59,235 nt of DNA from Bacilli bacterium (GTDB lineage Bacteria > Bacillota_I > Bacilli_A > RFN20 > CAG-826), in assembly GCA_017635565.1 (NCBI GenBank), contig JAGBLE010000028.1, forward strand, positions 1 through 59,235, given 5' to 3'. The translations under genes were made by a program, and so were the position numbers. The first letter of the stretch is position 1, and each line of letters begins with the position of its first letter. Shown here piece by piece: positions 1-59,235 of the stretch. The notes under the pieces are model-generated. The model did not search any database, was not told where the DNA came from, and saw only the letters and a list, made by a program, of their open reading frames with translations.

Positions 1-135
1 AATATCATAGACTTTTGTCCATTTTATTATGCGTCTATGCATTGTTATTCTTGAACAACCATCCACAACAGGCGTAAAACCGCTCTTCTTGTACTCAAGC
101 ACCATCTTGAGTTTTTCTTCTTTTGTCCATCTCAT
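1..135 (-). CDS. IS3-family transposase OrfA, N-terminal fragment (continues off window)
   Basis: The reading frame starts at the ATG at 135 (minus) and stays open for 45 codons to the window edge. A strong GGAGGGG ribosome-binding site sits 8 bases upstream. The protein begins MRWTKEEKLKMVLEYKKSG and continues with a PVVDGCSR...RRIIKWTKVYD pattern, typical of the helix-turn-helix OrfA of IS3/IS150-like elements that recognises the terminal repeats. The rest of the protein lies outside the window, so integrity cannot be judged. Overlap with the IS end at 157-177 supports the call. Confidence 0.6.
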   Translation of the reverse strand, partial: MRWTKEEKLKMVLEYKKSGFTPVVDGCSRITMHRRIIKWTKVYDI

Positions 136-177
136 GATAAAAACCCCTCCAGTTAGTTGTCCAACTTTTGGGGTTCA
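1..177 (-). mobile_element. End of an IS3-family (IS150-like) insertion sequence, partial
   Basis: This is the 5' end of an insertion sequence transcribed leftward and cut by the window edge. Around 157-177 lies a terminal-repeat-like sequence reading, on the minus strand, TGAACCCCAAAAGTTGGACA, which resembles the ends of IS3/IS150-type elements. The start of a transposase-type helix-turn-helix protein follows directly. Only one end is visible, so neither the other inverted repeat nor a target duplication can be checked. Family assignment rests on recognising the terminal motif and the protein start. Confidence 0.65.
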
Positions 178-221
178 TATCAAATCTCTTGGCTTTTTAT
201 GTAAATATAAAAGTTAATAAA

Positions 222-1454
222 TTATAGTAATGAAGGTAAATCTGTTTCTTCGATAAGACTATCGAGAATTGTTTCTATAGTCATCAAACATCTTGGTAAG
301 TGGTATGGTCCTTTCCACAGACTTCCTTTTTGAGTGTGACTCACTGAGCCATCTCTATGTAAATATCCATACCATTCACCATATTCCTTATCAGAGAAGT
401 GATTAAATGAATAGTCGTGGACTTTTTTAAACCACTCAAAATATTTTTCTTCTTTTGTGAGCTTATATGCGGTTAAAGTTGCAATTAATGCTTCATTATG
501 AACCCACCAGAGTTTCATATCGTGTTCTAACTGTTCACATGGTCTATTAAATAAATCGACAAAATATTTAATTCCACCAAATTCTTTGTCCCAACCTCTT
601 TCAAGTGACCAATTTAAAATATTGAGAGCTTTAGTTAATAACTCTTTATCATTAGTCATATTGGCGTAATTCATCAAGAACCACGAATTTTCAATTGAAT
701 GACCAGGATTAATCGTCCTTCCAGTTGGATTATCTAAAATTGAACCATCTAATTCGACATTTTCTAAGACACATTTATACTCTTCTTTATAATGAAGAGA
801 AATCATATCGTGAATAATGCTTTTAATAATTGGATCATATTTAGAAACGTTGCCACTTATTCTTCTTAATTCTTGAGCAGTGCTCACCAAGACCATCGGA
901 TTAGCGTTACTATGTAAATTCCTCACTTTGCTATTTTCTTTTGGGGTTATTTTGAATGGATCAGTCTCTGGTTGGCGATATAATTGATACATCAAATCAA
1001 AATATTTTTCCGCTAATTGGAGATCTTCCTTGTTTTTGCTAATGAGATAATATTCTGCAAAACCGGCGACTAAAAACGATTCAGAGAAATAATATCTTCT
1101 CTTTCTTATTGGAAGTCCTTCTCTTGATACAACAAAGAACATTCTTCCATCTGAATCAATACAATGTTCTTTAATGAATTTCGCCCCGCTTTTAGCAGCG
1201 TCAACCCATTCTTTGTTATATCCGTAGTTATTAACTAATTTTGAGAATGTCCATAAACATCTCCCTTGAAACCACACTGATTTGTCTGGGTTATAATTTC
1301 TTCCTTCGCGGTCCACACTAGAATTGAATCCGCCATATGTTTCATCAATTAAATCGGAATTCATCCAGAACGGAATAACATCATCTAATAATGCCTGATG
1401 ATAAAAGCTTTTTAATTTTATTAATTCATTTTTTTCCATACTTTTATTATCCAT
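222..1454 (-). CDS. AGE-family sugar 2-epimerase (N-acylglucosamine 2-epimerase-like)
   Basis: A soluble protein of 410 residues, the usual length for the AGE (renin-binding-protein-like) family of alpha/alpha6-barrel epimerases. These enzymes invert C2 of GlcNAc/ManNAc, glucose/mannose or cellobiose. The two histidines expected in the active site are visible: H252 in NPGHSIENSW and H385 in GPYHLPRC. The barrel signature WWVHNEALIA is also present. Substrate cannot be fixed from sequence alone. The nearby nagA and ROK kinase make an N-acetylmannosamine/GlcNAc role attractive, but the gene points the other way and is separated by the GGDEF gene. The ATG at 1454 lacks a good ribosome-binding site, and the internal Met6 is an alternative start. 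Confidence 0.8.
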   Translation of the reverse strand: MDNKSMEKNELIKLKSFYHQALLDDVIPFWMNSDLIDETYGGFNSSVDREGRNYNPDKSVWFQGRCLWTFSKLVNNYGYNKEWVDAAKSGAKFIKEHCIDSDGRMFFVVSREGLPIRKRRYYFSESFLVAGFAEYYLISKNKEDLQLAEKYFDLMYQLYRQPETDPFKITPKENSKVRNLHSNANPMVLVSTAQELRRISGNVSKYDPIIKSIIHDMISLHYKEEYKCVLENVELDGSILDNPTGRTINPGHSIENSWFLMNYANMTNDKELLTKALNILNWSLERGWDKEFGGIKYFVDLFNRPCEQLEHDMKLWWVHNEALIATLTAYKLTKEEKYFEWFKKVHDYSFNHFSDKEYGEWYGYLHRDGSVSHTQKGSLWKGPYHLPRCLMTIETILDSLIEETDLPSLL

Positions 1455-1608
1455 TAATTTCTTTTAAAAAGATATGGCTAAAATAATCAAATATTTGCTC
1501 TTTACTGCCTTTTATTGTCAAATTAAGTTCTGCTAGTCGACTTATTTTGATTTTTTACGACATAGGGACATAAATTTTTCTTTATATTAAAGAACTATTC
1601 TGTTTTAT

Positions 1609-1638
1609 TTGCTTATTGCGTTTTTTCAAGGTTATACT
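1609..1638 (+). promoter_or_regulatory. Candidate promoter of the GGDEF gene
   Basis: TTGCTT (1609-1614) and TATACT (1633-1638) are separated by 18 bases, giving a sigma-70/SigA-like promoter that would start transcription about 15 bases before the gene at 1661. Based on hexamer match only. Confidence 0.4.
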
Positions 1639-1660
1639 TAATACTTGAAAAGAGAATCCT

Positions 1661-2746
1661 ATGGATGCATTTGTTAATTACTTATTACAAAACTGGGCAT
1701 TGATTCTTATTTTGCTCGCTTTTCTAATCATGCTTAAGATAACTGTTTTCATTGATAGGAAAACCGCTATCAGAATGCTCCTTTTGGTTATTTCAATTTT
1801 TGCACTCTCAATCATTGTCTTCACTGAATTCTATCTTGCTGATCTCGGCGGATATCGAGAAGCTCGACTGTCAATGATGGCGATAAGATATAGTGCAACT
1901 CCGTTAATTATCGCCTTAATCTTATTTGCGTCACTTGGAAAGTGGAGATGGTATGCTATTATCCCTGCTGCTATATTCGCAATACTCAATATTGTTTCTA
2001 CATTTACTGGAATCGTATTTGACATTGATAATTCAGGAAATTTAGTACGTGGAGTATTAGGTTTCTTACCATATATTGCTGTTGGAATTTATAGTGTAGC
2101 TTTAATTGTTACTCTCATCTGGAAGAGCGATAAATTAATTACTGATATTATTCCAATTTCGTTTACTGCGTTTGTTCTTGCTTCTGGAGTTATTTTCCCT
2201 CTTGTTATTGGAAAAGAATATTCAAAGATTTTCTGTACAACCATCGCCATCGCGTTATTTGTATATTACGTATTCTTAATCCTCCAACTAACCAAAAAAG
2301 ATTCATTAACTGGTTTATTAAATCGGCAGGCATATTACGTTTCAATTAAGAATAACGCGAAAGAAATCACCGCTTTTATCTCAATCGATATGAATGAATT
2401 AAAAACAATTAACGACAATTATGGCCATTCTGCAGGAGATGAAGCCTTAATTACTTTATCTAAATGTTTTACTGATGCGGTAAAAAGAAAACAACTCGTT
2501 TATCGTGTTGGTGGAGATGAATTTGCAATCATATGCTTAAAAACATCAGAAGAAGAACTTAATCAATTATTAACTGACATCAAGGAAAATGTCGCTAAAA
2601 CTAACTATACTTGCTCCATTGGATATTGTTATTCTCCAAATGAATCAAAAAATATGAATGAAATGATTAAAGAATCCGATGAGATGATGTATGAAGATAA
2701 GGCAAGATATTATAAAAAAAGTGGATCAAATCGACGAACTAAATAA
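1661..2746 (+). CDS. Membrane-anchored GGDEF protein (putative diguanylate cyclase)
   Basis: 361 residues. The first about 210 form six or seven hydrophobic segments, followed by a GGDEF domain. The entry motif DSLTGLLNRQAY begins near residue 214, the metal/substrate segment is SIDMNELKTINDNYGHSAGDE near 241-261, and an intact GGDEF lies at 284-288. Such domains condense two GTP into cyclic di-GMP. The RxxD inhibitory site expected just upstream of GGDEF is absent, so product inhibition through that site is unlikely. No EAL or HD-GYP partner is in the window. The N-terminal membrane region matches no sensor family I recognise, so the input signal is unknown. Confidence 0.85.
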   Translation: MDAFVNYLLQNWALILILLAFLIMLKITVFIDRKTAIRMLLLVISIFALSIIVFTEFYLADLGGYREARLSMMAIRYSATPLIIALILFASLGKWRWYAIIPAAIFAILNIVSTFTGIVFDIDNSGNLVRGVLGFLPYIAVGIYSVALIVTLIWKSDKLITDIIPISFTAFVLASGVIFPLVIGKEYSKIFCTTIAIALFVYYVFLILQLTKKDSLTGLLNRQAYYVSIKNNAKEITAFISIDMNELKTINDNYGHSAGDEALITLSKCFTDAVKRKQLVYRVGGDEFAIICLKTSEEELNQLLTDIKENVAKTNYTCSIGYCYSPNESKNMNEMIKESDEMMYEDKARYYKKSGSNRRTK

Positions 2747-2758
2747 ATTAACAAAATG

Positions 2759-2789
2759 AAAGTGAGATATTGATATTTTCTCACTTTTT
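2759..2789 (+). terminator. Rho-independent terminator after the GGDEF gene
   Basis: AAAGTGAGA (2759-2767) and TCTCACTTT (2779-2787) form a perfect 9-bp stem followed by a short T run. It separates the GGDEF gene from nagA. Confidence 0.75.
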
Positions 2790-2882
2790 ATTAATTTTTA
2801 TCCGAAATGTTAAAAAGTAAATTTGGTGATATTGAAAACAAGAATTATATTTCATAAAATATAAAAAATAGGAAGTTCTAAT

Positions 2883-4004
2883 ATGGTCATTAAAAATCTT
2901 AAAATCGTTTTAGAAAATCGAATTATTGAAAAAGGATATCTCGCTTTTGAAGATGGAATAATTACTGAAATCGGAGAAGGAGAATGCCATAAGACCGCTA
3001 TAGATGGAAAAGGATATATCGCGATGCCTGGCTTTATTGATGTTCATATCCACGGAAGTTCAGGAATTGACTTCATGGATGCCAAAGAAGAAGATTATCC
3101 AGTCATTGCTAATTCTTTATATAAGGAAGGTGTTACAACATTTTTAGCAACCACCTTAACTAGTGATCACGAATCGCTAAAAAGAGTGTGTCAAGTTGTT
3201 AACAAAATCAAAAAAGAAGTGCCTTCTTTAGGCGGAATTCATTTTGAAGGCCCTTATATTAATGAAAAATATAAAGGTGCTCAAAACGAAAAATATATTC
3301 GTTTGCCAGATATAAAAGAATTCGATGAATTACAAAAGATTTCTGGTAATTCAGTCAAATACATTACTTTAGCAGTTGAAAAAGAGGGGGCCCTTGAATT
3401 TGTTAAGCATGTAACTAGCCAAGGAGTGGTAGCGTCTGTTGGGCATAGTGACGCAACTTTTGAAGATGTGAAAAAAGCAATTGAAGTTGGTTTATCCAAT
3501 ACCACTCATACACATAATGCGATGTCTCCACATCATCATCGTCACCCTGGAATTGTTACCGCGGCTTTCTATTTTGATAATTTGTTTACAGAATTTATTT
3601 GTGATAAAATCCATGTTTGTCCTGATACCTTACTCGCATCTTATAAAATCATTACTCCTGAGAGATTTGTGATGATTACCGATGCTCTAAGGATTAAAAA
3701 TTCGAATATTGAAAAATTTCAATTATTTGGACTTGATTGCGTGAAAAAAGATGGTGCTGCTTATTTGACTAGTGGCCCGTTAGCGGGATCGATATTAACG
3801 ATGGACCAAGGGTTACGAAATATGAAAGAAATAACTGGAGCTTCTTTAATTGATTTAGCAAAGATAACAAGTAGGAACGCCGCTAAATCGCTTCATTTAT
3901 CAGATCGTGGAACTCTCGAAGTTAATAAGCTTGCTGATTTTGTTTTATTGGATGATTCATTACACGTTAAAGAAACATATAAATTAGGCAAGAAGGTATA
4001 TTGA
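2883..4004 (+). CDS. nagA: N-acetylglucosamine-6-phosphate deacetylase
   Basis: 373 residues, close to the 380 usual for NagA, a cytoplasmic amidohydrolase that releases acetate from GlcNAc-6-P to give glucosamine-6-P. Visible motifs include the metal-binding GFIDVHIHGSSGIDFMD, the HFEGPYI segment with the metal-ligand glutamate, VGHSDA, THTHNAMSPHHHRHPG and the catalytic Asp in MITDAL. An AGGAAG ribosome-binding site precedes the ATG. The gene ends in TGA one base before the next ATG, so it is co-transcribed with the ROK kinase. No nagB (deaminase) is seen in the window. Confidence 0.92.
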   Translation: MVIKNLKIVLENRIIEKGYLAFEDGIITEIGEGECHKTAIDGKGYIAMPGFIDVHIHGSSGIDFMDAKEEDYPVIANSLYKEGVTTFLATTLTSDHESLKRVCQVVNKIKKEVPSLGGIHFEGPYINEKYKGAQNEKYIRLPDIKEFDELQKISGNSVKYITLAVEKEGALEFVKHVTSQGVVASVGHSDATFEDVKKAIEVGLSNTTHTHNAMSPHHHRHPGIVTAAFYFDNLFTEFICDKIHVCPDTLLASYKIITPERFVMITDALRIKNSNIEKFQLFGLDCVKKDGAAYLTSGPLAGSILTMDQGLRNMKEITGASLIDLAKITSRNAAKSLHLSDRGTLEVNKLADFVLLDDSLHVKETYKLGKKVY

Positions 4005-4005
4005 T

Positions 4006-5388
4006 ATGAGAAAACCAATCTTAGAACCAGAATTCAAACCAGCGATAATTGAATTAAGAAACTTTGAAAATGAAGTTAATAAATTCAAAAACAAAGAGCA
4101 TGTTGTTGTTTCTGTTGAAAGAGCGGGTGGATACATTTATCGAAGAGAGTTTGACATTCTTCCAAAAGGCATTGATGATGAAAGAAATATCTTCATTGTT
4201 GAAAGACTAATTAAATGTATCCTATGGGTCGTTGGTGGTTATAAGATTTATATTGCGGGACCTCATTATATATATGAAAAAATAAAAGAATTTTATTCTC
4301 CAAACAAATTGAGAGATTTTGATTTTCATTTCATGTCAACTGTATTTGAAAAAGAAATGGAAGTTATTGAATGCAGTTATGAAGACATTCCTAACCAGAA
4401 ATCTAGTTCGATTCCAATCGGCGGCCATTTAGAAGGTAGACGTATTGGCTTTGATGTCGGTGGTAGTGATATTAAAGTTTCTGCGGTGGTTGATGGAAAA
4501 GTCATTGATTCTAAAGAAATCGTTTGGTTGCCTAAATTAAATGAAGACATTAATTATCATTATGATTTCTTTTATAAAGCAATGAAAGATGCGGTAGATG
4601 TCTTAGGCGGAGATGTTGACGCGATTGGAATTTCTGCGGCAGGAGTAATCGTGGAAAATAAGCCAATGGTTTCTTCGATTTTTATCAAAGTTCCAAAAGA
4701 GAATTTTGATTTAGTTAAAGGAGCGTATATAAACACGGTCCATAGATTAGAAAAAGAATTAGGACATAAAATACCTTTTGAAGTCGCTAATGATGGTGAT
4801 GTTACTGCTCTTGCTGGGGCTATTGATTTGAAAGATAACTGTGTTTTAGGAATTGCTATGGGAACTAGTGAGGCGGTTGGTTATGTAGATGAACACGGCA
4901 ATTTAACTGGCTGGTTTTCTGAATTAGCGTTTATGCCTGTTGATTTCAATAAAAACGCCGAAGTGGATGAGTGGAGTAAAGATTTTGGTGTCGGATGTAA
5001 ATATTTCTCTCAAGATGCAGTTATTAAACTTGCTCCAAAAGCTGGAATTGTTCTTGATGAATCATTAACTTTAGCGGACAAATTAAAAGTTGTCCAAAAG
5101 CTTCATGAAGAAGGACACGAAGGAGCGAAACAAATCTTTGAATCTATCGGAGTATATCTTGCTTATACGATTGCCTTTTACGCTGAATTTTATAAAATTA
5201 AACATCTTATTTTATTAGGAAGAGTGACTTCAAATAAAGGTGGGGAAGTAATTTTAAAAGTTGCTAAAGAAACTTTGGAAAAAGAATTCCCTGAATATAG
5301 AGATATCGATATTAGGATGCCAAGCGATTTTATGAGGCGATTAGGTCAATCAATTGCCGCTGCATCTTTAACTGAGAACAAAGCGTAG
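4006..5388 (+). CDS. ROK-family sugar kinase with an extra N-terminal domain
   Basis: 460 residues. A ROK (actin-like ATPase) core begins near residue 145 with the phosphate loop GFDVGGSDIKVSAVVDG, has a middle segment with ISAAGVIVENKP and an adenosine region with GIAMGTSEAVGY. Typical ROK kinases have about 300 residues. The first about 140 residues here are an additional domain I do not recognise. The gene starts one base after nagA, so a role in amino-sugar phosphorylation (GlcNAc or ManNAc kinase) is inferred from context. The classic ROK cysteine-rich zinc motif is not evident. A sugar-sensing or regulatory function is an alternative. Confidence 0.7.
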   Translation: MRKPILEPEFKPAIIELRNFENEVNKFKNKEHVVVSVERAGGYIYRREFDILPKGIDDERNIFIVERLIKCILWVVGGYKIYIAGPHYIYEKIKEFYSPNKLRDFDFHFMSTVFEKEMEVIECSYEDIPNQKSSSIPIGGHLEGRRIGFDVGGSDIKVSAVVDGKVIDSKEIVWLPKLNEDINYHYDFFYKAMKDAVDVLGGDVDAIGISAAGVIVENKPMVSSIFIKVPKENFDLVKGAYINTVHRLEKELGHKIPFEVANDGDVTALAGAIDLKDNCVLGIAMGTSEAVGYVDEHGNLTGWFSELAFMPVDFNKNAEVDEWSKDFGVGCKYFSQDAVIKLAPKAGIVLDESLTLADKLKVVQKLHEEGHEGAKQIFESIGVYLAYTIAFYAEFYKIKHLILLGRVTSNKGGEVILKVAKETLEKEFPEYRDIDIRMPSDFMRRLGQSIAAASLTENKA

Positions 5389-5473
5389 AAAAAATTGAAA
5401 AAAAGACGAACTAATTAATCCCGCTAAAGAATGATTTTTGATAATTATTACCTATAGAACTAAATAGCATTTT

Positions 5474-5504
5474 TTGAAATACATTTTTTTAACTATCTTA
5501 TAGT
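5474..5504 (+). promoter_or_regulatory. Candidate promoter of small-peptide locus A, with dyad AACTAT-N3-ATAGTT
   Basis: TTGAAA (5474-5479) and TATAGT (5499-5504) are 19 bases apart. The -10 lies in an inverted repeat AACTAT-N3-ATAGTT (5491-5505) that recurs at the second peptide locus (8939-8953). About 35 bases downstream, the 17-base sequence CCTCTATTTATTAAATG (5540-5556) recurs identically, inverted, at 8879-8895. The shared block marks the two loci as homologous. Confidence 0.5.
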
Positions 5505-5579
5505 TATTAAAATTCTTTTCACAATTTTTCATTTTTCTTCCTCTATTTATTAAATGTAGTGGTTATGCATGACTTCTAC

Positions 5580-5669
5580 ACGTAGCTTCACTATTAGCAG
5601 TAGTGTTAGTAAATTGTTCTTTTTGTGGTTTCTTTTCAATACGAAACACCTGTTAAGGGTGTGCTACGT
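5580..5669 (+). promoter_or_regulatory. Structured 5' leader of small-peptide locus A
   Basis: ACGTAGC (5580-5586) and GCTACGT (5663-5669) form a perfect 7-bp long-range stem enclosing two hairpins, CACTA/TAGTG and ACACC/GGTGT. The stem ends just before the AGAAGG ribosome-binding site of the 27-residue peptide at 5687. A long folded leader controlling access to the start is typical of type I toxin mRNAs. The regulatory role is inferred. Confidence 0.45.
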
Positions 5670-5686
5670 AAAGAAAGAAGGCGTGT

Positions 5687-5770
5687 ATGGAAGAAGCAAT
5701 TCTTTTATTACTTATATTGTGTATCCTTGTGTACATGATAAAAAAATCCCCATCTGACAACAATAGATAG
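5687..5770 (+). CDS. 27-residue hydrophobic peptide, type I toxin-like (locus A)
   Basis: A tiny gene starting at ATG 5687, with AGAAGG five bases upstream. The peptide begins MEEAILLLLILCILVYMIKK and ends SPSDNNR. It is one hydrophobic helix of about 15 residues followed by lysines and a polar tail, the form of Fst/TxpA/BsrE-class membrane toxins. Support comes from the surroundings. A consensus promoter and terminator on the opposite strand define a short antisense RNA over the 3' end of the gene. A second related locus lies 3 kb away in inverted orientation. Toxicity is inferred; the peptide matches no named family I can quote. Confidence 0.6.
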   Translation: MEEAILLLLILCILVYMIKKSPSDNNR

Positions 5771-5786
5771 GGGGAAAACTTCTTCT
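5739..5786 (-). ncRNA. Predicted antisense RNA opposing the 3' end of peptide A
   Basis: On the minus strand TTGACA (5815-5820) and TTTACT (5792-5797) are exactly 17 bases apart and predict a start near 5785. About 15 bases later a terminator hairpin forms between CCCC/TCT and AGA/GGGG (plus-strand 5748-5774), followed by a run of T (plus-strand A 5741-5746). The RNA would be about 47 bases and would overlap the last ten codons of the peptide gene. This is the expected position for a type I antitoxin. Confidence 0.55.
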
Positions 5787-5791
5787 CTTTA

Positions 5792-5820
5792 AGTAAACCA
5801 CAATCAAGGGATGTTGTCAA
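5792..5820 (-). promoter_or_regulatory. Promoter of the antisense RNA at locus A
   Basis: Perfect -35 TTGACA (5815-5820), 17-base spacer, and -10 TTTACT (5792-5797, 4 of 6 matches), reading on the minus strand. The -35 overlaps a TTGTCA on the plus strand, so a divergent promoter toward the 23-residue reading frame at 5864 is possible. Confidence 0.5.
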
Positions 5821-5823
5821 TTC

Positions 5824-5845
5824 AGATAGTTTTACAATACTATCT
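5824..5845 (+). repeat. Hairpin upstream of the 23-codon reading frame
   Basis: AGATAGT and ACTATCT form a perfect 7-bp inverted repeat 18 bases before the GGAGG of the next small reading frame. It could be an operator or an RNA hairpin. There is no T run, so it is not a standard terminator. Confidence 0.4.
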
Positions 5846-5863
5846 AAACATTTTGGAGGAAAA

Positions 5864-5935
5864 ATGAAAAAAATTAAGAATACTTTTATAAGTAAACTTA
5901 GATGGTGTAAAATATATTCATCGAAAGAATTATAG
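5864..5935 (+). CDS. Possible 23-residue basic peptide or leader peptide
   Basis: ATG at 5864 is preceded by a consensus GGAGG five to six bases upstream. The peptide begins MKKIKNTFISKLRWCK and ends IYSSKEL. It is basic and not strongly hydrophobic. Its position, ahead of a hairpin (TTCAGCAA/TTGCTGAA, 5944-5967) and the 85-residue gene at 5993, would fit a leader peptide. The good ribosome-binding site is the only direct evidence of translation; it could be chance. Confidence 0.35.
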   Translation: MKKIKNTFISKLRWCKIYSSKEL

Positions 5936-5943
5936 ATATAATT

Positions 5944-5967
5944 TTCAGCAATTAATTTTTTGCTGAA
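5944..5967 (+). repeat. Hairpin in the leader of the 85-residue gene
   Basis: TTCAGCAA (5944-5951) and TTGCTGAA (5960-5967) form a perfect 8-bp stem with an 8-base loop. It lies between the 23-codon frame and the ribosome-binding site AAAGGAGAA of the gene at 5993. It is not followed by a T run. An attenuation or processing role is speculative. Confidence 0.4.
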
Positions 5968-5992
5968 CTTTAGTTAAAGGAGAATCGTTTTA

Positions 5993-6250
5993 ATGAAAAA
6001 CACTAACGCGTTTAGAACACGTGCGAAAGATGAAATCGCAAAACTTGAAAAAGATACCTATGGTAGAGACATTTCTCATGAAGAAATTGAAATTGTTTTC
6101 TTATCATATGTTATGGGATACATTAAGGGACTATTTGTTGTTGCTAGAAACACCGATGGAAGAATTTATGAAATTTCTTCTAATCCAAACACCGGAAAAT
6201 TCTATATCGATGTTTACAAAAAAGAAGGAAATAAAGTCGTTAATATCTAA
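5993..6250 (+). CDS. Small conserved-looking protein of unknown function, 85 residues
   Basis: ATG preceded by AAAGGAGAA at good distance. The protein is soluble and mixed alpha/beta. The N-terminal half is charged and helical (RAKDEIAKLEKD) and the C-terminal half is strand-rich with NTDGRIYEISSNPNTGKFYIDVYKK. There is no signal peptide or membrane segment. I do not recognise the family. It lies 54 bases before the EF-G-like gene, which has its own ribosome-binding site, so co-transcription is likely. An overlapping frame at 6021-6257 has no ribosome-binding site and is a shadow. Confidence 0.65.
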   Translation: MKNTNAFRTRAKDEIAKLEKDTYGRDISHEEIEIVFLSYVMGYIKGLFVVARNTDGRIYEISSNPNTGKFYIDVYKKEGNKVVNI

Positions 6251-6304
6251 TTGTTAAAGTTGCCTTAAATAGATGATTCTATATGAGGCTTATAAGGAGT
6301 CTAT

Positions 6305-8347
6305 ATGAAAACTGAAAACATTCGTAATGTTGTTATTTTGGGTCACAAAGGAAGTGGTAAAACTTCTTTAGTTGAATCTTTAGCGTTCACAAGTAAACTC
6401 ATTTCTCAAAAAGGATCTGTTGAAGCTAAAAACACTATTTCTGATTACACACCAGAAGAACAAAAAAGAGGAAGTTCCATTCAAACCGCTGTTATTCCGT
6501 TGGAATATAATGGTTACAAAATCAATCTTCTTGATATTCCTGGAAGCGATGACTTTATCAGTGACGCTATTGGAGTTACTGGAGTTGTCAAAGGTGCAAT
6601 CTTAGTAATTGATGCTTCTGTTGGAGTTCAAGTTGGCACTGTTAAGCACTATAACATGCTTAGAAAAAGAGGAATCCCAACATTTATCTATGTTAACAAG
6701 ATGGATAAAGAAGATGTTGAATTTGAATTAGTTCTTGAAGATATTCGTGAAAGACTTGGTAAAGAAGTTATTTCATTCTGCTATCCTCTTGGACATGAAA
6801 ACAAATTTGATGGATTTGCTAACGCTGTTGACTTAAAAGCTCATATTTATAATGGAAAAGAATGCGTTGAAGCAGAAATTTATCCAGATAAGAGAAACAA
6901 GATTTTAGAACTTCATAACACAATTGCGGAAGAAGTTGCTAAAACTGATGATGCTTTACTTGAAAAATTCTTCAACGGCGAGACATTTACTCAAGATGAG
7001 ATTAGAACCTCTTTACGTAAAGGTGTATTAAGTGGCGAACTTACTCCATTAATTGTCGGTAGTGCTCTTAAAAATATCGGTTCTCAAACATTATTAAATA
7101 TGTTCATTAGTTACTTGCCAAGTCCAAGCGATCTAAAACCATTAGAGGCCACCGATGAAAACGGAAAAGAAAAAATTGTTCCTACATCAATTGAATCCCC
7201 AACTTCAGCTTATGTATTTAAGACAATTGCTGACCCATATGTTGGTGTTGTAAATATTGTCAAAGTATGTTCCGGAACACTCAAAGTTGGCGATGAAGTT
7301 TATGTCAATGGATCAACACAAAAAGTTAGTTCATTATTTGTCATGACTGGCAAAAAAATGGACTCTGTTAGCGAATTAATTGCTGGAGATATAGGCGCTA
7401 TTACTAAACTTGATAAAGTATGTTCTGGTGATACATTATCTTCACCTAAATCGATTACTGTTTTTAAACCAGTTAGATATCCAACCGCAGTTATCTTTAA
7501 AGCAGTTGTTTTGAAAAACAAAAATGATGAAAGTAAACTCAGCCCAGCTTTAGCAAAGATTCAACTTGAAAATCCTGATTTCGAAGTTAAACGTAATAAC
7601 GAAACAAAACAGCTTTTATTGGGTGGCGTTAGTGACTCATATCTCGCTTATGTCATCGATAAATTGAAGAACGTTTATAAAATTGATTTAACAACAGAAA
7701 CTCCAAAAATTGTTTATCGTGAATCGATTAAAGGCACTGCCGAAGGAGATGGGCGATATGTTAAACAATCTGGTGGTAGTGGATTCTATGGTGTTGTTAA
7801 GATGAGATTTGAACCTTCTCAAGAAAACGAATTTGCTGAAGAAGTATTTGGTGGAGCAGTTCCAAAGAATTACTTCCCTGCAGTTGAAAAGGGATTCTTT
7901 GAAGCCCTTAATAGTGGTTTATTAGCAGGTTTCCCTGTTATTGGTGTTAAAGGTGTTCTTGTTGATGGAAAATATCATCCAGTCGATTCTAATGAGCAAG
8001 CCTTCAAGATGGCAGGAATTCTTGCTTTCAAAGATGCATATATGAAATGTAAACCAATTATCTTGGAACCAATCATGAAAATTTTTGTTCACGTTGAATC
8101 TAAGTTCACCGGAAACGTTCTTTCTGATTTAAATTCAAGAAGAGCAAGGATTCAAAATATTGAAGAAAAAGAGCATGGTTCTCAAGAAATTGAGGCTCTC
8201 ATTCCTGAAGCAGAAATTATTGATTACGCGACTCAATTAAAGTCACTTACTCAAGCTAGCGGCTTCTTTAACAGAGAATTCGTCGATTATGAAGAACTTC
8301 CTGAATATCTCAAAGATAAAGTTATTCAAGAAAATAAAGTTATTTAA
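6305..8347 (+). CDS. EF-G-like translational GTPase (second-type EF-G)
   Basis: 680 residues with the full EF-G domain order: GTPase, domain II (TSAYVFKTIADPYVGVVNIVKV), and domains III-V with YVKQSGGSGFYGVVKMRFEP and the C-terminal LTQASGFFNREF. The P-loop is GHKGSGKT (13-20), G3 is DIPG (77-80) and G4 is NKMD (131-134). Canonical EF-G has DTPGH at G3. Here it is DIPGS, so the histidine that positions the hydrolytic water is missing, as in the EF-G-like paralogue group. It therefore probably does not replace main EF-G; ribosome rescue, recycling or stress roles are possible. AAGGAG precedes the ATG. Confidence 0.85.
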   Translation: MKTENIRNVVILGHKGSGKTSLVESLAFTSKLISQKGSVEAKNTISDYTPEEQKRGSSIQTAVIPLEYNGYKINLLDIPGSDDFISDAIGVTGVVKGAILVIDASVGVQVGTVKHYNMLRKRGIPTFIYVNKMDKEDVEFELVLEDIRERLGKEVISFCYPLGHENKFDGFANAVDLKAHIYNGKECVEAEIYPDKRNKILELHNTIAEEVAKTDDALLEKFFNGETFTQDEIRTSLRKGVLSGELTPLIVGSALKNIGSQTLLNMFISYLPSPSDLKPLEATDENGKEKIVPTSIESPTSAYVFKTIADPYVGVVNIVKVCSGTLKVGDEVYVNGSTQKVSSLFVMTGKKMDSVSELIAGDIGAITKLDKVCSGDTLSSPKSITVFKPVRYPTAVIFKAVVLKNKNDESKLSPALAKIQLENPDFEVKRNNETKQLLLGGVSDSYLAYVIDKLKNVYKIDLTTETPKIVYRESIKGTAEGDGRYVKQSGGSGFYGVVKMRFEPSQENEFAEEVFGGAVPKNYFPAVEKGFFEALNSGLLAGFPVIGVKGVLVDGKYHPVDSNEQAFKMAGILAFKDAYMKCKPIILEPIMKIFVHVESKFTGNVLSDLNSRRARIQNIEEKEHGSQEIEALIPEAEIIDYATQLKSLTQASGFFNREFVDYEELPEYLKDKVIQENKVI

Positions 8348-8355
8348 TTAAAACG

Positions 8356-8379
8356 AGCCACCTAGTTAGGTGGCTTTAT
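8356..8379 (+). terminator. Terminator after the EF-G-like gene
   Basis: AGCCACCTA (8356-8364) and TAGGTGGCT (8367-8375) form a GC-rich stem followed by TTTATCTT. A weaker hairpin AGAACA/TGTTCT (8400-8420) followed by TTTTCTTTT lies just behind it and may act as a backup. Confidence 0.8.
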
Positions 8380-8670
8380 CTTAACTCATTAATCAAGAGA
8401 GAACATCTTGTCGGTGTTCTTTTCTTTTGCTTTAGTGTCTAGTTGATTATTGAGCATAAAAGTAAAAAGAACCAAAATTGATGTCTTTTAAGCACGAATC
8501 TATTTTCTGTTAAATTTCTCATATTAATTATTAAAAATTTTATTGATATAAATTCAAATAAAAGTCGAACTGCCCGGTATTTTGTCGAAGTCACTCAATA
8601 TTTATTTTTAAAAAATCTTAAAACGGTTCTATATCGAACTATTGCGATGCATTTTGAAGAGGAGACCCTC

Positions 8671-8747
8671 TTGTATATTTGTTATCTAAATGCTATATTC
8701 TTAATAGTGGTTTTGTCCTTGGGCGTTATTACCTATGGACTTTTTTA
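8671..8747 (+). ncRNA. Predicted convergent antisense RNA of locus B, with promoter and terminator
   Basis: TTGTAT (8671-8676) and TATATT (8694-8699) are 17 bases apart on the plus strand and predict a start near 8706. A hairpin closed by GTCC (8715-8718) and GGAC (8737-8740) is followed by six T (8741-8746), ending exactly at the stop codon of the minus-strand peptide. The RNA itself would be about 40 bases and would pair with the 3' part of the peptide mRNA. The -35 is weak, so an earlier start near 8689 is also possible. Confidence 0.4.
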
Positions 8748-8867
8748 TTGCTTCCGGAGAATTAGTATCACCAATAATAAGATGATAACAAGAATAACTA
8801 AGTATTCCATGTCACCTCTATAGCAAATAGACAAATAACAAGAGAGTCGATTTATGGGTTGTTCCAT
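8745..8867 (-). CDS. 40-residue hydrophobic peptide, type I toxin-like (locus B)
   Basis: ATG at 8867 (minus) with a consensus GGAGG five bases upstream. A polar N-terminus (MEQPINRLSCYLSICYRGD) is followed by a second in-frame Met and a solid hydrophobic stretch (EYLVILVIILLLVILI) ending LRKQ. The core resembles peptide A (ME-hydrophobic-basic). The upstream region shares the 17-base CCTCTATTTATTAAATG block and the AACTAT-N3-ATAGTT dyad with locus A. A plus-strand terminator abuts the stop codon, giving the same gene/antisense geometry. Translation from internal Met20 (GAGGTG only three bases away) is less likely. Toxin function is inferred. Confidence 0.6.
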   Translation of the reverse strand: MEQPINRLSCYLSICYRGDMEYLVILVIILLLVILILRKQ

Positions 8868-8878
8868 AAAAACCTCCT

Positions 8879-8953
8879 CATTTAATAAATAGAGGAAGAA
8901 AAGTGGAAAAATTTGAAAAAATAATTAAAATTTTTTCTAACTATATAATAGTT
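8879..8953 (-). repeat. Shared promoter/leader block of locus B, inverted copy of 5491-5556
   Basis: Read on the minus strand, this block carries the dyad AACTAT-N3-ATAGTT (8939-8953) with a TATAGT -10 (8940-8945). A T-rich stretch follows, then CTTCCTC and the 17-base CCTCTATTTATTAAATG (8879-8895) that is identical at locus A. The plus strand of the same dyad contains TATAAT (8944-8949), which may serve the HAD gene at 8971. Confidence 0.6.
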
Positions 8954-8970
8954 AATGTATATTGATACTG

Positions 8971-9657
8971 ATGAAAGATAATGATATCTGCAATTTAAAA
9001 AAATTAAGAAACAAAATTAATGAGTGTTCAATTATATTTTTTGATTTGGATGGCACTCTTATTGATACAGAACCTTTATATTTCCGGTTTTGGAAAGAAG
9101 CGTGCTTATTTTATGGATTTGTTTTAAAAGATGAAGACGCATTAAAATTTCGTTCGTGGGAAAAAGAATCCGCTAGTGAGTATTTAACAAAAATCAGTAA
9201 TGGAAAACTTGATTATTCAATTATAAGAAAAAAGCGCATTGAATTAATGAATAAATATTTATTAACGCATCCAATTAAGCTTAAAAGTGGTGCGATTGAT
9301 TGCTTAAACTATCTATATCAAAAAGAAAAGAAAATATATATTGTTACCGCTAATGAAGTGAATAAAGCAAAAAATATAATTGATTCACTTGGTTTCTTGC
9401 ATCTAATTGAAGGAATAATTTCTGCAAAAGATGTGAAAAGAGGCAAACCTTTTCCTTACGTATATTTGAAAGCTTGCGAAATGGTAAATAAAAAACCGAA
9501 CGAAGTCGTGGTTTTCGAAGATTCTCCTAATGGATTAATGTCTTCAAACGCAGCAGGATGTTTTACTGTCATGGTTGAGGATTTATCTCCATATCAGGAA
9601 GATATGGATTATGTTGATGCTGTTTTAACTTCTCTTGATGAACTTATACAAAATTGA
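8971..9657 (+). CDS. HAD-superfamily hydrolase, beta-phosphoglucomutase-like subgroup
   Basis: 228 residues from ATG 8971; an in-frame TTG at 8962 would add three. All four HAD motifs are present: FFDLDGTLIDTEP with the nucleophile Asp, VTANE with the motif II Thr, the lysine in VKRGKPFPYVYLKA, and VFEDSPNGLMSS with the acidic metal ligands. The helical cap between motifs I and II places it with beta-phosphoglucomutase/phosphatase-type enzymes acting on sugar phosphates. Exact substrate is unknown. There is no ribosome-binding site, and TATAAT lies 21 bases before the ATG, so the mRNA leader is very short. The 3' end overlaps the convergent gene by 33 bases. Confidence 0.82.
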   Translation: MKDNDICNLKKLRNKINECSIIFFDLDGTLIDTEPLYFRFWKEACLFYGFVLKDEDALKFRSWEKESASEYLTKISNGKLDYSIIRKKRIELMNKYLLTHPIKLKSGAIDCLNYLYQKEKKIYIVTANEVNKAKNIIDSLGFLHLIEGIISAKDVKRGKPFPYVYLKACEMVNKKPNEVVVFEDSPNGLMSSNAAGCFTVMVEDLSPYQEDMDYVDAVLTSLDELIQN

Positions 9658-10308
9658 ACGATGATATAATTCGTTATTTTTAATATTTCCTTTATCTTTA
9701 TAAATCAGAGATAATCCTTTATTTTTTTCTTCAAGCATTTCTAATTCATCAATGTCTTTGTTAATGACTTTTATTTCTTCGTATCCATTTTGCGAAATGT
9801 CAATCGATATAGTGTCATTAGATAAAAGAACATTTCCTTTATCGATTATTTGAAAATTGTTCATATTAAATAACAAGTCATTGGATAAATGAATAACGTT
9901 ATCAGTGTCACTAGTAACTCGATAATCAATTAGGAGTTCGTTTTTATCATCAACAATTGAATAGGTCACATATATATTTAAGTTACCGGGCTTTCCATCA
10001 ATCATATTTTTCTTATTAAAAAAGAATGATGCTACGAAACTATGATCATCAAATGTTGGTTTAGAAGAAAAGATAAAATTTGGACATGAATATTGTTTAT
10101 TTTCTATTTCATAAGGCCCAATTGTTCTTCCTAATGTTGAATTATTGAGAAAATCTTTAACATATTTTGGAGTAACAGTGATGAGTTCATCATTTAATTG
10201 AATTGATTTAATTGCCGCTCCAATAGGAGAAAAAATAATTCTTAGTCCACTAGAATTAATAACTTCAATAAATATTGCTTTTCCAAATTGATGGGTCTTA
10301 TATTGCAT
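9625..10308 (-). CDS. Reduced aldose 1-epimerase-like (GalM fold) protein, probably without mutarotase activity
   Basis: 227 residues against about 340 for GalM. Recognisable GalM pieces are the N-terminal GLRIIFSPIGAAIKSIQLN, GRTIGPYEI and DGKPGNLNIYVTYSI. The catalytic histidines normally seen in the NHxHGG and THFNL-type motifs are missing: the first region is deleted and the second reads IHLSNDLLFN. The normal C-terminal glutamate motif is not evident. The frame is intact, so this is a shortened homologue and not an obvious pseudogene; a binding role is possible. No ribosome-binding site is present; TAAAAT lies 6 bases before the ATG, suggesting a leaderless mRNA. Confidence 0.6.
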   Translation of the reverse strand: MQYKTHQFGKAIFIEVINSSGLRIIFSPIGAAIKSIQLNDELITVTPKYVKDFLNNSTLGRTIGPYEIENKQYSCPNFIFSSKPTFDDHSFVASFFFNKKNMIDGKPGNLNIYVTYSIVDDKNELLIDYRVTSDTDNVIHLSNDLLFNMNNFQIIDKGNVLLSNDTISIDISQNGYEEIKVINKDIDELEMLEEKNKGLSLIYKDKGNIKNNELYHRSILYKFIKRS

Positions 10309-10462
10309 GTATATATTTTATATTTATTACGCGTAAATATATAACTTTAATTAATATACGCGCATGCGAGAAAAATAATTTACAAAAAATTAAAAATTTA
10401 TAAATACAAAGTATTTATCTGATTAATTTTTATAAAAAATAAAAAAATATTTAAAAAAATGC
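10309..10462. other. AT-rich intergenic segment with palindrome TTACGCGTAA
   Basis: This spacer lies between the GalM-like gene and the large RNA. It contains the perfect palindrome TTACGCGTAA near 10327-10336, CG-rich against an A/T background, and a second CG-rich spot, ACGCGCATGCG, near 10358. These could be protein-binding sites. No gene is seen. Confidence 0.4.
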
Positions 10463-10490
10463 TTGACCATAAATATTAAAGTGATAGACT
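10463..10490 (+). promoter_or_regulatory. Promoter of the large structured RNA
   Basis: TTGACC (10463-10468), a 16-base spacer and TAGACT (10485-10490) lie immediately upstream of the abrupt change from A/T-rich DNA to GC-richer structured sequence. The predicted start is about 10496. Confidence 0.55.
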
Positions 10491-10572
10491 TATAAGCACC
10501 CACACCTAAGGAAACGATGGTGATGGAGAGGCAGTAAGTATCGATAGATACTTAAAGAACGCCTAAGTCTAG

Positions 10573-10818
10573 GTAAGACAATCGACGAAACAAACTAAGT
10601 TGACAGAACGGTTTCAAGAATAAAGCGTCTTGGATTAACGATTGCACTAGCATATAGATGATTACAGTATCATCTAGTGGGTCAACCTCCCTGCTACAGT
10701 GGTTGCTGAGTTAGAATTTGACAGCGTAATTCCACCGCCCGACACGATCGAAGAGGACATGATAAGCTTAACGAACTTATCCCAGCCGGTTCACGCTAAA
10801 GTCAACTCAAAACGTGAA
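10573..10818 (+). repeat. Module 1 of the large RNA
   Basis: Helices in order: CAATCG (10579) with CGATTG (10639); TCAAGA (10614) with TCTTGG (10628); hairpin TAGATGAT (10655) with ATCATCTA (10669); CCTC (10686) with GAGG (10753); GTGG (10699) with CCAC (10732); GCTG (10705) with CAGC (10722); GATAAG/CTTATC near 10761-10781; TTCACG (10790) with CGTGAA (10813), whose loop holds TCAACTCAAA. Confidence 0.75.
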
Positions 10819-10871
10819 ATAAGTAGAGAATCAAGTTTCGCTGCGAACATAGGCCGTCAAAGTTTAGCCCT

Positions 10872-11117
10872 TTGTGACAATCAACCAATAAAACGACGTT
10901 GATAGTAAGGTTCCAGAAATAAATCTTCTGGTTAATGATTGCGGGGCTTATCAATCGTAAGACTGATTAAAAGGCAAACCTCCCTTCTAGTGGTCGCTGA
11001 GTTAGAGCTTAACAGCGTAATTCCACCGCCTGACACGTTCAAAGAGGAAAGAAAAAACGCTCCTTAGTTAACGCTAATGAGCAAAACCTAATCCACATTA
11101 TTCAACTCAAAGTGTGG
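10872..11117 (+). repeat. Module 2 of the large RNA
   Basis: Helices: CAATCA (10878) with TGATTG (10936); ATCAAC/GTTGAT hairpin just inside it; CCAGAA (10913) with TTCTGG (10926); CCTC (10979) with GAGG (11044); GTGG (10990) with CCAC (11023); CGCTG (10995) with CAGCG (11013); GCTC/GAGC near 11059-11082; CCACA (11093) with TGTGG (11113), loop TCAACTCAAA. Confidence 0.75.
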
Positions 11118-11185
11118 TGATAATGGAAGAACTGCAAACTCCTGATATCTTCCATGAAGAAATGGTCTACAGAGCTTAAGACTAG

Positions 11186-11446
11186 ATAAGACAGTCGAGT
11201 CCACAAATTGACTATGGACTTCCAGAAGTTAAAGACATTCTGGTTTACCGACTGCGCTAGCAAAGAATCATTACGAAAGTATTGATTATCGGTACGTTCC
11301 TCCCTGATAGCTTGCTATCATCGGTCTCTGCGTTAGAGTTTGACAGAGTAAATCCGGCACCGGACATGACAAAGAGGAAAACAGCCTTGACGCTAATAAC
11401 GAAAGGAAGCTGGCCACCAGTACGCTACTCAATTCAAAACGTATTG
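11186..11446 (+). repeat. Module 3 of the large RNA
   Basis: Helices: CAGTCG (11192) with CGACTG (11249); AGTCCA/TGGACT hairpin inside it; CCAGAA (11222) with TTCTGG (11238); a hairpin with a GAAA tetraloop near 11265-11286; an inserted TGATAGC/GCTATCA hairpin (11305-11320) absent from the other copies; CCTC (11299) with GAGG (11374); TCGG (11321) with CCGG (11354); CTCTG (11326) with CAGAG (11344); CAGTACG (11418) with CGTATTG (11440), loop TCAATTCAAA. Confidence 0.75.
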
Positions 11447-11530
11447 CCAACAAGAAGCACCACCAGCCAAAAGGAACTTAACTTGGGTATTGTGCTGCAG
11501 GGTGAAATCCCCTGCCACAGTGCAACGGTT

Positions 11531-11562
11531 ATGAGGCAAAAGAGAAAAGCCTCATTTTTTTT
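11531..11562 (+). terminator. Terminator of the large structured RNA
   Basis: ATGAGGC (11531-11537) and GCCTCAT (11549-11555) form a perfect 7-bp stem with an A-rich 11-base loop, followed by at least seven more T. It also separates the RNA from the convergent AraC gene. Confidence 0.9.
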
Positions 11563-11584
11563 GCTTTAAAAAGTGAAAAAATGT

Positions 11585-12550
11585 TTATAATCGATTCAAC
11601 AATCGATATTCAAGAGGGGTCATTCCCTCTTTTCTTTTAAATAGTTTATAAAAGAAAGTTAAATTGTTATATCCGATATGTTCAGCAATATCGTTAACAC
11701 TGATATCGGTGGATTCTAATAATGTTTTACTAACTTTTAATCTCTGATCTTCTAATATATTTTGAAAAGAATAACCGGTTAGTTTTTTTATTTTCTTAGA
11801 TAAATAATTATAATCTTCCTTTAGTTTGATTGATAAATCATATAAAGTTGCGGTTTGATAATTGTTTTCGATGTAATTATAAGTTTTGAATAGAAGCATT
11901 GAATCATAATTACTGGCTTTTGTTTCTTCAGCTTTTTCGGTGTGTTTTAATAATTCGAAAATAAGTAGAAGGAAATAATATCTCAAAATATTATTCATTT
12001 TTTCATCTCTTTCTTCATAATTGATCAAAATGTTATAAACAATATTTTGAACTTGTTCACAATTTGATAAGTGGAAGATGATTGAGTTATTTGATTCTTT
12101 ATCAGAAAGAAGGTTGATCAAGAAGTTTTTAATTGTTCCATCACTATCAATAAAAGGGATAATAAAGTCAAAGAACTCAGATAAAATGATAAAATTCAGT
12201 AAAATATCGTTTTCTTTAGCAGGTAAAAATTCATGTTTACTATTTTTTCCTAAAAATATAATTTCTCCTTGTCTAATGGTTATTTTATTTCCATCGACAA
12301 TCTCTTCGATTTCGCCAGAAAGAACATAATTAATTTCTAAATAGTTATGACTATGTTTTTTAACAACACAAAAACGAGGGTGCTTTTTAATCATAATCAT
12401 TCCATCTTTTAAAAGAGATTTAGCATCCACAATTTGAGCAATATCAGTGAGATATGGAGTATCGTTATGCTTCTTTTTAAATTCGATCGCTTCGAGTTCT
12501 TCTTGATTGTATTGACGGTATTGATCGATAACTTCTTCGAGTGTTTTCAT
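11585..12550 (-). CDS. AraC-family regulator, probable activator of rhaDBA (RhaS/RhaR-like)
   Basis: 321 residues from the Met at 12550. An upstream Met at 12598 in the same frame would place coding sequence over the operator repeat, so the later start is preferred. An N-terminal cupin sugar-binding domain (HSHNYLEINYVLSGE...VDGNKITIRQGEIIFLG) is joined to a C-terminal double helix-turn-helix (LYDLSIKLKEDYNYLSKKI; ISVNDIAEHIGYNNLTFFYKLFKRKEGMTPLEYR). It is divergent from rhaD, and paired direct repeats in the shared intergenic region (12574-12590 and 12616-12632) are its likely binding sites. The first repeat sits directly upstream of its own start, which suggests autoregulation. No ribosome-binding site is seen. 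Confidence 0.82.
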   Translation of the reverse strand: MKTLEEVIDQYRQYNQEELEAIEFKKKHNDTPYLTDIAQIVDAKSLLKDGMIMIKKHPRFCVVKKHSHNYLEINYVLSGEIEEIVDGNKITIRQGEIIFLGKNSKHEFLPAKENDILLNFIILSEFFDFIIPFIDSDGTIKNFLINLLSDKESNNSIIFHLSNCEQVQNIVYNILINYEERDEKMNNILRYYFLLLIFELLKHTEKAEETKASNYDSMLLFKTYNYIENNYQTATLYDLSIKLKEDYNYLSKKIKKLTGYSFQNILEDQRLKVSKTLLESTDISVNDIAEHIGYNNLTFFYKLFKRKEGMTPLEYRLLNRL

Positions 12551-12573
12551 AAAATTATTAAAGCATAAAAAGG

Positions 12574-12632
12574 CAAAAATGGTTAGTGTAAATGACAAAT
12601 TTAATCATTTAATATCAAAAATGGTTAATGTA
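12574..12632. promoter_or_regulatory. Two direct-repeat operators between the AraC regulator and rhaD
   Basis: CAAAAATGGTTAGTGTA (12574-12590) and CAAAAATGGTTAATGTA (12616-12632) differ at one base of 17 and are 42 bases apart, four helical turns. Directly repeated sites of this size are typical for AraC-family dimers. The second ends 27 bases before the rhaD -10 (TATAAT, 12660-12665), where an activator would contact RNA polymerase. The -35 is poor, as expected for an activated promoter. Confidence 0.7.
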
Positions 12633-12659
12633 TCATAATTAAGTAAAAGATAATTATTC

Positions 12660-12665
12660 TATAAT
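12660..12665 (+). promoter_or_regulatory. -10 box of the rhaDBA promoter
   Basis: Perfect TATAAT 20 bases before the rhaD ATG, with CGGAGG as ribosome-binding site (12674-12679). No good -35 is present at 17 bases, consistent with dependence on the AraC-type activator bound at 12616-12632. Confidence 0.6.
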
Positions 12666-12685
12666 TACCACTCGGAGGATTCATA

Positions 12686-13504
12686 ATGAAAAAATTCATT
12701 GATTCACCTTTTGTCAAAGAAGTAAGTGATATTACTTTAAATATGTATCGTCAAGGTTGGGATGAACGTAATGGCGGTAATATTTCATATCTAATTGATG
12801 AAAAATATGTTCGTGAATATTTTAAGGAAGATAAAGTAATTAGAAAGATTCCTTTAGGATTTGAGGCTGATGAAATTGTTAGAGGCAAATATTTTCTCGT
12901 TACTGGAACTGGCAAATATTTCAAAAATGTCAAAGGCGATCCAGAAACAAACCTCGGATTAGTCAAAATTTGTGATTGTGGGCATGACGCTAAACTTATT
13001 TGGGGATTTAAAGATGGTGGTAAATTTACCAGTGAATTCCCTGCTCATTTAATGAGTCATGCAGCTAGACTTAAAGTTGATCCTAACAACAGAATTGTCA
13101 TGCACACCCATCCAACTTACACAATTTGTATGGGAGCGTGCTTACCGACCGATGAAAAAATATTCACTCGTAAATTATGGAAGAGTAATACAGAAGCAGT
13201 TGTTGTTTTCCCTGAAGGCATTGGAGTTCTTCCATGCATGATTTGTGGCACTAATGAGATTGGTGAAGCAACTGCGAATAAAATGAAAGATTTTAGACTT
13301 GTAAGTTGGACAAACCATGGTATTTACGGAGTTGGACATACAATTGATGAAGCCTTTGGTCTAATTGAAACTGTTGAAAAGACCGCTCAAATATATATGT
13401 TGACATTAGGACATGTCGTTAACGAAATTCCTGATGAAGTAATTATTGGTTTAGCGAAACTTTGGAATTTAAAAATGATGCCAGGCGTCATTGAGGAAAA
13501 ATAA
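12686..13504 (+). CDS. rhaD: Rhamnulose-1-phosphate aldolase
   Basis: 272 residues, against 274 in E. coli. A zinc class II aldolase that splits L-rhamnulose-1-P into DHAP and L-lactaldehyde. Catalytic and zinc residues fall at the expected places: E117 in TSEFPAH, H140 and H142 in MHTHPTY, and H211 in WTNHGIYG. NERNGGNISY-like WDERNGGNISY at 25-35 binds substrate phosphate. First gene of rhaD-rhaB-rhaA. Its TAA overlaps the rhaB ATG by one base. Confidence 0.95.
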   Translation: MKKFIDSPFVKEVSDITLNMYRQGWDERNGGNISYLIDEKYVREYFKEDKVIRKIPLGFEADEIVRGKYFLVTGTGKYFKNVKGDPETNLGLVKICDCGHDAKLIWGFKDGGKFTSEFPAHLMSHAARLKVDPNNRIVMHTHPTYTICMGACLPTDEKIFTRKLWKSNTEAVVVFPEGIGVLPCMICGTNEIGEATANKMKDFRLVSWTNHGIYGVGHTIDEAFGLIETVEKTAQIYMLTLGHVVNEIPDEVIIGLAKLWNLKMMPGVIEEK

Positions 13505-14805
13505 TGAATTACTATTTAGCAATCGATCTTGGGGCCACTAGTGGAAGACACGTTGTTGCCCATAAAGAAAAAAACGAAATTGTTTTAGAAGAAATATATC
13601 GTTTCAAAACCGGAATGGATGACACTAAAGATGGTTTGGTGTGGAATATTCCTCTCTTTTTTGAAGAAATTAAAAAAGGAATCAAAATTGCTTTCGAAAA
13701 ATATCGTAACATCATTTCTCTATCAATTGATACTTGGGGTGTTGATTATGTTCTCATGAATGGGGATAAAGAAATTCCTCCATTTTATGCCTACAGAAAC
13801 GCAAGAAACTTGTCTTCCTGTGATTTAGTTGATGAAATTATTCCTTTTAGAGAATTGTATCGTCACACTGGAATCCAATTTGCAACATTTAACACGATTT
13901 ATCAACTTTATGATGATTTACAAAAAGGGAGATTAGATAACGCGACTGATTATTTAATGCTTCCAAGTTATTTCACTTATAAATTAACTGGTGTTAAAAC
14001 TCATGAATACACTGATGAATCAACTGGGGCTTTGCTTAATATTGAGACAAATGATTATGATTTTGAAATTATAGATAAGCTTGGGTTACCAAGAAAATTA
14101 TTTACTGAAATCAAACATCCTGGCTATGTAATAGGAGATTTATTGCCAGAAATTCAAAAAGAAGTTGGTGGGAATTGCAAGGTTGTTCTCTGCCCTTCTC
14201 ACGACACTGCTAGTGCTTTTGAAGCGGTAGATCTTCCAGAAAAATCGATTCTTATCTCAAGTGGAACTTGGTCTTTACTCGGTGTGAAAAATAAAGATGC
14301 AATTGTTACAGATAAAAGTAGAATTGCAAATTACACAAATGAGGGTGGGGTTGGTTATTACCGATTCTTAAAAAATATTATGGGGATGTGGATTGCTAAC
14401 TCATTAAGAGATGAAACGGGTCTTCCATTCCATTACATTGATAATGGATTGCGATTCTCAAAATATAAAAATACATTTGATGTTAACGATCCAAGCTTAA
14501 CCGCTCCTAAAGATATGAGGATGGCTATCTATTATTTGCTTAGAAATAATCCGCCTAAAGATACAATTGATATGTTTGCATCAATTTATCAATCAATGGC
14601 AATCTGCTATCGAAAATCGATTGAAGAATTAGAGAATATCACCGGCGAAAAATATTTGAATATTTATATCGTCGGAGGAGGCGCAAAAAATAAATACTTA
14701 AACAAATTAGTGGCAAAAGAAACAGGAAAGAATGTCAAAGCTCTTCCTATTGAAGCGACTAGTATGGGAAATATTAAAACTCAGATGGAGGCATTTAAAG
14801 AATGA
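13504..14805 (+). CDS. rhaB: Rhamnulokinase
   Basis: 433 residues, somewhat shorter than the 489 of E. coli RhaB but with the complete FGGY two-domain fold. The N-terminal ATP site is AIDLGATSGRHVV, substrate-side residues include IDTWGVDYVL, and the C-terminal ATP site shows SSGTWSLLGV and IVGGGAKNKYLNKLVA. It phosphorylates L-rhamnulose at O1. Translationally coupled at both ends: one-base overlap with rhaD and a four-base ATGA overlap with rhaA. Confidence 0.93.
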   Translation: MNYYLAIDLGATSGRHVVAHKEKNEIVLEEIYRFKTGMDDTKDGLVWNIPLFFEEIKKGIKIAFEKYRNIISLSIDTWGVDYVLMNGDKEIPPFYAYRNARNLSSCDLVDEIIPFRELYRHTGIQFATFNTIYQLYDDLQKGRLDNATDYLMLPSYFTYKLTGVKTHEYTDESTGALLNIETNDYDFEIIDKLGLPRKLFTEIKHPGYVIGDLLPEIQKEVGGNCKVVLCPSHDTASAFEAVDLPEKSILISSGTWSLLGVKNKDAIVTDKSRIANYTNEGGVGYYRFLKNIMGMWIANSLRDETGLPFHYIDNGLRFSKYKNTFDVNDPSLTAPKDMRMAIYYLLRNNPPKDTIDMFASIYQSMAICYRKSIEELENITGEKYLNIYIVGGGAKNKYLNKLVAKETGKNVKALPIEATSMGNIKTQMEAFKE

Positions 14806-16037
14806 GAAAAGAAGTAAGAAACAAATACAAAGAATACGGAGTTGATGTTTTTGAAGCTCTTAGAAAGCTTAAAGAAACAAAAATATCTCTTCACTGCTGG
14901 CAACTTGACGATGTTAAAGGATTTGAAGGCGCTGGAGACTTAACGGGCGGAATTCAAACGACTGGTAATTATCTCGGAAGAGCGAGAAATTTCAAAGAAC
15001 TAACACAAGATTTAGATGTTGCTCTTAAATATATTCCAGGAAGCAAGAAAATCAATCTTCATGCGATTTATCAAACTGGAAAAATTGTTGAAAGATGTGA
15101 TGTTGGACCTGAACAATTTAAAGAATGGGTTAGCTATGCTAAAGAAAGAGGTCTTGGTCTTGATTATAATCCAACAATCTTCTCTCACCCAATGCTTAAA
15201 GATGGATTAAGTTTATCCTCTCCAGAAAAAGAAGTAAGAGATTATTGGATTAAACATTGTATTAATGGATTAAAAATCACTGAAATGTTTGGCAAAGAGC
15301 TTGGTCAAAAATCTCTTATGAACATTTGGATTCCGGATGGGTTAAAAGACACTCCTGCAGACCGATTAGGCCCAAGACTCCGCTTAAAAGATGCTTTGGA
15401 TGAAATTTTAACTGGCTATAAATATGATAAAAAAGTAATGGATGTTTCCGTTGAAAGTAAAGTTTTTGGAATCGGTGTTGAAAGCTATACAACTGGAAGT
15501 AATGAATTTTATTTAAACTACGCGGCAAGTAGAAATATTTGTTGCCTTTTAGATACAGGACACTTCCATCCAACCGAAAATGTCGCTGATAAAATTTCCA
15601 GTATGTACGCTTTTTATAACAAATTAGCGTTCCATGTCTCTCGTCCGGTAAGATGGGATTCCGATCACGTCTTAAAACTTAATGACGATCTTCAAGATGT
15701 CGCGGATGAATTGGTGAAATGCGATGGACTTAAGAGAAGTTATATTGGTTTAGATTATTTCGATGCTTCTATTAATAGAATTTGTGCTCTTGTTATTGGT
15801 GCTAGAAATATGGAAAAAGCCTTATTAAAAGCATTATTAACACCTTGGGGTTTATTAAAAGAAGCACAAGATAAAGGCGATCACACTCGTGTTTTAGCCC
15901 TCCAAGAAGAAATTAAAACTCTTCCATGGGGAGAAGTTTGGGATGAATATCTTAATCGTCAAGGCATGGTGAGCGATGCTCAAATGTATCAAGAAATTAA
16001 AGAATACGAAAATAAAGTATTAGTTAATAGAAAATAA
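14802..16037 (+). CDS. rhaA: L-rhamnose isomerase
   Basis: 411 residues, close to the 419 of E. coli RhaA. A metal-dependent TIM-barrel isomerase converting L-rhamnose to L-rhamnulose. Family segments visible include LHCWQLDDVKGFEG near the N-terminus, LHAIYQTG, LGLDYNPTIFSHP, NIWIPDGLKDTPADRLGPR, CLLDTGHFHPTENVADK and LAFHVSRPVRWDSDHV, covering the metal ligands. Last gene of the operon, followed at once by a terminator. No rhamnose mutarotase or transporter gene adjoins the operon. Confidence 0.95.
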   Translation: MRKEVRNKYKEYGVDVFEALRKLKETKISLHCWQLDDVKGFEGAGDLTGGIQTTGNYLGRARNFKELTQDLDVALKYIPGSKKINLHAIYQTGKIVERCDVGPEQFKEWVSYAKERGLGLDYNPTIFSHPMLKDGLSLSSPEKEVRDYWIKHCINGLKITEMFGKELGQKSLMNIWIPDGLKDTPADRLGPRLRLKDALDEILTGYKYDKKVMDVSVESKVFGIGVESYTTGSNEFYLNYAASRNICCLLDTGHFHPTENVADKISSMYAFYNKLAFHVSRPVRWDSDHVLKLNDDLQDVADELVKCDGLKRSYIGLDYFDASINRICALVIGARNMEKALLKALLTPWGLLKEAQDKGDHTRVLALQEEIKTLPWGEVWDEYLNRQGMVSDAQMYQEIKEYENKVLVNRK

Positions 16038-16047
16038 AAATTAATTG

Positions 16048-16070
16048 GAGATGTTAACCATCTCCTTTTA
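16048..16070 (+). terminator. Terminator of the rhaDBA operon
   Basis: GGAGATG (16048-16054) and CATCTCC (16060-16066) form a perfect 7-bp stem with a TTAAC loop, followed by TTTT. Confidence 0.8.
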
Positions 16071-16141
16071 GTTTAAAGCGATAATTATATTTGCTTATTA
16101 TGCTATTTATATTTTATTTTTTGCTATCTTGTCTCTAAACA

Positions 16142-16169
16142 TTGAAATTATTTGATTAATTTATAAAAT
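16142..16169 (+). promoter_or_regulatory. Candidate promoter of the manA-uxaC cluster
   Basis: TTGAAA (16142-16147) and TAAAAT (16164-16169) with a 16-base spacer. The expected start is about 16176, one or two bases before the GTG at 16178, so the mRNA would be nearly leaderless. Confidence 0.45.
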
Positions 16170-16186
16170 TAAATTAAGTGATAAAT

Positions 16187-17086
16187 ATGGACACAGTAAA
16201 ATTAAAAGGAATTACAAAAGATTATATCTGGGGTGGAAAGAAACTTTTTGATTACGGTAAATCTTCTTCTCAAGATATTATTGCAGAAAGTTGGGAATTG
16301 TCTTTCTTTGATGATAATGAATCAATGATTGATTCAGGTAAATATAAAGGCAAAACCTTAAAAGAAGTTATTAGTGATAAAGAACTTGGAAAAAACGTAA
16401 AAAAATTCCCGTTCTTTCCAGTTTTAATAAAATTAATTGATGCGAATAAAGATTTATCAATACAAGTTCACCCAAGCGATGAATACGCTTTAAAATACGA
16501 AAACTCTTTTGGCAAAACCGAAATGTGGTATGTCGTTGAAGCTGATGAAAATTCTTATCTCCATATTGGATTTAATAAAGATGTCAGTAAAGAAGAAGTT
16601 GAAAGAAGAATTAAAGACAATTCTCTTTTGGAAATAATGAACCATATTAAAGTCAAAGAAGGAGATTGTTATTTCATTCCAAGCGGAACCCTACACGCGA
16701 TTGGCAAAGGTGTACTAGTTTGTGAAATTCAAGAAAACTCAAATTTAACATACCGTGTTTATGATTATGGTCGCCTTGATAAAAATGGAAACCCAAGAGA
16801 ATTACACGTTGAAAAGGCATTGAAAGTTCTTAACTTCAATAAATTAATTCCTCAGAATATTCAATCTTCTGTTTTAGCGGATTGTGAATATTTCAAAGTT
16901 TGTAAATATGAAAACGCTACCATAATTGAAGCAGATGAAAATAGTTTTGTCTCTTTTACAATTGTTGAAGGTAGTGGTTTTGTTAACGATTTACCATATT
17001 CTAAAGGGGACACATTCTTCGTTCCTGCAAACGGAAAAGCAGTGATTAAAGGAAAAAATAAAATTATTACTACAAAAATAAATTAG
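16187..17086 (+). CDS. manA: Mannose-6-phosphate isomerase, type I
   Basis: 299 residues from ATG 16187. A GTG at 16178 would add three codons and sits at the predicted transcription start; neither has a strong ribosome-binding site. Short Firmicutes-type ManA, interconverting fructose-6-P and mannose-6-P. Zinc ligands are visible in IQVHPSDEYA and GKTEMWYV, with the later histidine in SGTLHAIGKG. The arginine-containing segment NLTYRVYDYGR follows. First gene of a cluster with sugar kinase, KDPG aldolase, KDG kinase and glucuronate isomerase. Confidence 0.9.
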   Translation: MDTVKLKGITKDYIWGGKKLFDYGKSSSQDIIAESWELSFFDDNESMIDSGKYKGKTLKEVISDKELGKNVKKFPFFPVLIKLIDANKDLSIQVHPSDEYALKYENSFGKTEMWYVVEADENSYLHIGFNKDVSKEEVERRIKDNSLLEIMNHIKVKEGDCYFIPSGTLHAIGKGVLVCEIQENSNLTYRVYDYGRLDKNGNPRELHVEKALKVLNFNKLIPQNIQSSVLADCEYFKVCKYENATIIEADENSFVSFTIVEGSGFVNDLPYSKGDTFFVPANGKAVIKGKNKIITTKIN

Positions 17087-17095
17087 GAGAAGCGT

Positions 17096-18031
17096 ATGAG
17101 ACATATAATTGGTATTTCTATAGGCGGCACTAAAACCGCAATTTGTTACGCAACATTAGGCGATAATAATGAAGTTTTGGAAGTTGTTAAAAAACAAACA
17201 CCAACTCTTCCTTTTGATCCTGATACCAATATGAAAAATATCTATAAGGCAATTGATGAATATCCTCAAGATTTTGATTTCATTTCTGTTATTGCTGGTT
17301 CGCCAATGGATGCTGATAATGGCTTAATATTAGCGCCAAGCAACCTTCGTGGTTGGCATGATTATCCAATCGTTAATCTTTTAAAAGAAAGGTACAAAGT
17401 CGATTCGACTCTTCTTAATGACGCTGATGCTTCTGCTTTAGCGGAATACATTTATGGAGTTGGAAAAGGAAGTAGAAACTTTGTTTATCTCACTGTTGGA
17501 ACTGGTTTTGGTGCCGGATTAATTTTAAATGGACAATTATATTCTGGCGGATGCTTCAACGCTGGAGAAATTGGTCATCTTCGTGGTAGTGAAACTGCTA
17601 ACGGACCAACAAGAAATGAGAAAAAAGGAAGCTTTGAGAGCTTAGTAAGTGGAGGCGGAATGGGTGATTATGCTAATGCATTTATAAAAGACCATCCAAA
17701 TTCGCTTCTCAATAAATATGAAAAAATTAGTGCTAGAGATGTTTTTACTGAAGCACGCAATGGCGATGAATTCGCGTTATTTATCGTTAATCAATGCGCA
17801 ACTAAATTAGGAGAAGCATTATCAATTATTCTTGATCTTCTTAATCCTGATGTTGTTGCTATTGGTGGCATATATCCTCGTGGACTAGATTTATTAGAGA
17901 AAACTGTTTTAAAAGTTGCTGAAGAGAATTCTCTTCCAATTAATTTTCATCACGCTAAAATTCTTCCTTCTGAGCTTGAAGAGAAAATTGATGACTATTC
18001 TTCATTGATGGGAATTTTTAAAAATAAATAA
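17096..18031 (+). CDS. ROK-family sugar kinase (glucokinase/fructokinase-like)
   Basis: 311 residues, standard ROK length. The phosphate loop GISIGGTKTAICYA is near residues 5-18, the substrate-binding Asp lies in LLNDADASALAE, the second loop is VGTGFGAGLILNG, and the GEIGH motif follows with its histidine. The cysteines of the usual ROK zinc site (CxCGxxGC) are absent after GEIGH, which is seen in some subfamilies. TAGGAGAA precedes the ATG. Between manA and eda, it could phosphorylate fructose, mannose or glucose. Substrate unresolved. Confidence 0.78.
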   Translation: MRHIIGISIGGTKTAICYATLGDNNEVLEVVKKQTPTLPFDPDTNMKNIYKAIDEYPQDFDFISVIAGSPMDADNGLILAPSNLRGWHDYPIVNLLKERYKVDSTLLNDADASALAEYIYGVGKGSRNFVYLTVGTGFGAGLILNGQLYSGGCFNAGEIGHLRGSETANGPTRNEKKGSFESLVSGGGMGDYANAFIKDHPNSLLNKYEKISARDVFTEARNGDEFALFIVNQCATKLGEALSIILDLLNPDVVAIGGIYPRGLDLLEKTVLKVAEENSLPINFHHAKILPSELEEKIDDYSSLMGIFKNK

Positions 18032-18041
18032 GGAGTTTATT

Positions 18042-18638
18042 ATGTTTCAAGAAGTGCTAGAAAATAAATTGGTTCCTGTTGTTGTCTTTAAAACACTCGA
18101 TGAAGTTGAACCAACTATGTCTTCTTTAATCAAAGGAAATATCAGGGTTGCCGAGATTTGTTTTCGTACTGATGTTGCTCCAGAAGCATTAAAGAAGGCA
18201 GTTAAAAACTACCCAAACATTTTAATTGGAGCGGGAACAATTATTAATAAAGAACAGGCTGAATTGGCAATTAGTCTCGGCGCTAAATTCATTGTTTCAC
18301 CAGGATTAAGCGAATCAGTTAATGAAGTCTGTGTAAAACATAACGTTACTTATATTCCTGGAGTAGTAACTCCTACAGAAATTATGAAAGCGTTAGAACT
18401 TAATATCACTTATTTGAAGTTTTTCCCTGCTGGAGTATATGGTGGACTTAAAGCCATTAAGGCATTATCGAGTGCTTTCCCACAAGTAAAATTTATGCCT
18501 ACTGGCGGAGTTGATAATTCAAATTTAAAAGAATTAGCTAACGAAAAATCAATTTTTGCTATCGGCGGAAGTTGGTTACTTAAAGGCGATGTTACAGCAG
18601 TTTGCTTAGAAGCTAATAAAATCATTAAAGGAGAATAA
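18042..18638 (+). CDS. eda: KDPG/KHG aldolase
   Basis: 198 residues, class I aldolase splitting 2-keto-3-deoxy-6-phosphogluconate to pyruvate and glyceraldehyde-3-P. The general acid/base is E38 (VAEICFRT) and the Schiff-base lysine is K126 (ITYLKFFPAG). GAGTI, PGVVTPTEI and MPTGGV phosphate-binding segments are in place. AAGGAG lies before the ATG. Immediately followed by kdgK, so the two complete the lower uronate pathway. Confidence 0.93.
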   Translation: MFQEVLENKLVPVVVFKTLDEVEPTMSSLIKGNIRVAEICFRTDVAPEALKKAVKNYPNILIGAGTIINKEQAELAISLGAKFIVSPGLSESVNEVCVKHNVTYIPGVVTPTEIMKALELNITYLKFFPAGVYGGLKAIKALSSAFPQVKFMPTGGVDNSNLKELANEKSIFAIGGSWLLKGDVTAVCLEANKIIKGE

Positions 18639-18640
18639 AC

Positions 18641-19663
18641 ATGGCCAAGGTTGTTACTTTAGGAGAAATAATGCTTCGTTTATCCACTAACGGAAACGAA
18701 AGATTTGCTCAAGCAAGAAATTTTGAAATTAATTATGGTGGTGGAGAAGCTAACGTCGCTGTTTCTTTATCTCATTATGGTCATGATGCATATTACATTA
18801 GCAAGCTTCCATCTAACGACATTGGAGAAGCCGCCATTAAGGCCTTAAGAGCGGAAAATGTTAAAGTAGATTATGTTGTTCGAGGCGGAAATAGAATTGG
18901 TATTTATTATTTAGAAACAGGTTCTTCCTTAAGAGCGAGTAAAGTTATTTATGATCGTGCTAATAGCGCAATTGCTGAAAGTAAAATAAGTGAATATCAA
19001 TTAGAAAAAGCACTTAAAGGTGCTAGTGTTTTTCACTTTTCAGGAATTACTCCAGCGTTAAGCGATAATGCTGCTAAACTTACTGAAAAGGCCTGTAAAA
19101 TCGCTAAGAAATATGGCGTTTTAGTGTCTTGTGATTTAAATTATCGTAAAAAATTATGGAGCAAAGAAAAAGCAAGAAGTGTCATGATTCCGCTTATGCA
19201 GTATGTTGATATTTGTATTGGTAATGAAGAAGACGCTGAAGCTTGTTTAGGATATAAACCAGATGCTGATGTGACAAAAGGTAAAACTGATGCAGAAGGA
19301 TATAAAAATATTTTTAAAGAAATGGTAAAAGATTTTAATTTTAAAATTGTTGCATCTACTTTAAGAGAGTCTTATTCTGCTTCTCATAATGGTTGGAAAG
19401 CACTTATGTATGATGGTGAAAAATTTTACGAATCTAAACATTATGACATCTCACCAATTGTTGATCGTGTTGGAGCAGGAGATAGTTTCTCTGGTGGATT
19501 ATTACATGGCCTATTGTCTTTCCAAGACAAACAAAAGGCTCTTGAATTTGCAGTTGCTGCAAGTGCATTGAAACATACAATCCCAGGAGACTTTAACCAA
19601 GTTAGCGAAGAAGAAGTTCTTAATTTGATGAATGGTGATGGCTCTGGAAGAGTTTCTCGATAG
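18641..19663 (+). CDS. kdgK: 2-keto-3-deoxygluconate kinase (PfkB family)
   Basis: 340 residues. A PfkB-type kinase with N-terminal GEIMLRLST, the GGGEANVAVSLSHYGHD substrate segment and the C-terminal anion-hole/catalytic motif DRVGAGDSFSGGLLHG. It phosphorylates KDG to KDPG, the substrate of the preceding eda gene. It starts three bases after eda and shares its operon. An insertion around residues 200-225 (GYKPDADVTKGKTDAEG) is typical of KDG kinases of Firmicutes. Specificity is supported mainly by context. Confidence 0.88.
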   Translation: MAKVVTLGEIMLRLSTNGNERFAQARNFEINYGGGEANVAVSLSHYGHDAYYISKLPSNDIGEAAIKALRAENVKVDYVVRGGNRIGIYYLETGSSLRASKVIYDRANSAIAESKISEYQLEKALKGASVFHFSGITPALSDNAAKLTEKACKIAKKYGVLVSCDLNYRKKLWSKEKARSVMIPLMQYVDICIGNEEDAEACLGYKPDADVTKGKTDAEGYKNIFKEMVKDFNFKIVASTLRESYSASHNGWKALMYDGEKFYESKHYDISPIVDRVGAGDSFSGGLLHGLLSFQDKQKALEFAVAASALKHTIPGDFNQVSEEEVLNLMNGDGSGRVSR

Positions 19664-19675
19664 GCGGTTTATAAA

Positions 19676-21055
19676 ATGAGTTACATTAAAGATAATTTTC
19701 TTTTAGAAACAAAAACAGCGGCTTTCTTATATGATAATTACGCAAAAAAGATGCCAATATTTGATTATCATTGTCATCTTTCTGAATATCAAATTCTTGA
19801 AAATAAAGAATTTAATAATATCTATGAAATATGGCTAAGCGGTGATCACTATAAATGGAGATTAATGCGTAATTACGGAATTGATGAAGAGTTAATTACT
19901 GGCCAAGCAAGCGATAAAGAAAAGTTTTTAGTGTATTGTAAAGTTCTTGGAACTGCGTTTGGGAACCCTTTATACCACTGGAGCCAAGTTGAACTAAAAG
20001 AATTCTTTAATTGTGATCTTGAGATAAATGAAGAAAATGCTGAAAAGATTTGGGATGAATGCAATAAATATATCAAAGACAACCACATCACCCCAAGTTA
20101 CCTCATTACTAAAAGCAATGTCACTCACTTATTCACCACAAATGAAATATTTGATTCATTAGATGTTTTTAATAAAATCAAAGAAAAAGGATACAAGTTT
20201 CAAGTTGCCCCTGCTTTTAGAGCGGACAAAATCATGAATATTGAAGCCGATAGATACTTAGAATTTGTTTCTAAACTTGGTGAAATCAAATCTTTTGATG
20301 AATTATTAAACAAAATCGAAGAAAGATTAATCGAGTTTATTAAAGTTGGATGTGTGGCAAGCGATACTGCGCTTGAAAAAATATCTCTTGTTCCATCAAA
20401 ATTTGATGCTGAACAAGTATTTAATTTACGTCTAAGTGGAAAGAAACTTTCCGGTGAAGAAATTGATATTTTTAAGGGGTTTCTTGCGTATTATTTACTT
20501 AAATTGTACGCAAAATATAACATCCGAAGTGAACTTCATATTGGTGCGATGAGAAATAATAACACTGTGATGTTTAATAAACTTGGACTAGATACTGGAT
20601 TTGATTCGATTAGTGACAAAAATAGTATCACAAATCTATCAATACTTATGGATAGATTAAATAGCGAAAATTCTTTGCCTCCAATGATTATTTTTAATCT
20701 CAATCCAAAAATGAATGATGAAATTTTGTCTTTAATTGGTTGCTTCCAAGATCATTCATTAAAAGGAAAAATTCAATATGGTGCTTCATGGTGGTTCCTT
20801 GATAATAAAGAAGGAATTGAAAAGCATTTAAAGGATATGGCATCAATGGACCATATTGGAACATTTGTTGGTATGCTTACAGATTCAAGAAGTTTCTTAT
20901 CTTATCCAAGGCATCATTATTTTAGAAGAATTGTTTGTAATTACTTTGGCTCATTAATGGAAAAAGGCGAGATAACAAATAATAATGAATTAGTTGGTAA
21001 AGTTATTCAGGATATTTGTTATGACAATGCAATTAATTATTTTGGGATTAAATAG
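19676..21055 (+). CDS. uxaC: Glucuronate/galacturonate isomerase
   Basis: 459 residues, near the 470 usual for UxaC, an amidohydrolase-like enzyme converting glucuronate to fructuronate. The FDYHCHLS motif at 29-36 holds the metal histidines H32 and H34. Further family motifs include WLSGDHYKWRLMRNYG, SELHIGAMRNNN, and the C-terminal MLTDSRSFLSYPRHHYFRRI. It enters the uronate route that ends in kdgK and eda upstream. The intervening uxuB and uxuA are not found here. The stop codon abuts the next ATG. Confidence 0.95.
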   Translation: MSYIKDNFLLETKTAAFLYDNYAKKMPIFDYHCHLSEYQILENKEFNNIYEIWLSGDHYKWRLMRNYGIDEELITGQASDKEKFLVYCKVLGTAFGNPLYHWSQVELKEFFNCDLEINEENAEKIWDECNKYIKDNHITPSYLITKSNVTHLFTTNEIFDSLDVFNKIKEKGYKFQVAPAFRADKIMNIEADRYLEFVSKLGEIKSFDELLNKIEERLIEFIKVGCVASDTALEKISLVPSKFDAEQVFNLRLSGKKLSGEEIDIFKGFLAYYLLKLYAKYNIRSELHIGAMRNNNTVMFNKLGLDTGFDSISDKNSITNLSILMDRLNSENSLPPMIIFNLNPKMNDEILSLIGCFQDHSLKGKIQYGASWWFLDNKEGIEKHLKDMASMDHIGTFVGMLTDSRSFLSYPRHHYFRRIVCNYFGSLMEKGEITNNNELVGKVIQDICYDNAINYFGIK

Positions 21056-22114
21056 ATGAAAAAAGTTAATGTTGATAATTTAACCCCTGCAAATTTGGTT
21101 TCAAGAATAATAGCAGCTGCTGTCGACTTTGGTTTAGCGGCTCTTTTAAGCGTTTTTTGCTCTTCTCTAGGTTATATGATTGCTCAAAAAAATAATCCTG
21201 AGCTTAACACTTCAATTACTTTAGAAACTAAACACGTTCATTCATCACATTTAGTCAGCAAGAATTCATCTGGCAATTATGTCTCTTTTGTTGAGTCACA
21301 ATATTTCGAAAAAACATCTTCTGGTGGATATCAAATCATTGATTCTTTAGCGTATTATTACATAGTTTATTTAGCTGGAGATAGTAATAAAGCTGGAGAA
21401 GGAGAACTCGTTTCACCAGTTGCTGAAGTTGAAACTGTAATTGATGGAGTAACTACAACACCAAAAGATTATTATTCTGTTCAATGGTTTAATGAAAATG
21501 TTCTAGGACTTCCAAAAGCTGGTGAAGAAGCGGCTAATGATTATTTTGAATATAAGAAAAATGAACTAAATGAAATTGATTATTCATCTATTGGAACAGT
21601 AGCGGAAAAATATCTTACAACTGAAACTATTGATGGAGAAGAAATCACGTCAGTCACTCCAAGCAAAGAAATGATTACTTTTGTTTATAACGCATATAAA
21701 AAAGCTGCCACAAATTTATATGACCAAACATATATGAAAGATTATGTTGCCACTCAAGAAAACATGAGTAAAATCATCTCTTTAATAACGAGATTAATAT
21801 TCTATTTCATTATGTTTGAATTAATGCCGTTGCTTCTTAAAAATGGAAAGACGCTCGGAAAATTAATGGTAAAAATATCATTAGCAAATTTTGATGGTGA
21901 TCCGATAAAGAAGTGGCAAGTAATACCTCGTGGATTAATTATTCTATTGTTACCTATCTTTATGTACTTTGTTCCTAATTTATTTATTCAAATTGGAGTA
22001 ATTGGTGCTCTTTTGCTAATATCAATTATAATGCTTATCATCAACAAAAATACCAAGTTAGTTCTCCATGATTATATTGCAAGAACAGTAGTGGTTGATG
22101 ATCTTGGAAAATAA
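21056..22114 (+). CDS. RDD-family membrane protein with a large extracellular insert
   Basis: 352 residues. RDD signature in the first segment (SRIIAAAVDFGLAALL) and in the later GKTLGKLMVKISL. One membrane helix near residues 17-38 is separated by about 190 hydrophilic residues from two or three helices in the C-terminal third. RDD proteins usually have about 150 residues and three helices, so the insert is an addition of unknown fold. The ATG follows the uxaC stop directly and has no ribosome-binding site of its own, indicating coupling. Function unknown. Confidence 0.75.
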   Translation: MKKVNVDNLTPANLVSRIIAAAVDFGLAALLSVFCSSLGYMIAQKNNPELNTSITLETKHVHSSHLVSKNSSGNYVSFVESQYFEKTSSGGYQIIDSLAYYYIVYLAGDSNKAGEGELVSPVAEVETVIDGVTTTPKDYYSVQWFNENVLGLPKAGEEAANDYFEYKKNELNEIDYSSIGTVAEKYLTTETIDGEEITSVTPSKEMITFVYNAYKKAATNLYDQTYMKDYVATQENMSKIISLITRLIFYFIMFELMPLLLKNGKTLGKLMVKISLANFDGDPIKKWQVIPRGLIILLLPIFMYFVPNLFIQIGVIGALLLISIIMLIINKNTKLVLHDYIARTVVVDDLGK

Positions 22115-22176
22115 CTAAAATTGAACAAAAATAACTGCAAAACAAGGATTAAATATAAAAAAATGAGGTAATTATT

Positions 22177-23361
22177 ATGAAAATTTACATGTCAGCATTT
22201 GCGGATGAATATTCAACAAATTTTAAGGAACAAGTTGAAAAATTACACGAAGAAAATATTCCTTATATTGAACCAAGATTAATTAATGGGAAGCCTTTAA
22301 CTGAATTAAGTGTTGAAGAAGTAAAAGAAGCTAAAAAACTTTTGGATCTTAATCAAGTTCAAATCTCTGCGATTGGTTCTCCAATTGGAAAGATTGATAT
22401 TCTTGGTGATATTGAATCTCATTTTAAAGATGCTGAAAAAATATTCCAATACGCTAATATTTTAGGCGCAAAAAGAATAAGGATGTTTAGCTTTTATAAT
22501 TACAGCAAAATTGATAAAAAAGAATTTGAAAATAAAGTCTTTGAATATATGGATCGCCTATTAAATTTAGCGGATTCTTATGGTTTAATGTTATGTCACG
22601 AAAATGAAGCTGAAATATATGGTGAAGGATATGAAAACTGCTATAAATTATTAACCCACTTTAAAGGTAGATTAAGAGCGGTTTATGATATGGCTAATTT
22701 TGTTGTTAAAGGCTATGACACAGTTAAAGCGTATTTGATGCTCAAAGATTACATTGAATATTTCCATATTAAAGATGCTTTATATGAAGATGTTATTGTC
22801 CCAGCTAGATATGGAGAAGGCAGAGTCCAAGAAATCATTACGATGGCAGTTAAAGATTTGAATCGCGATTTCATCACCACTGTAGAACCACACCTTCAAG
22901 TGTTTAATGGACTTGGCTATTTAGCGGCGAAGAATTCTACAATTAAAAATAAATATCGTTATCCATCTCAAAAAGACGCTTTTATGGCGGCAATTAATGC
23001 AACTAGAGAGATGATTAAATCGGTTGAAGAAAAAGAAATTGATGTTCACTGTGAAAACGGATATTTAATAAAGAAATATCATAATGAAGAATTATTAATT
23101 AAAGATGTTGCGCGTGAGTCTTCGCTTTTCATTGCAACTGCTTTAACAAAGAAGGAAAAAGCAAGGGTATATTTTGATGCTGATCCAAGAATTCTTACTG
23201 CAATGAAACATAGTGGTGAATTTGATTTAGACAAAGTTGAATTTTCAAACAATCTTGTAGAATCAGATGTTTGTGTCTCTTCTCACAAAAAAGAAATGAA
23301 AACAAATCATCTCTATGTGACCGATTTACCAAACAAAACTATATTAATTAAGTTACTGTAA
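22177..23361 (+). CDS. Sugar-phosphate isomerase/epimerase-like TIM-barrel protein
   Basis: 394 residues. The first about 275 form an AP-endonuclease-2-type TIM barrel with metal-site segments YIEPRLING, LMLCHENEAEIYGEG, AVYDMANFVVKG, YFHIKDAL and TTVEPHL, as in xylose-isomerase-like epimerases and dehydratases. The last about 110 residues are an extra mixed domain (from EKEIDVHCENGYLIKKY) that I do not recognise. GAGGT precedes the ATG. It lies behind the uronate cluster and convergent to an AraC regulator, so a role in hexuronate or inositol-like sugar metabolism is possible but unproven. Confidence 0.72.
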   Translation: MKIYMSAFADEYSTNFKEQVEKLHEENIPYIEPRLINGKPLTELSVEEVKEAKKLLDLNQVQISAIGSPIGKIDILGDIESHFKDAEKIFQYANILGAKRIRMFSFYNYSKIDKKEFENKVFEYMDRLLNLADSYGLMLCHENEAEIYGEGYENCYKLLTHFKGRLRAVYDMANFVVKGYDTVKAYLMLKDYIEYFHIKDALYEDVIVPARYGEGRVQEIITMAVKDLNRDFITTVEPHLQVFNGLGYLAAKNSTIKNKYRYPSQKDAFMAAINATREMIKSVEEKEIDVHCENGYLIKKYHNEELLIKDVARESSLFIATALTKKEKARVYFDADPRILTAMKHSGEFDLDKVEFSNNLVESDVCVSSHKKEMKTNHLYVTDLPNKTILIKLL

Positions 23362-23372
23362 TAAATTTTTCA

Positions 23373-24161
23373 CTATTTCCTGCTAGCCCCTTTTGGAGGG
23401 ACACCATATATTTTCATATAGGATTTGTAAAAAGTCGAATAAGTGGTATATCCAAGCTTTTTAGCGACTTCTAAAGCATACATTCCATCGTTAAGCATGA
23501 TGTGAGCAGCGTCCATTTTCTTTTGAATGATATAAGTCTTTAGCCCAATTTTCATTGATTTATAAAAAGTATTTTGTAAATGTGACTTTGAGACATATAG
23601 AGAAGAGGCAATAGTGGTTACATCAAGTGGTTCAGCTATATGATCATCAATGAAACTTAATATTGACGCAGTTAATCGGTTGACACTTTTACTCATTCCG
23701 TTTTCAAAAGCTGTGTTTTTAAGTTCTATCAAAATAATTTGAACATATAGGTGCAATATTTTTTCAAAATCGTTTGCGTTTAATGTATTGCTTGCTTCTA
23801 CTATTTTCTTAAAACTTTCAAGTATTTCAAGATGGTTACTTAAATTAACAATTAATGGTTTTTCACTAAGTTTACCTATATCAATTTCGTAATAATCAAT
23901 TGGAAAATTGAAAACGATTCTTTCGTATGGATACGATTTGTTGACATTAAATACGTGATAGAAATGAGGTGGAATAATCATCAAATCATAGGTTGATACT
24001 TCGGTTTCTGCTCCTTCAATATTAAAAATCCCTTCACCTTTAGTGATAAGATGAATTTCGATATTGTTATGCATGTGACGATAAAATAAGTCGCTTGACG
24101 CTACTTCGTCATATCTAAGTGACCAGAAGGCTTGATGAACCCCATCTTCAACTAAAAACAT
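23373..24161 (-). CDS. AraC-family transcriptional regulator
   Basis: 262 residues from Met at 24161. An upstream Met at 24284 would add 41 mostly hydrophobic residues lying across the promoter, so it is rejected. N-terminal cupin (FYRHMHNNIEIHLITKGEGIFNIEG...YDLMIIPPHFYHVF) and C-terminal AraC double helix-turn-helix (TTIASSLYVSKSHLQNTFYKSMKIGLKTYII; ALEVAKKLGYTTYSTFYKSYMKIYGVPPKGAS). The TATAAT box ends six bases before the ATG with no ribosome-binding site, predicting a leaderless mRNA. It probably controls a neighbouring carbohydrate gene. The effector is unknown. Confidence 0.8.
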   Translation of the reverse strand: MFLVEDGVHQAFWSLRYDEVASSDLFYRHMHNNIEIHLITKGEGIFNIEGAETEVSTYDLMIIPPHFYHVFNVNKSYPYERIVFNFPIDYYEIDIGKLSEKPLIVNLSNHLEILESFKKIVEASNTLNANDFEKILHLYVQIILIELKNTAFENGMSKSVNRLTASILSFIDDHIAEPLDVTTIASSLYVSKSHLQNTFYKSMKIGLKTYIIQKKMDAAHIMLNDGMYALEVAKKLGYTTYSTFYKSYMKIYGVPPKGASRK

Positions 24162-24167
24162 ATAATT

Positions 24168-24195
24168 ATTATAAATTTGGATATATAAGAAACAA
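24168..24195 (-). promoter_or_regulatory. Promoter of the AraC regulator, leaderless layout
   Basis: On the minus strand TTGTTT (24190-24195), 16-base spacer, TATAAT (24168-24173). Transcription would begin at the ATG (24161) itself. Confidence 0.6.
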
Positions 24196-24273
24196 GATAA
24201 AATGAAATAAAAATTAAAAAATACAGCAATATATTGAATAATTACTTGTTTTATATGGTAGAAATAAAATAAA

Positions 24274-24297
24274 TGCCCTGCCATAAAGGACAGGACA
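24274..24297 (-). terminator. Terminator after the Gfo/Idh/MocA gene
   Basis: On the minus strand TGTCCTG and CAGGGCA pair with one mismatch and are followed by TTTATTTTATTT. It lies between the oxidoreductase and the AraC gene, so these are separate transcripts. Confidence 0.6.
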
Positions 24298-24322
24298 CAT
24301 TAAACTTAATTGAGGATTTGTT

Positions 24323-25480
24323 TTATTTCTTTTCTTCTGAAATTTTCTTTTTGAGCATTTCGAGGAATAAATCGTTATCAAGCGGGATGGAGACAGTTTT
24401 TCCAAGCCAACCAGATAAATGAATTGCATTAGATAATGTTAATTCGTTTAATCCATCAATTCCATAAGCGTAAAGTTCTTTTTCTTTTCCGAGCATAACT
24501 TCAGTGTATCTTTTAAGAATTAGCATATGCTGTGGCTGAGCGTTACCAAAATTAATTCTTGTTTTTCTCGTTTCTTCTGACTCATCATCATTAAGCGAAT
24601 AAGTAATTACTTCAAATTCTGGTTTACTCATGAATTCTTTATTTTCAATAGAGAAGACATTTTCTTTAATTTTATTTTTGTAGAATGTAAGAACATCATT
24701 TTCGATAACAACTTTTCCACCTGTTCCAGTGAATTCAAGTCTATTGGTGCCAGGAGTGTCGTGAGTTGAGGTAATAAATGTTGCAGTCATATCATCGTAT
24801 TCAAGGATAGCGGTGACATCATTTTCAACAGAAATGTTTCTTCCAACTGTCCTAACAGTTGAAGTAACTTTATTTGGAAGTCCTGCAAAATAGACGAGCA
24901 AATCAATTTGATGAGGACATTGATTAAGAAGAACTCCTCCGCCTTCATCTTTAAACGTTCCTCTCCATCCACCTTGATCGTAATATGCTTGAGTGCGATA
25001 CCAATCAGTGATAATCCAATTTAATCTTGTCATCTTACCAAAGTCTTCACTTGTAATGATTTCTTTAGCTTTGATATATAGAGGATTTGTCCTTTGATTA
25101 AAGAACATACCAAACAATAATTCTGGATGTTTTTCGCTCTCTCTAATTTCTTCGATTACGTCCTTGCAATATACTCCAATAGGTTTATCAGAAAGGACAT
25201 TTACTCCGTGATTAAAGGCGTAAATAGCAATTTGTGGGTGAAAATAATGTGGTGTTTCAATTAAGACAACATCTATTTCATTTGGATTAATTAAATCTTC
25301 ATATTTCTCATAAATCTTCGCATAGGAAAATTTTGTTTCTGCATCTTTTCTTTTATTATTGTCGATGTCACAGATGGAGACTAATTTTGCACCGAAATCT
25401 TTACCGTTTTTATCTAATATTCCAGCGTAGAATTCGCCTTGGTGACCAAAACCAACAATTCCGTATCTAATTTCTTTCAT
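24323..25480 (-). CDS. Gfo/Idh/MocA-family NAD(P)-dependent oxidoreductase
   Basis: 385 residues from Met at 25480, which has GGAGAG five bases upstream; an earlier in-frame Met at 25525 lacks one. The N-terminal Rossmann fold begins RYGIVGFGHQGEFYAG, followed by CDIDNNK. The conserved EKP-like motif reads LSDKPIGVYCKD, and the C-terminal part has GGWRGTFKDEGGGVLLNQCPHQIDLLVYFAG with the catalytic D/H pair (NQCPHQIDLL). Such enzymes oxidise or reduce sugars, inositol or sugar acids. Substrate unknown. It is divergent from the phosphohexomutase gene. Confidence 0.87.
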   Translation of the reverse strand: MKEIRYGIVGFGHQGEFYAGILDKNGKDFGAKLVSICDIDNNKRKDAETKFSYAKIYEKYEDLINPNEIDVVLIETPHYFHPQIAIYAFNHGVNVLSDKPIGVYCKDVIEEIRESEKHPELLFGMFFNQRTNPLYIKAKEIITSEDFGKMTRLNWIITDWYRTQAYYDQGGWRGTFKDEGGGVLLNQCPHQIDLLVYFAGLPNKVTSTVRTVGRNISVENDVTAILEYDDMTATFITSTHDTPGTNRLEFTGTGGKVVIENDVLTFYKNKIKENVFSIENKEFMSKPEFEVITYSLNDDESEETRKTRINFGNAQPQHMLILKRYTEVMLGKEKELYAYGIDGLNELTLSNAIHLSGWLGKTVSIPLDNDLFLEMLKKKISEEKK

Positions 25481-25616
25481 ATCTACTCTCCGATAATATA
25501 TTACACAATAATATAGAAAATACAATTTTGCAGTTTAAGATAGTGAGTATATTAATAAAACTCGTGTTATTCGCAATAAAATTAGTTCATTGTTTATTTT
25601 TAAAAAAATCAAAAAA

Positions 25617-25721
25617 TTGTAAACCAAACTTTACTTTAATGTTTAAAAATTTACTAATTATTAAAATATTTTTTAATTTTGCTTAAAATTTGTAAACAAT
25701 GCTTAACGACAGTAGTAAAAT
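25617..25721 (+). promoter_or_regulatory. Promoter region of the phosphohexomutase gene with two similar operator-like repeats
   Basis: TTGTAAACCAAACTTTAC (25617-25634) and TTGTAAACAATGCTTAAC (25690-25707) match at 14 of 18 positions and are 73 bases, about seven helical turns, apart. Each has an imperfect inverted arrangement (GTAAA...TTTAC). The second overlaps the expected -35 of a TAAAAT -10 (25716-25721), so a repressor looping between sites is possible. Confidence 0.4.
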
Positions 25722-25748
25722 TTAAGTGTCTAAAAGAGGTTGGCATTT

Positions 25749-27215
25749 ATGGCAAAAAAAATTCAATTTGGCACTGGTGGATTTAGAGGTATCATCGGGG
25801 ATGACTTCAATAAAGAAAACATTCAATTAATCGCTCAAGCATTATCAAATATTATTATTGAAAATCACCAAGAAAATCGTCCAATTATCATTGGCTTTGA
25901 TAATCGATTTATGAGTGATTATGCAGCAAAATGGTTTGCTGAAGTAATTAATGGAAATGATATTAAAACTTTTGTCTACACTCACAGTGTTCCAACTCCT
26001 ACTGTTATGTCAACAACAAGAGATATGTGTAATTATTACGGAGTAATGATGACCGCAAGTCATAATCCATATTACTTTAATGGAATTAAAGTTTTTACAA
26101 AAGAAGGATATGACGCTGATGTGGCTTTCACTTCTCTTCTTGAAAAGAAAATCGCAGAAGTTAAAGAAGTAAAAACATTAAATGAAAGAATTGCGCGGAA
26201 AAAAGATTTATATGAAGATTATGATAATTTAGGAAGCTACTTATCCCATATCAAATCATTTATTGATCCCGCTATTAGCAAAAATAAATTAAGAGTTTTA
26301 TATAACAATATGAATGGAGTTGGAGTTATTGGCCTTAAACCATTAGCAGAGAAACTCCACATTCACCAATTCACCATTATGAACGAAGACCATGATGCAT
26401 TCTTTGGATTTAATTTGCCAAACCCAACTAAAGATGCGCTTATGGGAGAATTTTCTGAAACAGTTTATAACCAAGGCTATGATTTAGGAATGGCCACTGA
26501 TAGTGATGGAGACCGTTTAGGAATCATTGATGAAAGAGGAAATTACGTTTCCGCTAATGAAATCCTTGCTGTTATTTATTGGTATTTAATTACTGAAAGA
26601 GGATATAAAGGCGATATTGTTAAAAACTGTGCAACTTCTGTTTTGGTTGATATGGTCGCAGAATCTTTAGGATATAAATGTCATGAAGTTGATGTTGGCT
26701 TTAAAAATATCACTGCAGGAATGAAAGAATTTGACGCTCTTCTTGGAGGAGAAAGTAGTGGCGGTCTTACGATGAGAGGATATATCTATGGAAAAGATGC
26801 AACTTTCTCGGGAGCGTTATTCTTAGAAATGGCCATTAAATTAAATAAACCAGTGAGCCGTATTATTTATGAACTTAAAAGAAGTGTCAATTATGATTAT
26901 TATTGTTCTGAAGATTTCATCACTTTAGATGTTGATGCACAAAAAGTTATTAAATATATGAGAGAACATTTGCCAACATTATCAATTAAATATGATGATG
27001 TAAAAATCTTTAATAGGAATATTAAATTCTTGTTTAATGATCGACAATGGTTACTCCTTAGATTAAGTGGTACTGAACCAGCTTTTAGAGTGTTCTCAGA
27101 GTTCAAATATAAAGAAGACTCAGATGTTTTAGTAAAAGAACTTAAAGAATATATTGAAAGCGTTCAAAATGAAGTCGCTAAAGAAATGGAAAATAAAGAA
27201 GTGACAATTTTATAA
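25749..27215 (+). CDS. Phosphoglucomutase/phosphomannomutase
   Basis: 488 residues from ATG 25749, with AAAGAGG nine bases upstream (a TTG at 25740 overlaps that site). Alpha-D-phosphohexomutase superfamily: N-terminal FGTGGFRGIIGDDFN, active-site serine loop MTASHNPYYFNG, metal-binding loop DSDGDRLG, sugar loop GGESSGG and phosphate-binding RLSGTEPAFRVFSE. It interconverts hexose-1- and -6-phosphates. Next to a GH31 glycosidase and an N-acetylhexosamine 1-kinase, it could route glucose-1-P or mannose phosphates. Confidence 0.92.
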   Translation: MAKKIQFGTGGFRGIIGDDFNKENIQLIAQALSNIIIENHQENRPIIIGFDNRFMSDYAAKWFAEVINGNDIKTFVYTHSVPTPTVMSTTRDMCNYYGVMMTASHNPYYFNGIKVFTKEGYDADVAFTSLLEKKIAEVKEVKTLNERIARKKDLYEDYDNLGSYLSHIKSFIDPAISKNKLRVLYNNMNGVGVIGLKPLAEKLHIHQFTIMNEDHDAFFGFNLPNPTKDALMGEFSETVYNQGYDLGMATDSDGDRLGIIDERGNYVSANEILAVIYWYLITERGYKGDIVKNCATSVLVDMVAESLGYKCHEVDVGFKNITAGMKEFDALLGGESSGGLTMRGYIYGKDATFSGALFLEMAIKLNKPVSRIIYELKRSVNYDYYCSEDFITLDVDAQKVIKYMREHLPTLSIKYDDVKIFNRNIKFLFNDRQWLLLRLSGTEPAFRVFSEFKYKEDSDVLVKELKEYIESVQNEVAKEMENKEVTIL

Positions 27216-27224
27216 ACAACATAG

Positions 27225-27253
27225 TTAATAAATTTATTAATTTATTCTATAAT
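27225..27253 (+). promoter_or_regulatory. Promoter of the SGNH-GH31 operon with a 16-bp palindrome
   Basis: TTAATAAATTTATTAA (27225-27240) is a perfect palindrome. TATAAT (27248-27253) follows 7 bases later and ends 10 bases before the ATG of the SGNH gene, which has no ribosome-binding site. The palindrome overlaps the -35 position and may be an operator. Confidence 0.45.
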
Positions 27254-27263
27254 AAATAAAGTT

Positions 27264-27953
27264 ATGTCAATTAATTTTGAATTTTTAAATAACTCAGTTG
27301 ATCCAAATAATCAGGTATCTTTTCCTTATTATTTTGATGGCGCAGATAAAAAAGAAGCCAAATTCAAATTAATGTTCATTGGAAATTCGATTACTTATCA
27401 TGAAAGAAAAGATCAGATTGGTTGGTATAAAGACTGCGGAATGGCTGCAAGTGATATTAACCATGATTATGTTCACATTATTTATCGAGAAATAGAAAAG
27501 AAATATGGACCAACCTCGTTGTGTGTTTTTAATGGTGGGCATTGGGAAAAAGATTTCTTAAACGAAAGCTTGCTCGATTCAATCGTTGGTTGCACCAAAG
27601 ATTTTTCTCCAGACATTCTAATAATCCGTATTGGAGAAAATTTTAATAAAGAATATCTCAAAGACGAAAATAGTGTCTTTCTTGCGTTTAATTCACTTAT
27701 AAAACGTAATAAAGAACACGCTAAAAAGGTTTATATAACTTCGATGTTTTGGGAACATCCAGTTTTAGATGAAGCAATATTAAAAGCGAGCCAAGAAAAT
27801 AATGTCACATATATCAAAATATTTGATTTAGGAGCTCAAAGAAAATATCTCGCCTATGATCAATATAATAATGGCGCTATTTATTGTGGCCACCCTGGTG
27901 ATTTAGGAATGGAAGCAATCGCGGAACGCATTCTAGGAGCGATGAAACTTTAA
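27264..27953 (+). CDS. SGNH/GDSL-type hydrolase (probable carbohydrate esterase)
   Basis: 229 residues, cytoplasmic (no signal peptide). Block I is MFIGNSIT with nucleophile S42, and the late GHPGDLGM supplies the catalytic histidine of block V. RIGEN fits the oxyanion-hole block III/IV. Such proteins deacetylate sugars or act as lysophospholipase-like esterases. It is followed one base later by a GH31 glycosidase, which suggests removal of ester groups from an imported oligosaccharide. The promoter predicts a leaderless or near-leaderless mRNA. Confidence 0.75.
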   Translation: MSINFEFLNNSVDPNNQVSFPYYFDGADKKEAKFKLMFIGNSITYHERKDQIGWYKDCGMAASDINHDYVHIIYREIEKKYGPTSLCVFNGGHWEKDFLNESLLDSIVGCTKDFSPDILIIRIGENFNKEYLKDENSVFLAFNSLIKRNKEHAKKVYITSMFWEHPVLDEAILKASQENNVTYIKIFDLGAQRKYLAYDQYNNGAIYCGHPGDLGMEAIAERILGAMKL

Positions 27954-27954
27954 T

Positions 27955-30453
27955 ATGAATAAGAATTATATTTTCAAAAATACAAGAATCTCAATTTTGG
28001 ATAACGATATTATTAGGTTTGAATACGCTCCTGATGGTATTTTTTCTAATGGAGAAACTCTTTTTACTGCAAAAAAGAAAGAAATAATTTTTGAATTAGT
28101 AGAAACTAGTGATGGATACATTTATCAAGACTTACATTTTGTGTTTGATAAGGAAAATCCACTAAATAGTTTAAGAATTTATAAAGATAATAATCTCATA
28201 TACCGATATAGATACATCAAAAATAGTGGAGAACTTCCTTTGCCAAATAAGACTCCATATATTTTTCCTATTATGGATACTCCGCGCATCCTCATACCTA
28301 TAGAAGGATATGGCGGAGAGAGTGAATATATTTATGAAAAAAACAACAAAGATTTGTATCTTTTGATATGTAAAAACGATTACAAATTATTGAGAAAACA
28401 ATATATCTCCTTGACTGGTAAAAATGATTTACCAAGATTAAAAACTTTTGGATTAATCAGTTCTCGTTATTATGAATATAATGAAAAAACCGCTAAAGAG
28501 ATGATTAATCGATATAAAAAAGAACATATTCCACTAGATAATATTGTTTTAGATACCGATTGGAGAGAGTCATTATCGACAAATGGAGTGGGATATAAAA
28601 TTAATGAAAAATTATTCCCTAACTTAACTAACTTCTTCCATTACGCTCATAATAACGATGTTGAGGTGATTATGAACGATCACCCTCTTCCAATAAATAA
28701 GAGAGTGAATATTCTTTCTCAAGAAGAAATGAAATATCGAAAAGAACAGTTGACCAAATTTTATATTTTAGGTCTTGATTCTTGGTGGTATGACCGTAAC
28801 TGGATTGTTTCTTTAAAAAGTATTTCAAAAAGGGTTCCGGTTGAATCAATCGGAAGATATGCATATCAAGATATCACTAGACAATTTTATCAAGGATTAG
28901 TTCTTGATCCAGAAGTATATGTTAGACCAGTGACAATGAGTAACATTACCGAAATAAGAAATGGTAATTATGTTTCTATCAAAGATTCTAAAAGCCACAC
29001 GATTCCCTTCCAGTGGAGTGGAGATATTCTCTCTGTAAAAGAATCGATTACTAATGAAATTAAAAATATGAATCGATGTGCTAATAATATGCTTGCATAT
29101 TATAGTAGTGACATCGGTGGTCACGTTGGGAATCCAACTAGAGATGAATTCATTCACTGGTATCAATTTGGAGCTTTCTCTCCAATATTAAGACCGCATT
29201 GCACTTGTACAGTGAAACGCTTTAGAGAGCCATGGGTATTTGGCAAAAAGACCGAAGATATCGTTAAAGAATTTATCAACATGCGTTATCGATTAATGAA
29301 TGTTATATATACAAATGCATATAAGCATTATGAAGATGGATTAGGCATTTTTAAACCACTATATTTGTCATATCCAGAAGATAAAAAAGCATATAAAGAG
29401 GAGACTTCCTACTTATTAGGAGATAATATTTTAATTTCTTCTAACTACGGGGAAGAGATGAAAAACGCTAAAGAATATTATGTTGGAAGGGCTAGTGCTT
29501 CTTTCTACTTAGGAAAAGAATTAAAAGGTCAACCAATATTAAAAAAGAGATTAAAAGATATTAACTTCTATCTTAGTAATGAAAGGCTATTTAAATCTGT
29601 TCCTAAAAATAATTTCAGTGCTAGATATAAACTTAAACTTAAATTTAATCGCGATGTTGATTTATTCATCAAAAGTGATGATGGAGTAAAAGTATATATT
29701 GATAACAAATTAGAATATAAAGATTGGACTTATCACTCATCAAGCACTGGCTTTGTTAAAGCCTTGAAAAAAGGAGTGACATATAAAGTTAGAATTGATT
29801 ATTTCCAAGCTGAATATGATGCGAATTTGGAACTTTTATATTTAACTCATACAAAAACAAAGAAAAATAAGATTTATCTCCCTGCTGGTGAGTGGTATAA
29901 CATCTCTCATCGTAATGTATATCAAGGTGGAAGATATATTAAAGAAAAATATGATTTAGAAGATTTGCCGCTTTTTGTTAAAGCTGGTAGCCTTTTACCT
30001 TTATATAAAAATGCTGAGAATTTATCAAAAGCAAGTTTGAAAAATATTGTTTATGATTATTATCCATCTCGAAAAATTGAAACAGATGATTATTTTTATG
30101 AAGATGATGGACTGACCACTGGATATAAAGTTGGAATATATCGTAAAAATAGATATAGCTGCAAATTTATCGATAATCATTACGAAATTAATTTATATAA
30201 AAGCGATAACAATTTAGATGATAATCTCGACATAAGAAATGTCTTATTTAAGATGCACGTAAGAGACCTAGAAAAAGTGACAAAAGTGGAAATTAATGGG
30301 GTTTCTGCGCGGTTTAAGCGTCACAATCACAATAAAAAAGTCTCCCCGTTTAATTCTGGAGAGTGGAGTAGAGATAGTAAAACTTGCTGTTTTAAATTTA
30401 GACAAGATATCAGTAAAGACTACAATATCAAAATTTATATAAACACCAAATAA
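27955..30453 (+). CDS. Glycoside hydrolase family 31 enzyme with a PA14-like insert
   Basis: 832 residues without a signal peptide, so cytoplasmic. Catalytic TIM barrel with nucleophile D280 in LGLDSWWYDRNW, acid/base D357 in FQWSGDI, and the family hallmark SSDIGGHVGNPTRDEFIHWYQFGAFSPI at 384-411. Residues about 535-630 look like a PA14-type sugar-binding domain (RDVDLFIKSDDGVKVYIDNK...). C-terminal beta domains follow. GH31 includes alpha-glucosidases, alpha-xylosidases and alpha-N-acetylgalactosaminidase-like enzymes. The nucleophile motif lacks the usual glutamate after the aspartate, so specificity cannot be named. Start overlaps the SGNH stop region, no own ribosome-binding site. Confidence 0.88.
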   Translation: MNKNYIFKNTRISILDNDIIRFEYAPDGIFSNGETLFTAKKKEIIFELVETSDGYIYQDLHFVFDKENPLNSLRIYKDNNLIYRYRYIKNSGELPLPNKTPYIFPIMDTPRILIPIEGYGGESEYIYEKNNKDLYLLICKNDYKLLRKQYISLTGKNDLPRLKTFGLISSRYYEYNEKTAKEMINRYKKEHIPLDNIVLDTDWRESLSTNGVGYKINEKLFPNLTNFFHYAHNNDVEVIMNDHPLPINKRVNILSQEEMKYRKEQLTKFYILGLDSWWYDRNWIVSLKSISKRVPVESIGRYAYQDITRQFYQGLVLDPEVYVRPVTMSNITEIRNGNYVSIKDSKSHTIPFQWSGDILSVKESITNEIKNMNRCANNMLAYYSSDIGGHVGNPTRDEFIHWYQFGAFSPILRPHCTCTVKRFREPWVFGKKTEDIVKEFINMRYRLMNVIYTNAYKHYEDGLGIFKPLYLSYPEDKKAYKEETSYLLGDNILISSNYGEEMKNAKEYYVGRASASFYLGKELKGQPILKKRLKDINFYLSNERLFKSVPKNNFSARYKLKLKFNRDVDLFIKSDDGVKVYIDNKLEYKDWTYHSSSTGFVKALKKGVTYKVRIDYFQAEYDANLELLYLTHTKTKKNKIYLPAGEWYNISHRNVYQGGRYIKEKYDLEDLPLFVKAGSLLPLYKNAENLSKASLKNIVYDYYPSRKIETDDYFYEDDGLTTGYKVGIYRKNRYSCKFIDNHYEINLYKSDNNLDDNLDIRNVLFKMHVRDLEKVTKVEINGVSARFKRHNHNKKVSPFNSGEWSRDSKTCCFKFRQDISKDYNIKIYINTK

Positions 30454-30455
30454 GA

Positions 30456-30947
30456 TCAAACTAATTTTATAAATTTTTCTCTAACGTGGAATGTTTCACA
30501 CAATGTTGGATTTAAAGCTTCTAAAATTTGCGGGCCGTTATTTTCTTTAACTTCCACTCGGAAGGCATTAAATTTAATTTCTTTAGGATTACCTAATTTA
30601 TTTAAATCGATAGTCATCTTAACTTTATATGCATTTCCTTCAATTAATGAGGACGCTGTAAAAAAGTTATTTTCAATAAATGTAATTTTTCTATTATTGA
30701 TTGTCGCGACAAATACCGCTCCATTCGGAGCAACTTCAAACTCATAATAAAATTCATCGCCTAAATCTAAAAATACTTCAACGACATCATCTCTCCATAG
30801 CTCATCATTATCTTTATCAGAGTAACTGATTAAAGAAGAATCGTATGCTTCGAAATAAAAGAATAATTTATTGTTATTCTTTTCATATTTAAATTTTGTT
30901 CTCGGATTTATAATTTTCCCGTTGAAATTATTCACTAAATCATTCAT
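30456..30947 (-). CDS. CBM9/DOMON-like carbohydrate-binding protein
   Basis: 163 residues, beta-rich. Features LFFYFEAYDSSLISYSDKDNDELWRDDVVEVFLDLGDEFYYEFEVAPNGAVF, which matches the CBM9-like pattern of sugar-binding sandwiches (the WRDDVVEVFLD segment is typical). No signal peptide, so it would be intracellular. It is convergent with the GH31 gene with two bases between the stops. TATAAT (30954-30959) ends six bases before the ATG and there is no ribosome-binding site. Function unknown; binding of an oligosaccharide is inferred. Confidence 0.65.
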   Translation of the reverse strand: MNDLVNNFNGKIINPRTKFKYEKNNNKLFFYFEAYDSSLISYSDKDNDELWRDDVVEVFLDLGDEFYYEFEVAPNGAVFVATINNRKITFIENNFFTASSLIEGNAYKVKMTIDLNKLGNPKEIKFNAFRVEVKENNGPQILEALNPTLCETFHVREKFIKLV

Positions 30948-30998
30948 ATTTAAATTATAGCAACTAAATATAAATTTAGTTAGCGATTTTGAAACAGT

Positions 30999-31607
30999 AT
31001 GGATAATAGAGAAAAAATGTTAAAAGGATTGATGTATGATCCTTTTCAAGACGGTCTTTGTGAAGACCGCACAAAAGCGCATGCGCTTTGTCAACAATAT
31101 AATCTTCTTCGAGATGATCAATTAGAAGAAAAAAACAAAATCCTTGATGAATTAATTCCTAATCGAAAAGAAGGAGTTTATATTCAAGGACCACTTTATG
31201 TTGATTACGGAAAATATATTATCATCGGTAAAAACAGTTACATGAATTTTAATTTTACCGCTTTAGATTGTTCCTTAATCACCATTGGAGATAATGTTTT
31301 CATTGGACCAAACGTTACATTAGTAACTCCTGTTCACCCACTCAGATATCAAGAAAGAAATATTTTCTTTAATGAAGAAACAAAACAATATACAGATTTA
31401 GAATATTCTAAGCCAATTACAATTAAAGATAATTGTTGGATTGCTTCTAATGTCACAATTATTGGTGGAGTGACCATCGGAGAAGGATGTGTTATTGGAG
31501 CAGGTTCGGTTGTCACAAGAGATATCCCACCTCATTCTTTGGCGTTTGGAAATCCTGCTCGAGTTATTAGAAAAATTACCGAAGAAGATACGGTTTATAA
31601 AAAATAA
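30999..31607 (+). CDS. Maltose/galactoside O-acetyltransferase-type hexapeptide transferase
   Basis: 202 residues. Left-handed beta-helix with hexapeptide repeats (ITIGDNVFIGPNVTLVT, IKDNCWIASNVTIIGGVTIGEGCVIGAGSVVTRDIPPHSLAFGNPARVIRKI). The N-terminal acceptor domain begins EKMLKGLMYDPFQDGL, and catalytic H113 lies in TPVHPL. It transfers acetyl from acetyl-CoA to a sugar hydroxyl. Co-transcribed with the kinase gene that starts two bases after its stop. No convincing ribosome-binding site. Confidence 0.87.
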   Translation: MDNREKMLKGLMYDPFQDGLCEDRTKAHALCQQYNLLRDDQLEEKNKILDELIPNRKEGVYIQGPLYVDYGKYIIIGKNSYMNFNFTALDCSLITIGDNVFIGPNVTLVTPVHPLRYQERNIFFNEETKQYTDLEYSKPITIKDNCWIASNVTIIGGVTIGEGCVIGAGSVVTRDIPPHSLAFGNPARVIRKITEEDTVYKK

Positions 31608-31609
31608 AT

Positions 31610-32662
31610 ATGGAAATAAAAGAATTAATAGAAAATTTTAAAATAAATGGCGAAGTAGTGGATTGTCGCCCTCTTGGCAATGGCCACATTAACTACACCT
31701 TTTTACTCACTACCGATAAAGATGAACAATATGTTTTTCAACGTATCAACAATAGTGTTTTTAAAGATGTTGATGGATTAATGAATAATATTTTTAAAGT
31801 AACAAATTTTTTAGAAAACGAAGGATATGAAACTTTAAAAATCATCAAAACAAAAGATGACAAATTATATTATGAAAACGAAGGTAAATATTATCGAGTT
31901 TATGTTTATAACAAAAACACGATTTGTTATGAGGGAGCAGAAAACTTAAAAGAAGTATATGACGCAGGCAAGGCTTTTGGCAAACTCCACAAATCTTTAG
32001 CGCATTTTAACGCTTCTTCTCTTGTAGAAGTCATCCCTCATTTCCATGACACATATCAAAGATACCTCAATTTATTAGATGCGATTAAAGAAGATAAAAA
32101 AGGTCGTGTTAAAACTTGTTTACCTGAAATTGAAATATTAAAGAATTGGGAAAATGAATATTCCATTATCACTGATGGAATCAAAAATGGAGAGATTCGT
32201 TTAGGAGTGACTCATAACGATCCAAAAATTAATAATGTCCTCTTCGATAAGAAAACAGGCGATATCCGCGCTGTTGTTGACTTAGACACGGTTATGCCTG
32301 GCAGTTACTTATTTGATTATGGAGACGCGATTAGAGGGCTTTTTTCTCTTCCTTATGAAGATAGTAAAGACTTATCTAAACTTTATATCAAATATGATGT
32401 TTTTGAAAGTTACACTAAAGGGTATTTGAGCGAGATGAAAAATATTCTTCTTCCTAAGGAAAAAGAATTGCTCGCTTTCTCCGCTTTCTTATTAACTGTT
32501 GAAAGTGCGATTAGGTTTTTAGAAGATTACATTCGTGGAGATGTATATTTCCACACTGAATATCCTGAACATAATTTAGTAAGAACGAGAACTCAAATTA
32601 AATTATCAGTCGACATACATAACGATTTAGAAAATTTGAATAATCTTGTCGCAGGTTATTAA
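31610..32662 (+). CDS. nahK: N-acetylhexosamine 1-kinase (NahK-like)
   Basis: 350 residues, with close end-to-end resemblance to the bifidobacterial NahK of the lacto-N-biose/galacto-N-biose pathway. Examples are GNGHINYTFLLTTD, PHFHDTYQRY, THNDPKINNVLFD with catalytic D204, VVDLDTVMPGSYLFDYGDAIR with the metal Asp, and the C-terminal FHTEYPEHNLVRTRTQIKL. APH-type kinase fold. It would phosphorylate GlcNAc or GalNAc at C1. The lacto-N-biose phosphorylase normally next to it is absent from this window. Start is two bases after the upstream stop with no ribosome-binding site, so translation is coupled. Confidence 0.82.
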   Translation: MEIKELIENFKINGEVVDCRPLGNGHINYTFLLTTDKDEQYVFQRINNSVFKDVDGLMNNIFKVTNFLENEGYETLKIIKTKDDKLYYENEGKYYRVYVYNKNTICYEGAENLKEVYDAGKAFGKLHKSLAHFNASSLVEVIPHFHDTYQRYLNLLDAIKEDKKGRVKTCLPEIEILKNWENEYSIITDGIKNGEIRLGVTHNDPKINNVLFDKKTGDIRAVVDLDTVMPGSYLFDYGDAIRGLFSLPYEDSKDLSKLYIKYDVFESYTKGYLSEMKNILLPKEKELLAFSAFLLTVESAIRFLEDYIRGDVYFHTEYPEHNLVRTRTQIKLSVDIHNDLENLNNLVAGY

Positions 32663-32691
32663 CTTCATTAGCAAAAATAGAGGAGAAAAAA

Positions 32692-34296
32692 ATGAAAAGA
32701 CAATTATTACCATTATTAATAATGCCTTCAATTTTATTAGGTTCTTTTTCTTTGTTAATCTTTCAAAAAGGAAATGTTACTGAATTAAAAGCCTATTCGG
32801 AAGGTAAATTACCAACCACAATCGACTTAAATGATTCATCTAGTGATGAAATTAGAAATTACTATTCTGGACTTAATTCATTAGAAAATAACGAAAGAAC
32901 TGGAACTAACTTATTAAAAAACCTCAAACCAATCTTATCTAATGGACAAATTTATTATAGTTACGATAATAACAAAAAGATTTGGCAGATGTATGAAATC
33001 ACTGATCGAGATTGGGCTAAATCTCCCGCTAACGAAATTACTTATGGAACTTATGATGAAACCACTAACACGATAACTGGTTATGTCTATGGCTCTTCCG
33101 ATAGCGATAGTAAAAATAATCCATATGTTCATGCTTTATATAATAATCGTAATCTTGACAACCAAGCTAAAGCGTGGGGAAATCATAACCAAGATGGTTG
33201 GGGAATAAATCAAGAACATATCTGGGCCAAATCACATGGTTTTGACACAAAAGGAAGCGATGGTTCTGGAGGGGCTCGTGGAGACCCAATGCATCTTTGG
33301 GCAGGTAATGGCTGGGCTAATCATGAACATAGCAATTACTTCTTCGCTTACGTTGATAAAAATCGAAGTTATAGCGATGCAGGAGAAAAATATCAAACAG
33401 CCTATGGAAATCTTACTGGCTACTCATTAACTGTCGGTGGAGAAGAAAAAGTTTTCGAACCACAAGATAGTGATAAAGGAGATATCGCTCGCGCTATCTT
33501 CTATATGGCAGCGAGATATAACTATTATTCAGGAAGCGATGAATCTCCAATTGATGGAAATAATCCAAACCTCATCTTATTAAATGATTTATCAGAAAAT
33601 AGTAGAACTGGTACATCAACAGCAACTAGCCCTTATGGAATGGGCTTAATCTCTGATTTATTGGAATGGAATAAATTAGACCCTGTTGATGATTATGAAA
33701 TTCATCGTAATAACTTATTATTTAAAAACTATACGAAAAACAGAAATCCATTCATTGATTTCCCACAATGGGCAGACCTCATTTGGGGAAGCGAAGTAGG
33801 AAGTAAATACGCTGCTCCTAATCTTGACCGTATTAATGACGCCGGATTAAGCGTTTCTGTTAATCAAATCAACTTGAATATTGATGAAACAAAAGAAATA
33901 ACCGCTTCAACATCTAACAATAGTAATATCACCTGGACCATTAGTGATAATACGATTGTTGAATTAAGCAAAACCACTTCTTCTAGTGGAGAAAAAATAA
34001 CAGTCAAGGCTCTTAAAAAAGGAAGCACAACAATCACTGTTAAAGCAATAATTGATGGAGAAGAATTAACCAAAAGTATTAAAGTAACAGTAACTGAACA
34101 AGCTAAGCCAAATTACCTCTTATATATCGCCATTGGTGGAGGAGTAATCTTATTGGTTATTATTGTTATTGTGATATATGTTAAAGGTAATAAGAAAACA
34201 AAGAAAAAAATATCATCAGGCGTGAAGAAAGCTATTAAGAATTACACAAAATCATCTTCCGGTAAGAAGAGTGGTTCCTCAAAAAAGAAAAAATAA
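32692..34296 (+). CDS. Membrane-anchored extracellular endonuclease I with an Ig-like domain
   Basis: 534 residues. N-terminal signal sequence (KRQLLPLLIMPSILLGSFSLLIF), then an endonuclease-I (EndA/NucM) domain with the catalytic core INQEHIWAKSHG and RGDPMHLWAG at about residues 170-210. A bacterial Ig-like (BIG2) domain follows at about 385-470 (SVSVNQINLNIDETKEITAS... VKALKKGSTTITVKA). A C-terminal membrane helix (YLLYIAIGGGVILLVIIVIVI) and a lysine-rich cytoplasmic tail end the protein. It probably degrades extracellular DNA for nucleotide scavenging while held at the cell surface. AGAGGAG lies before the ATG. Confidence 0.87.
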   Translation: MKRQLLPLLIMPSILLGSFSLLIFQKGNVTELKAYSEGKLPTTIDLNDSSSDEIRNYYSGLNSLENNERTGTNLLKNLKPILSNGQIYYSYDNNKKIWQMYEITDRDWAKSPANEITYGTYDETTNTITGYVYGSSDSDSKNNPYVHALYNNRNLDNQAKAWGNHNQDGWGINQEHIWAKSHGFDTKGSDGSGGARGDPMHLWAGNGWANHEHSNYFFAYVDKNRSYSDAGEKYQTAYGNLTGYSLTVGGEEKVFEPQDSDKGDIARAIFYMAARYNYYSGSDESPIDGNNPNLILLNDLSENSRTGTSTATSPYGMGLISDLLEWNKLDPVDDYEIHRNNLLFKNYTKNRNPFIDFPQWADLIWGSEVGSKYAAPNLDRINDAGLSVSVNQINLNIDETKEITASTSNNSNITWTISDNTIVELSKTTSSSGEKITVKALKKGSTTITVKAIIDGEELTKSIKVTVTEQAKPNYLLYIAIGGGVILLVIIVIVIYVKGNKKTKKKISSGVKKAIKNYTKSSSGKKSGSSKKKK

Positions 34297-34308
34297 CCCT
34301 ATAAAGAA

Positions 34309-34340
34309 AACCAAGAAGTTTTGTAACCTCTTGGTTTTTT
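34309..34340. terminator. Bidirectional terminator between endonuclease and lipoprotein genes
   Basis: AACCAAGA (34309-34316) and TCTTGGTT (34329-34336) form an 8-bp stem. It is flanked by A-rich sequence on the left and TTTTTT on the right, so it can stop both convergent transcripts. Confidence 0.75.
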
Positions 34341-34360
34341 AGTTTTCTAAAAGTTAATGA

Positions 34361-36187
34361 TTATTCAAGTGGTGGAAGAATGTCGATGATATATTGACCA
34401 TACCATTCCCAAACACAAATGTCTGTTCCATCTTCAGCAACATAGTGTTTATCACCATAATCATCGTCATAACTATATTCATATCCTGCTTCAACTAAAG
34501 CGTCTTGGTAATTAGCGATTAAATCTTCGCCTTCAGCAAGATCGTCATAGACGGAGACAGAAATTTGAAGTGTCCATTCATCCATATGGAAGTGAATGTC
34601 GAATTCACTTTCGTGTTCACCAATATCAAACGCTGGGATAGCGGTTTCAATGAGAAGTTCTTCAGAAATAAGAGCAACTAATTCGGCTGGGAAGGAGTTA
34701 TAAACTGGCATGATAACATAAACAACAATTTCGCCACTTCCTTCTCCGTTATAAACATATGGATTGATTTGGAATTCATTATTAGGTGAATTATAAATGG
34801 TGGATCCATCACTTTCATCAACACTATCAACGGTCCAGCCAGCTTCTTTAACAATTGCATCATATGCTTCTAAAGCAGCGGCTTCTTGACCTGGAGTGAC
34901 CATAACACTGATAGTGCCTTCATCAAATTTATATCCAACGATTAATTCGGCAACTGATTCGCCTTCAAAAGCTGGAATACTATCTGAATACCAGAAATCA
35001 AATGAAGCGTCGATTTCATCTGCAGGCCATTCTGTCAATAAAGGCAATTCAACGAAGAGGTAAACGTAAATTTCAACGTTTCCATTTTCAGCATCATATT
35101 TAACTTCAAGAGTAGCTTTGCCTGCTTCAAATTCTTTTGTAAGAGTAGCGTAGGTATCATATTCATCAGTAGTTGTTGCCCATCCATTTTCTTTAAGGGT
35201 GTCAATATAACCTGTAAATGTTGTTTCGGTCGCACCAAAAACAGTGACAATATAATTAACATATTCAGTCATACCAAACGCAACATACAAAGCATTATTT
35301 GGATCTTCGGCTCCAGCATATGTTAATCCTTCTCCAGTAAGAGCTGGGAAATCAAATGCGATAGCGCCATTCTCAGCGTAGGTTTCAAATGCAGCAGCAA
35401 TTTCTTCAGCTGGCCATTCTGGTGATGCGATAACTGGTGCATAACCTAGAGCAATGTGAAGAGCACCTAATTGTGGAATGAAGCGATAATAGATACCAAA
35501 AGCTTTGTCTGGTGAAGCAGCTTGATGATATCCACCTTCATCTAATTCGTCTAAAACGATAAATTCAGCAGTTGTTAATGTAGTGGTGTAATCTGCTTCT
35601 GCTGTGGTTGAAGATGTGTAGCAAAGAACGTTAGTGGTGCTTGACATTTCATAACGATCGGCTTCAAAAGCAGGAACGCCGTATTGAGTATCGAAATAAG
35701 AATCGATGACGGTTTTTAAATTTTCCGCTGGGAATTCATACATATATGGATCAAGGGCAATGATTTGTAATTGTCCTTCGGTAGCAGCGGCTCCTTCATC
35801 ATTAAGTGCGCTGATTTGGGCTGAAACATATCTAGTTCCATTTTCGGTTTCAACTTCTTTTTCAAAAGCATAGAATGAACCTTTAACTGTAACATTATAT
35901 AAGTCGGTTTGGTCTTCCCATCCATCTGCGGCGGTGTATTTGGCTGCATAATCGGCGAGTTCAGTACCTACGACTGTATCACCAGCAATGACAACCATTG
36001 ACTTAGTAGCATCCCAGTTAACTGTGAGATTTGCTTTATTGATATATGGTAAAACAACACCATATAGATTGTCTTGCATTGTTGCTTTGTCTTTGTCAGA
36101 CCATGTCGTTGGACCACCAGATGAACCACAACCAGCGAGCATTCCTACTGATAACAAAGTAAGAGCAAGTGATTTAATTGACTTCAT
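34361..36187 (-). CDS. Repeat-containing surface lipoprotein 1, function unknown
   Basis: 608 residues from Met at 36187, chosen because AAAGGA precedes it and it gives a clean lipoprotein signal (MKSIKSLALTLLSVGMLAGC, acylated Cys20). The rest is acidic and consists of about four or five related units of about 110 residues, each beginning with a (W/F)PAE/D motif (FPAENLK, EWPAEEIAAAFE, EWPADEIDASFD, SFPAELVALI) and ending in a beta-rich NGWxxx...Y stretch. I do not recognise the family. It is a tandem paralogue of the next gene. A role in surface binding is only a guess. Confidence 0.75.
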   Translation of the reverse strand: MKSIKSLALTLLSVGMLAGCGSSGGPTTWSDKDKATMQDNLYGVVLPYINKANLTVNWDATKSMVVIAGDTVVGTELADYAAKYTAADGWEDQTDLYNVTVKGSFYAFEKEVETENGTRYVSAQISALNDEGAAATEGQLQIIALDPYMYEFPAENLKTVIDSYFDTQYGVPAFEADRYEMSSTTNVLCYTSSTTAEADYTTTLTTAEFIVLDELDEGGYHQAASPDKAFGIYYRFIPQLGALHIALGYAPVIASPEWPAEEIAAAFETYAENGAIAFDFPALTGEGLTYAGAEDPNNALYVAFGMTEYVNYIVTVFGATETTFTGYIDTLKENGWATTTDEYDTYATLTKEFEAGKATLEVKYDAENGNVEIYVYLFVELPLLTEWPADEIDASFDFWYSDSIPAFEGESVAELIVGYKFDEGTISVMVTPGQEAAALEAYDAIVKEAGWTVDSVDESDGSTIYNSPNNEFQINPYVYNGEGSGEIVVYVIMPVYNSFPAELVALISEELLIETAIPAFDIGEHESEFDIHFHMDEWTLQISVSVYDDLAEGEDLIANYQDALVEAGYEYSYDDDYGDKHYVAEDGTDICVWEWYGQYIIDILPPLE

Positions 36188-36242
36188 ATTTTTTTGTTCC
36201 TTTCTTTTCAATTAAAATTTGGTTAGATAATATGATAAAAAC

Positions 36243-36340
36243 CTTGATTAAATCAAGAAAAAAAATAATATAGATGCTTCATAAATAATATTCATATTAT
36301 TTATTTGTTTTTGAAAAGCAAATATCTTGATTACATCAAA
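36243..36340. promoter_or_regulatory. Repeated CTTGAT-type palindromes upstream of lipoprotein 1
   Basis: CTTGATTAAATCAAG (36243-36257) is a perfect palindrome around a central base, and CTTGATTACATCAAA (36326-36340) is a near copy. The first contains the likely -35 (TTGATT) of lipoprotein 1, with TATTAT 18 bases downstream. A TTGATT -35 also lies upstream of lipoprotein 2. Possible shared operator. Confidence 0.45.
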
Positions 36341-36349
36341 TAAAAATAC

Positions 36350-36377
36350 AAAAAGGATGCAGAAATTACTGCATCCT
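36350..36377 (-). terminator. Terminator of lipoprotein 2
   Basis: GGATGCAG (36355-36362) and CTGCATCC (36369-36376) form a perfect 8-bp stem; on the minus strand it is followed by TTTTT. Confidence 0.82.
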
Positions 36378-36401
36378 AAATTTTTAAAAATTTAGTTTAA
36401 A

Positions 36402-38216
36402 TTATTCGGCGTTTGGACCGTAAAGGTCGATGATTAACATGGAGCCATATTTATAAGCACAAACTTGGCTTCCATCATCTAAACCATACCAGTTATCACC
36501 ATAGCGGTCTTGACCCAATAATTCCCATCCGGCTTCAACTAAAGCGGCTTGGTAACTGGCAACTTGTTCATCAGTGACTTCAGCACTATAAGTAATTTGG
36601 ATGTTGTATGAATCTGCTTCAACATCGAGATTGTAGGTATAACCAGTAGCGTTTTCTGCTGATGGAACTGGAAGAGTACCAGTAAATTCAATTTCCGCTA
36701 GTTGAGCGTTTACTCTTTCTTGATTCCAAGAAGTAGATGGAGCTTCACTAACAACGATATTGAGATATCCATCAAAGGCGTAGATGTAAAGGTTGATTTG
36801 ACCATTTGGTGATAAGAACGCTGGTTCATTTTCACCTGCTGATCCATTTTCTTGCCATCCAGCAGTTTTTAATGTATTTGTATAGCTTTCAATTGCGATA
36901 TCTGCTTGAGTTTTGGCTTCTTCACCTTCAGCGGCTTCGACTTCTGGTGGTAATTTAACTTGGACACCTTTTTCTCCAAAGCTATTAAATGTTTGGAAAC
37001 CTTCGTTTTCGCCTTCATATGCAGGAACGACTTCGGTGACATAATTTCCGAGAAGTAAAGCAACGTCTTCTGCTGGCCAAACTTCAGATAAATATGAAGT
37101 TAAGAATAAGTGAATAACAATATTGAAACCACCATTTTGTGTTGTTTCTAAATCTAAAGTAGCAATACCTTCTTCTAATTCTTTAGTAGCGGTTTGAGTG
37201 TTGTCTTCGTTAGCAACTAATTTCCAGCCAGCGCTTTCTAAGGTTGTTAAATAAGTTGCAACTTCGGTTTGATCTGCATTATTTACCACAACGTTATAAA
37301 CGACATATTCTAATAATCCATAGTTGTACGCCATTTCATTAGATTGTCCTTCAGCGCCGATAAATTTTGAAGAAGCAGTTACAAATGCAGGAACTTCGAA
37401 TTCGCTTGCTTGATATTTTGCAAAGGCGGCGCTGATTTGTGTGGCTGGCCAAGCGCTTAATAAAGCGTAATCTAAATAAATATCAAGAGATCCATATTGT
37501 TCATCGTATAAATAGTGGACACCGAATTGTGAATTTGGAGAGAGAGCGTAATAATAGCCATCTGCTTCTTTTGCTTCGTTTGTTGTCCATCCTGCTTCAG
37601 CTAAGATAGCAGTGTAACCAGCATCTTCGGTTTCGGAATCCATATAGCAATAAACAGCAGCGCTTCTAGCTGAAACCATATAATAATCGGCTTCAACTTC
37701 TGGGACAACATCAGTGCCACCAAAATAAGTACTTACCATTGACGCTACATCTTCACTTGGGAATTCATACAAATAAGGATCATAAGCAAATAAGGTGAAA
37801 TCTCCATCTGTTGAATAATTCTTGCCATCCATTCCATAGAAATAAACTTCAACAAATCTTTTTCCTTCTTCTAAAGTGATTTGTTTTTGGAAAGCATAGA
37901 ACGCAGAAGATTTGACATTATAATCGCTAGAGACATTGACCCAGCCTAATTCTTCTGTGTATTTGGCAGCGTAATTTTCAAGATCAGTACCAGCGACTTT
38001 TGCTCCTGAAATTGCAACACCATTTTGAGTAGCATCAAATGTAACGGTTAGCCCTTCTTTTGCAAGGAATGGAAGAACTTCTCCGTGCAAATGTGTTTTC
38101 ATTACTTCTTTGGCTTCTTCTGTCCAATCAGATGGTCCTGATGCTTGTGGACTTCCACAGCTAACAAGAGCGCCAACAGCCAATAAAGTAACTGTAAAAT
38201 TTTTAATTGACTTCAT
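36402..38216 (-). CDS. Repeat-containing surface lipoprotein 2, paralogue of lipoprotein 1
   Basis: 604 residues from Met at 38216 (AAAGGA upstream). An earlier frame-start at 38369 adds 51 hydrophobic residues over the promoter and is rejected. The signal peptide is MKSIKNFTVTLLAVGALVSC. It aligns with lipoprotein 1 throughout: the N-terminal DWTEEAKEVM...LTVTFDATQNGVAISGAKVAGTDLENYAAKYTEELGW block matches WSDKDKATM...LTVNWDATKSMVVIAGDTVVGTELADYAAKYTAADGW. Units beginning (W)PA(T/E) recur four or five times. Each gene has its own terminator and promoter. Function unknown; acidic composition suggests an extracellular role. Confidence 0.75.
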   Translation of the reverse strand: MKSIKNFTVTLLAVGALVSCGSPQASGPSDWTEEAKEVMKTHLHGEVLPFLAKEGLTVTFDATQNGVAISGAKVAGTDLENYAAKYTEELGWVNVSSDYNVKSSAFYAFQKQITLEEGKRFVEVYFYGMDGKNYSTDGDFTLFAYDPYLYEFPSEDVASMVSTYFGGTDVVPEVEADYYMVSARSAAVYCYMDSETEDAGYTAILAEAGWTTNEAKEADGYYYALSPNSQFGVHYLYDEQYGSLDIYLDYALLSAWPATQISAAFAKYQASEFEVPAFVTASSKFIGAEGQSNEMAYNYGLLEYVVYNVVVNNADQTEVATYLTTLESAGWKLVANEDNTQTATKELEEGIATLDLETTQNGGFNIVIHLFLTSYLSEVWPAEDVALLLGNYVTEVVPAYEGENEGFQTFNSFGEKGVQVKLPPEVEAAEGEEAKTQADIAIESYTNTLKTAGWQENGSAGENEPAFLSPNGQINLYIYAFDGYLNIVVSEAPSTSWNQERVNAQLAEIEFTGTLPVPSAENATGYTYNLDVEADSYNIQITYSAEVTDEQVASYQAALVEAGWELLGQDRYGDNWYGLDDGSQVCAYKYGSMLIIDLYGPNAE

Positions 38217-38374
38217 AGTATTTTTTCCTTTCTTAGTCATATAAATTTGATTTGATGATAAAACAAGAAAAAAAACAAAATCAAGAAAAAATATAAAGTT
38301 AACTTTATAAATATCGTTAATTAAGCAATAGAAGATGAATAAAATTATTGATAAAATCAATAAAAGCATAAAAT

Positions 38375-38397
38375 TAAAACCGCTTTTCAGCGGTTAA
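38375..38397 (-). terminator. Terminator of the fak-pls operon
   Basis: AACCGCT (38378-38384) and AGCGGTT (38389-38395) pair perfectly; on the minus strand TTTTAATTTT follows. Confidence 0.75.
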
Positions 38398-38399
38398 AA

Positions 38400-39722
38400 T
38401 CATTTTTCGTCAATTCCAATTTCTTTTCCTTCATACATATAATCAAACCAAGGGAAATTCTTGAATTTGTTCACATGTAGTCTGTGCATTTCTTCGGTGA
38501 GCATAATCACCTTTCCAACGCATCTGAAGTCTGGGTAGAAATCATGATATTCCTCATTAATATATAAAGAGAATATTGATAAATCTACAGTCATTGGATA
38601 AGTCCACACTGATTTGTACGAGAAATCAAAATTGAATTCTTCTCCGTTTTTTGTTCCTCTAAAGTGAACACCTTGATGATCGATATAATAATCACCTTCT
38701 CCAACAATTTCACTTGTGATTGATTTATCAACATAGTGGTCAGAAGGTAATGTTCCAATTTTGCAGTGAACTTTGAAACAATAATTTGGGTCTTTTCTTA
38801 TTTCATCAATGATGGCGAGTCTTTCTTCATGAGCCCAATCACTTGGAGTGTCAGGAATAACGCTTTCCTTATTAAATGGATGGAAATCATAATAATCATC
38901 CATTGTTGCTCCGTTTCCACAGTGATTACACTTTATGTAATTACCTTGGGCTTCCATTTCAAATTCATGACCACATTTTGGACAGCGATAAAGCATATCG
39001 GCAAGATTAGTGGTGATTTTTCCTTTTGATTTATATTTGATATGGTGTTCCTTGTTCCACTTATAATCATCGTGATGGAATTCGCGATTGATAATATCTT
39101 CAATTTCTTCTGGAGAAAGCTTTTCAAGGTCTTCCTTGGAGAATAAAAGTTTTTGTTGATAATAAACTTGTCCAATTCGGTCATCAGAACAAATTTTGTT
39201 ATTTGTGAGATAACTTCCTTGCATATAACCACAATAAACTGGAATGTTGAAAGCTTTTAAGAATCTTCCTGTGCCAGGAACGATTGGTTGGTTATCTCCG
39301 AAGATGGAACTAGTTCCTTCTGGAGAAAAAGCAACACATCCTCCTTGCTTGATGATTTCTCTAATTGCTCTTATTCCCGCCATATCGTTACAGAATACTT
39401 TTTTAGGAATAATTCTTGCCATTTTAAATGGCCAATGTAAATGGCTTCTAAAGAATGAATTGTATTCACAGACAATTGATAATCTTCTTGGCCACGCTGC
39501 AGTGGTTAAGAAGGTGTGGTCTCTTCTTGATTGGTGATTCCAAATTAAGAAACAGGGACCTTTACAATCACTAATCTTATCTTTTATTTCAAAATGTGGA
39601 TGATATTTAGCACCTAATAGATGGGTTCTACCGACCGCATAATAGATAAAATATATAAAAGGATTAGGGATTTTATATTTTCTATGAAGTAATTCTTCTT
39701 GTAAATTTCTTTTATTTTTCAT
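38400..39722 (-). CDS. plsC: 1-acylglycerol-3-phosphate acyltransferase with an inserted zinc ribbon
   Basis: 440 residues, almost double a minimal PlsC. The acyltransferase motif I is NHQSRRD (His and Asp charge relay) and motif III is FSPEGTSS. After the catalytic domain a zinc ribbon appears (CPKCGHEFEMEAQGNYIKCNHCG), then a beta-rich C-terminal domain of about 150 residues that I do not recognise. It would attach the second acyl chain in phosphatidate synthesis. It is last in the fakA-plsX-acpP-fakB operon and overlaps fakB by one base. The acyl acceptor is inferred from context. Confidence 0.75.
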   Translation of the reverse strand: MKNKRNLQEELLHRKYKIPNPFIYFIYYAVGRTHLLGAKYHPHFEIKDKISDCKGPCFLIWNHQSRRDHTFLTTAAWPRRLSIVCEYNSFFRSHLHWPFKMARIIPKKVFCNDMAGIRAIREIIKQGGCVAFSPEGTSSIFGDNQPIVPGTGRFLKAFNIPVYCGYMQGSYLTNNKICSDDRIGQVYYQQKLLFSKEDLEKLSPEEIEDIINREFHHDDYKWNKEHHIKYKSKGKITTNLADMLYRCPKCGHEFEMEAQGNYIKCNHCGNGATMDDYYDFHPFNKESVIPDTPSDWAHEERLAIIDEIRKDPNYCFKVHCKIGTLPSDHYVDKSITSEIVGEGDYYIDHQGVHFRGTKNGEEFNFDFSYKSVWTYPMTVDLSIFSLYINEEYHDFYPDFRCVGKVIMLTEEMHRLHVNKFKNFPWFDYMYEGKEIGIDEK

Positions 39723-40594
39723 TATCTTTCTTTAGCGTGGAAGCCGATTCCTAAGACATCTGGTCCGCAGTGGCAGCCTGCAGTTGGGTTAACTGGAATA
39801 ACCATATATTTGATATCATCACCAAATTTTTCTTTTAGCATCTTAGTGAATTCATCGACAAGCCCAAGAGCATCACCATGAGCAATAATAATTGGGTAAT
39901 CTTTGATATGATCTTCTTTTAAAACAACATATTCCATGATTTTTTCAAGAATTTTCTTTCTTCCGATGGCGCGATCAATTGAAACCATTTTTCCTTCGCT
40001 TGAAATATGGATAAGTGGTTTGACCCCAATCATTCCACCCATGAAAGCACTGAATCCACTGACTCGTCCGCTTCTCGCGAAGAATTTCAAATTATCGGCG
40101 AAGAAATATGCAGCGGAGTGATCGATAATTTCATCACTAACTTCTAATATTTCATCGATACTTTTTCCTTGATTTGCTAATTCGCCAATTCTCATACAAG
40201 AAAGCAAAGAACAAATAGTGATACCTTTGGTATCAATTAATTGAATTCTTCTTTCTGGATATTTTGTAAGTAATTCCTTAATAGCAGCGTCACAGCTATT
40301 GAAAGTGGCGCTCATTTTTCTTGAGAAGTGAACGTAAAGGATGTCTTTTCCTTCTTTTAAAATTGGCTCAAAATAATCGATATATTCTTGAACATTGAGG
40401 GCCATAGTGGTTGGGTTAGCATCCCCCGCTCTAAGAGCGTCGTTAAATGCTTTGTAGTCGAAAACTTCCCAATCTTTATATGGAGCAATTTCTTCTCCTT
40501 TAATGGTGTAAGGCATACTGATTAAGATAGCGTTATATTTTTTTGCAATTTCTAATGAGACATCGCAATCACTATCAAAAAATAGTTGATACAT
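39722..40594 (-). CDS. fakB: DegV-family fatty-acid-binding protein (FakB-like)
   Basis: 290 residues. DegV fold with N-terminal FFDSDCDVSLEIAKKYNA, the TMALNVQEYIDYF segment, YVHFSRKMSATFNSC and the FARSGRVSGFSAFMGGMIGVKPLIHI lipid-binding core. FakB presents a fatty acid to the kinase FakA for phosphorylation. fakA lies in the same operon, which makes this role likely. AGGAGA precedes the ATG. Which fatty acids it prefers cannot be told. Confidence 0.85.
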   Translation of the reverse strand: MYQLFFDSDCDVSLEIAKKYNAILISMPYTIKGEEIAPYKDWEVFDYKAFNDALRAGDANPTTMALNVQEYIDYFEPILKEGKDILYVHFSRKMSATFNSCDAAIKELLTKYPERRIQLIDTKGITICSLLSCMRIGELANQGKSIDEILEVSDEIIDHSAAYFFADNLKFFARSGRVSGFSAFMGGMIGVKPLIHISSEGKMVSIDRAIGRKKILEKIMEYVVLKEDHIKDYPIIIAHGDALGLVDEFTKMLKEKFGDDIKYMVIPVNPTAGCHCGPDVLGIGFHAKER

Positions 40595-40624
40595 ATTTTT
40601 CTCCTAACTTATTTTCAAAAGTAA

Positions 40625-40852
40625 TTATTTTGTAGCGTTTTTTTCTAAGTAATCAATGACGTCTTGAACAGTTTTAAAAGATACTGGAGCGTCAAAAGTG
40701 ACACCAAATTCATCTTCGATGGACATTGATAACATCATCATTCCGATGCTATCCATTCCTAAATCTTCAATTAATCTATCTTCTTTACTGACGTTTGATA
40801 AATCTTTATCAGGGGCGTTTTCTTTAATTAATTTTACTAATCTTTCTAACAT
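40625..40852 (-). CDS. acpP: Acyl carrier protein
   Basis: 75 residues, acidic four-helix ACP with the phosphopantetheine attachment serine in DLGMDSIGMMML (DSI instead of the usual DSL). It accepts acyl groups from PlsX or hands them on to PlsX. Located between fakB and plsX, which is the expected setting for shuttling between acyl-phosphate and acyl-ACP. Confidence 0.9.
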   Translation of the reverse strand: MLERLVKLIKENAPDKDLSNVSKEDRLIEDLGMDSIGMMMLSMSIEDEFGVTFDAPVSFKTVQDVIDYLEKNATK

Positions 40853-40862
40853 TGCTTTTCTC

Positions 40863-41825
40863 CTATTCGTAGAATGTTTTATTGGCGATGATGTTTGCTA
40901 AAATTTTGGCGGTATTTTTAATGGCCACTGGACCACTTGATCCACGGCACTTCATCACTAATTTTCTCGCTCCGAGCATAATTCCTGCTCCAAGAGATTC
41001 GAAATCATAAGTTTTCATGATATATCCAGCGATTTGTTTAGTGATTTCTTCATTTCCAGTTTTCTTTCCGAATTTAATGATTTCGGTAATTAAATTAATT
41101 GCCATTCCTTCGGAATTTTTAAGGACTTGATTTCCCGCAAATCCTTCAGCGACTAAGACATCACATTTTCCACTTAATGCTTGAGTTCCTTCAATGTTAC
41201 CAATGAAGTTAATACCTTCTTCTTTAGCGAGTAGTGGATATGTTTCTTTGACGAGATGATTTCCTTTTGTTGGTTCGCTTCCATTTGATAAAAGTCCAAC
41301 TCTAGGAGATTCAATCTTATAAAGTTTTCTCATGAAGTCAGTTCCTAAATGCGCGAATTCGACTAGTTGAGAAGGACCGCAGTCAATTGAGGCACCGGTA
41401 TCAACTAAACAAGTGAAACCATGTTGCATATTTGGGAGAATAGCCGCTAAAGCTGGTCTAGTTCTCTTTTCGTTTAATAAATATCTTAAGGTTCCAACGA
41501 GTAAAGCGCCGGTATTACCCGCACTAATAATTCCAATTGCGGAATCATCTTTTGCGCATTCTTCAACTGCTTTAAAAACAGAGACATTAGCTTTTTTATA
41601 AAAAGCTTCAACTGGTGAATCGTAATTAGTGACTGTTTCAGGAGCGTGAATAATTTTTATTCTTTCACTTGGAAGATTTTTGCTTTTGATTAATTCTTCA
41701 TCTCCCACTAAGGTGACGTTAATATTTTCAAATTCATCGAGGACCATTTTAGCCCCTTCAATAATGGCTTCTGGACCTTTATCGCTACCGAGAGTGTCGA
41801 TAACAATCGTATGTTTATTTTCCAT
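40863..41825 (-). CDS. plsX: Phosphate acyltransferase
   Basis: 320 residues. PlsX interconverts acyl-ACP and acyl-phosphate. Family features are IDTLGSDKGPEAIIEGA at the N-terminus, AIGIISAGNTGALLVGTL, RPALAAILPN, VLVAEGFAGNQVLKNSEG and LGAGIMLGARKLVMKCRGSSG near the end. It starts ten bases after fakA and precedes acpP. PlsY is not in the window. Confidence 0.95.
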   Translation of the reverse strand: MENKHTIVIDTLGSDKGPEAIIEGAKMVLDEFENINVTLVGDEELIKSKNLPSERIKIIHAPETVTNYDSPVEAFYKKANVSVFKAVEECAKDDSAIGIISAGNTGALLVGTLRYLLNEKRTRPALAAILPNMQHGFTCLVDTGASIDCGPSQLVEFAHLGTDFMRKLYKIESPRVGLLSNGSEPTKGNHLVKETYPLLAKEEGINFIGNIEGTQALSGKCDVLVAEGFAGNQVLKNSEGMAINLITEIIKFGKKTGNEEITKQIAGYIMKTYDFESLGAGIMLGARKLVMKCRGSSGPVAIKNTAKILANIIANKTFYE

Positions 41826-41835
41826 TCGTCTCTCC

Positions 41836-43497
41836 TTAATATAAGCCGATTAATAAATCGTAAACATCTTGTTGTCCTTTGATTAGTCCAACTTCAAGGC
41901 TTGGGTATTTTTCATTGATGGCGCTGACAAGTTCTAAAGCAGCTTCATCAGTAACCATTTGTCCATAGATGATAAATAAGACTTCGCGATCTCTAATATC
42001 TGGAATCTTATCTAAAAGTCTTAAAGTTGCTGCGGTTCTTCTATTAGCAAACGCTAATAATTTTTTGCCTTTTGAACCAACATAGCTTCCTTTTGGAGCG
42101 GTAACAGAACCAACTTTAGCGTCTTTTCCTGATTTAAAAACAACTAGTGGAGTGATGAGTTCTGCTCCCATCTTGAGGACTTCGTAAACTTCTTGTCCAT
42201 TTTCTTCATCGCCGGTATGCATATTTAATGCAGCGTATCCTTCTTGGATGTTATGAGAATGAACGACATAAACTTTACTATCTTTATATAATTGAGCGGC
42301 TTGTTCAGCAGCTTTAATCATATTTGTTTCATTTGGCAAAAGAATGATTTCTTCAGCGTTAACATATTTAAAAGCATCAATCATTTCGCTGACGGAGGTA
42401 TTCATTGTTGTTCCTCCATTAATGACTAAATCTGCTCTTAATTGATTTTTGAATAAATCAATGACTCCATCTCCTTGAGCGATTGCAATAACTGCATATT
42501 TCTTTCTTTCCTGAGCGCGTTTTTCTTCTTCTTTAATTAAGTTATTGTGTTGAAGAGACATGTTTTCAAGTTTGAAAGAAACAAATTCTCCATATCTTTG
42601 AGCGAATTCAATGACTTCATATGGTTTTTTGGTGTGAACGTGGACTTTCACAATTGTTCCTGTTTGGAAGCAAACAAGAGAATCTCCATGTTCTTGCATG
42701 AAGGCGATGAATTCATCAATGTTAAATGAAGGGATATCAATTTTTGAATTCAAAAGTTGAAGTAAGAATTCAGTGCAATATCCATATTCAAGGACACTGT
42801 TTTCATTAAATGAAGAGAAATCGATTTTTTCTTCTTTGTGCGAATTATCTTTTTCAATCATTTCGTCTTCAACAGAAATTTCTTTTCCGGTGAAGAAAGC
42901 TAAAAAACCTTCATAAATTGTTAATAATCCTTTTCCTCCGGAATCAACCACTCCGTTTTCCTTTAAAACGGATAAGAGGTTTGGAGTGTTATCTAATGAA
43001 ATTCTCATCATATTAACAACTTTAGTTAAGAAGCTTTCGAAAGTATCTTCTTCTCTTATACTTGGCATCGCATTTTCAATTGATTCACGAGCAACAGTAA
43101 GGATGGTGCCTTCTGCAACATCAGCGCAAGCTTTATAAGCGTTTTTATAAGCACTAACCATTGCTTTAGAAAAATCAGGGACTGTTAATTCATTAAGTCC
43201 TTTACACGCATCGGCAAAACCACGGAAATATTGGCTTGTCAAAACGCCAGAATTTCCACGAGCACCAAAAAGCATTCCACGGGCAAATTCATCGGTGATG
43301 ATTTTAATAGGAGCATCATCATCAGTAATGGTTTTTAATCCGTTTGCGTATGTTAATTTCATGTTTGTACCAGTATCACCATCAGGGACTGGGAAAACAT
43401 TTAAATCGTTTATTATTTGTAAGTGGGCCAGTAGGTTTTTATAACCATAATCTAACATTTGGTAAAATGTCGACCCATTAATTTTATATATATTCAT
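41836..43497 (-). CDS. fakA: Fatty acid kinase subunit FakA (DAK2/DhaL-type ATPase)
   Basis: 553 residues. N-terminal DhaL-like nucleotide domain with the metal/ATP motif NVFPVPDGDTGTNM near 34-47, GARGNSGVLTSQYFRGF and SGGKGLLTIYEGF. The middle domain and the C-terminal DegV-like domain (VIAIAQGDGVIDLFKNQL... NEEIILLPN-type EEIILLPNETNMIKAAEQAA) follow. FakA phosphorylates fatty acids bound to FakB. GGAGAAC precedes the ATG. First gene of the operon; two palindromes lie in its promoter region. Confidence 0.93.
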   Translation of the reverse strand: MNIYKINGSTFYQMLDYGYKNLLAHLQIINDLNVFPVPDGDTGTNMKLTYANGLKTITDDDAPIKIITDEFARGMLFGARGNSGVLTSQYFRGFADACKGLNELTVPDFSKAMVSAYKNAYKACADVAEGTILTVARESIENAMPSIREEDTFESFLTKVVNMMRISLDNTPNLLSVLKENGVVDSGGKGLLTIYEGFLAFFTGKEISVEDEMIEKDNSHKEEKIDFSSFNENSVLEYGYCTEFLLQLLNSKIDIPSFNIDEFIAFMQEHGDSLVCFQTGTIVKVHVHTKKPYEVIEFAQRYGEFVSFKLENMSLQHNNLIKEEEKRAQERKKYAVIAIAQGDGVIDLFKNQLRADLVINGGTTMNTSVSEMIDAFKYVNAEEIILLPNETNMIKAAEQAAQLYKDSKVYVVHSHNIQEGYAALNMHTGDEENGQEVYEVLKMGAELITPLVVFKSGKDAKVGSVTAPKGSYVGSKGKKLLAFANRRTAATLRLLDKIPDIRDREVLFIIYGQMVTDEAALELVSAINEKYPSLEVGLIKGQQDVYDLLIGLY

Positions 43498-43516
43498 TCA
43501 ATTGTTCTCCATTTAC

Positions 43517-43541
43517 TGCACTAAATATAATATTTAATGCA
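43517..43541. promoter_or_regulatory. 25-bp near-palindrome in the fakA leader
   Basis: Arms TGCAcTAAATAT and ATATTTAaTGCA around one central base match at 11 of 12 positions. It lies 20-44 bases upstream of the fakA start. Shape and place suit an operator for a lipid-responsive repressor, but it does not match the FapR consensus I know. Confidence 0.5.
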
Positions 43542-43579
43542 AGTATCTTACTATATATGAAATATGAGTTTTTGGCAAA

Positions 43580-43609
43580 TTATATTGAATATGTTACAAA
43601 TGTAACATG
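43580..43609 (-). promoter_or_regulatory. fakA promoter -10 and overlapping 18-bp palindrome
   Basis: On the minus strand TATAAT lies at 43580-43585. ATGTTACA-AA-TGTAACAT (43592-43609) has perfect 8-base arms and covers the -35 position. A regulator bound there would block or replace -35 contacts. Confidence 0.5.
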
Positions 43610-43626
43610 AGAAACGCCAAAAGAAT

Positions 43627-44289
43627 CTATTCTTTCTTTCGAACAGATCTAAAGCCCATGATTAAGAGCCATATATAGCATAGCGTTTTTGGAATCATGA
43701 ACATTCCAAAAGCTGGAATATAAGCGGTAACAGCAACGGTTAAAGCATAGAATACAAAACTTAAAGAAATTGCAATCCACGCAAATCTGAAATATTCATC
43801 ATTTTTTTGTTTTGTCCATCGATAAGACAGTAAGACCATAAGGACTCCTAAAATAAAGAATGGAATATTTCTATATATACCCCATAAATAAGGACTATTT
43901 TGTTTTGTCCATTCATTTTGTGGGAGTAAACAAATAACAATTCTCGTGACTGCTAAAAAATAGATTGAAATATCTAACGCTAATGGGGTTGTTTTGTTAT
44001 ATTTGAGTTTATAAAACCAAAATAGCATTACATAAAAAATGGTCATTGTAATTGAAGTAATCAATTTTCCAATCCCAAGCATCGCGTAAATATCTGAAAC
44101 TGGTATTTCCCATGAATTAAGCATTCTAGGGATTAAGTGACAAGCATCTCCTAAAACAAGAGTGAAACCCATCATTGCAAAAAGAATATAATATATTCTA
44201 CGTTTTGCTTTTAAGAAAATATAAATTGAAAAAAACAATCCCACTGCGAGATAGACAATTTCAAACGCCGGTTCAAATATTTGTTTCAT
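43627..44289 (-). CDS. Multi-pass membrane protein, unknown function
   Basis: 220 residues with about seven hydrophobic segments and short loops, ending in a basic tail (RSVRKKE). The second segment carries a charged GDACHLIPRM, and a WTKQ-containing loop appears twice. The general arrangement recalls YhhN/lysoplasmalogenase-like or similar seven-helix proteins, but I cannot place it. It is upstream of and in line with the fakA operon but has about 130 bases and a promoter between, so it is likely a separate unit. Confidence 0.65.
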   Translation of the reverse strand: MKQIFEPAFEIVYLAVGLFFSIYIFLKAKRRIYYILFAMMGFTLVLGDACHLIPRMLNSWEIPVSDIYAMLGIGKLITSITMTIFYVMLFWFYKLKYNKTTPLALDISIYFLAVTRIVICLLPQNEWTKQNSPYLWGIYRNIPFFILGVLMVLLSYRWTKQKNDEYFRFAWIAISLSFVFYALTVAVTAYIPAFGMFMIPKTLCYIWLLIMGFRSVRKKE

Positions 44290-44611
44290 TTTTATAAAAA
44301 ATAATTAAATTCAATTTATATTGAGGTAGTGATAAAAGTAATCGATTATAGATTAACTTAAATACACATACCACATTATTATACATAATAATTTCTTTTT
44401 TGGAAGAGTTGCTTTTTTTCTTAGATTAATGTAAACAAGAAAAAGATAAAGCAATTAAATGAATAAGCTGAATAAAAAATGGGTTAAAAATAAAAACAAA
44501 ATTTCATCTCTTTCTCTAAACTTAAACCATTTTCTATAATTAATTTATTTGTTTTGATATAGTCCGTAGTGGACTCCATAAAAAAATAGTGGAAAAACAT
44601 TTATTTTGTAT
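44290..44611. other. AT-rich intergenic stretch with two inverted repeats
   Basis: No coding frame with a ribosome-binding site is seen. TTGCTTT (44409-44415) and AAAGCAA (44448-44454) bracket a further T-rich/A-rich arm, forming a long AU hairpin. AGTCC-N5-GGACT lies near 44565-44579, about 35 bases upstream of the -10 of the next gene, and could be an operator. Confidence 0.4.
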
Positions 44612-44617
44612 TATAAT
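44612..44617 (+). promoter_or_regulatory. -10 box of the 79-residue membrane protein gene
   Basis: Perfect TATAAT, 30 bases before the ATG at 44648, followed by the ribosome-binding site AAAAGGAGAA. The -35 is weak (TGGAAA-like near 44590). Confidence 0.5.
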
Positions 44618-44647
44618 TGCTACGTTTAATAAAAGGAGAAAAAACAA

Positions 44648-44887
44648 ATGACATTTGATAAATGGTTTGAAAAACAAGATAGAATCGTTAAAATCATTCT
44701 CTTGATTATTCCATTCGTTGGATGGGTTGTTGAAATCCTCGTTAGAATTTCCGCTGTTTTAAGAAATGCAAGCACAACCAACATTTTAGGTCTTATCTTG
44801 TTCATTCTTCTCGGTGGATTCTGGATTCCAACATTAATCGATCTTATCTACTTCATTGTCGCTGACAAATTCCTCTTCTACGAATAA
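44648..44887 (+). CDS. Small two-helix membrane protein, 79 residues
   Basis: Strong AAAAGGAGAA ribosome-binding site, perfect -10 box and a tight terminator point to a well-expressed monocistronic gene. N-terminal amphipathic charged segment (MTFDKWFEKQDRIVK), helix one (IILLIIPFVGWVVEILV), a short polar linker with RNASTTN, and helix two (ILGLILFILLGGFWIPTLIDLIYFIV). I do not recognise a named family. Possible membrane stress or chaperone protein; function unknown. Confidence 0.75.
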   Translation: MTFDKWFEKQDRIVKIILLIIPFVGWVVEILVRISAVLRNASTTNILGLILFILLGGFWIPTLIDLIYFIVADKFLFYE

Positions 44888-44912
44888 TTCATTCGTTACA
44901 AAGAGTAAAATT

Positions 44913-44933
44913 CTCCCTCATGGGAGTTTTTTT
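44913..44933 (+). terminator. Terminator of the small membrane protein gene
   Basis: CTCCC (44913-44917), TCAT loop, GGGAG (44922-44926), then seven T. Confidence 0.88.
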
Positions 44934-44959
44934 GTACAAAAAAAGACCTTTTAGGTCTA

Positions 44960-45187
44960 TTAAGCGATTGCTCTATTAATTCTGAAACGATTATTGTAGT
45001 CGCAGATGTATTCGATGTTATGAGAATCATCGTTAATATAATATTCATCTTCAACATGTAAATTCGAGTAATTATGATCGCAATAATAGTTGAAGATATA
45101 ATCGATAGCGGCGGATCTACTTTGGAATTCTCGGTTATAGATGACAGTTTTACCATCAACAATCGCTGTTAGTAAATAAATATTCAC
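44960..45187 (-). CDS. Small hypothetical protein with a GTG start and sequestered ribosome-binding site
   Basis: 75 residues starting at GTG 45187, chosen because AAGGAGG lies seven bases upstream. The protein is tyrosine/asparagine-rich and acidic in the middle (NYYCDHNYSNLHVEDEYYINDDSH), with a basic C-terminus (NNRFRINRAIA). No known domain. Its ribosome-binding site can pair with an upstream ATACCTCCT in the same leader, so translation may be conditional. A competing frame ending at 45162 has no such site. It has its own promoter (45257-45284). Confidence 0.6.
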   Translation of the reverse strand: MNIYLLTAIVDGKTVIYNREFQSRSAAIDYIFNYYCDHNYSNLHVEDEYYINDDSHNIEYICDYNNRFRINRAIA

Positions 45188-45190
45188 TGT

Positions 45191-45238
45191 TATACCTCCT
45201 TCTAATGCCTTTTATTGTCTTGCTTGGGACAGGAGGTA
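45191..45238 (-). promoter_or_regulatory. Leader hairpin masking the ribosome-binding site of the 75-residue gene
   Basis: ATACCTCCT (45191-45199 on the plus strand) and AGGAGGTAT (45230-45238) are perfect 9-base complements. In the minus-strand mRNA the distal arm lies upstream and pairs with the AGGAGGTAT containing the ribosome-binding site, 30-base loop between. The loop has a smaller TGTC/GACA hairpin. This fits a riboregulator or thermosensor. Confidence 0.6.
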
Positions 45239-45256
45239 TTTATTAGCAATCACAAT

Positions 45257-45284
45257 ATCTTATTCTCTTTTATTATTAAGTCAA
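45257..45284 (-). promoter_or_regulatory. Promoter of the 75-residue gene
   Basis: On the minus strand TTGACT (45279-45284), 16-base spacer, TAAGAT (45257-45262). Transcription would start near 45250, just upstream of the anti-ribosome-binding-site arm. Confidence 0.6.
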
Positions 45285-45292
45285 CAAAAATT

Positions 45293-45322
45293 TTAAAAAA
45301 AGAACACGAATTATTTCGTGTC
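45293..45322 (-). terminator. Terminator after folD
   Basis: On the minus strand ACACGAA (45315-45321) and TTCGTGT (45304-45310) form a 7-bp stem followed by TTCTTTTTTT. Confidence 0.8.
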
Positions 45323-46123
45323 CTACTTGTTATATTTTTTATTATAAATTTTGATGAGGTTTTCAATTAAAGAAAGTCGAGTTAATAATCCAACCCCTCC
45401 TGGAACAGGAGTTTGTAATTTTACAGGGAGATTAGGTTTAGCATCTCCATGTAATCCATTTTCATCTCGAGAAATGCCGACATCAATAATGATGGCGTTT
45501 TCTTTATATTGATATTTTTCATCGAGGAAGAATTGTTTTCCAATCGCAATCACAATAATATCAGCGTGAGCGATATAAAAGGCCATATCTTCTTTAGAAG
45601 TTTTTGAATGGACAATAGTGACATTGCAGTTTTCTTTAAGTAAGAGCTTCGCCATTGGCTTACCAACAATGTTACTTCTTCCAATTACTAAGGCATTAAG
45701 ACCTTGTAATTTAACTTCTTCAGCGTGCAAATAATCAATGATTCCTTGAGGAGTGCATGGATTCAGTTCGCTTAAGGGATGGAATCCATCAACATCTTTT
45801 TCTGGAGAGATTGCTTGCTTAATTTTTTCTTCGTTGATTTGTTTTGGTAAAGGCATTTGAACAATAAAAGCATCAACCTTATCATCATTATTAAGAGAAT
45901 CAATTAAAGAAAGTAATTTTTCTTCTGTTGTATCAATTGGAAGCTTGATTAATTCTCCATTAATTCCTAGCTCGTTACAATCTTTAAGCTTTCCTTTAAC
46001 GTAAGCGTTGCTAGCGACATCTTCGTTAACTTGAATAATAACTAAATGAGGTTTAACATTTAAACCTTCAACGTAATTTTTAATTTCTAATTTACGAGTA
46101 GCAATATATTCTTTGATAGTCAT
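45323..46123 (-). CDS. folD: Methylenetetrahydrofolate dehydrogenase / methenyl-THF cyclohydrolase
   Basis: 266 residues, slightly shorter than the 285 usual. FolD motifs: VNEDVASNAYVKGKLKDCNELGI with the catalytic Tyr/Lys pair, VDAFIVQMPLPKQI, PEKDVDGFHPLSELNP, ALVIGRSNIVGKPMAKLLL (Rossmann), and the C-terminal TPVPGGVGLLTRLSLIENLIK. It interconverts methylene-, methenyl- and formyl-THF for purine and thymidylate synthesis. Its ATG follows the dCMP deaminase stop by one base with no own ribosome-binding site, so it is coupled. Confidence 0.94.
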   Translation of the reverse strand: MTIKEYIATRKLEIKNYVEGLNVKPHLVIIQVNEDVASNAYVKGKLKDCNELGINGELIKLPIDTTEEKLLSLIDSLNNDDKVDAFIVQMPLPKQINEEKIKQAISPEKDVDGFHPLSELNPCTPQGIIDYLHAEEVKLQGLNALVIGRSNIVGKPMAKLLLKENCNVTIVHSKTSKEDMAFYIAHADIIVIAIGKQFFLDEKYQYKENAIIIDVGISRDENGLHGDAKPNLPVKLQTPVPGGVGLLTRLSLIENLIKIYNKKYNK

Positions 46124-46124
46124 A

Positions 46125-46601
46125 TTATTTTACTTTGATATCAATGTCTTTTCCTTCAAAGTGACGTAATTTGATTCCTGCTAATTCAAGCATTTTTTTA
46201 CTGGCTTGGACTCCGATTGTGTCTTCGTATTTATTGTCTAAATAGACAACTTCTTTAATTCCTGTTTGAATAACCGCTTTCGCGCATTCATTACAAGGGA
46301 AAAGAGTGACATATAAAGTCGCACCTTTAAGAGTTCCACCGACTTGAGTATTCAAAATGGCGTTAAATTCAGCGTGACAAACGTAAAGATATTTGGAATC
46401 CAATCCTTCTCCTCTATTCCATGAAAGTTGATCTTCATTTAATTGTCGAGGCATGCCGTTATAACCAATAGAAATAACTTTGTTATCTGGACTAACGATA
46501 ACCGCACCAACTTTGGTGTTAGGGTCTTTACTTCTTAAAGCGGAAAGAACCGCCATACCCATAAAATATTCGTCCCAAGAAATATTATCGTATTTTTTCA
46601 T
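46125..46601 (-). CDS. Deoxycytidylate (dCMP) deaminase
   Basis: 158 residues from ATG 46601; a TTG ten codons earlier is rejected because it overlaps the promoter. Zinc-dependent cytidine-deaminase fold with CHAEFNAIL (zinc His and catalytic Glu) and PCNECAKAVIQTG (two zinc Cys). DPNTKVGAVIV and SIGYNGMPRQL are typical of ComE/dCMP deaminases. It makes dUMP for thymidylate synthase, fitting the neighbouring folD. A TACAAT box ends seven bases before the ATG and there is no ribosome-binding site, so the mRNA is predicted leaderless. Confidence 0.88.
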   Translation of the reverse strand: MKKYDNISWDEYFMGMAVLSALRSKDPNTKVGAVIVSPDNKVISIGYNGMPRQLNEDQLSWNRGEGLDSKYLYVCHAEFNAILNTQVGGTLKGATLYVTLFPCNECAKAVIQTGIKEVVYLDNKYEDTIGVQASKKMLELAGIKLRHFEGKDIDIKVK

Positions 46602-46648
46602 GTTTTCTATTGTAGCAAAATATTTGCTCAATAGGTATAATAAATTAC
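46602..46648. promoter_or_regulatory. Compact divergent promoter region between dCMP deaminase and nrdG
   Basis: Only 47 bases separate the two ATGs. Minus-strand TACAAT (46609-46614) and plus-strand TATAAT (46636-46641) each end seven bases before their ATG. Neither gene has a ribosome-binding site. The two promoters must overlap, so they may compete. Confidence 0.6.
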
Positions 46649-47338
46649 ATGGATTTCGTTAGCATAAATAAACTTACACTTTTGGATTATCCAGAAAAGA
46701 TTGCCTGTGTTTTATACACACCAACATGTAATTTTGCTTGTCCATATTGTCATAACTGGGAAACTTTGATTAAAGAAAAACTTCCTCCTCTTGATTTTAA
46801 TGAAGTACTTTCTTTTTTGAAGAAAAGGAGTGGAGTTCTTGATGGAGTGGTCATTTCCGGAGGGGAACCAACCTTAATGGATAATCTTCCAGAAAGAATT
46901 AAAGAAATTAAAAATCTCGGTTATTTAGTTAAGTTAGATACGAACGGATCAAATCCTGAAATGCTAAAAAAATTAATTGATGAAAACTTAATTGATTATG
47001 TAGCGATGGATATCAAACATTCTTTTGCGAAATATTATGATATCATCAAAAATAAGTCTATTGACTTAGATGATATAAGAAAATCGATTGATATCTTAAA
47101 AGAAAATAAGGTTGATTACGAATTTAGAATCACATTAATCGAGGAATATCACGATAAAGAATCAATCTATGAAATTGGAAAGCTTCTTGAAGGAAGTAAA
47201 AGATTATTCTTACAGCAATATAAATTGTCTGATGGGGTGAGTGATAAATCACTTCATGAAATTAAAGAAGAAACCGCTAATAAATATGTTGATATCTTAT
47301 CTCAATATATTGATTTAGTAGAATTAAGAGGATATTAA
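46649..47338 (+). CDS. nrdG: Anaerobic ribonucleotide reductase activating enzyme (radical SAM)
   Basis: 229 residues. The radical-SAM cluster motif CX3CX2C appears as CNFACPYCHNWE near 28-39, preceded by LTLLDYPEKIACVLYTPT as in NrdG/YjjW-type activases. GGEPTLM binds SAM. It generates the glycyl radical on NrdD, encoded on the opposite strand 1.6 kb away. The length and the LRGY ending fit the longer Firmicutes NrdG type. Leaderless promoter layout; no ribosome-binding site. Confidence 0.88.
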   Translation: MDFVSINKLTLLDYPEKIACVLYTPTCNFACPYCHNWETLIKEKLPPLDFNEVLSFLKKRSGVLDGVVISGGEPTLMDNLPERIKEIKNLGYLVKLDTNGSNPEMLKKLIDENLIDYVAMDIKHSFAKYYDIIKNKSIDLDDIRKSIDILKENKVDYEFRITLIEEYHDKESIYEIGKLLEGSKRLFLQQYKLSDGVSDKSLHEIKEETANKYVDILSQYIDLVELRGY

Positions 47339-47340
47339 AA

Positions 47341-47379
47341 AAATCACTCAGCTGATATAACGTTGAGTGATTTTTTTTA
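47341..47379. terminator. Bidirectional terminator between nrdG and trxB
   Basis: AAATCACTCA (47341-47350) and TGAGTGATTT (47364-47373) form a perfect 10-bp stem. T-rich sequence follows on the plus strand and A-rich sequence precedes it. Confidence 0.85.
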
Positions 47380-48288
47380 GAAATTGTTATTGATATATTT
47401 GACCGCCGACATTGAAGCAGTGGCTCCATCACTACAAGCAGTAATGACTTGCTTATTTTCTTTTACTCTTGTATCTCCAGCAGCGTATAGACCAGGAACT
47501 TCTGTTTCCATGACTTCGTTAGTAACAATAAATCCATGGTCGAGTTTAACTAAATCTTTTAAGAATTCATTTTGTGGAACTTGTCCAATAGCGATGAATA
47601 AGTTATTAGTGTTATATGTTACTTTTTCATGACTAATTGTGTCTTCAAGTTCAATTGATTCTAATTCTTTATCTCCAACAATTTTTGTCAAAGACAAATT
47701 ATGTCGAATGTCAATGTTTTCTGTCTCCATAACACGATCAATTAAAATCTTGTCACCGAAGAGCTTATCAAATAATGTTAACATATGAATTTTTGGACAA
47801 TAACTTGATAAGAGGAGTGCATATTGAAGAGCAGTATTAGCATCTCCAATTAAATATATTTCTTTTCCTTTATAAAATGGTCCATCACAAACAGCACAAT
47901 AAGAGATACCTTTTCCCACTAATTCGTCTTCGTTTGGTAAACCCATTTTACGAGGTTTAACTCCGTTAGCGATAATGACAGCTTTAGCGGTGTATTCGTT
48001 ATAATCTGTTTTAATCTTAAAGAGTTTATCTTCTTTAATAATGTTTTGTACTTCTTCAAGTTCGAAAGAGGCGCCTAATGTGGTGATTTGTTCAAATAAT
48101 TTGTCACTCCATTCGCTTCCGCTTATCGAATCGATGGTTGGAAAATTTTCTAATCGAGGTGAAGTGGCGATTTGGCCACCAAATCCCTCTTTCTCTAAGA
48201 CAAGAACGCTTTTTCCTGCCCTAAGAGTGTAGAGGGCCGCTGTCATTCCAGCAGGTCCACCTCCAACAATTACAACATCGTACTCCAT
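47377..48288 (-). CDS. trxB: Thioredoxin reductase
   Basis: 303 residues. FAD motif VVIVGGGPAGMTAALYTLRAGK at the N-terminus, redox-active CAVCDGPFY near 133, NADPH-domain IYLIGDANTALQYALLL, and the C-terminal GLYAAGDTRVKENKQVITACSDGA. The NADPH motif GDANTA departs from the usual GGGxSA, as in some ferredoxin-type reductases, so the electron donor may not be NADPH. It lies one base behind nrdD, whose fused glutaredoxin-like domain is a plausible partner. Confidence 0.9.
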   Translation of the reverse strand: MEYDVVIVGGGPAGMTAALYTLRAGKSVLVLEKEGFGGQIATSPRLENFPTIDSISGSEWSDKLFEQITTLGASFELEEVQNIIKEDKLFKIKTDYNEYTAKAVIIANGVKPRKMGLPNEDELVGKGISYCAVCDGPFYKGKEIYLIGDANTALQYALLLSSYCPKIHMLTLFDKLFGDKILIDRVMETENIDIRHNLSLTKIVGDKELESIELEDTISHEKVTYNTNNLFIAIGQVPQNEFLKDLVKLDHGFIVTNEVMETEVPGLYAAGDTRVKENKQVITACSDGATASMSAVKYINNNF

Positions 48289-48289
48289 A

Positions 48290-50653
48290 TTATTTTAAGC
48301 TTTCGATATATCCCTTAATATTTGAAGCGTTTTCAAATGTTAAGATCTTATCTCCGTCTGGAACTAAAAGAGTTGGAGCTTTTCTTACATTGTAAGAATT
48401 TGTTAAATCAACATTTTCTTCAGCATCGATCCATTTATATTGGATTCCAGCTTTTTCGAGTAACATTTTTGCCATTTTGCAGTTTGGACATGTCTTTGTT
48501 CCAAAGAGTAATGTTTCATTTAATGTTTTAACTGCTTCTTCGCAAGCTTCTTCAGCGTCTTTAATTCCGTGTTTAAGCTTTGAAGTTTTAATGTTATATG
48601 TTTTACGATTTAAGAATTCTTCACTCTTACCATCATTCCAGTTTTGGATTGGACGGTAGTAGCCAGTAATACGGGAATAAACTTCTGTTCTTGCTCCACA
48701 TTTTGGACAGATATATTGTTCTCCGGTGATATATCCGTGTTCTTTACAAACAGAATATGTTGGAGACATTGTGTAATATGGTAAGTGATAATTTTCTGCA
48801 ATCTTTCTAACGAGATTCATACATGATTTCCATGTAGGTAATTTTTCTCCCAAGAAAGCGTGGAAAACTGTACCAGAAGTATAAAGTGTTTGTAATCCAT
48901 CTTGAATATCAAGGGCCGCGAAGATGTCGTCAGTAAATCCAACTGGTAAGTGAGAAGAGTTAGTGTAATAAGGGGTTCTTCCTTCTTCACTTGCAGTAAT
49001 GATATCTGGATATTTTTCTTTATCGTGTTTTGCTAAACGATAAGCGGTACTTTCTGCAGGTGTGGCTTCAAGGTTATAGAGGTCACCATATAATTCTTGA
49101 TAATCACTGAGCTTGTTTCTCATGTGGTTAAGAACTTCTTTGGTAAATTCTTGAGCTTCTGGATTTGATAAATCTTTTTTGATCCATCTTGCATTTAAGC
49201 AAGCTTCATTCATGCCGACTAAACCAATAGTGGAGAAGTGGTTATTGAAAGTTCCAAGATACCTCTTGGTGTATGGATATAATCCTGCTTCAAGAAGTTT
49301 AGTAATGGTGTTTCTTTTGACCTTTAAACTTCTAGCAGCGATATCCATGATTTTGTCTAATCTTTGATAGAAGTCTTCTTTGTCGGTTGCTAAATAAGCG
49401 ATTCTTGGCATGTTGATTGTGACAACACCGACAGAACCGGTTGATTCACCTGATCCGAAGAATCCACCAGATTTCTTTCTTAATTCTCTTAAGTCAAGTC
49501 TTAAGCGACAGCACATACTTCTAACATCACTTGGCTCCATATCGGAATTGATGTAGTTTGAGAAATATGGTGTACCATATTTGGCGGTCATTTCAAATAA
49601 GAGTTTGTTATTTTCTGTTTCTGACCAGTCAAATGTTTTAGTGATGGAATAGGTTGGGATTGGATATTGGAATCCTCTTCCATTAGCGTCTCCTTCAATC
49701 ATGACTTCGATGAAGGCTTTGTTAACCATATCCATTTCTTTTTTACAATCTTTATATTTGAAGTCTTGTTCTTTTCCTCCGACAATAGCGTTTAATTCCG
49801 CTAAATCGTTTGGAACGACCCAGTCAAGAGTAACGTTGGTGAATGGTGCTTGTGTTCCCCATCTTGATGGTGTGTTAACACCATAAATGAAGGATTGGAT
49901 GCATTGTTTAACTTCTTTATATGAAAGGTTATCTTTCTTAACAAAAGGTGCTAAATAAGTATCAAAAGAAGAGAAGGCTTGAGCGCCAGCCCATTCATTT
50001 TGCATGATACCTAAAAAGTTCACCATTTGGTTACATAAAGTTGATAAGTGATTTGCAGGAGCAGAAGTAATCTTTCCAACAACTCCACCTAAACCTTCTT
50101 GAATTAATTGTTTAAGTGACCAACCAGCACAGTAACCAGTTAACATAGATAAGTCATGAATATGAATATCAGCGTTTTTATGAGCTGCACCGATTTCTTG
50201 ATCATAAACTTCACTTAACCAGTAGTTCGCTGTGACAGCGCCACTATTAGAAAGAATAAGTCCACCAACAGAATATGTAACTGTTGAGTTTTCTTTAACT
50301 CTCCAGTCATTAATCTTTAAGTAGTTATCGACAGTTTTCTTATAGTCTAAATCTGTTGCTTTTTGTTCTCTCAAATTAGCTCTAGCTTTTCTATAAAGCA
50401 TATAGCTACGAGCAACGTCAACATATCCTGCTTGGATTAATGTGACTTCAACAGCGTCTTGGACGTCTTCAATATCAATAATGTCGTTACGAATTTTTGC
50501 ATTCATTTGAGCAGTAACTCTAAGCGACAACATGTTAATAATGTCATCGTTATAGAATTTGTGTTCTGCCATAAAAGCTTTTTCGATGGCTTTTGAAACC
50601 TTTTCAAGATTGAACTCTTCTAAGGCTCCATCTCTTTTCCTTATGCTGAGCAT
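48290..50653 (-). CDS. nrdD: Anaerobic ribonucleoside-triphosphate reductase fused to a glutaredoxin-like domain
   Basis: 787 residues. An ATP-cone lies at 1-90 (RKRDGALEEFNLEKVSKAIEKAF), then the class III catalytic barrel with the thiyl-radical/redox cysteines in RSMCCRLRLDLREL and a glycyl-radical loop around G664 (SRITGYYRPIQNW). A zinc site follows from C636/H639 and C649/C652. The last about 75 residues form a thioredoxin-fold domain with C722-P-N-C725, ending in KAPTLLVPDGD. Class III enzymes usually use formate; the fused redoxin and the neighbouring trxB suggest redoxin-dependent reduction. A GGGGGAA ribosome-binding site precedes the ATG. Confidence 0.93.
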   Translation of the reverse strand: MLSIRKRDGALEEFNLEKVSKAIEKAFMAEHKFYNDDIINMLSLRVTAQMNAKIRNDIIDIEDVQDAVEVTLIQAGYVDVARSYMLYRKARANLREQKATDLDYKKTVDNYLKINDWRVKENSTVTYSVGGLILSNSGAVTANYWLSEVYDQEIGAAHKNADIHIHDLSMLTGYCAGWSLKQLIQEGLGGVVGKITSAPANHLSTLCNQMVNFLGIMQNEWAGAQAFSSFDTYLAPFVKKDNLSYKEVKQCIQSFIYGVNTPSRWGTQAPFTNVTLDWVVPNDLAELNAIVGGKEQDFKYKDCKKEMDMVNKAFIEVMIEGDANGRGFQYPIPTYSITKTFDWSETENNKLLFEMTAKYGTPYFSNYINSDMEPSDVRSMCCRLRLDLRELRKKSGGFFGSGESTGSVGVVTINMPRIAYLATDKEDFYQRLDKIMDIAARSLKVKRNTITKLLEAGLYPYTKRYLGTFNNHFSTIGLVGMNEACLNARWIKKDLSNPEAQEFTKEVLNHMRNKLSDYQELYGDLYNLEATPAESTAYRLAKHDKEKYPDIITASEEGRTPYYTNSSHLPVGFTDDIFAALDIQDGLQTLYTSGTVFHAFLGEKLPTWKSCMNLVRKIAENYHLPYYTMSPTYSVCKEHGYITGEQYICPKCGARTEVYSRITGYYRPIQNWNDGKSEEFLNRKTYNIKTSKLKHGIKDAEEACEEAVKTLNETLLFGTKTCPNCKMAKMLLEKAGIQYKWIDAEENVDLTNSYNVRKAPTLLVPDGDKILTFENASNIKGYIESLK

Positions 50654-50712
50654 AAAAATTCCCCCTTATGTTATTTATGCTTTGTTATTAAAAATATGAT
50701 ATATGTTGTTAA

Positions 50713-50726
50713 ACTCAAAAGTGAGT
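50713..50726. promoter_or_regulatory. Palindrome ACTCA-AAAG-TGAGT in the nrdD promoter region
   Basis: Perfect 5-base arms with a four-base centre, 60-73 bases upstream of the nrdD ATG. On the minus strand it contains TTGAGT, a possible -35 with TATTTT 16 bases downstream. It does not match the NrdR box consensus. Possible operator. Confidence 0.35.
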
Positions 50727-50858
50727 GTTTAAATGCTACTCAAATAATAGAACATTCGCAATAAAAAAATATAAATATTTAACGAACTTTAGACACTGTC
50801 CAAAAATGTAATATTTATACTTTTATTTATGATTGACTTGTGTATGTGGGTTATGAAT

Positions 50859-52049
50859 TTATTTGACTAATTCGATGACAACATCGATCATCTTTTCATA
50901 CTCTTGAACATCGAGGAATTCAAACCTTCCGTGATGGTTATAACTACCTGTTCCAAGGTTAGGAGTAATGAGACCATTTTTAGAGAATGTCGCCCCATCA
51001 GTGCCACCTCTAATTGATCCTAATGAAGGATTAATTCCATTAGCTTTAAGGGCGTTCTTTGCACGTTTAATCGCCATTGGCTTGCGGTCAACATATTTTC
51101 TCATGTTAACGTATTGCTTTTTGATATTAATTTCAACTAGCGCAGTTGGATGTGCTTGTTGAACTTTTTTAACAGCGTTTTTAACAGCGTCAACTCTTTT
51201 TTCTATACCCTTATCTTTGAAGTCTCTAATAATCATTGTTAAGGTTGCGAGTTCAGAATTTCCTTCTAATGAAGTGATATGAAAAAAGCCTTGTTTTCCT
51301 TCGCTTTCAAAAGGCGTTTCGTTTTGTGGAAGGTTATTTATGAACTCATTTGCGAGATTAATTGCGTTTACAAGTTTATTTTTTCCTTCTCCTGGATGGA
51401 TTGATACCCCTTTAAAAGTAATGCTTGCTCCATAGGCATTGAAGTTTTCACATTCGATTTTATCGATATCACTTCCATCAATTGTATAAGCATATTTAGC
51501 TTTCATTTTTCGATAATCAAAATGTAGTGGGCCTTCACCAATTTCTTCGTCAACTGTAAAGCAAACTGAAATGTTACTATGCTTTAAATCCGGATTATCA
51601 TGATAATACCTAAGTGCATTCATGATAATGGCGATTCCCGCTTTGTCATCAGCGCCCAATAAAGTATTTCCATCAGTCACCACTAAATCATGTCCAATAT
51701 GATTGTTTAAAATTGGGAATTCTTCTGGACTCATCTCTAATCCGTTAGCGAGTTTAATGGTTCCACCGAGATATTTTTTAATCAAGTGAGGTTTGACATT
51801 AGCGCCAGTGACTTCTAAAGCAGTATCCATATGAGCGTTAAGACCAATACGGGAGCCTTTTCCAGGAAGATGTCCATAAACATTTCCCCACTCATCCATG
51901 TGCGCGTCAGTTAATCCCAATTCTAATAATTCATGCACTAATAAAACTCCAAGATTTTTTTGCTTTTCTGTACTTGGTGTTTTTCCGGTCGTATCATCTG
52001 ATTGAGTGTCGATTTTGACGTAACGTATAAAAATTTCTAATCTATCCAT
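50859..52049 (-). CDS. pepT: Peptidase T (tripeptidase)
   Basis: 396 residues, M20 family. Metal ligands appear in LNAHMDTALE, GADDKAGIAI and DEEIGEGPLHFDY; the late RGGTDGATFSKNG is typical of PepT. It removes N-terminal residues from tripeptides. The start overlaps the end of mntR by eight bases, so the two are co-transcribed. PepT uses zinc or manganese, which fits coupling to a metal-responsive regulator. Confidence 0.93.
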   Translation of the reverse strand: MDRLEIFIRYVKIDTQSDDTTGKTPSTEKQKNLGVLLVHELLELGLTDAHMDEWGNVYGHLPGKGSRIGLNAHMDTALEVTGANVKPHLIKKYLGGTIKLANGLEMSPEEFPILNNHIGHDLVVTDGNTLLGADDKAGIAIIMNALRYYHDNPDLKHSNISVCFTVDEEIGEGPLHFDYRKMKAKYAYTIDGSDIDKIECENFNAYGASITFKGVSIHPGEGKNKLVNAINLANEFINNLPQNETPFESEGKQGFFHITSLEGNSELATLTMIIRDFKDKGIEKRVDAVKNAVKKVQQAHPTALVEINIKKQYVNMRKYVDRKPMAIKRAKNALKANGINPSLGSIRGGTDGATFSKNGLITPNLGTGSYNHHGRFEFLDVQEYEKMIDVVIELVK

Positions 52050-52410
52050 TTTTATTAACTACTTCTTTTAATTTTGAAAAAGTCTCTTCTGAAATATCGT
52101 GCTCAATTTTACAAGCATCGATAAGCGCTTGTTCTTCACTGACACCTAAAAGAGTTAATGCCTTAGCAATTGTCACATGACGATCATAAACATTTTTAGC
52201 AATTTCCATTCCGATATCTGTGAGTTTAATCTCTCCATCATCTTCAATGAAAACGTAGCCGTTATCTGCTAATTTGTGCATAGCAACAGAAACGCTTGGT
52301 TTAGAAAAACTCATCTCCCGAGCGATATCGATTGAATGAACGCGGCCAATCTTTTCAGAAAGAATTAAAATCTTTTCTAAATAATCTTCAGAGCTTTCGT
52401 AAAGTTTCAT
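52042..52410 (-). CDS. mntR: DtxR/MntR-family metal-dependent repressor
   Basis: 122 residues from Met at 52410. An upstream in-frame Met at 52434 lies inside the promoter palindrome and is rejected. N-terminal winged helix (SSEDYLEKILILSEKIGRVHSIDIAREMSFSKPSVSVAMHKLADNGYVFIEDDGEIKLTDIG) with the MntR-type SSEDYLE (metal-site Asp). Dimerisation helices with the metal ligands AKALTLLGVSEEQALIDACKIEHDISEETF follow; the last SH3-like domain is absent, as in MntR. It probably represses metal uptake genes. A 7-bp inverted repeat overlaps its own promoter and start. Confidence 0.85.
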   Translation of the reverse strand: MKLYESSEDYLEKILILSEKIGRVHSIDIAREMSFSKPSVSVAMHKLADNGYVFIEDDGEIKLTDIGMEIAKNVYDRHVTIAKALTLLGVSEEQALIDACKIEHDISEETFSKLKEVVNKNG

Positions 52411-52434
52411 GCAACAAGTATAACATAGTTGCAT
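52409..52434. promoter_or_regulatory. Inverted repeat across the mntR promoter and start codon
   Basis: ATGCAAC (52409-52415) and GTTGCAT (52428-52434) are perfect inverted arms with 12 bases between. The minus-strand -10 TATACT (52417-52422) lies in the centre and the mntR ATG (52408-52410) at the edge. This is the expected shape of an autoregulatory MntR/DtxR operator. The -10 ends six bases before the ATG. Confidence 0.6.
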
Positions 52435-52565
52435 TAATAATTGTTATTCAAACGATAAAAAAGTCATAGTCAATAACCTACTTGAGTGATTTTATTTCAT
52501 ATACTTTTTCTATTTTCAAAATCCTCAACTATACTTAATTATTAAATTAAAGTATAATGTTAACA

Positions 52566-53147
52566 ATGGAAATGGTAAAAATTAAGCATCGAGAATTTGA
52601 AATTATTAAGACTATATCTGATAATTCTTTTGTTGCAAGACGTAAAAACAAAGATTATTTTGTCAGAAAATTCATTCCAAAAAGCCAAGAAGGAAATGAA
52701 TTGACTTATGCCTTAGAAAAAATTAGTGGTGCCGGAATTAAATCACCAAAGTTATATTGGATCGATAAAAAACTTGGTTATGTTGTTACTGATTATGTCG
52801 ATGGTGAATTGATGAGTGATTACTTGTCAAATAACGACATGACTGAAGAATTATATAAGCAGTTATTCGACAATGCATATTTAGCAAAAATAAGTAGGAT
52901 GACGCTTAATTATGAGCCAAATAAATGGATGCTTTGCAATGGTGAACTATTGTACATATACCCAATGTTCATCATTTATCAAAGAGAAAAAGATTTAGTG
53001 GACCGTTATCTTCGACTTTGGTTTAACACAAAAGAATTATCAAATTTTTTATCTGAGCTTGGAAAAAGTTACGATAAATCAAGAATCAAAGATGAATATT
53101 TAACAAATAAAAATATTGTCTTAATGACATGCAAATATTATCGATAA
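52566..53147 (+). CDS. Protein-kinase-like small protein, catalytic loop degenerate
   Basis: 193 residues from ATG 52566; an earlier ATG at 52557 is inside the -10 box. It resembles a small protein-kinase fold: N-lobe (FEIIKTISDNSFVARRKNKDYFVRKF) with a candidate ATP lysine, the hinge GYVVTDYVDGE, and a C-lobe with NYEPNKWMLCNGELLYIYPM, which aligns with the usual HxDxxPxN...D pattern but lacks the catalytic Asp and the DFG Asp. It may be a pseudokinase or an atypical phosphotransferase. TATAAT (52553-52558) ends seven bases before the ATG, with no ribosome-binding site. Confidence 0.55.
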   Translation: MEMVKIKHREFEIIKTISDNSFVARRKNKDYFVRKFIPKSQEGNELTYALEKISGAGIKSPKLYWIDKKLGYVVTDYVDGELMSDYLSNNDMTEELYKQLFDNAYLAKISRMTLNYEPNKWMLCNGELLYIYPMFIIYQREKDLVDRYLRLWFNTKELSNFLSELGKSYDKSRIKDEYLTNKNIVLMTCKYYR

Positions 53148-53184
53148 TGAAGAAAAGTTTATTGATTAAAAAATGATGAAATTA

Positions 53185-53205
53185 TGTCACTATTTCAAAG
53201 TGACA
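53185..53205 (+). repeat. Hairpin between the kinase-like gene and the zinc-ribbon gene
   Basis: TGTCACT (53185-53191) and AGTGACA (53199-53205) form a perfect 7-bp stem without a T run. It could be a weak terminator of the kinase-like gene or an operator of the tgt operon. Confidence 0.4.
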
Positions 53206-53273
53206 AATATTACTAAAATATTAACCTTCTATTTCTGTAGAAGTAATGATGAGAATAATATGAGGAGAGCAAG

Positions 53274-54745
<1,472 letters not shown>

Positions 54746-54746
54746 T

Positions 54747-55778
54747 ATGGATATAAATTTATTTGATTTTTACCTTCCAGAAGAATTAATTGCGCAGCAA
54801 CCATCTGATAAAAGAGACCACTCTCGATTATTAGTTATCGATAAAGAAAGACACACTTATGAAGATAAGATGTTTTATGACATCATCGATTATTTAAGAC
54901 CAGGAGATGTTTTAGTTAGAAATAACACAAAAGTTATCCCTGCTCGATTAATTGGTGTTAAAGAAATTACTGGCGCTCATTGTGAAACTTTACTTCTTAA
55001 ACAAGTTAGTGATGATACGTGGGAATGCTTAACAAAACCTGCAAAATCTTTAAAACTTGGAGCAAAAATTAATTACGGAGAAGGAAAATTAATCGGTGAA
55101 GTTGTCAAAATAAAAGATGAAGGATTAAGAGATATTAAGTTTTATTATGAAGGAATATTTTTAGAAGTCCTTGATTCACTTGGAAAAATGCCTCTTCCTC
55201 CATATATTAAGAAACAATTATGCAGTAATGACCGTTATCAAACAGTGTACGCAAAATATGCTGGAAGCGCAGCTGCACCAACTGCGGGATTTCACTTTAC
55301 TGAAGAACTTTTCAAAAAGATAAAAGATAAAGGCGTTGAGGTAGTGGATATTACACTACATATTGGTTTAGGAACATTTAGGCCAGTCAAAGTAAACGAT
55401 ACCAAAGATCACGTTATGCATTCTGAAGAATATGAAATTAGTCAAGAAGCTTGTGACACTTTAAATAAAGCCAAAAAAGAAGGAAGAAGAATCATTGCTA
55501 TTGGAACAACATCAATCAGAACTTTAGAAGCTAATATTCAAGAGTTTAAAACCTTTACCCCAGTTAAAAAATCAACCAATATTTTTATTACTCCTGGATA
55601 TGAATTTAAAGCGGTTGATTGTGTTATCACTAATTTCCATCTTCCAAAAAGCACTCTTATTATGCTTGTTAGTGCATTTATGGGTCGAGAATTTACTCTC
55701 GAAGTATATGATCACGCTGTAAAAAATAAGTATCATTTCTTCAGCTTTGGAGATTCAATGTTCATCCATGGAAAATAA
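54747..55778 (+). CDS. queA: S-adenosylmethionine:tRNA ribosyltransferase-isomerase
   Basis: 343 residues from ATG 54747; GAGG lies eight bases upstream within the end of tgt. An earlier start at 54714 would overlap tgt. Family motifs: [25 protein letters not shown] at the N-terminus, [60 protein letters not shown] and [21 protein letters not shown]. It forms epoxyqueuosine from preQ1-tRNA and SAM, the step after Tgt. Confidence 0.96.
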
Positions 55779-56403
55779 TAAAAATTACCAAAAATTGCTA
55801 GAGAAAGAACTGGAAGCAATCAAAAATTCTGGTAAAAAACCGAAATTATTGATTCACGCTTGTTGTGGCCCTTGTTTTACTATTCCTTACGAAATCATCA
55901 AAGATTATTTTGATATTACAATTCTATATAACAACTCAAATATTTATCCAAAAGAAGAACATGATAGACGTTTTAATGAACTAAAGAAATATTTGTCTGA
56001 TATAGACGCTAATATTACTGTTATACCAACTACATATGATAACGAAAAATATAATCTCGATTTAGAACCTCGAGCGTCAGACAAAGAAGGACATGAAAGA
56101 TGTCGAATTTGTTTTAAAAAGAGATTAAAAGAAGGATTTGAATACGCTTATAAGAATGGCTTTGATTATTTTGGAACAGTGATGACTATCTCAAGATATA
56201 AGAACGCTCAAGATATAAATAAAATTGGTGAATCTCTTCAAAAAGATTATCCTACTGTTAAGTGGTTATATGCTGATTTCAAAAAGAATGATGGATATGA
56301 AAAAAGCCTCATAATTATCAAAGAACACGAGATGTATTTTCAAGAATATTGCGGCTGTAAATATTCCTATGAAGCCTATCAAAACAAGCACAAAAATGAC
56401 TAG
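55768..56403 (+). CDS. queH: Epoxyqueuosine reductase QueH
   Basis: 211 residues from ATG 55768, overlapping queA by 11 bases. QueH (DUF208-type) signature: [14 protein letters not shown] with the CC and C iron-site residues, [58 protein letters not shown], and the C-terminal EYCGCKYS. It reduces epoxyqueuosine to queuosine in tRNA without the cobalamin needed by QueG. Third gene of the queuosine unit, followed by a terminator. Confidence 0.93.
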
Positions 56404-56409
56404 AAATTT

Positions 56410-56433
56410 GGCGGTCTAAAAACCGTCTTTTTT
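56410..56433 (+). terminator. Terminator of the tgt-queA-queH unit
   Basis: GGCGGT (56410-56415) and ACCGTC (56422-56427) pair with one G-T wobble, followed by six T. Confidence 0.8.
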
Positions 56434-56563
56434 CTTGCCAAAAAAAGCAAAAAATGGGCCTCAAAAATCCAAATTGAATCAAAAATCAGTAAAAAAATGA
56501 AGAAAATTTTTCACTATTTTTCCTTACCAATTTTTTCCTTAAATAATTTTTTATAATTTATTA

Positions 56564-56593
56564 TTGACACACACATACGTAAAAGAGTAGTAT
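56564..56593 (+). promoter_or_regulatory. Promoter of the S10 ribosomal operon
   Basis: Consensus TTGACA (56564-56569) and TAGTAT (56588-56593) with an 18-base spacer. Predicted start about 56600, giving a leader of about 125 bases. Confidence 0.6.
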
Positions 56594-56599
56594 TTGAAC

Positions 56600-56725
56600 G
56601 TTGACTGCTCGCGATGATGTGCGAGGTTGCGGACACACCCACAGGCGTTGTCATGAAGGTATGTTCGGTAATTCGCATTGAGAGAGAATAAGTCAAAGCC
56701 TGAAAGTGATATAGGAGGAAATTTC
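56600..56725 (+). ncRNA. Structured S10-operon leader, probable ribosomal-protein binding site
   Basis: The leader is GC-richer than its surroundings and contains CTCGC-N8-GCGAG followed by a GACACACCC-containing stretch and a GGACA...TGTC pairing. S10 operons are often regulated by binding of L4 to their leader; that use here is inferred. It ends with TATAGGAGG, the rpsJ ribosome-binding site. Confidence 0.45.
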
Positions 56726-57037
56726 ATGGCAAAAACTACTAAGATTAGAGTTCGACTCAAAGCCTATGATCATGTAAACCTCGATCAAAGCGCTGAGAGA
56801 ATCGTTCAAGTAGCGAAGAACTCTGGGGCTACTGTTGTGGGCCCAATCCCATTACCAACAGAAAAACAAGTATTCACGATTTTGAGAGCGGTTCACAAAT
56901 ACAAAGATTCTCGTGAACAATTCGAAATCAGAACACACAAACGTATTATCGATATTACAAACCCAAAGAAGGAAACCCTCGATGCTCTTAAGAACCTCGA
57001 CCTTCCATCAGGAGTGAATATCGAAATCAAACTTTAA
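56726..57037 (+). CDS. rpsJ: 30S ribosomal protein S10
   Basis: 103 residues from ATG 56726 (consensus ATAGGAGG upstream; an earlier TTG at 56678 is rejected). The sequence [40 protein letters not shown] and [12 protein letters not shown] are the S10 hallmarks. First gene of the S10 operon; also part of the NusB-S10 antitermination complex in bacteria. Confidence 0.98.
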
Positions 57038-57051
57038 GGAGGTAAGACACA

Positions 57052-57780
57052 ATGAAAGCTATTTTAGGTCGTAAAATGGGCATGACTTCTGTCTTCGCTG
57101 AAGATGGTACCTTATACCCAGTTACAGTCGTCGAAGTCTTACCAAACGTCGTTACACAAGTTAAGACACTTGAAAAAGACGGATATGTTGCTGTTCAAGT
57201 TGGCTACGAAGAAAAGAAAGAATCTCGTGCTAACAAAGCAGAAAAAGGTATCGCTAAGAAAGCCAATACCGTTCCACATTATGTTTCAAAAGAATTACGT
57301 GGTGATGAAATGGGTGGTTACCAATTAGGAGATACACTTAAAGCTGATATGTTCCAAAATGGTGACATCGTTGATGTTATCGGAACAAGCAAAGGTCACG
57401 GTTATTCCGGTACCATTAAAAGATGGCACATGCACATCGGTCCAAAAGGACATGGTTCAGGATATCACAGAGGCCAAGGTTCATTTGCAAACAATGGACG
57501 TTATAACCACGGTGTCATGCCAGGCAAACACATGTCAGGACATCACGGAAACAAATCTGCAACTTTATTAAACTTATTAGTCGTTAAGGTTGATGCAGAA
57601 AAAGGCTACATCTTAATTAAGGGTGGATTACCAGGTGCTAAAAAGAGTATCGTTACAATCCGTTCCGCAGTTAAGACAGTCAAAAACAAAGAAGCTGTTA
57701 AATCTTTAATTAATAGAGTACCAGCTCCAGAAGTTAAAGAAGAAGCACCAGCGGTTGCTCCAGAAGCAAGTGCTGAATAA
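57052..57780 (+). CDS. rplC: 50S ribosomal protein L3
   Basis: 242 residues against about 210 usually. L3 core with ILGRKMGMTSVFAEDGTLYPVTVVE, GTSKGHGYSGTIKRWHMHIGPKGHGSGYHRGQGSF and MPGKHMSGHHGNKSATLLNL. The extra C-terminus after about residue 215 is rich in Ala, Pro, Glu and Lys (APEVKEEAPAVAPEASAE) and is probably disordered. AAGGAGG lies before the ATG. Confidence 0.97.
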   Translation: MKAILGRKMGMTSVFAEDGTLYPVTVVEVLPNVVTQVKTLEKDGYVAVQVGYEEKKESRANKAEKGIAKKANTVPHYVSKELRGDEMGGYQLGDTLKADMFQNGDIVDVIGTSKGHGYSGTIKRWHMHIGPKGHGSGYHRGQGSFANNGRYNHGVMPGKHMSGHHGNKSATLLNLLVVKVDAEKGYILIKGGLPGAKKSIVTIRSAVKTVKNKEAVKSLINRVPAPEVKEEAPAVAPEASAE

Positions 57781-57802
57781 GGACGAAAGGAGATAGAAAA
57801 TA

Positions 57803-58441
57803 ATGGCAGAAAAGAAATCCGTCAGCGTTAAAGTTCTTAACATGGCTGGCGAACAAGTCAAAGATTTAAAACTCGCCGGTTCTGTCTTCGCCGTTGAACC
57901 TCACAAACAAGCAATGTTCAACGCTGTCCAAGTAGAACAAGCAAATTCACGTCAAGCCACTGCAAAAACAAAGGTTAGACATGAAGTCTCTGGTGGTGGT
58001 AAAAAACCATGGAGACAAAAAGGCACAGGTAGAGCTCGTGCAGGTAGCTCAAGAAGCCCAGTTTGGGTTGGTGGTGGAACAGTCTTTGGTCCAGTTGGAA
58101 ATCAAAACTTCACCATTTCCCAAAACAAAAAAGAACATCAATTAGCCTTGAGATCAGCATTATCACTCAAGACACCAAAAGATTTAGTGGTCGTTGACGA
58201 AATCAAGTTCGCTGAAAAGAAAACAAAGAATTTCGCCAATATGTTAAAGGCTCTTAAGTCAGAAGTTAAAACTCTCGTAGTTGTAACTGAAATTGATGAA
58301 AACTTATTCGCAAGCGTTCGTAATATCGACTATGCGAAAGTGGTTACCACTGATAACATCTCCGTTTATGACTTATTAAACGCTGACAAATTAGTTATGA
58401 GTGAAGCCGCAGTTAAAGTAGTTGAGGAGGCATTGAAGTAA
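57803..58441 (+). CDS. rplD: 50S ribosomal protein L4
   Basis: 212 residues. Family features: QANSRQATAKTKVRHEVSGGGKKPWRQKGTGRARAGSSRSPVWVGGGTVFGP, the extended loop that reaches the exit tunnel. AAAGGAG precedes the ATG. L4 is the usual autoregulator of this operon through its leader. Confidence 0.97.
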   Translation: MAEKKSVSVKVLNMAGEQVKDLKLAGSVFAVEPHKQAMFNAVQVEQANSRQATAKTKVRHEVSGGGKKPWRQKGTGRARAGSSRSPVWVGGGTVFGPVGNQNFTISQNKKEHQLALRSALSLKTPKDLVVVDEIKFAEKKTKNFANMLKALKSEVKTLVVVTEIDENLFASVRNIDYAKVVTTDNISVYDLLNADKLVMSEAAVKVVEEALK

Positions 58442-58442
58442 T

Positions 58443-58787
58443 ATGGCAGCCAAGAAAAAAGTCGAAGCACCAGCAAAAGCAGGCTTCCCAAAAGCCACTG
58501 AAAAAGACTTCTCCGTTATTGTTAAACCAGTCATCACTGAAAAAAGTATGGCTGCGATGCAAAACGAGAACAAAGTCACAGTGAAAGTTGCAGCGACAAG
58601 TAACAGAACTGAAGTCAAACTCGCATTTGAAAGAATCTTCCAAGTGAAAGTTGTCGACGTCAAAATTGTGAATGTTCGCGCTAAAGCAACAACCAGAGGT
58701 ACTCGTTATCAAGGAAGTATCCAAGGTTATAAGAAAGCGATTGTGACCATTGCTGAAGGTCAAGCAATCGATTTATTCAAAGAATAA
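58443..58787 (+). CDS. rplW: 50S ribosomal protein L23
   Basis: 114 residues. The L23 core begins at about residue 28 (VIVKPVITEKSMAAMQNENKVTVKVAATSNRTEVKLAFERIFQVKVVDVKIVNVRAK). An N-terminal Lys/Ala-rich extension (MAAKKKVEAPAKAGFPKATE) is additional. It starts one base after rplD, with GAGG inside the end of rplD. L23 lies at the tunnel exit, a docking site for trigger factor and SRP. Confidence 0.96.
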   Translation: MAAKKKVEAPAKAGFPKATEKDFSVIVKPVITEKSMAAMQNENKVTVKVAATSNRTEVKLAFERIFQVKVVDVKIVNVRAKATTRGTRYQGSIQGYKKAIVTIAEGQAIDLFKE

Positions 58788-58825
58788 GCAAGTTCATTAT
58801 TCTTAAATTATAGGAGGAAAAAGTA

Positions 58826-59235
58826 ATGTCAATTAGAACTTACAAGCCTACTTCTGCAAGTAGACGTAGCATGACAAACTCGACATTCGAAGAAATTACA
58901 ACTAGCACTCCTGAAAAAAGTTTATTAGTCACTTTATCAAAGAGTGGCGGAAGAAATAATCAAGGTATTATTACTTGCCGTCACATTGGTGGAGGTCATA
59001 AAAGGAAATACCGTTTAATTGACTTCAAACGAAATAAGGACAATATCCCTGCTGTTGTAAAGACTGTTGAGTATGATCCAAACCGTAACGCAAACATTTG
59101 TTTAGTCGCTTACGCTGATGGTGAAAAGAGATACATTCTCGCACCAAAAGATCTCAAAGTTGGGGATAAAATCATATCTGGTGTTACCTGCGATATTAAA
59201 GTTGGTAACGCTATGTGCCTCAAGAGTATTCCTGA
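58826..59235 (+). CDS. rplB: 50S ribosomal protein L2, N-terminal part (continues off window)
   Basis: 136 codons are visible from ATG 58826, which has TAGGAGGAAA upstream. Starts [24 protein letters not shown], then [33 protein letters not shown]-like [21 protein letters not shown] and [26 protein letters not shown], all standard L2. The window ends inside the gene. Confidence 0.97.

Follow-up and report, generated by a model that had tools for sequence, protein, structure and literature searches.

A 1.07-kb non-coding RNA gene of uncultured Bacilli with three specialised copies of a module containing the cow-rumen-1 motif

Positions 10496–11562 of the stretch of DNA analysed here (59,235 nucleotides, the window) form a non-coding RNA gene of 1.07 kb composed of three diverged copies of one module of ~300 nucleotides. 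Its architecture, in which three homologous, specialised modules of constant order lie between a leader and a tail hairpin with terminator, is predicted from comparative evidence that leaves little room for doubt. We read the gene as a freestanding trans-acting non-coding RNA of ~1.07 kb forming an ordered three-domain scaffold, an explanation that as a whole we rate at a probability of roughly 60%; for the trans-acting scaffold role taken by itself the balance is about even. A first-pass annotation, made from the letters alone, had described a freestanding structured non-coding RNA with three module copies and compensatory changes. That description stands, having missed the known cow-rumen-1 core, two long-range pseudoknots per module (PK1 and PK2), the positional specialisation of the modules, pentamers of order 1-2-1-2-3 and a solo form; the particle-like fold or three binding sites that it also suggested are hypothetical. 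The features of the gene in the window are as follows.

10463–10490, + strand: promoter TTGACC-N16-TAGACT
10499–10527, + strand: 5′ leader hairpin (covariation block score 44.2, against 32.6 for the highest parallel control)
10529–10565, + strand: leader stem-loop (10541–10548 and 10538–10551 are among the 17 significant pairs)
10529–10532/10561–10564, + strand: outer stem of the leader, occupying the slot position before module 1
10536–10553, + strand: inner hairpin within the leader stem-loop
10566–10865, + strand: module 1 (core match, alignment, module tree, covariation)
10569–10650, + strand: P1 (CTAG/CTAG) and P2 (CAATCG/CGATTG) of module 1 (10584–10639 significant)
10599–10604/10801–10806, + strand: PK2 of module 1, GTTGAC/GTCAAC (cross-species variants)
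10696–10756, + strand: cow-rumen-1 core of module 1 (81.6 bits)
10714–10719/10860–10865, + strand: PK1 of module 1, loop/slot (complementarity, covariation)
10791–10817, + strand: P7 hairpin of module 1 (covariation)
10866–11177, + strand: module 2 (core match, alignment, module tree)
10898–10902/11102–11106, + strand: candidate PK2 of module 2, GTTGA/TCAAC
10987–11047, + strand: cow-rumen-1 core of module 2 (77.9 bits)
11005–11010/11172–11177, + strand: PK1 of module 2, GAGCTT/GAGCTT (complementarity)
11124–11154, + strand: linker hairpin between modules 2 and 3 (block score 116; 11125–11153 significant)
11178–11482, + strand: module 3, the most conserved (alignment, module tree)
11206–11434, + strand: PK2 of module 3, AATTGA/TCAATT (cross-species variants)
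11318–11377, + strand: cow-rumen-1 core of module 3 (73.6 bits)
11336–11340/11475–11479, + strand: PK1 of module 3, loop/slot (complementarity)
11486–11523, + strand: candidate 3′ tail hairpin (weak; 25.7 and 27.9, below the highest control)
11531–11562, + strand: intrinsic terminator, stem ATGAGGC/GCCTCAT followed by a T run

The boundaries of the gene are those proposed in the first-pass annotation. Equivalents of the promoter are kept in 37 of the 38 homologues, as TTG[AC], a spacer of 16–18 nucleotides and a −10-like hexamer (mostly CATACT); a search with a strict TTGAC pattern matched few sites and was the wrong test, because the conserved −35 element is TTG[AC]. The terminator, which has an 11-nucleotide loop, was identified by direct reading of the sequence and is absent from the listing of the automated scan; that scan listed no terminator-like site between the modules. 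The enrichment in GC (0.43 in the RNA against 0.35 for the loci overall) and the lack of a coding frame also agree with the earlier description: no conserved open frame was found among the homologues, whose longest ATG-initiated frames span 20–79 amino acids on the + strand and 19–104 on the − strand. A 95-residue frame at 11282–11569 was rejected as a gene, since no such open frame is retained in the homologues. The conserved unit runs from promoter to terminator and measures 1.03–1.10 kb in the 38 aligned arrays, with one outlier of 947 that is probably cut by the end of its locus. Conservation falls outside this unit, which is probably transcribed as one RNA.

The Rfam search suggested in the first-pass annotation returned RF02946 (cow-rumen-1, 61 nucleotides) as the sole family reaching its gathering score in the whole window. 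It matched once per module, at starts 10696, 10987 and 11318, each time above the cut-off of 53.4 bits, which places the RNA within the family and bears out the claim of three diverged copies. The RNA is thus not wholly unknown, although the gene is more than the 61-nucleotide motif: RF02946 spans about one-fifth of a module, and the conserved unit contains three such motifs. ROOL, GOLLD, OLE, raiA and HEARO gave no match over 10300–11700 even at E ≤ 10, and no Rfam covariance model of a group I or II intron matched. A full-text literature search, outside which the original family description lies, found no paper naming cow-rumen-1, and one on tandem-domain non-coding RNAs found nothing useful. 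The full RNA, the rule of module order and the internal locks appear to be undescribed; what was already known is the 61-base piece of each module.

Covariance-model searches of related genomes, also suggested in the first-pass annotation, detected RF02946 in 44 of the 224 genomes searched from the same family (uncultured Bacilli); a sample of 395 genomes from the class gave no occurrence in any other family. A broader model of our own, R1, matched 44 of 220 genomes of the family; its one additional match among 392 genomes from the phylum was weak (E = 0.006), was taken as chance and falls where the sequence reads as coding. The homologues are nearly all metagenome-assembled genomes (MAGs). 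Most named records are ruminant or rumen MAGs (rumen, reticulum, omasum) labelled Bacilli, Bacillales or Erysipelotrichaceae; they came from an exact-pattern scan, which, as chance would predict, also picked up unrelated genomes.

The threefold build is not a chance resemblance, for nearly all homologous arrays in the 44 genomes have three cores. Arrays not cut by a contig end contain three cores or, in two genomes (G008 and G163), five; a further five-core array (G033) has its first module cut by the contig end. The cores are spaced by about 300 and then about 325 nucleotides. The third core of G120 was identified over the family search, and G004, in which one contig ends with two cores and a second contig begins with two, is read as one split trimer. 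The remaining one- or two-core arrays lie at contig ends or represent the solo form. Successive arrays share a contig in G008 (L038, 3 + 5 cores, with a third array on another contig) and in G015 (L044, 3 + 3 cores). The 38 arrays with three cores made up the alignment set.

A tree of 138 modules showed that trimer position-3 modules form one clade (100/99), which includes the last modules of pentamers. Position-2 modules form one clade (98/98) inside a wider one (92/93), both with even-numbered pentamer modules, and position-1 modules make up the remainder. The modules thus cluster by position and not by species, as expected if an old triplication was followed by specialisation of the copies; had concerted evolution or a recent duplication been at work, modules of one species would have grouped together. 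The pentamers read X-2-1-2-3 or 1-2-X-2-3, where X is a weakly placed copy, and so approximate 1-2-1-2-3. A diverged single-core form (G011, G015, G111, G114 and G166) is sister to position 3; the designation ‘solo’ is firm for G015, G111 and G166 only, because G011 and G114 lie near contig ends.

Covariation across the 38 trimers supports a predicted fold of this unit. Of the 50 most strongly covarying column pairs, 94% are canonical in 80% or more of the sequences, compared with 13% of random pairs. Under a phylogeny-aware null, in which inferred substitutions are redistributed along the tree with site rates kept, 17 of 560,211 pairs were significant at E ≤ 0.05, every one of them canonical; the weighting of covariation and the null are our own simplified form of published tests. 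The compensatory change that had been claimed is upheld, and the analysis recovers the helices named earlier (CAATCG/CGATTG, GCTG/CAGC, GTGG/CCAC and TTCACG/CGTGAA). Antiparallel four-pair blocks reach a score of 128, against 32.6 for the best parallel-direction control, a control that coincides in part with a genuine helix. The blocks include three PK1 and two PK2 helices; those of module 3 (PK1, 31.9; PK2, 21.2) score below the highest control and draw also on recurrence between modules. Conservation is greatest in module 3, with a mean identity of 0.74 and 45% of columns conserved across 90% or more of the sequences.

In PK1, the two strands are fully paired in 37 of 38 arrays (97%) for module 1, 35 of 38 (92%) for module 2 and 36 of 37 (97%) for module 3, compared with 63%, 59% and 64%, respectively, between species, when the strands were drawn from different arrays. 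The slot is present in all five solo forms, which lie outside the alignment used to find PK1, and one of these has a compensatory double change, from GGACTT/GAGTCC to GAGCTT/GAGCTC; in the pentamer arrays, which were held out, the perfect 6-nucleotide slot is absent from a few modules. The inner 3-bp stem of the Rfam model has loop bases in common with PK1 and fits most sequences with almost no covariation, whereas PK1 covaries. PK2 occurs as GTTGAT/ATCAAC, GTTGAC/GTCAAC, GTTGCT/AGCAAC and GTTAAC/GTTAAC in module 1, and as AATTGA/TCAATT and AACTGA/TCAGTT in module 3; the strands in module 2 are complementary and nearly invariant, and are assigned to PK2 solely by analogy with modules 1 and 3. 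Comparison of homologues thereby demonstrates, at the level of sequence, one unit of ~1.07 kb with three specialised modules, a predicted PK1 in each and a predicted PK2 in two of them.

Slot 1 directly adjoins P1 of module 2, slot 2 lies 4 nucleotides from P1 of module 3, and the corresponding stretch ahead of module 1 is paired with the leader. In the proposed scaffold, the hairpin loop of each core would dock through PK1 into a slot ~140–170 nucleotides downstream, placed at or within 4 nucleotides of P1 of the next module or, for module 3, in the tail; pairing of the P2-domain loop with the P7 loop (PK2) would, together with PK1, close the module. With the slot abutting P1 of the module that follows, neighbouring modules probably keep a constant orientation to one another, possibly with coaxial stacking at the slot/P1 junction. 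Covariation blocks for base pairing between module bodies did not exceed the parallel-direction control; as covariation thus supports no such contacts, slot position is the one feature that points to a rigid assembly. The scaffold may bind a protein or RNA partner in several copies, or may pack with itself, and module 3, invariably last and the best conserved, could act as a cap. More tentatively, the RNA might be a natural single-chain pseudo-trimer, in which an ancestral module triplicated, the copies specialised and the loops lock the modules into a particle of fixed length that can grow only by insertion of a 1-2 pair, giving 1-2-1-2-3. Among proteins, triplication within a chain followed by specialisation is commonplace; we know of no freestanding bacterial non-coding RNA described in such terms. 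The solo, trimer and pentamer forms offer a natural series for studying how RNA machines grow by domain duplication.

An RNA-only particle, in which transcripts assemble with one another as in ROOL or GOLLD, perhaps through pairing of loops with slots in trans, is unlikely. The similar size, the heavy pseudoknotting and the freestanding gene are what such a particle would share with the present RNA; moreover, ROOL env-120 was found in cow rumen, and ROOL and GOLLD chains are joined by a daisy chain of stem-loops (PMC12286853). Against this, every slot is matched by a loop in the same chain, so no partner in trans is needed, and raiA is monomeric when examined under the same conditions (PMC12286853), which indicates that a large RNA need not oligomerise. 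The lack of Rfam matches to other families likewise argues against it.

The three copies and the freestanding gene could also suit a protein sponge, titrating an RNA-binding regulator as CsrB does CsrA, a role that we consider improbable. Neither CsrA nor Hfq was found in 14 genomes in which the controls were positive, and the module positions are specialised rather than equivalent. The sponge sites known to us are, in addition, far smaller than pseudoknotted modules of ~300 nucleotides. TROVE protein, the partner in Y-RNA/Ro60 RNPs, was also found in none of the 14 genomes (one control positive). Small basic orphan proteins (~92–112 amino acids) are encoded near solo RNAs (L061:5293–5610, + strand; L045:5965–6303, − strand; L041:663–941, + strand), those of L061 and L045 having HPAYIVDEEGN..FVFHRVTHSKTSGGKKNWE in common; they were not adopted as partners of the RNA, having no Pfam match and a relative in G003, a genome lacking the RNA.

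Clustering of neighbouring genes identified no family recurring beside the arrays across genera, and neighbours occur in either orientation. Since the RNA tree also has supported branches that cross genera, the locus has repeatedly changed place or else been duplicated and lost. A mobile or selfish element would account for this crossing, for locations that differ between genera, for the patchy presence (44 of 220–224 genomes), for multiple arrays in G008, G015 and G170, and for the solo form beside an apparent cassette array in L061. We nevertheless regard it as distinctly improbable: phage and plasmid collections contain no match to the RNA, four exact pattern matches in viral contigs were not confirmed by cmscan, and no neighbour family accompanies more than a handful of arrays. 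A cis-regulatory role as tandem riboswitch or leader, for which tandem aptamers offer a precedent, is very improbable, as the genes that lie downstream are unrelated and frequently run on the opposite strand, in the window as elsewhere, and no conserved regulated gene was found downstream among neighbour families of either strand.

Other observations were made around the arrays. In L061 an apparent xpt 3′ end (GIPVYCPASIKEF...) recurs next to small-gene cassettes, suggestive of repeated insertions at the end of that gene (4162–4215 and 4862–4910, oriented, reverse strand; also L061:6786–7367, − strand). In G005 a c-di-GMP-I riboswitch (L036:5385–5459, − strand) lies on the same strand as the trimer, ~400 nucleotides downstream of its last core. 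Beside the RNA in the window, a co-oriented run of genes at 12686–21055 reads like deoxysugar or uronate catabolism (by reading only, an aldolase, a kinase, isomerases, and a KDPG-type aldolase and kinase).

Among known systems, CsrB-type sponge RNAs are multivalent and act in trans, whereas here CsrA was not found and the modules are large, ordered and specialised. Glycine riboswitches, an example of tandem aptamers, likewise have homologous folded domains in one transcript; the present RNA differs in having no conserved regulated gene and its own terminator after module 3. To our knowledge, no internal triplication has been described for OLE or raiA. Those RNAs resemble the present one as large structured bacterial non-coding RNAs (PMC12286853), with the difference that neither family matches it. 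ROOL and GOLLD are large, structured and pseudoknotted bacterial RNAs of unknown function, ROOL being known from the rumen (PMC12286853), and are built of many copies of one chain, in contrast to three module copies within one chain. The closest likeness is to cow-rumen-1, which in Rfam is a short sRNA gene modelled without PK1 and PK2 and is here the core of a ~300-nucleotide module occurring three times in a 1.07-kb RNA; an orphan Rfam motif thus becomes a small part of a kilobase RNA, with two pseudoknots added to its structure model.
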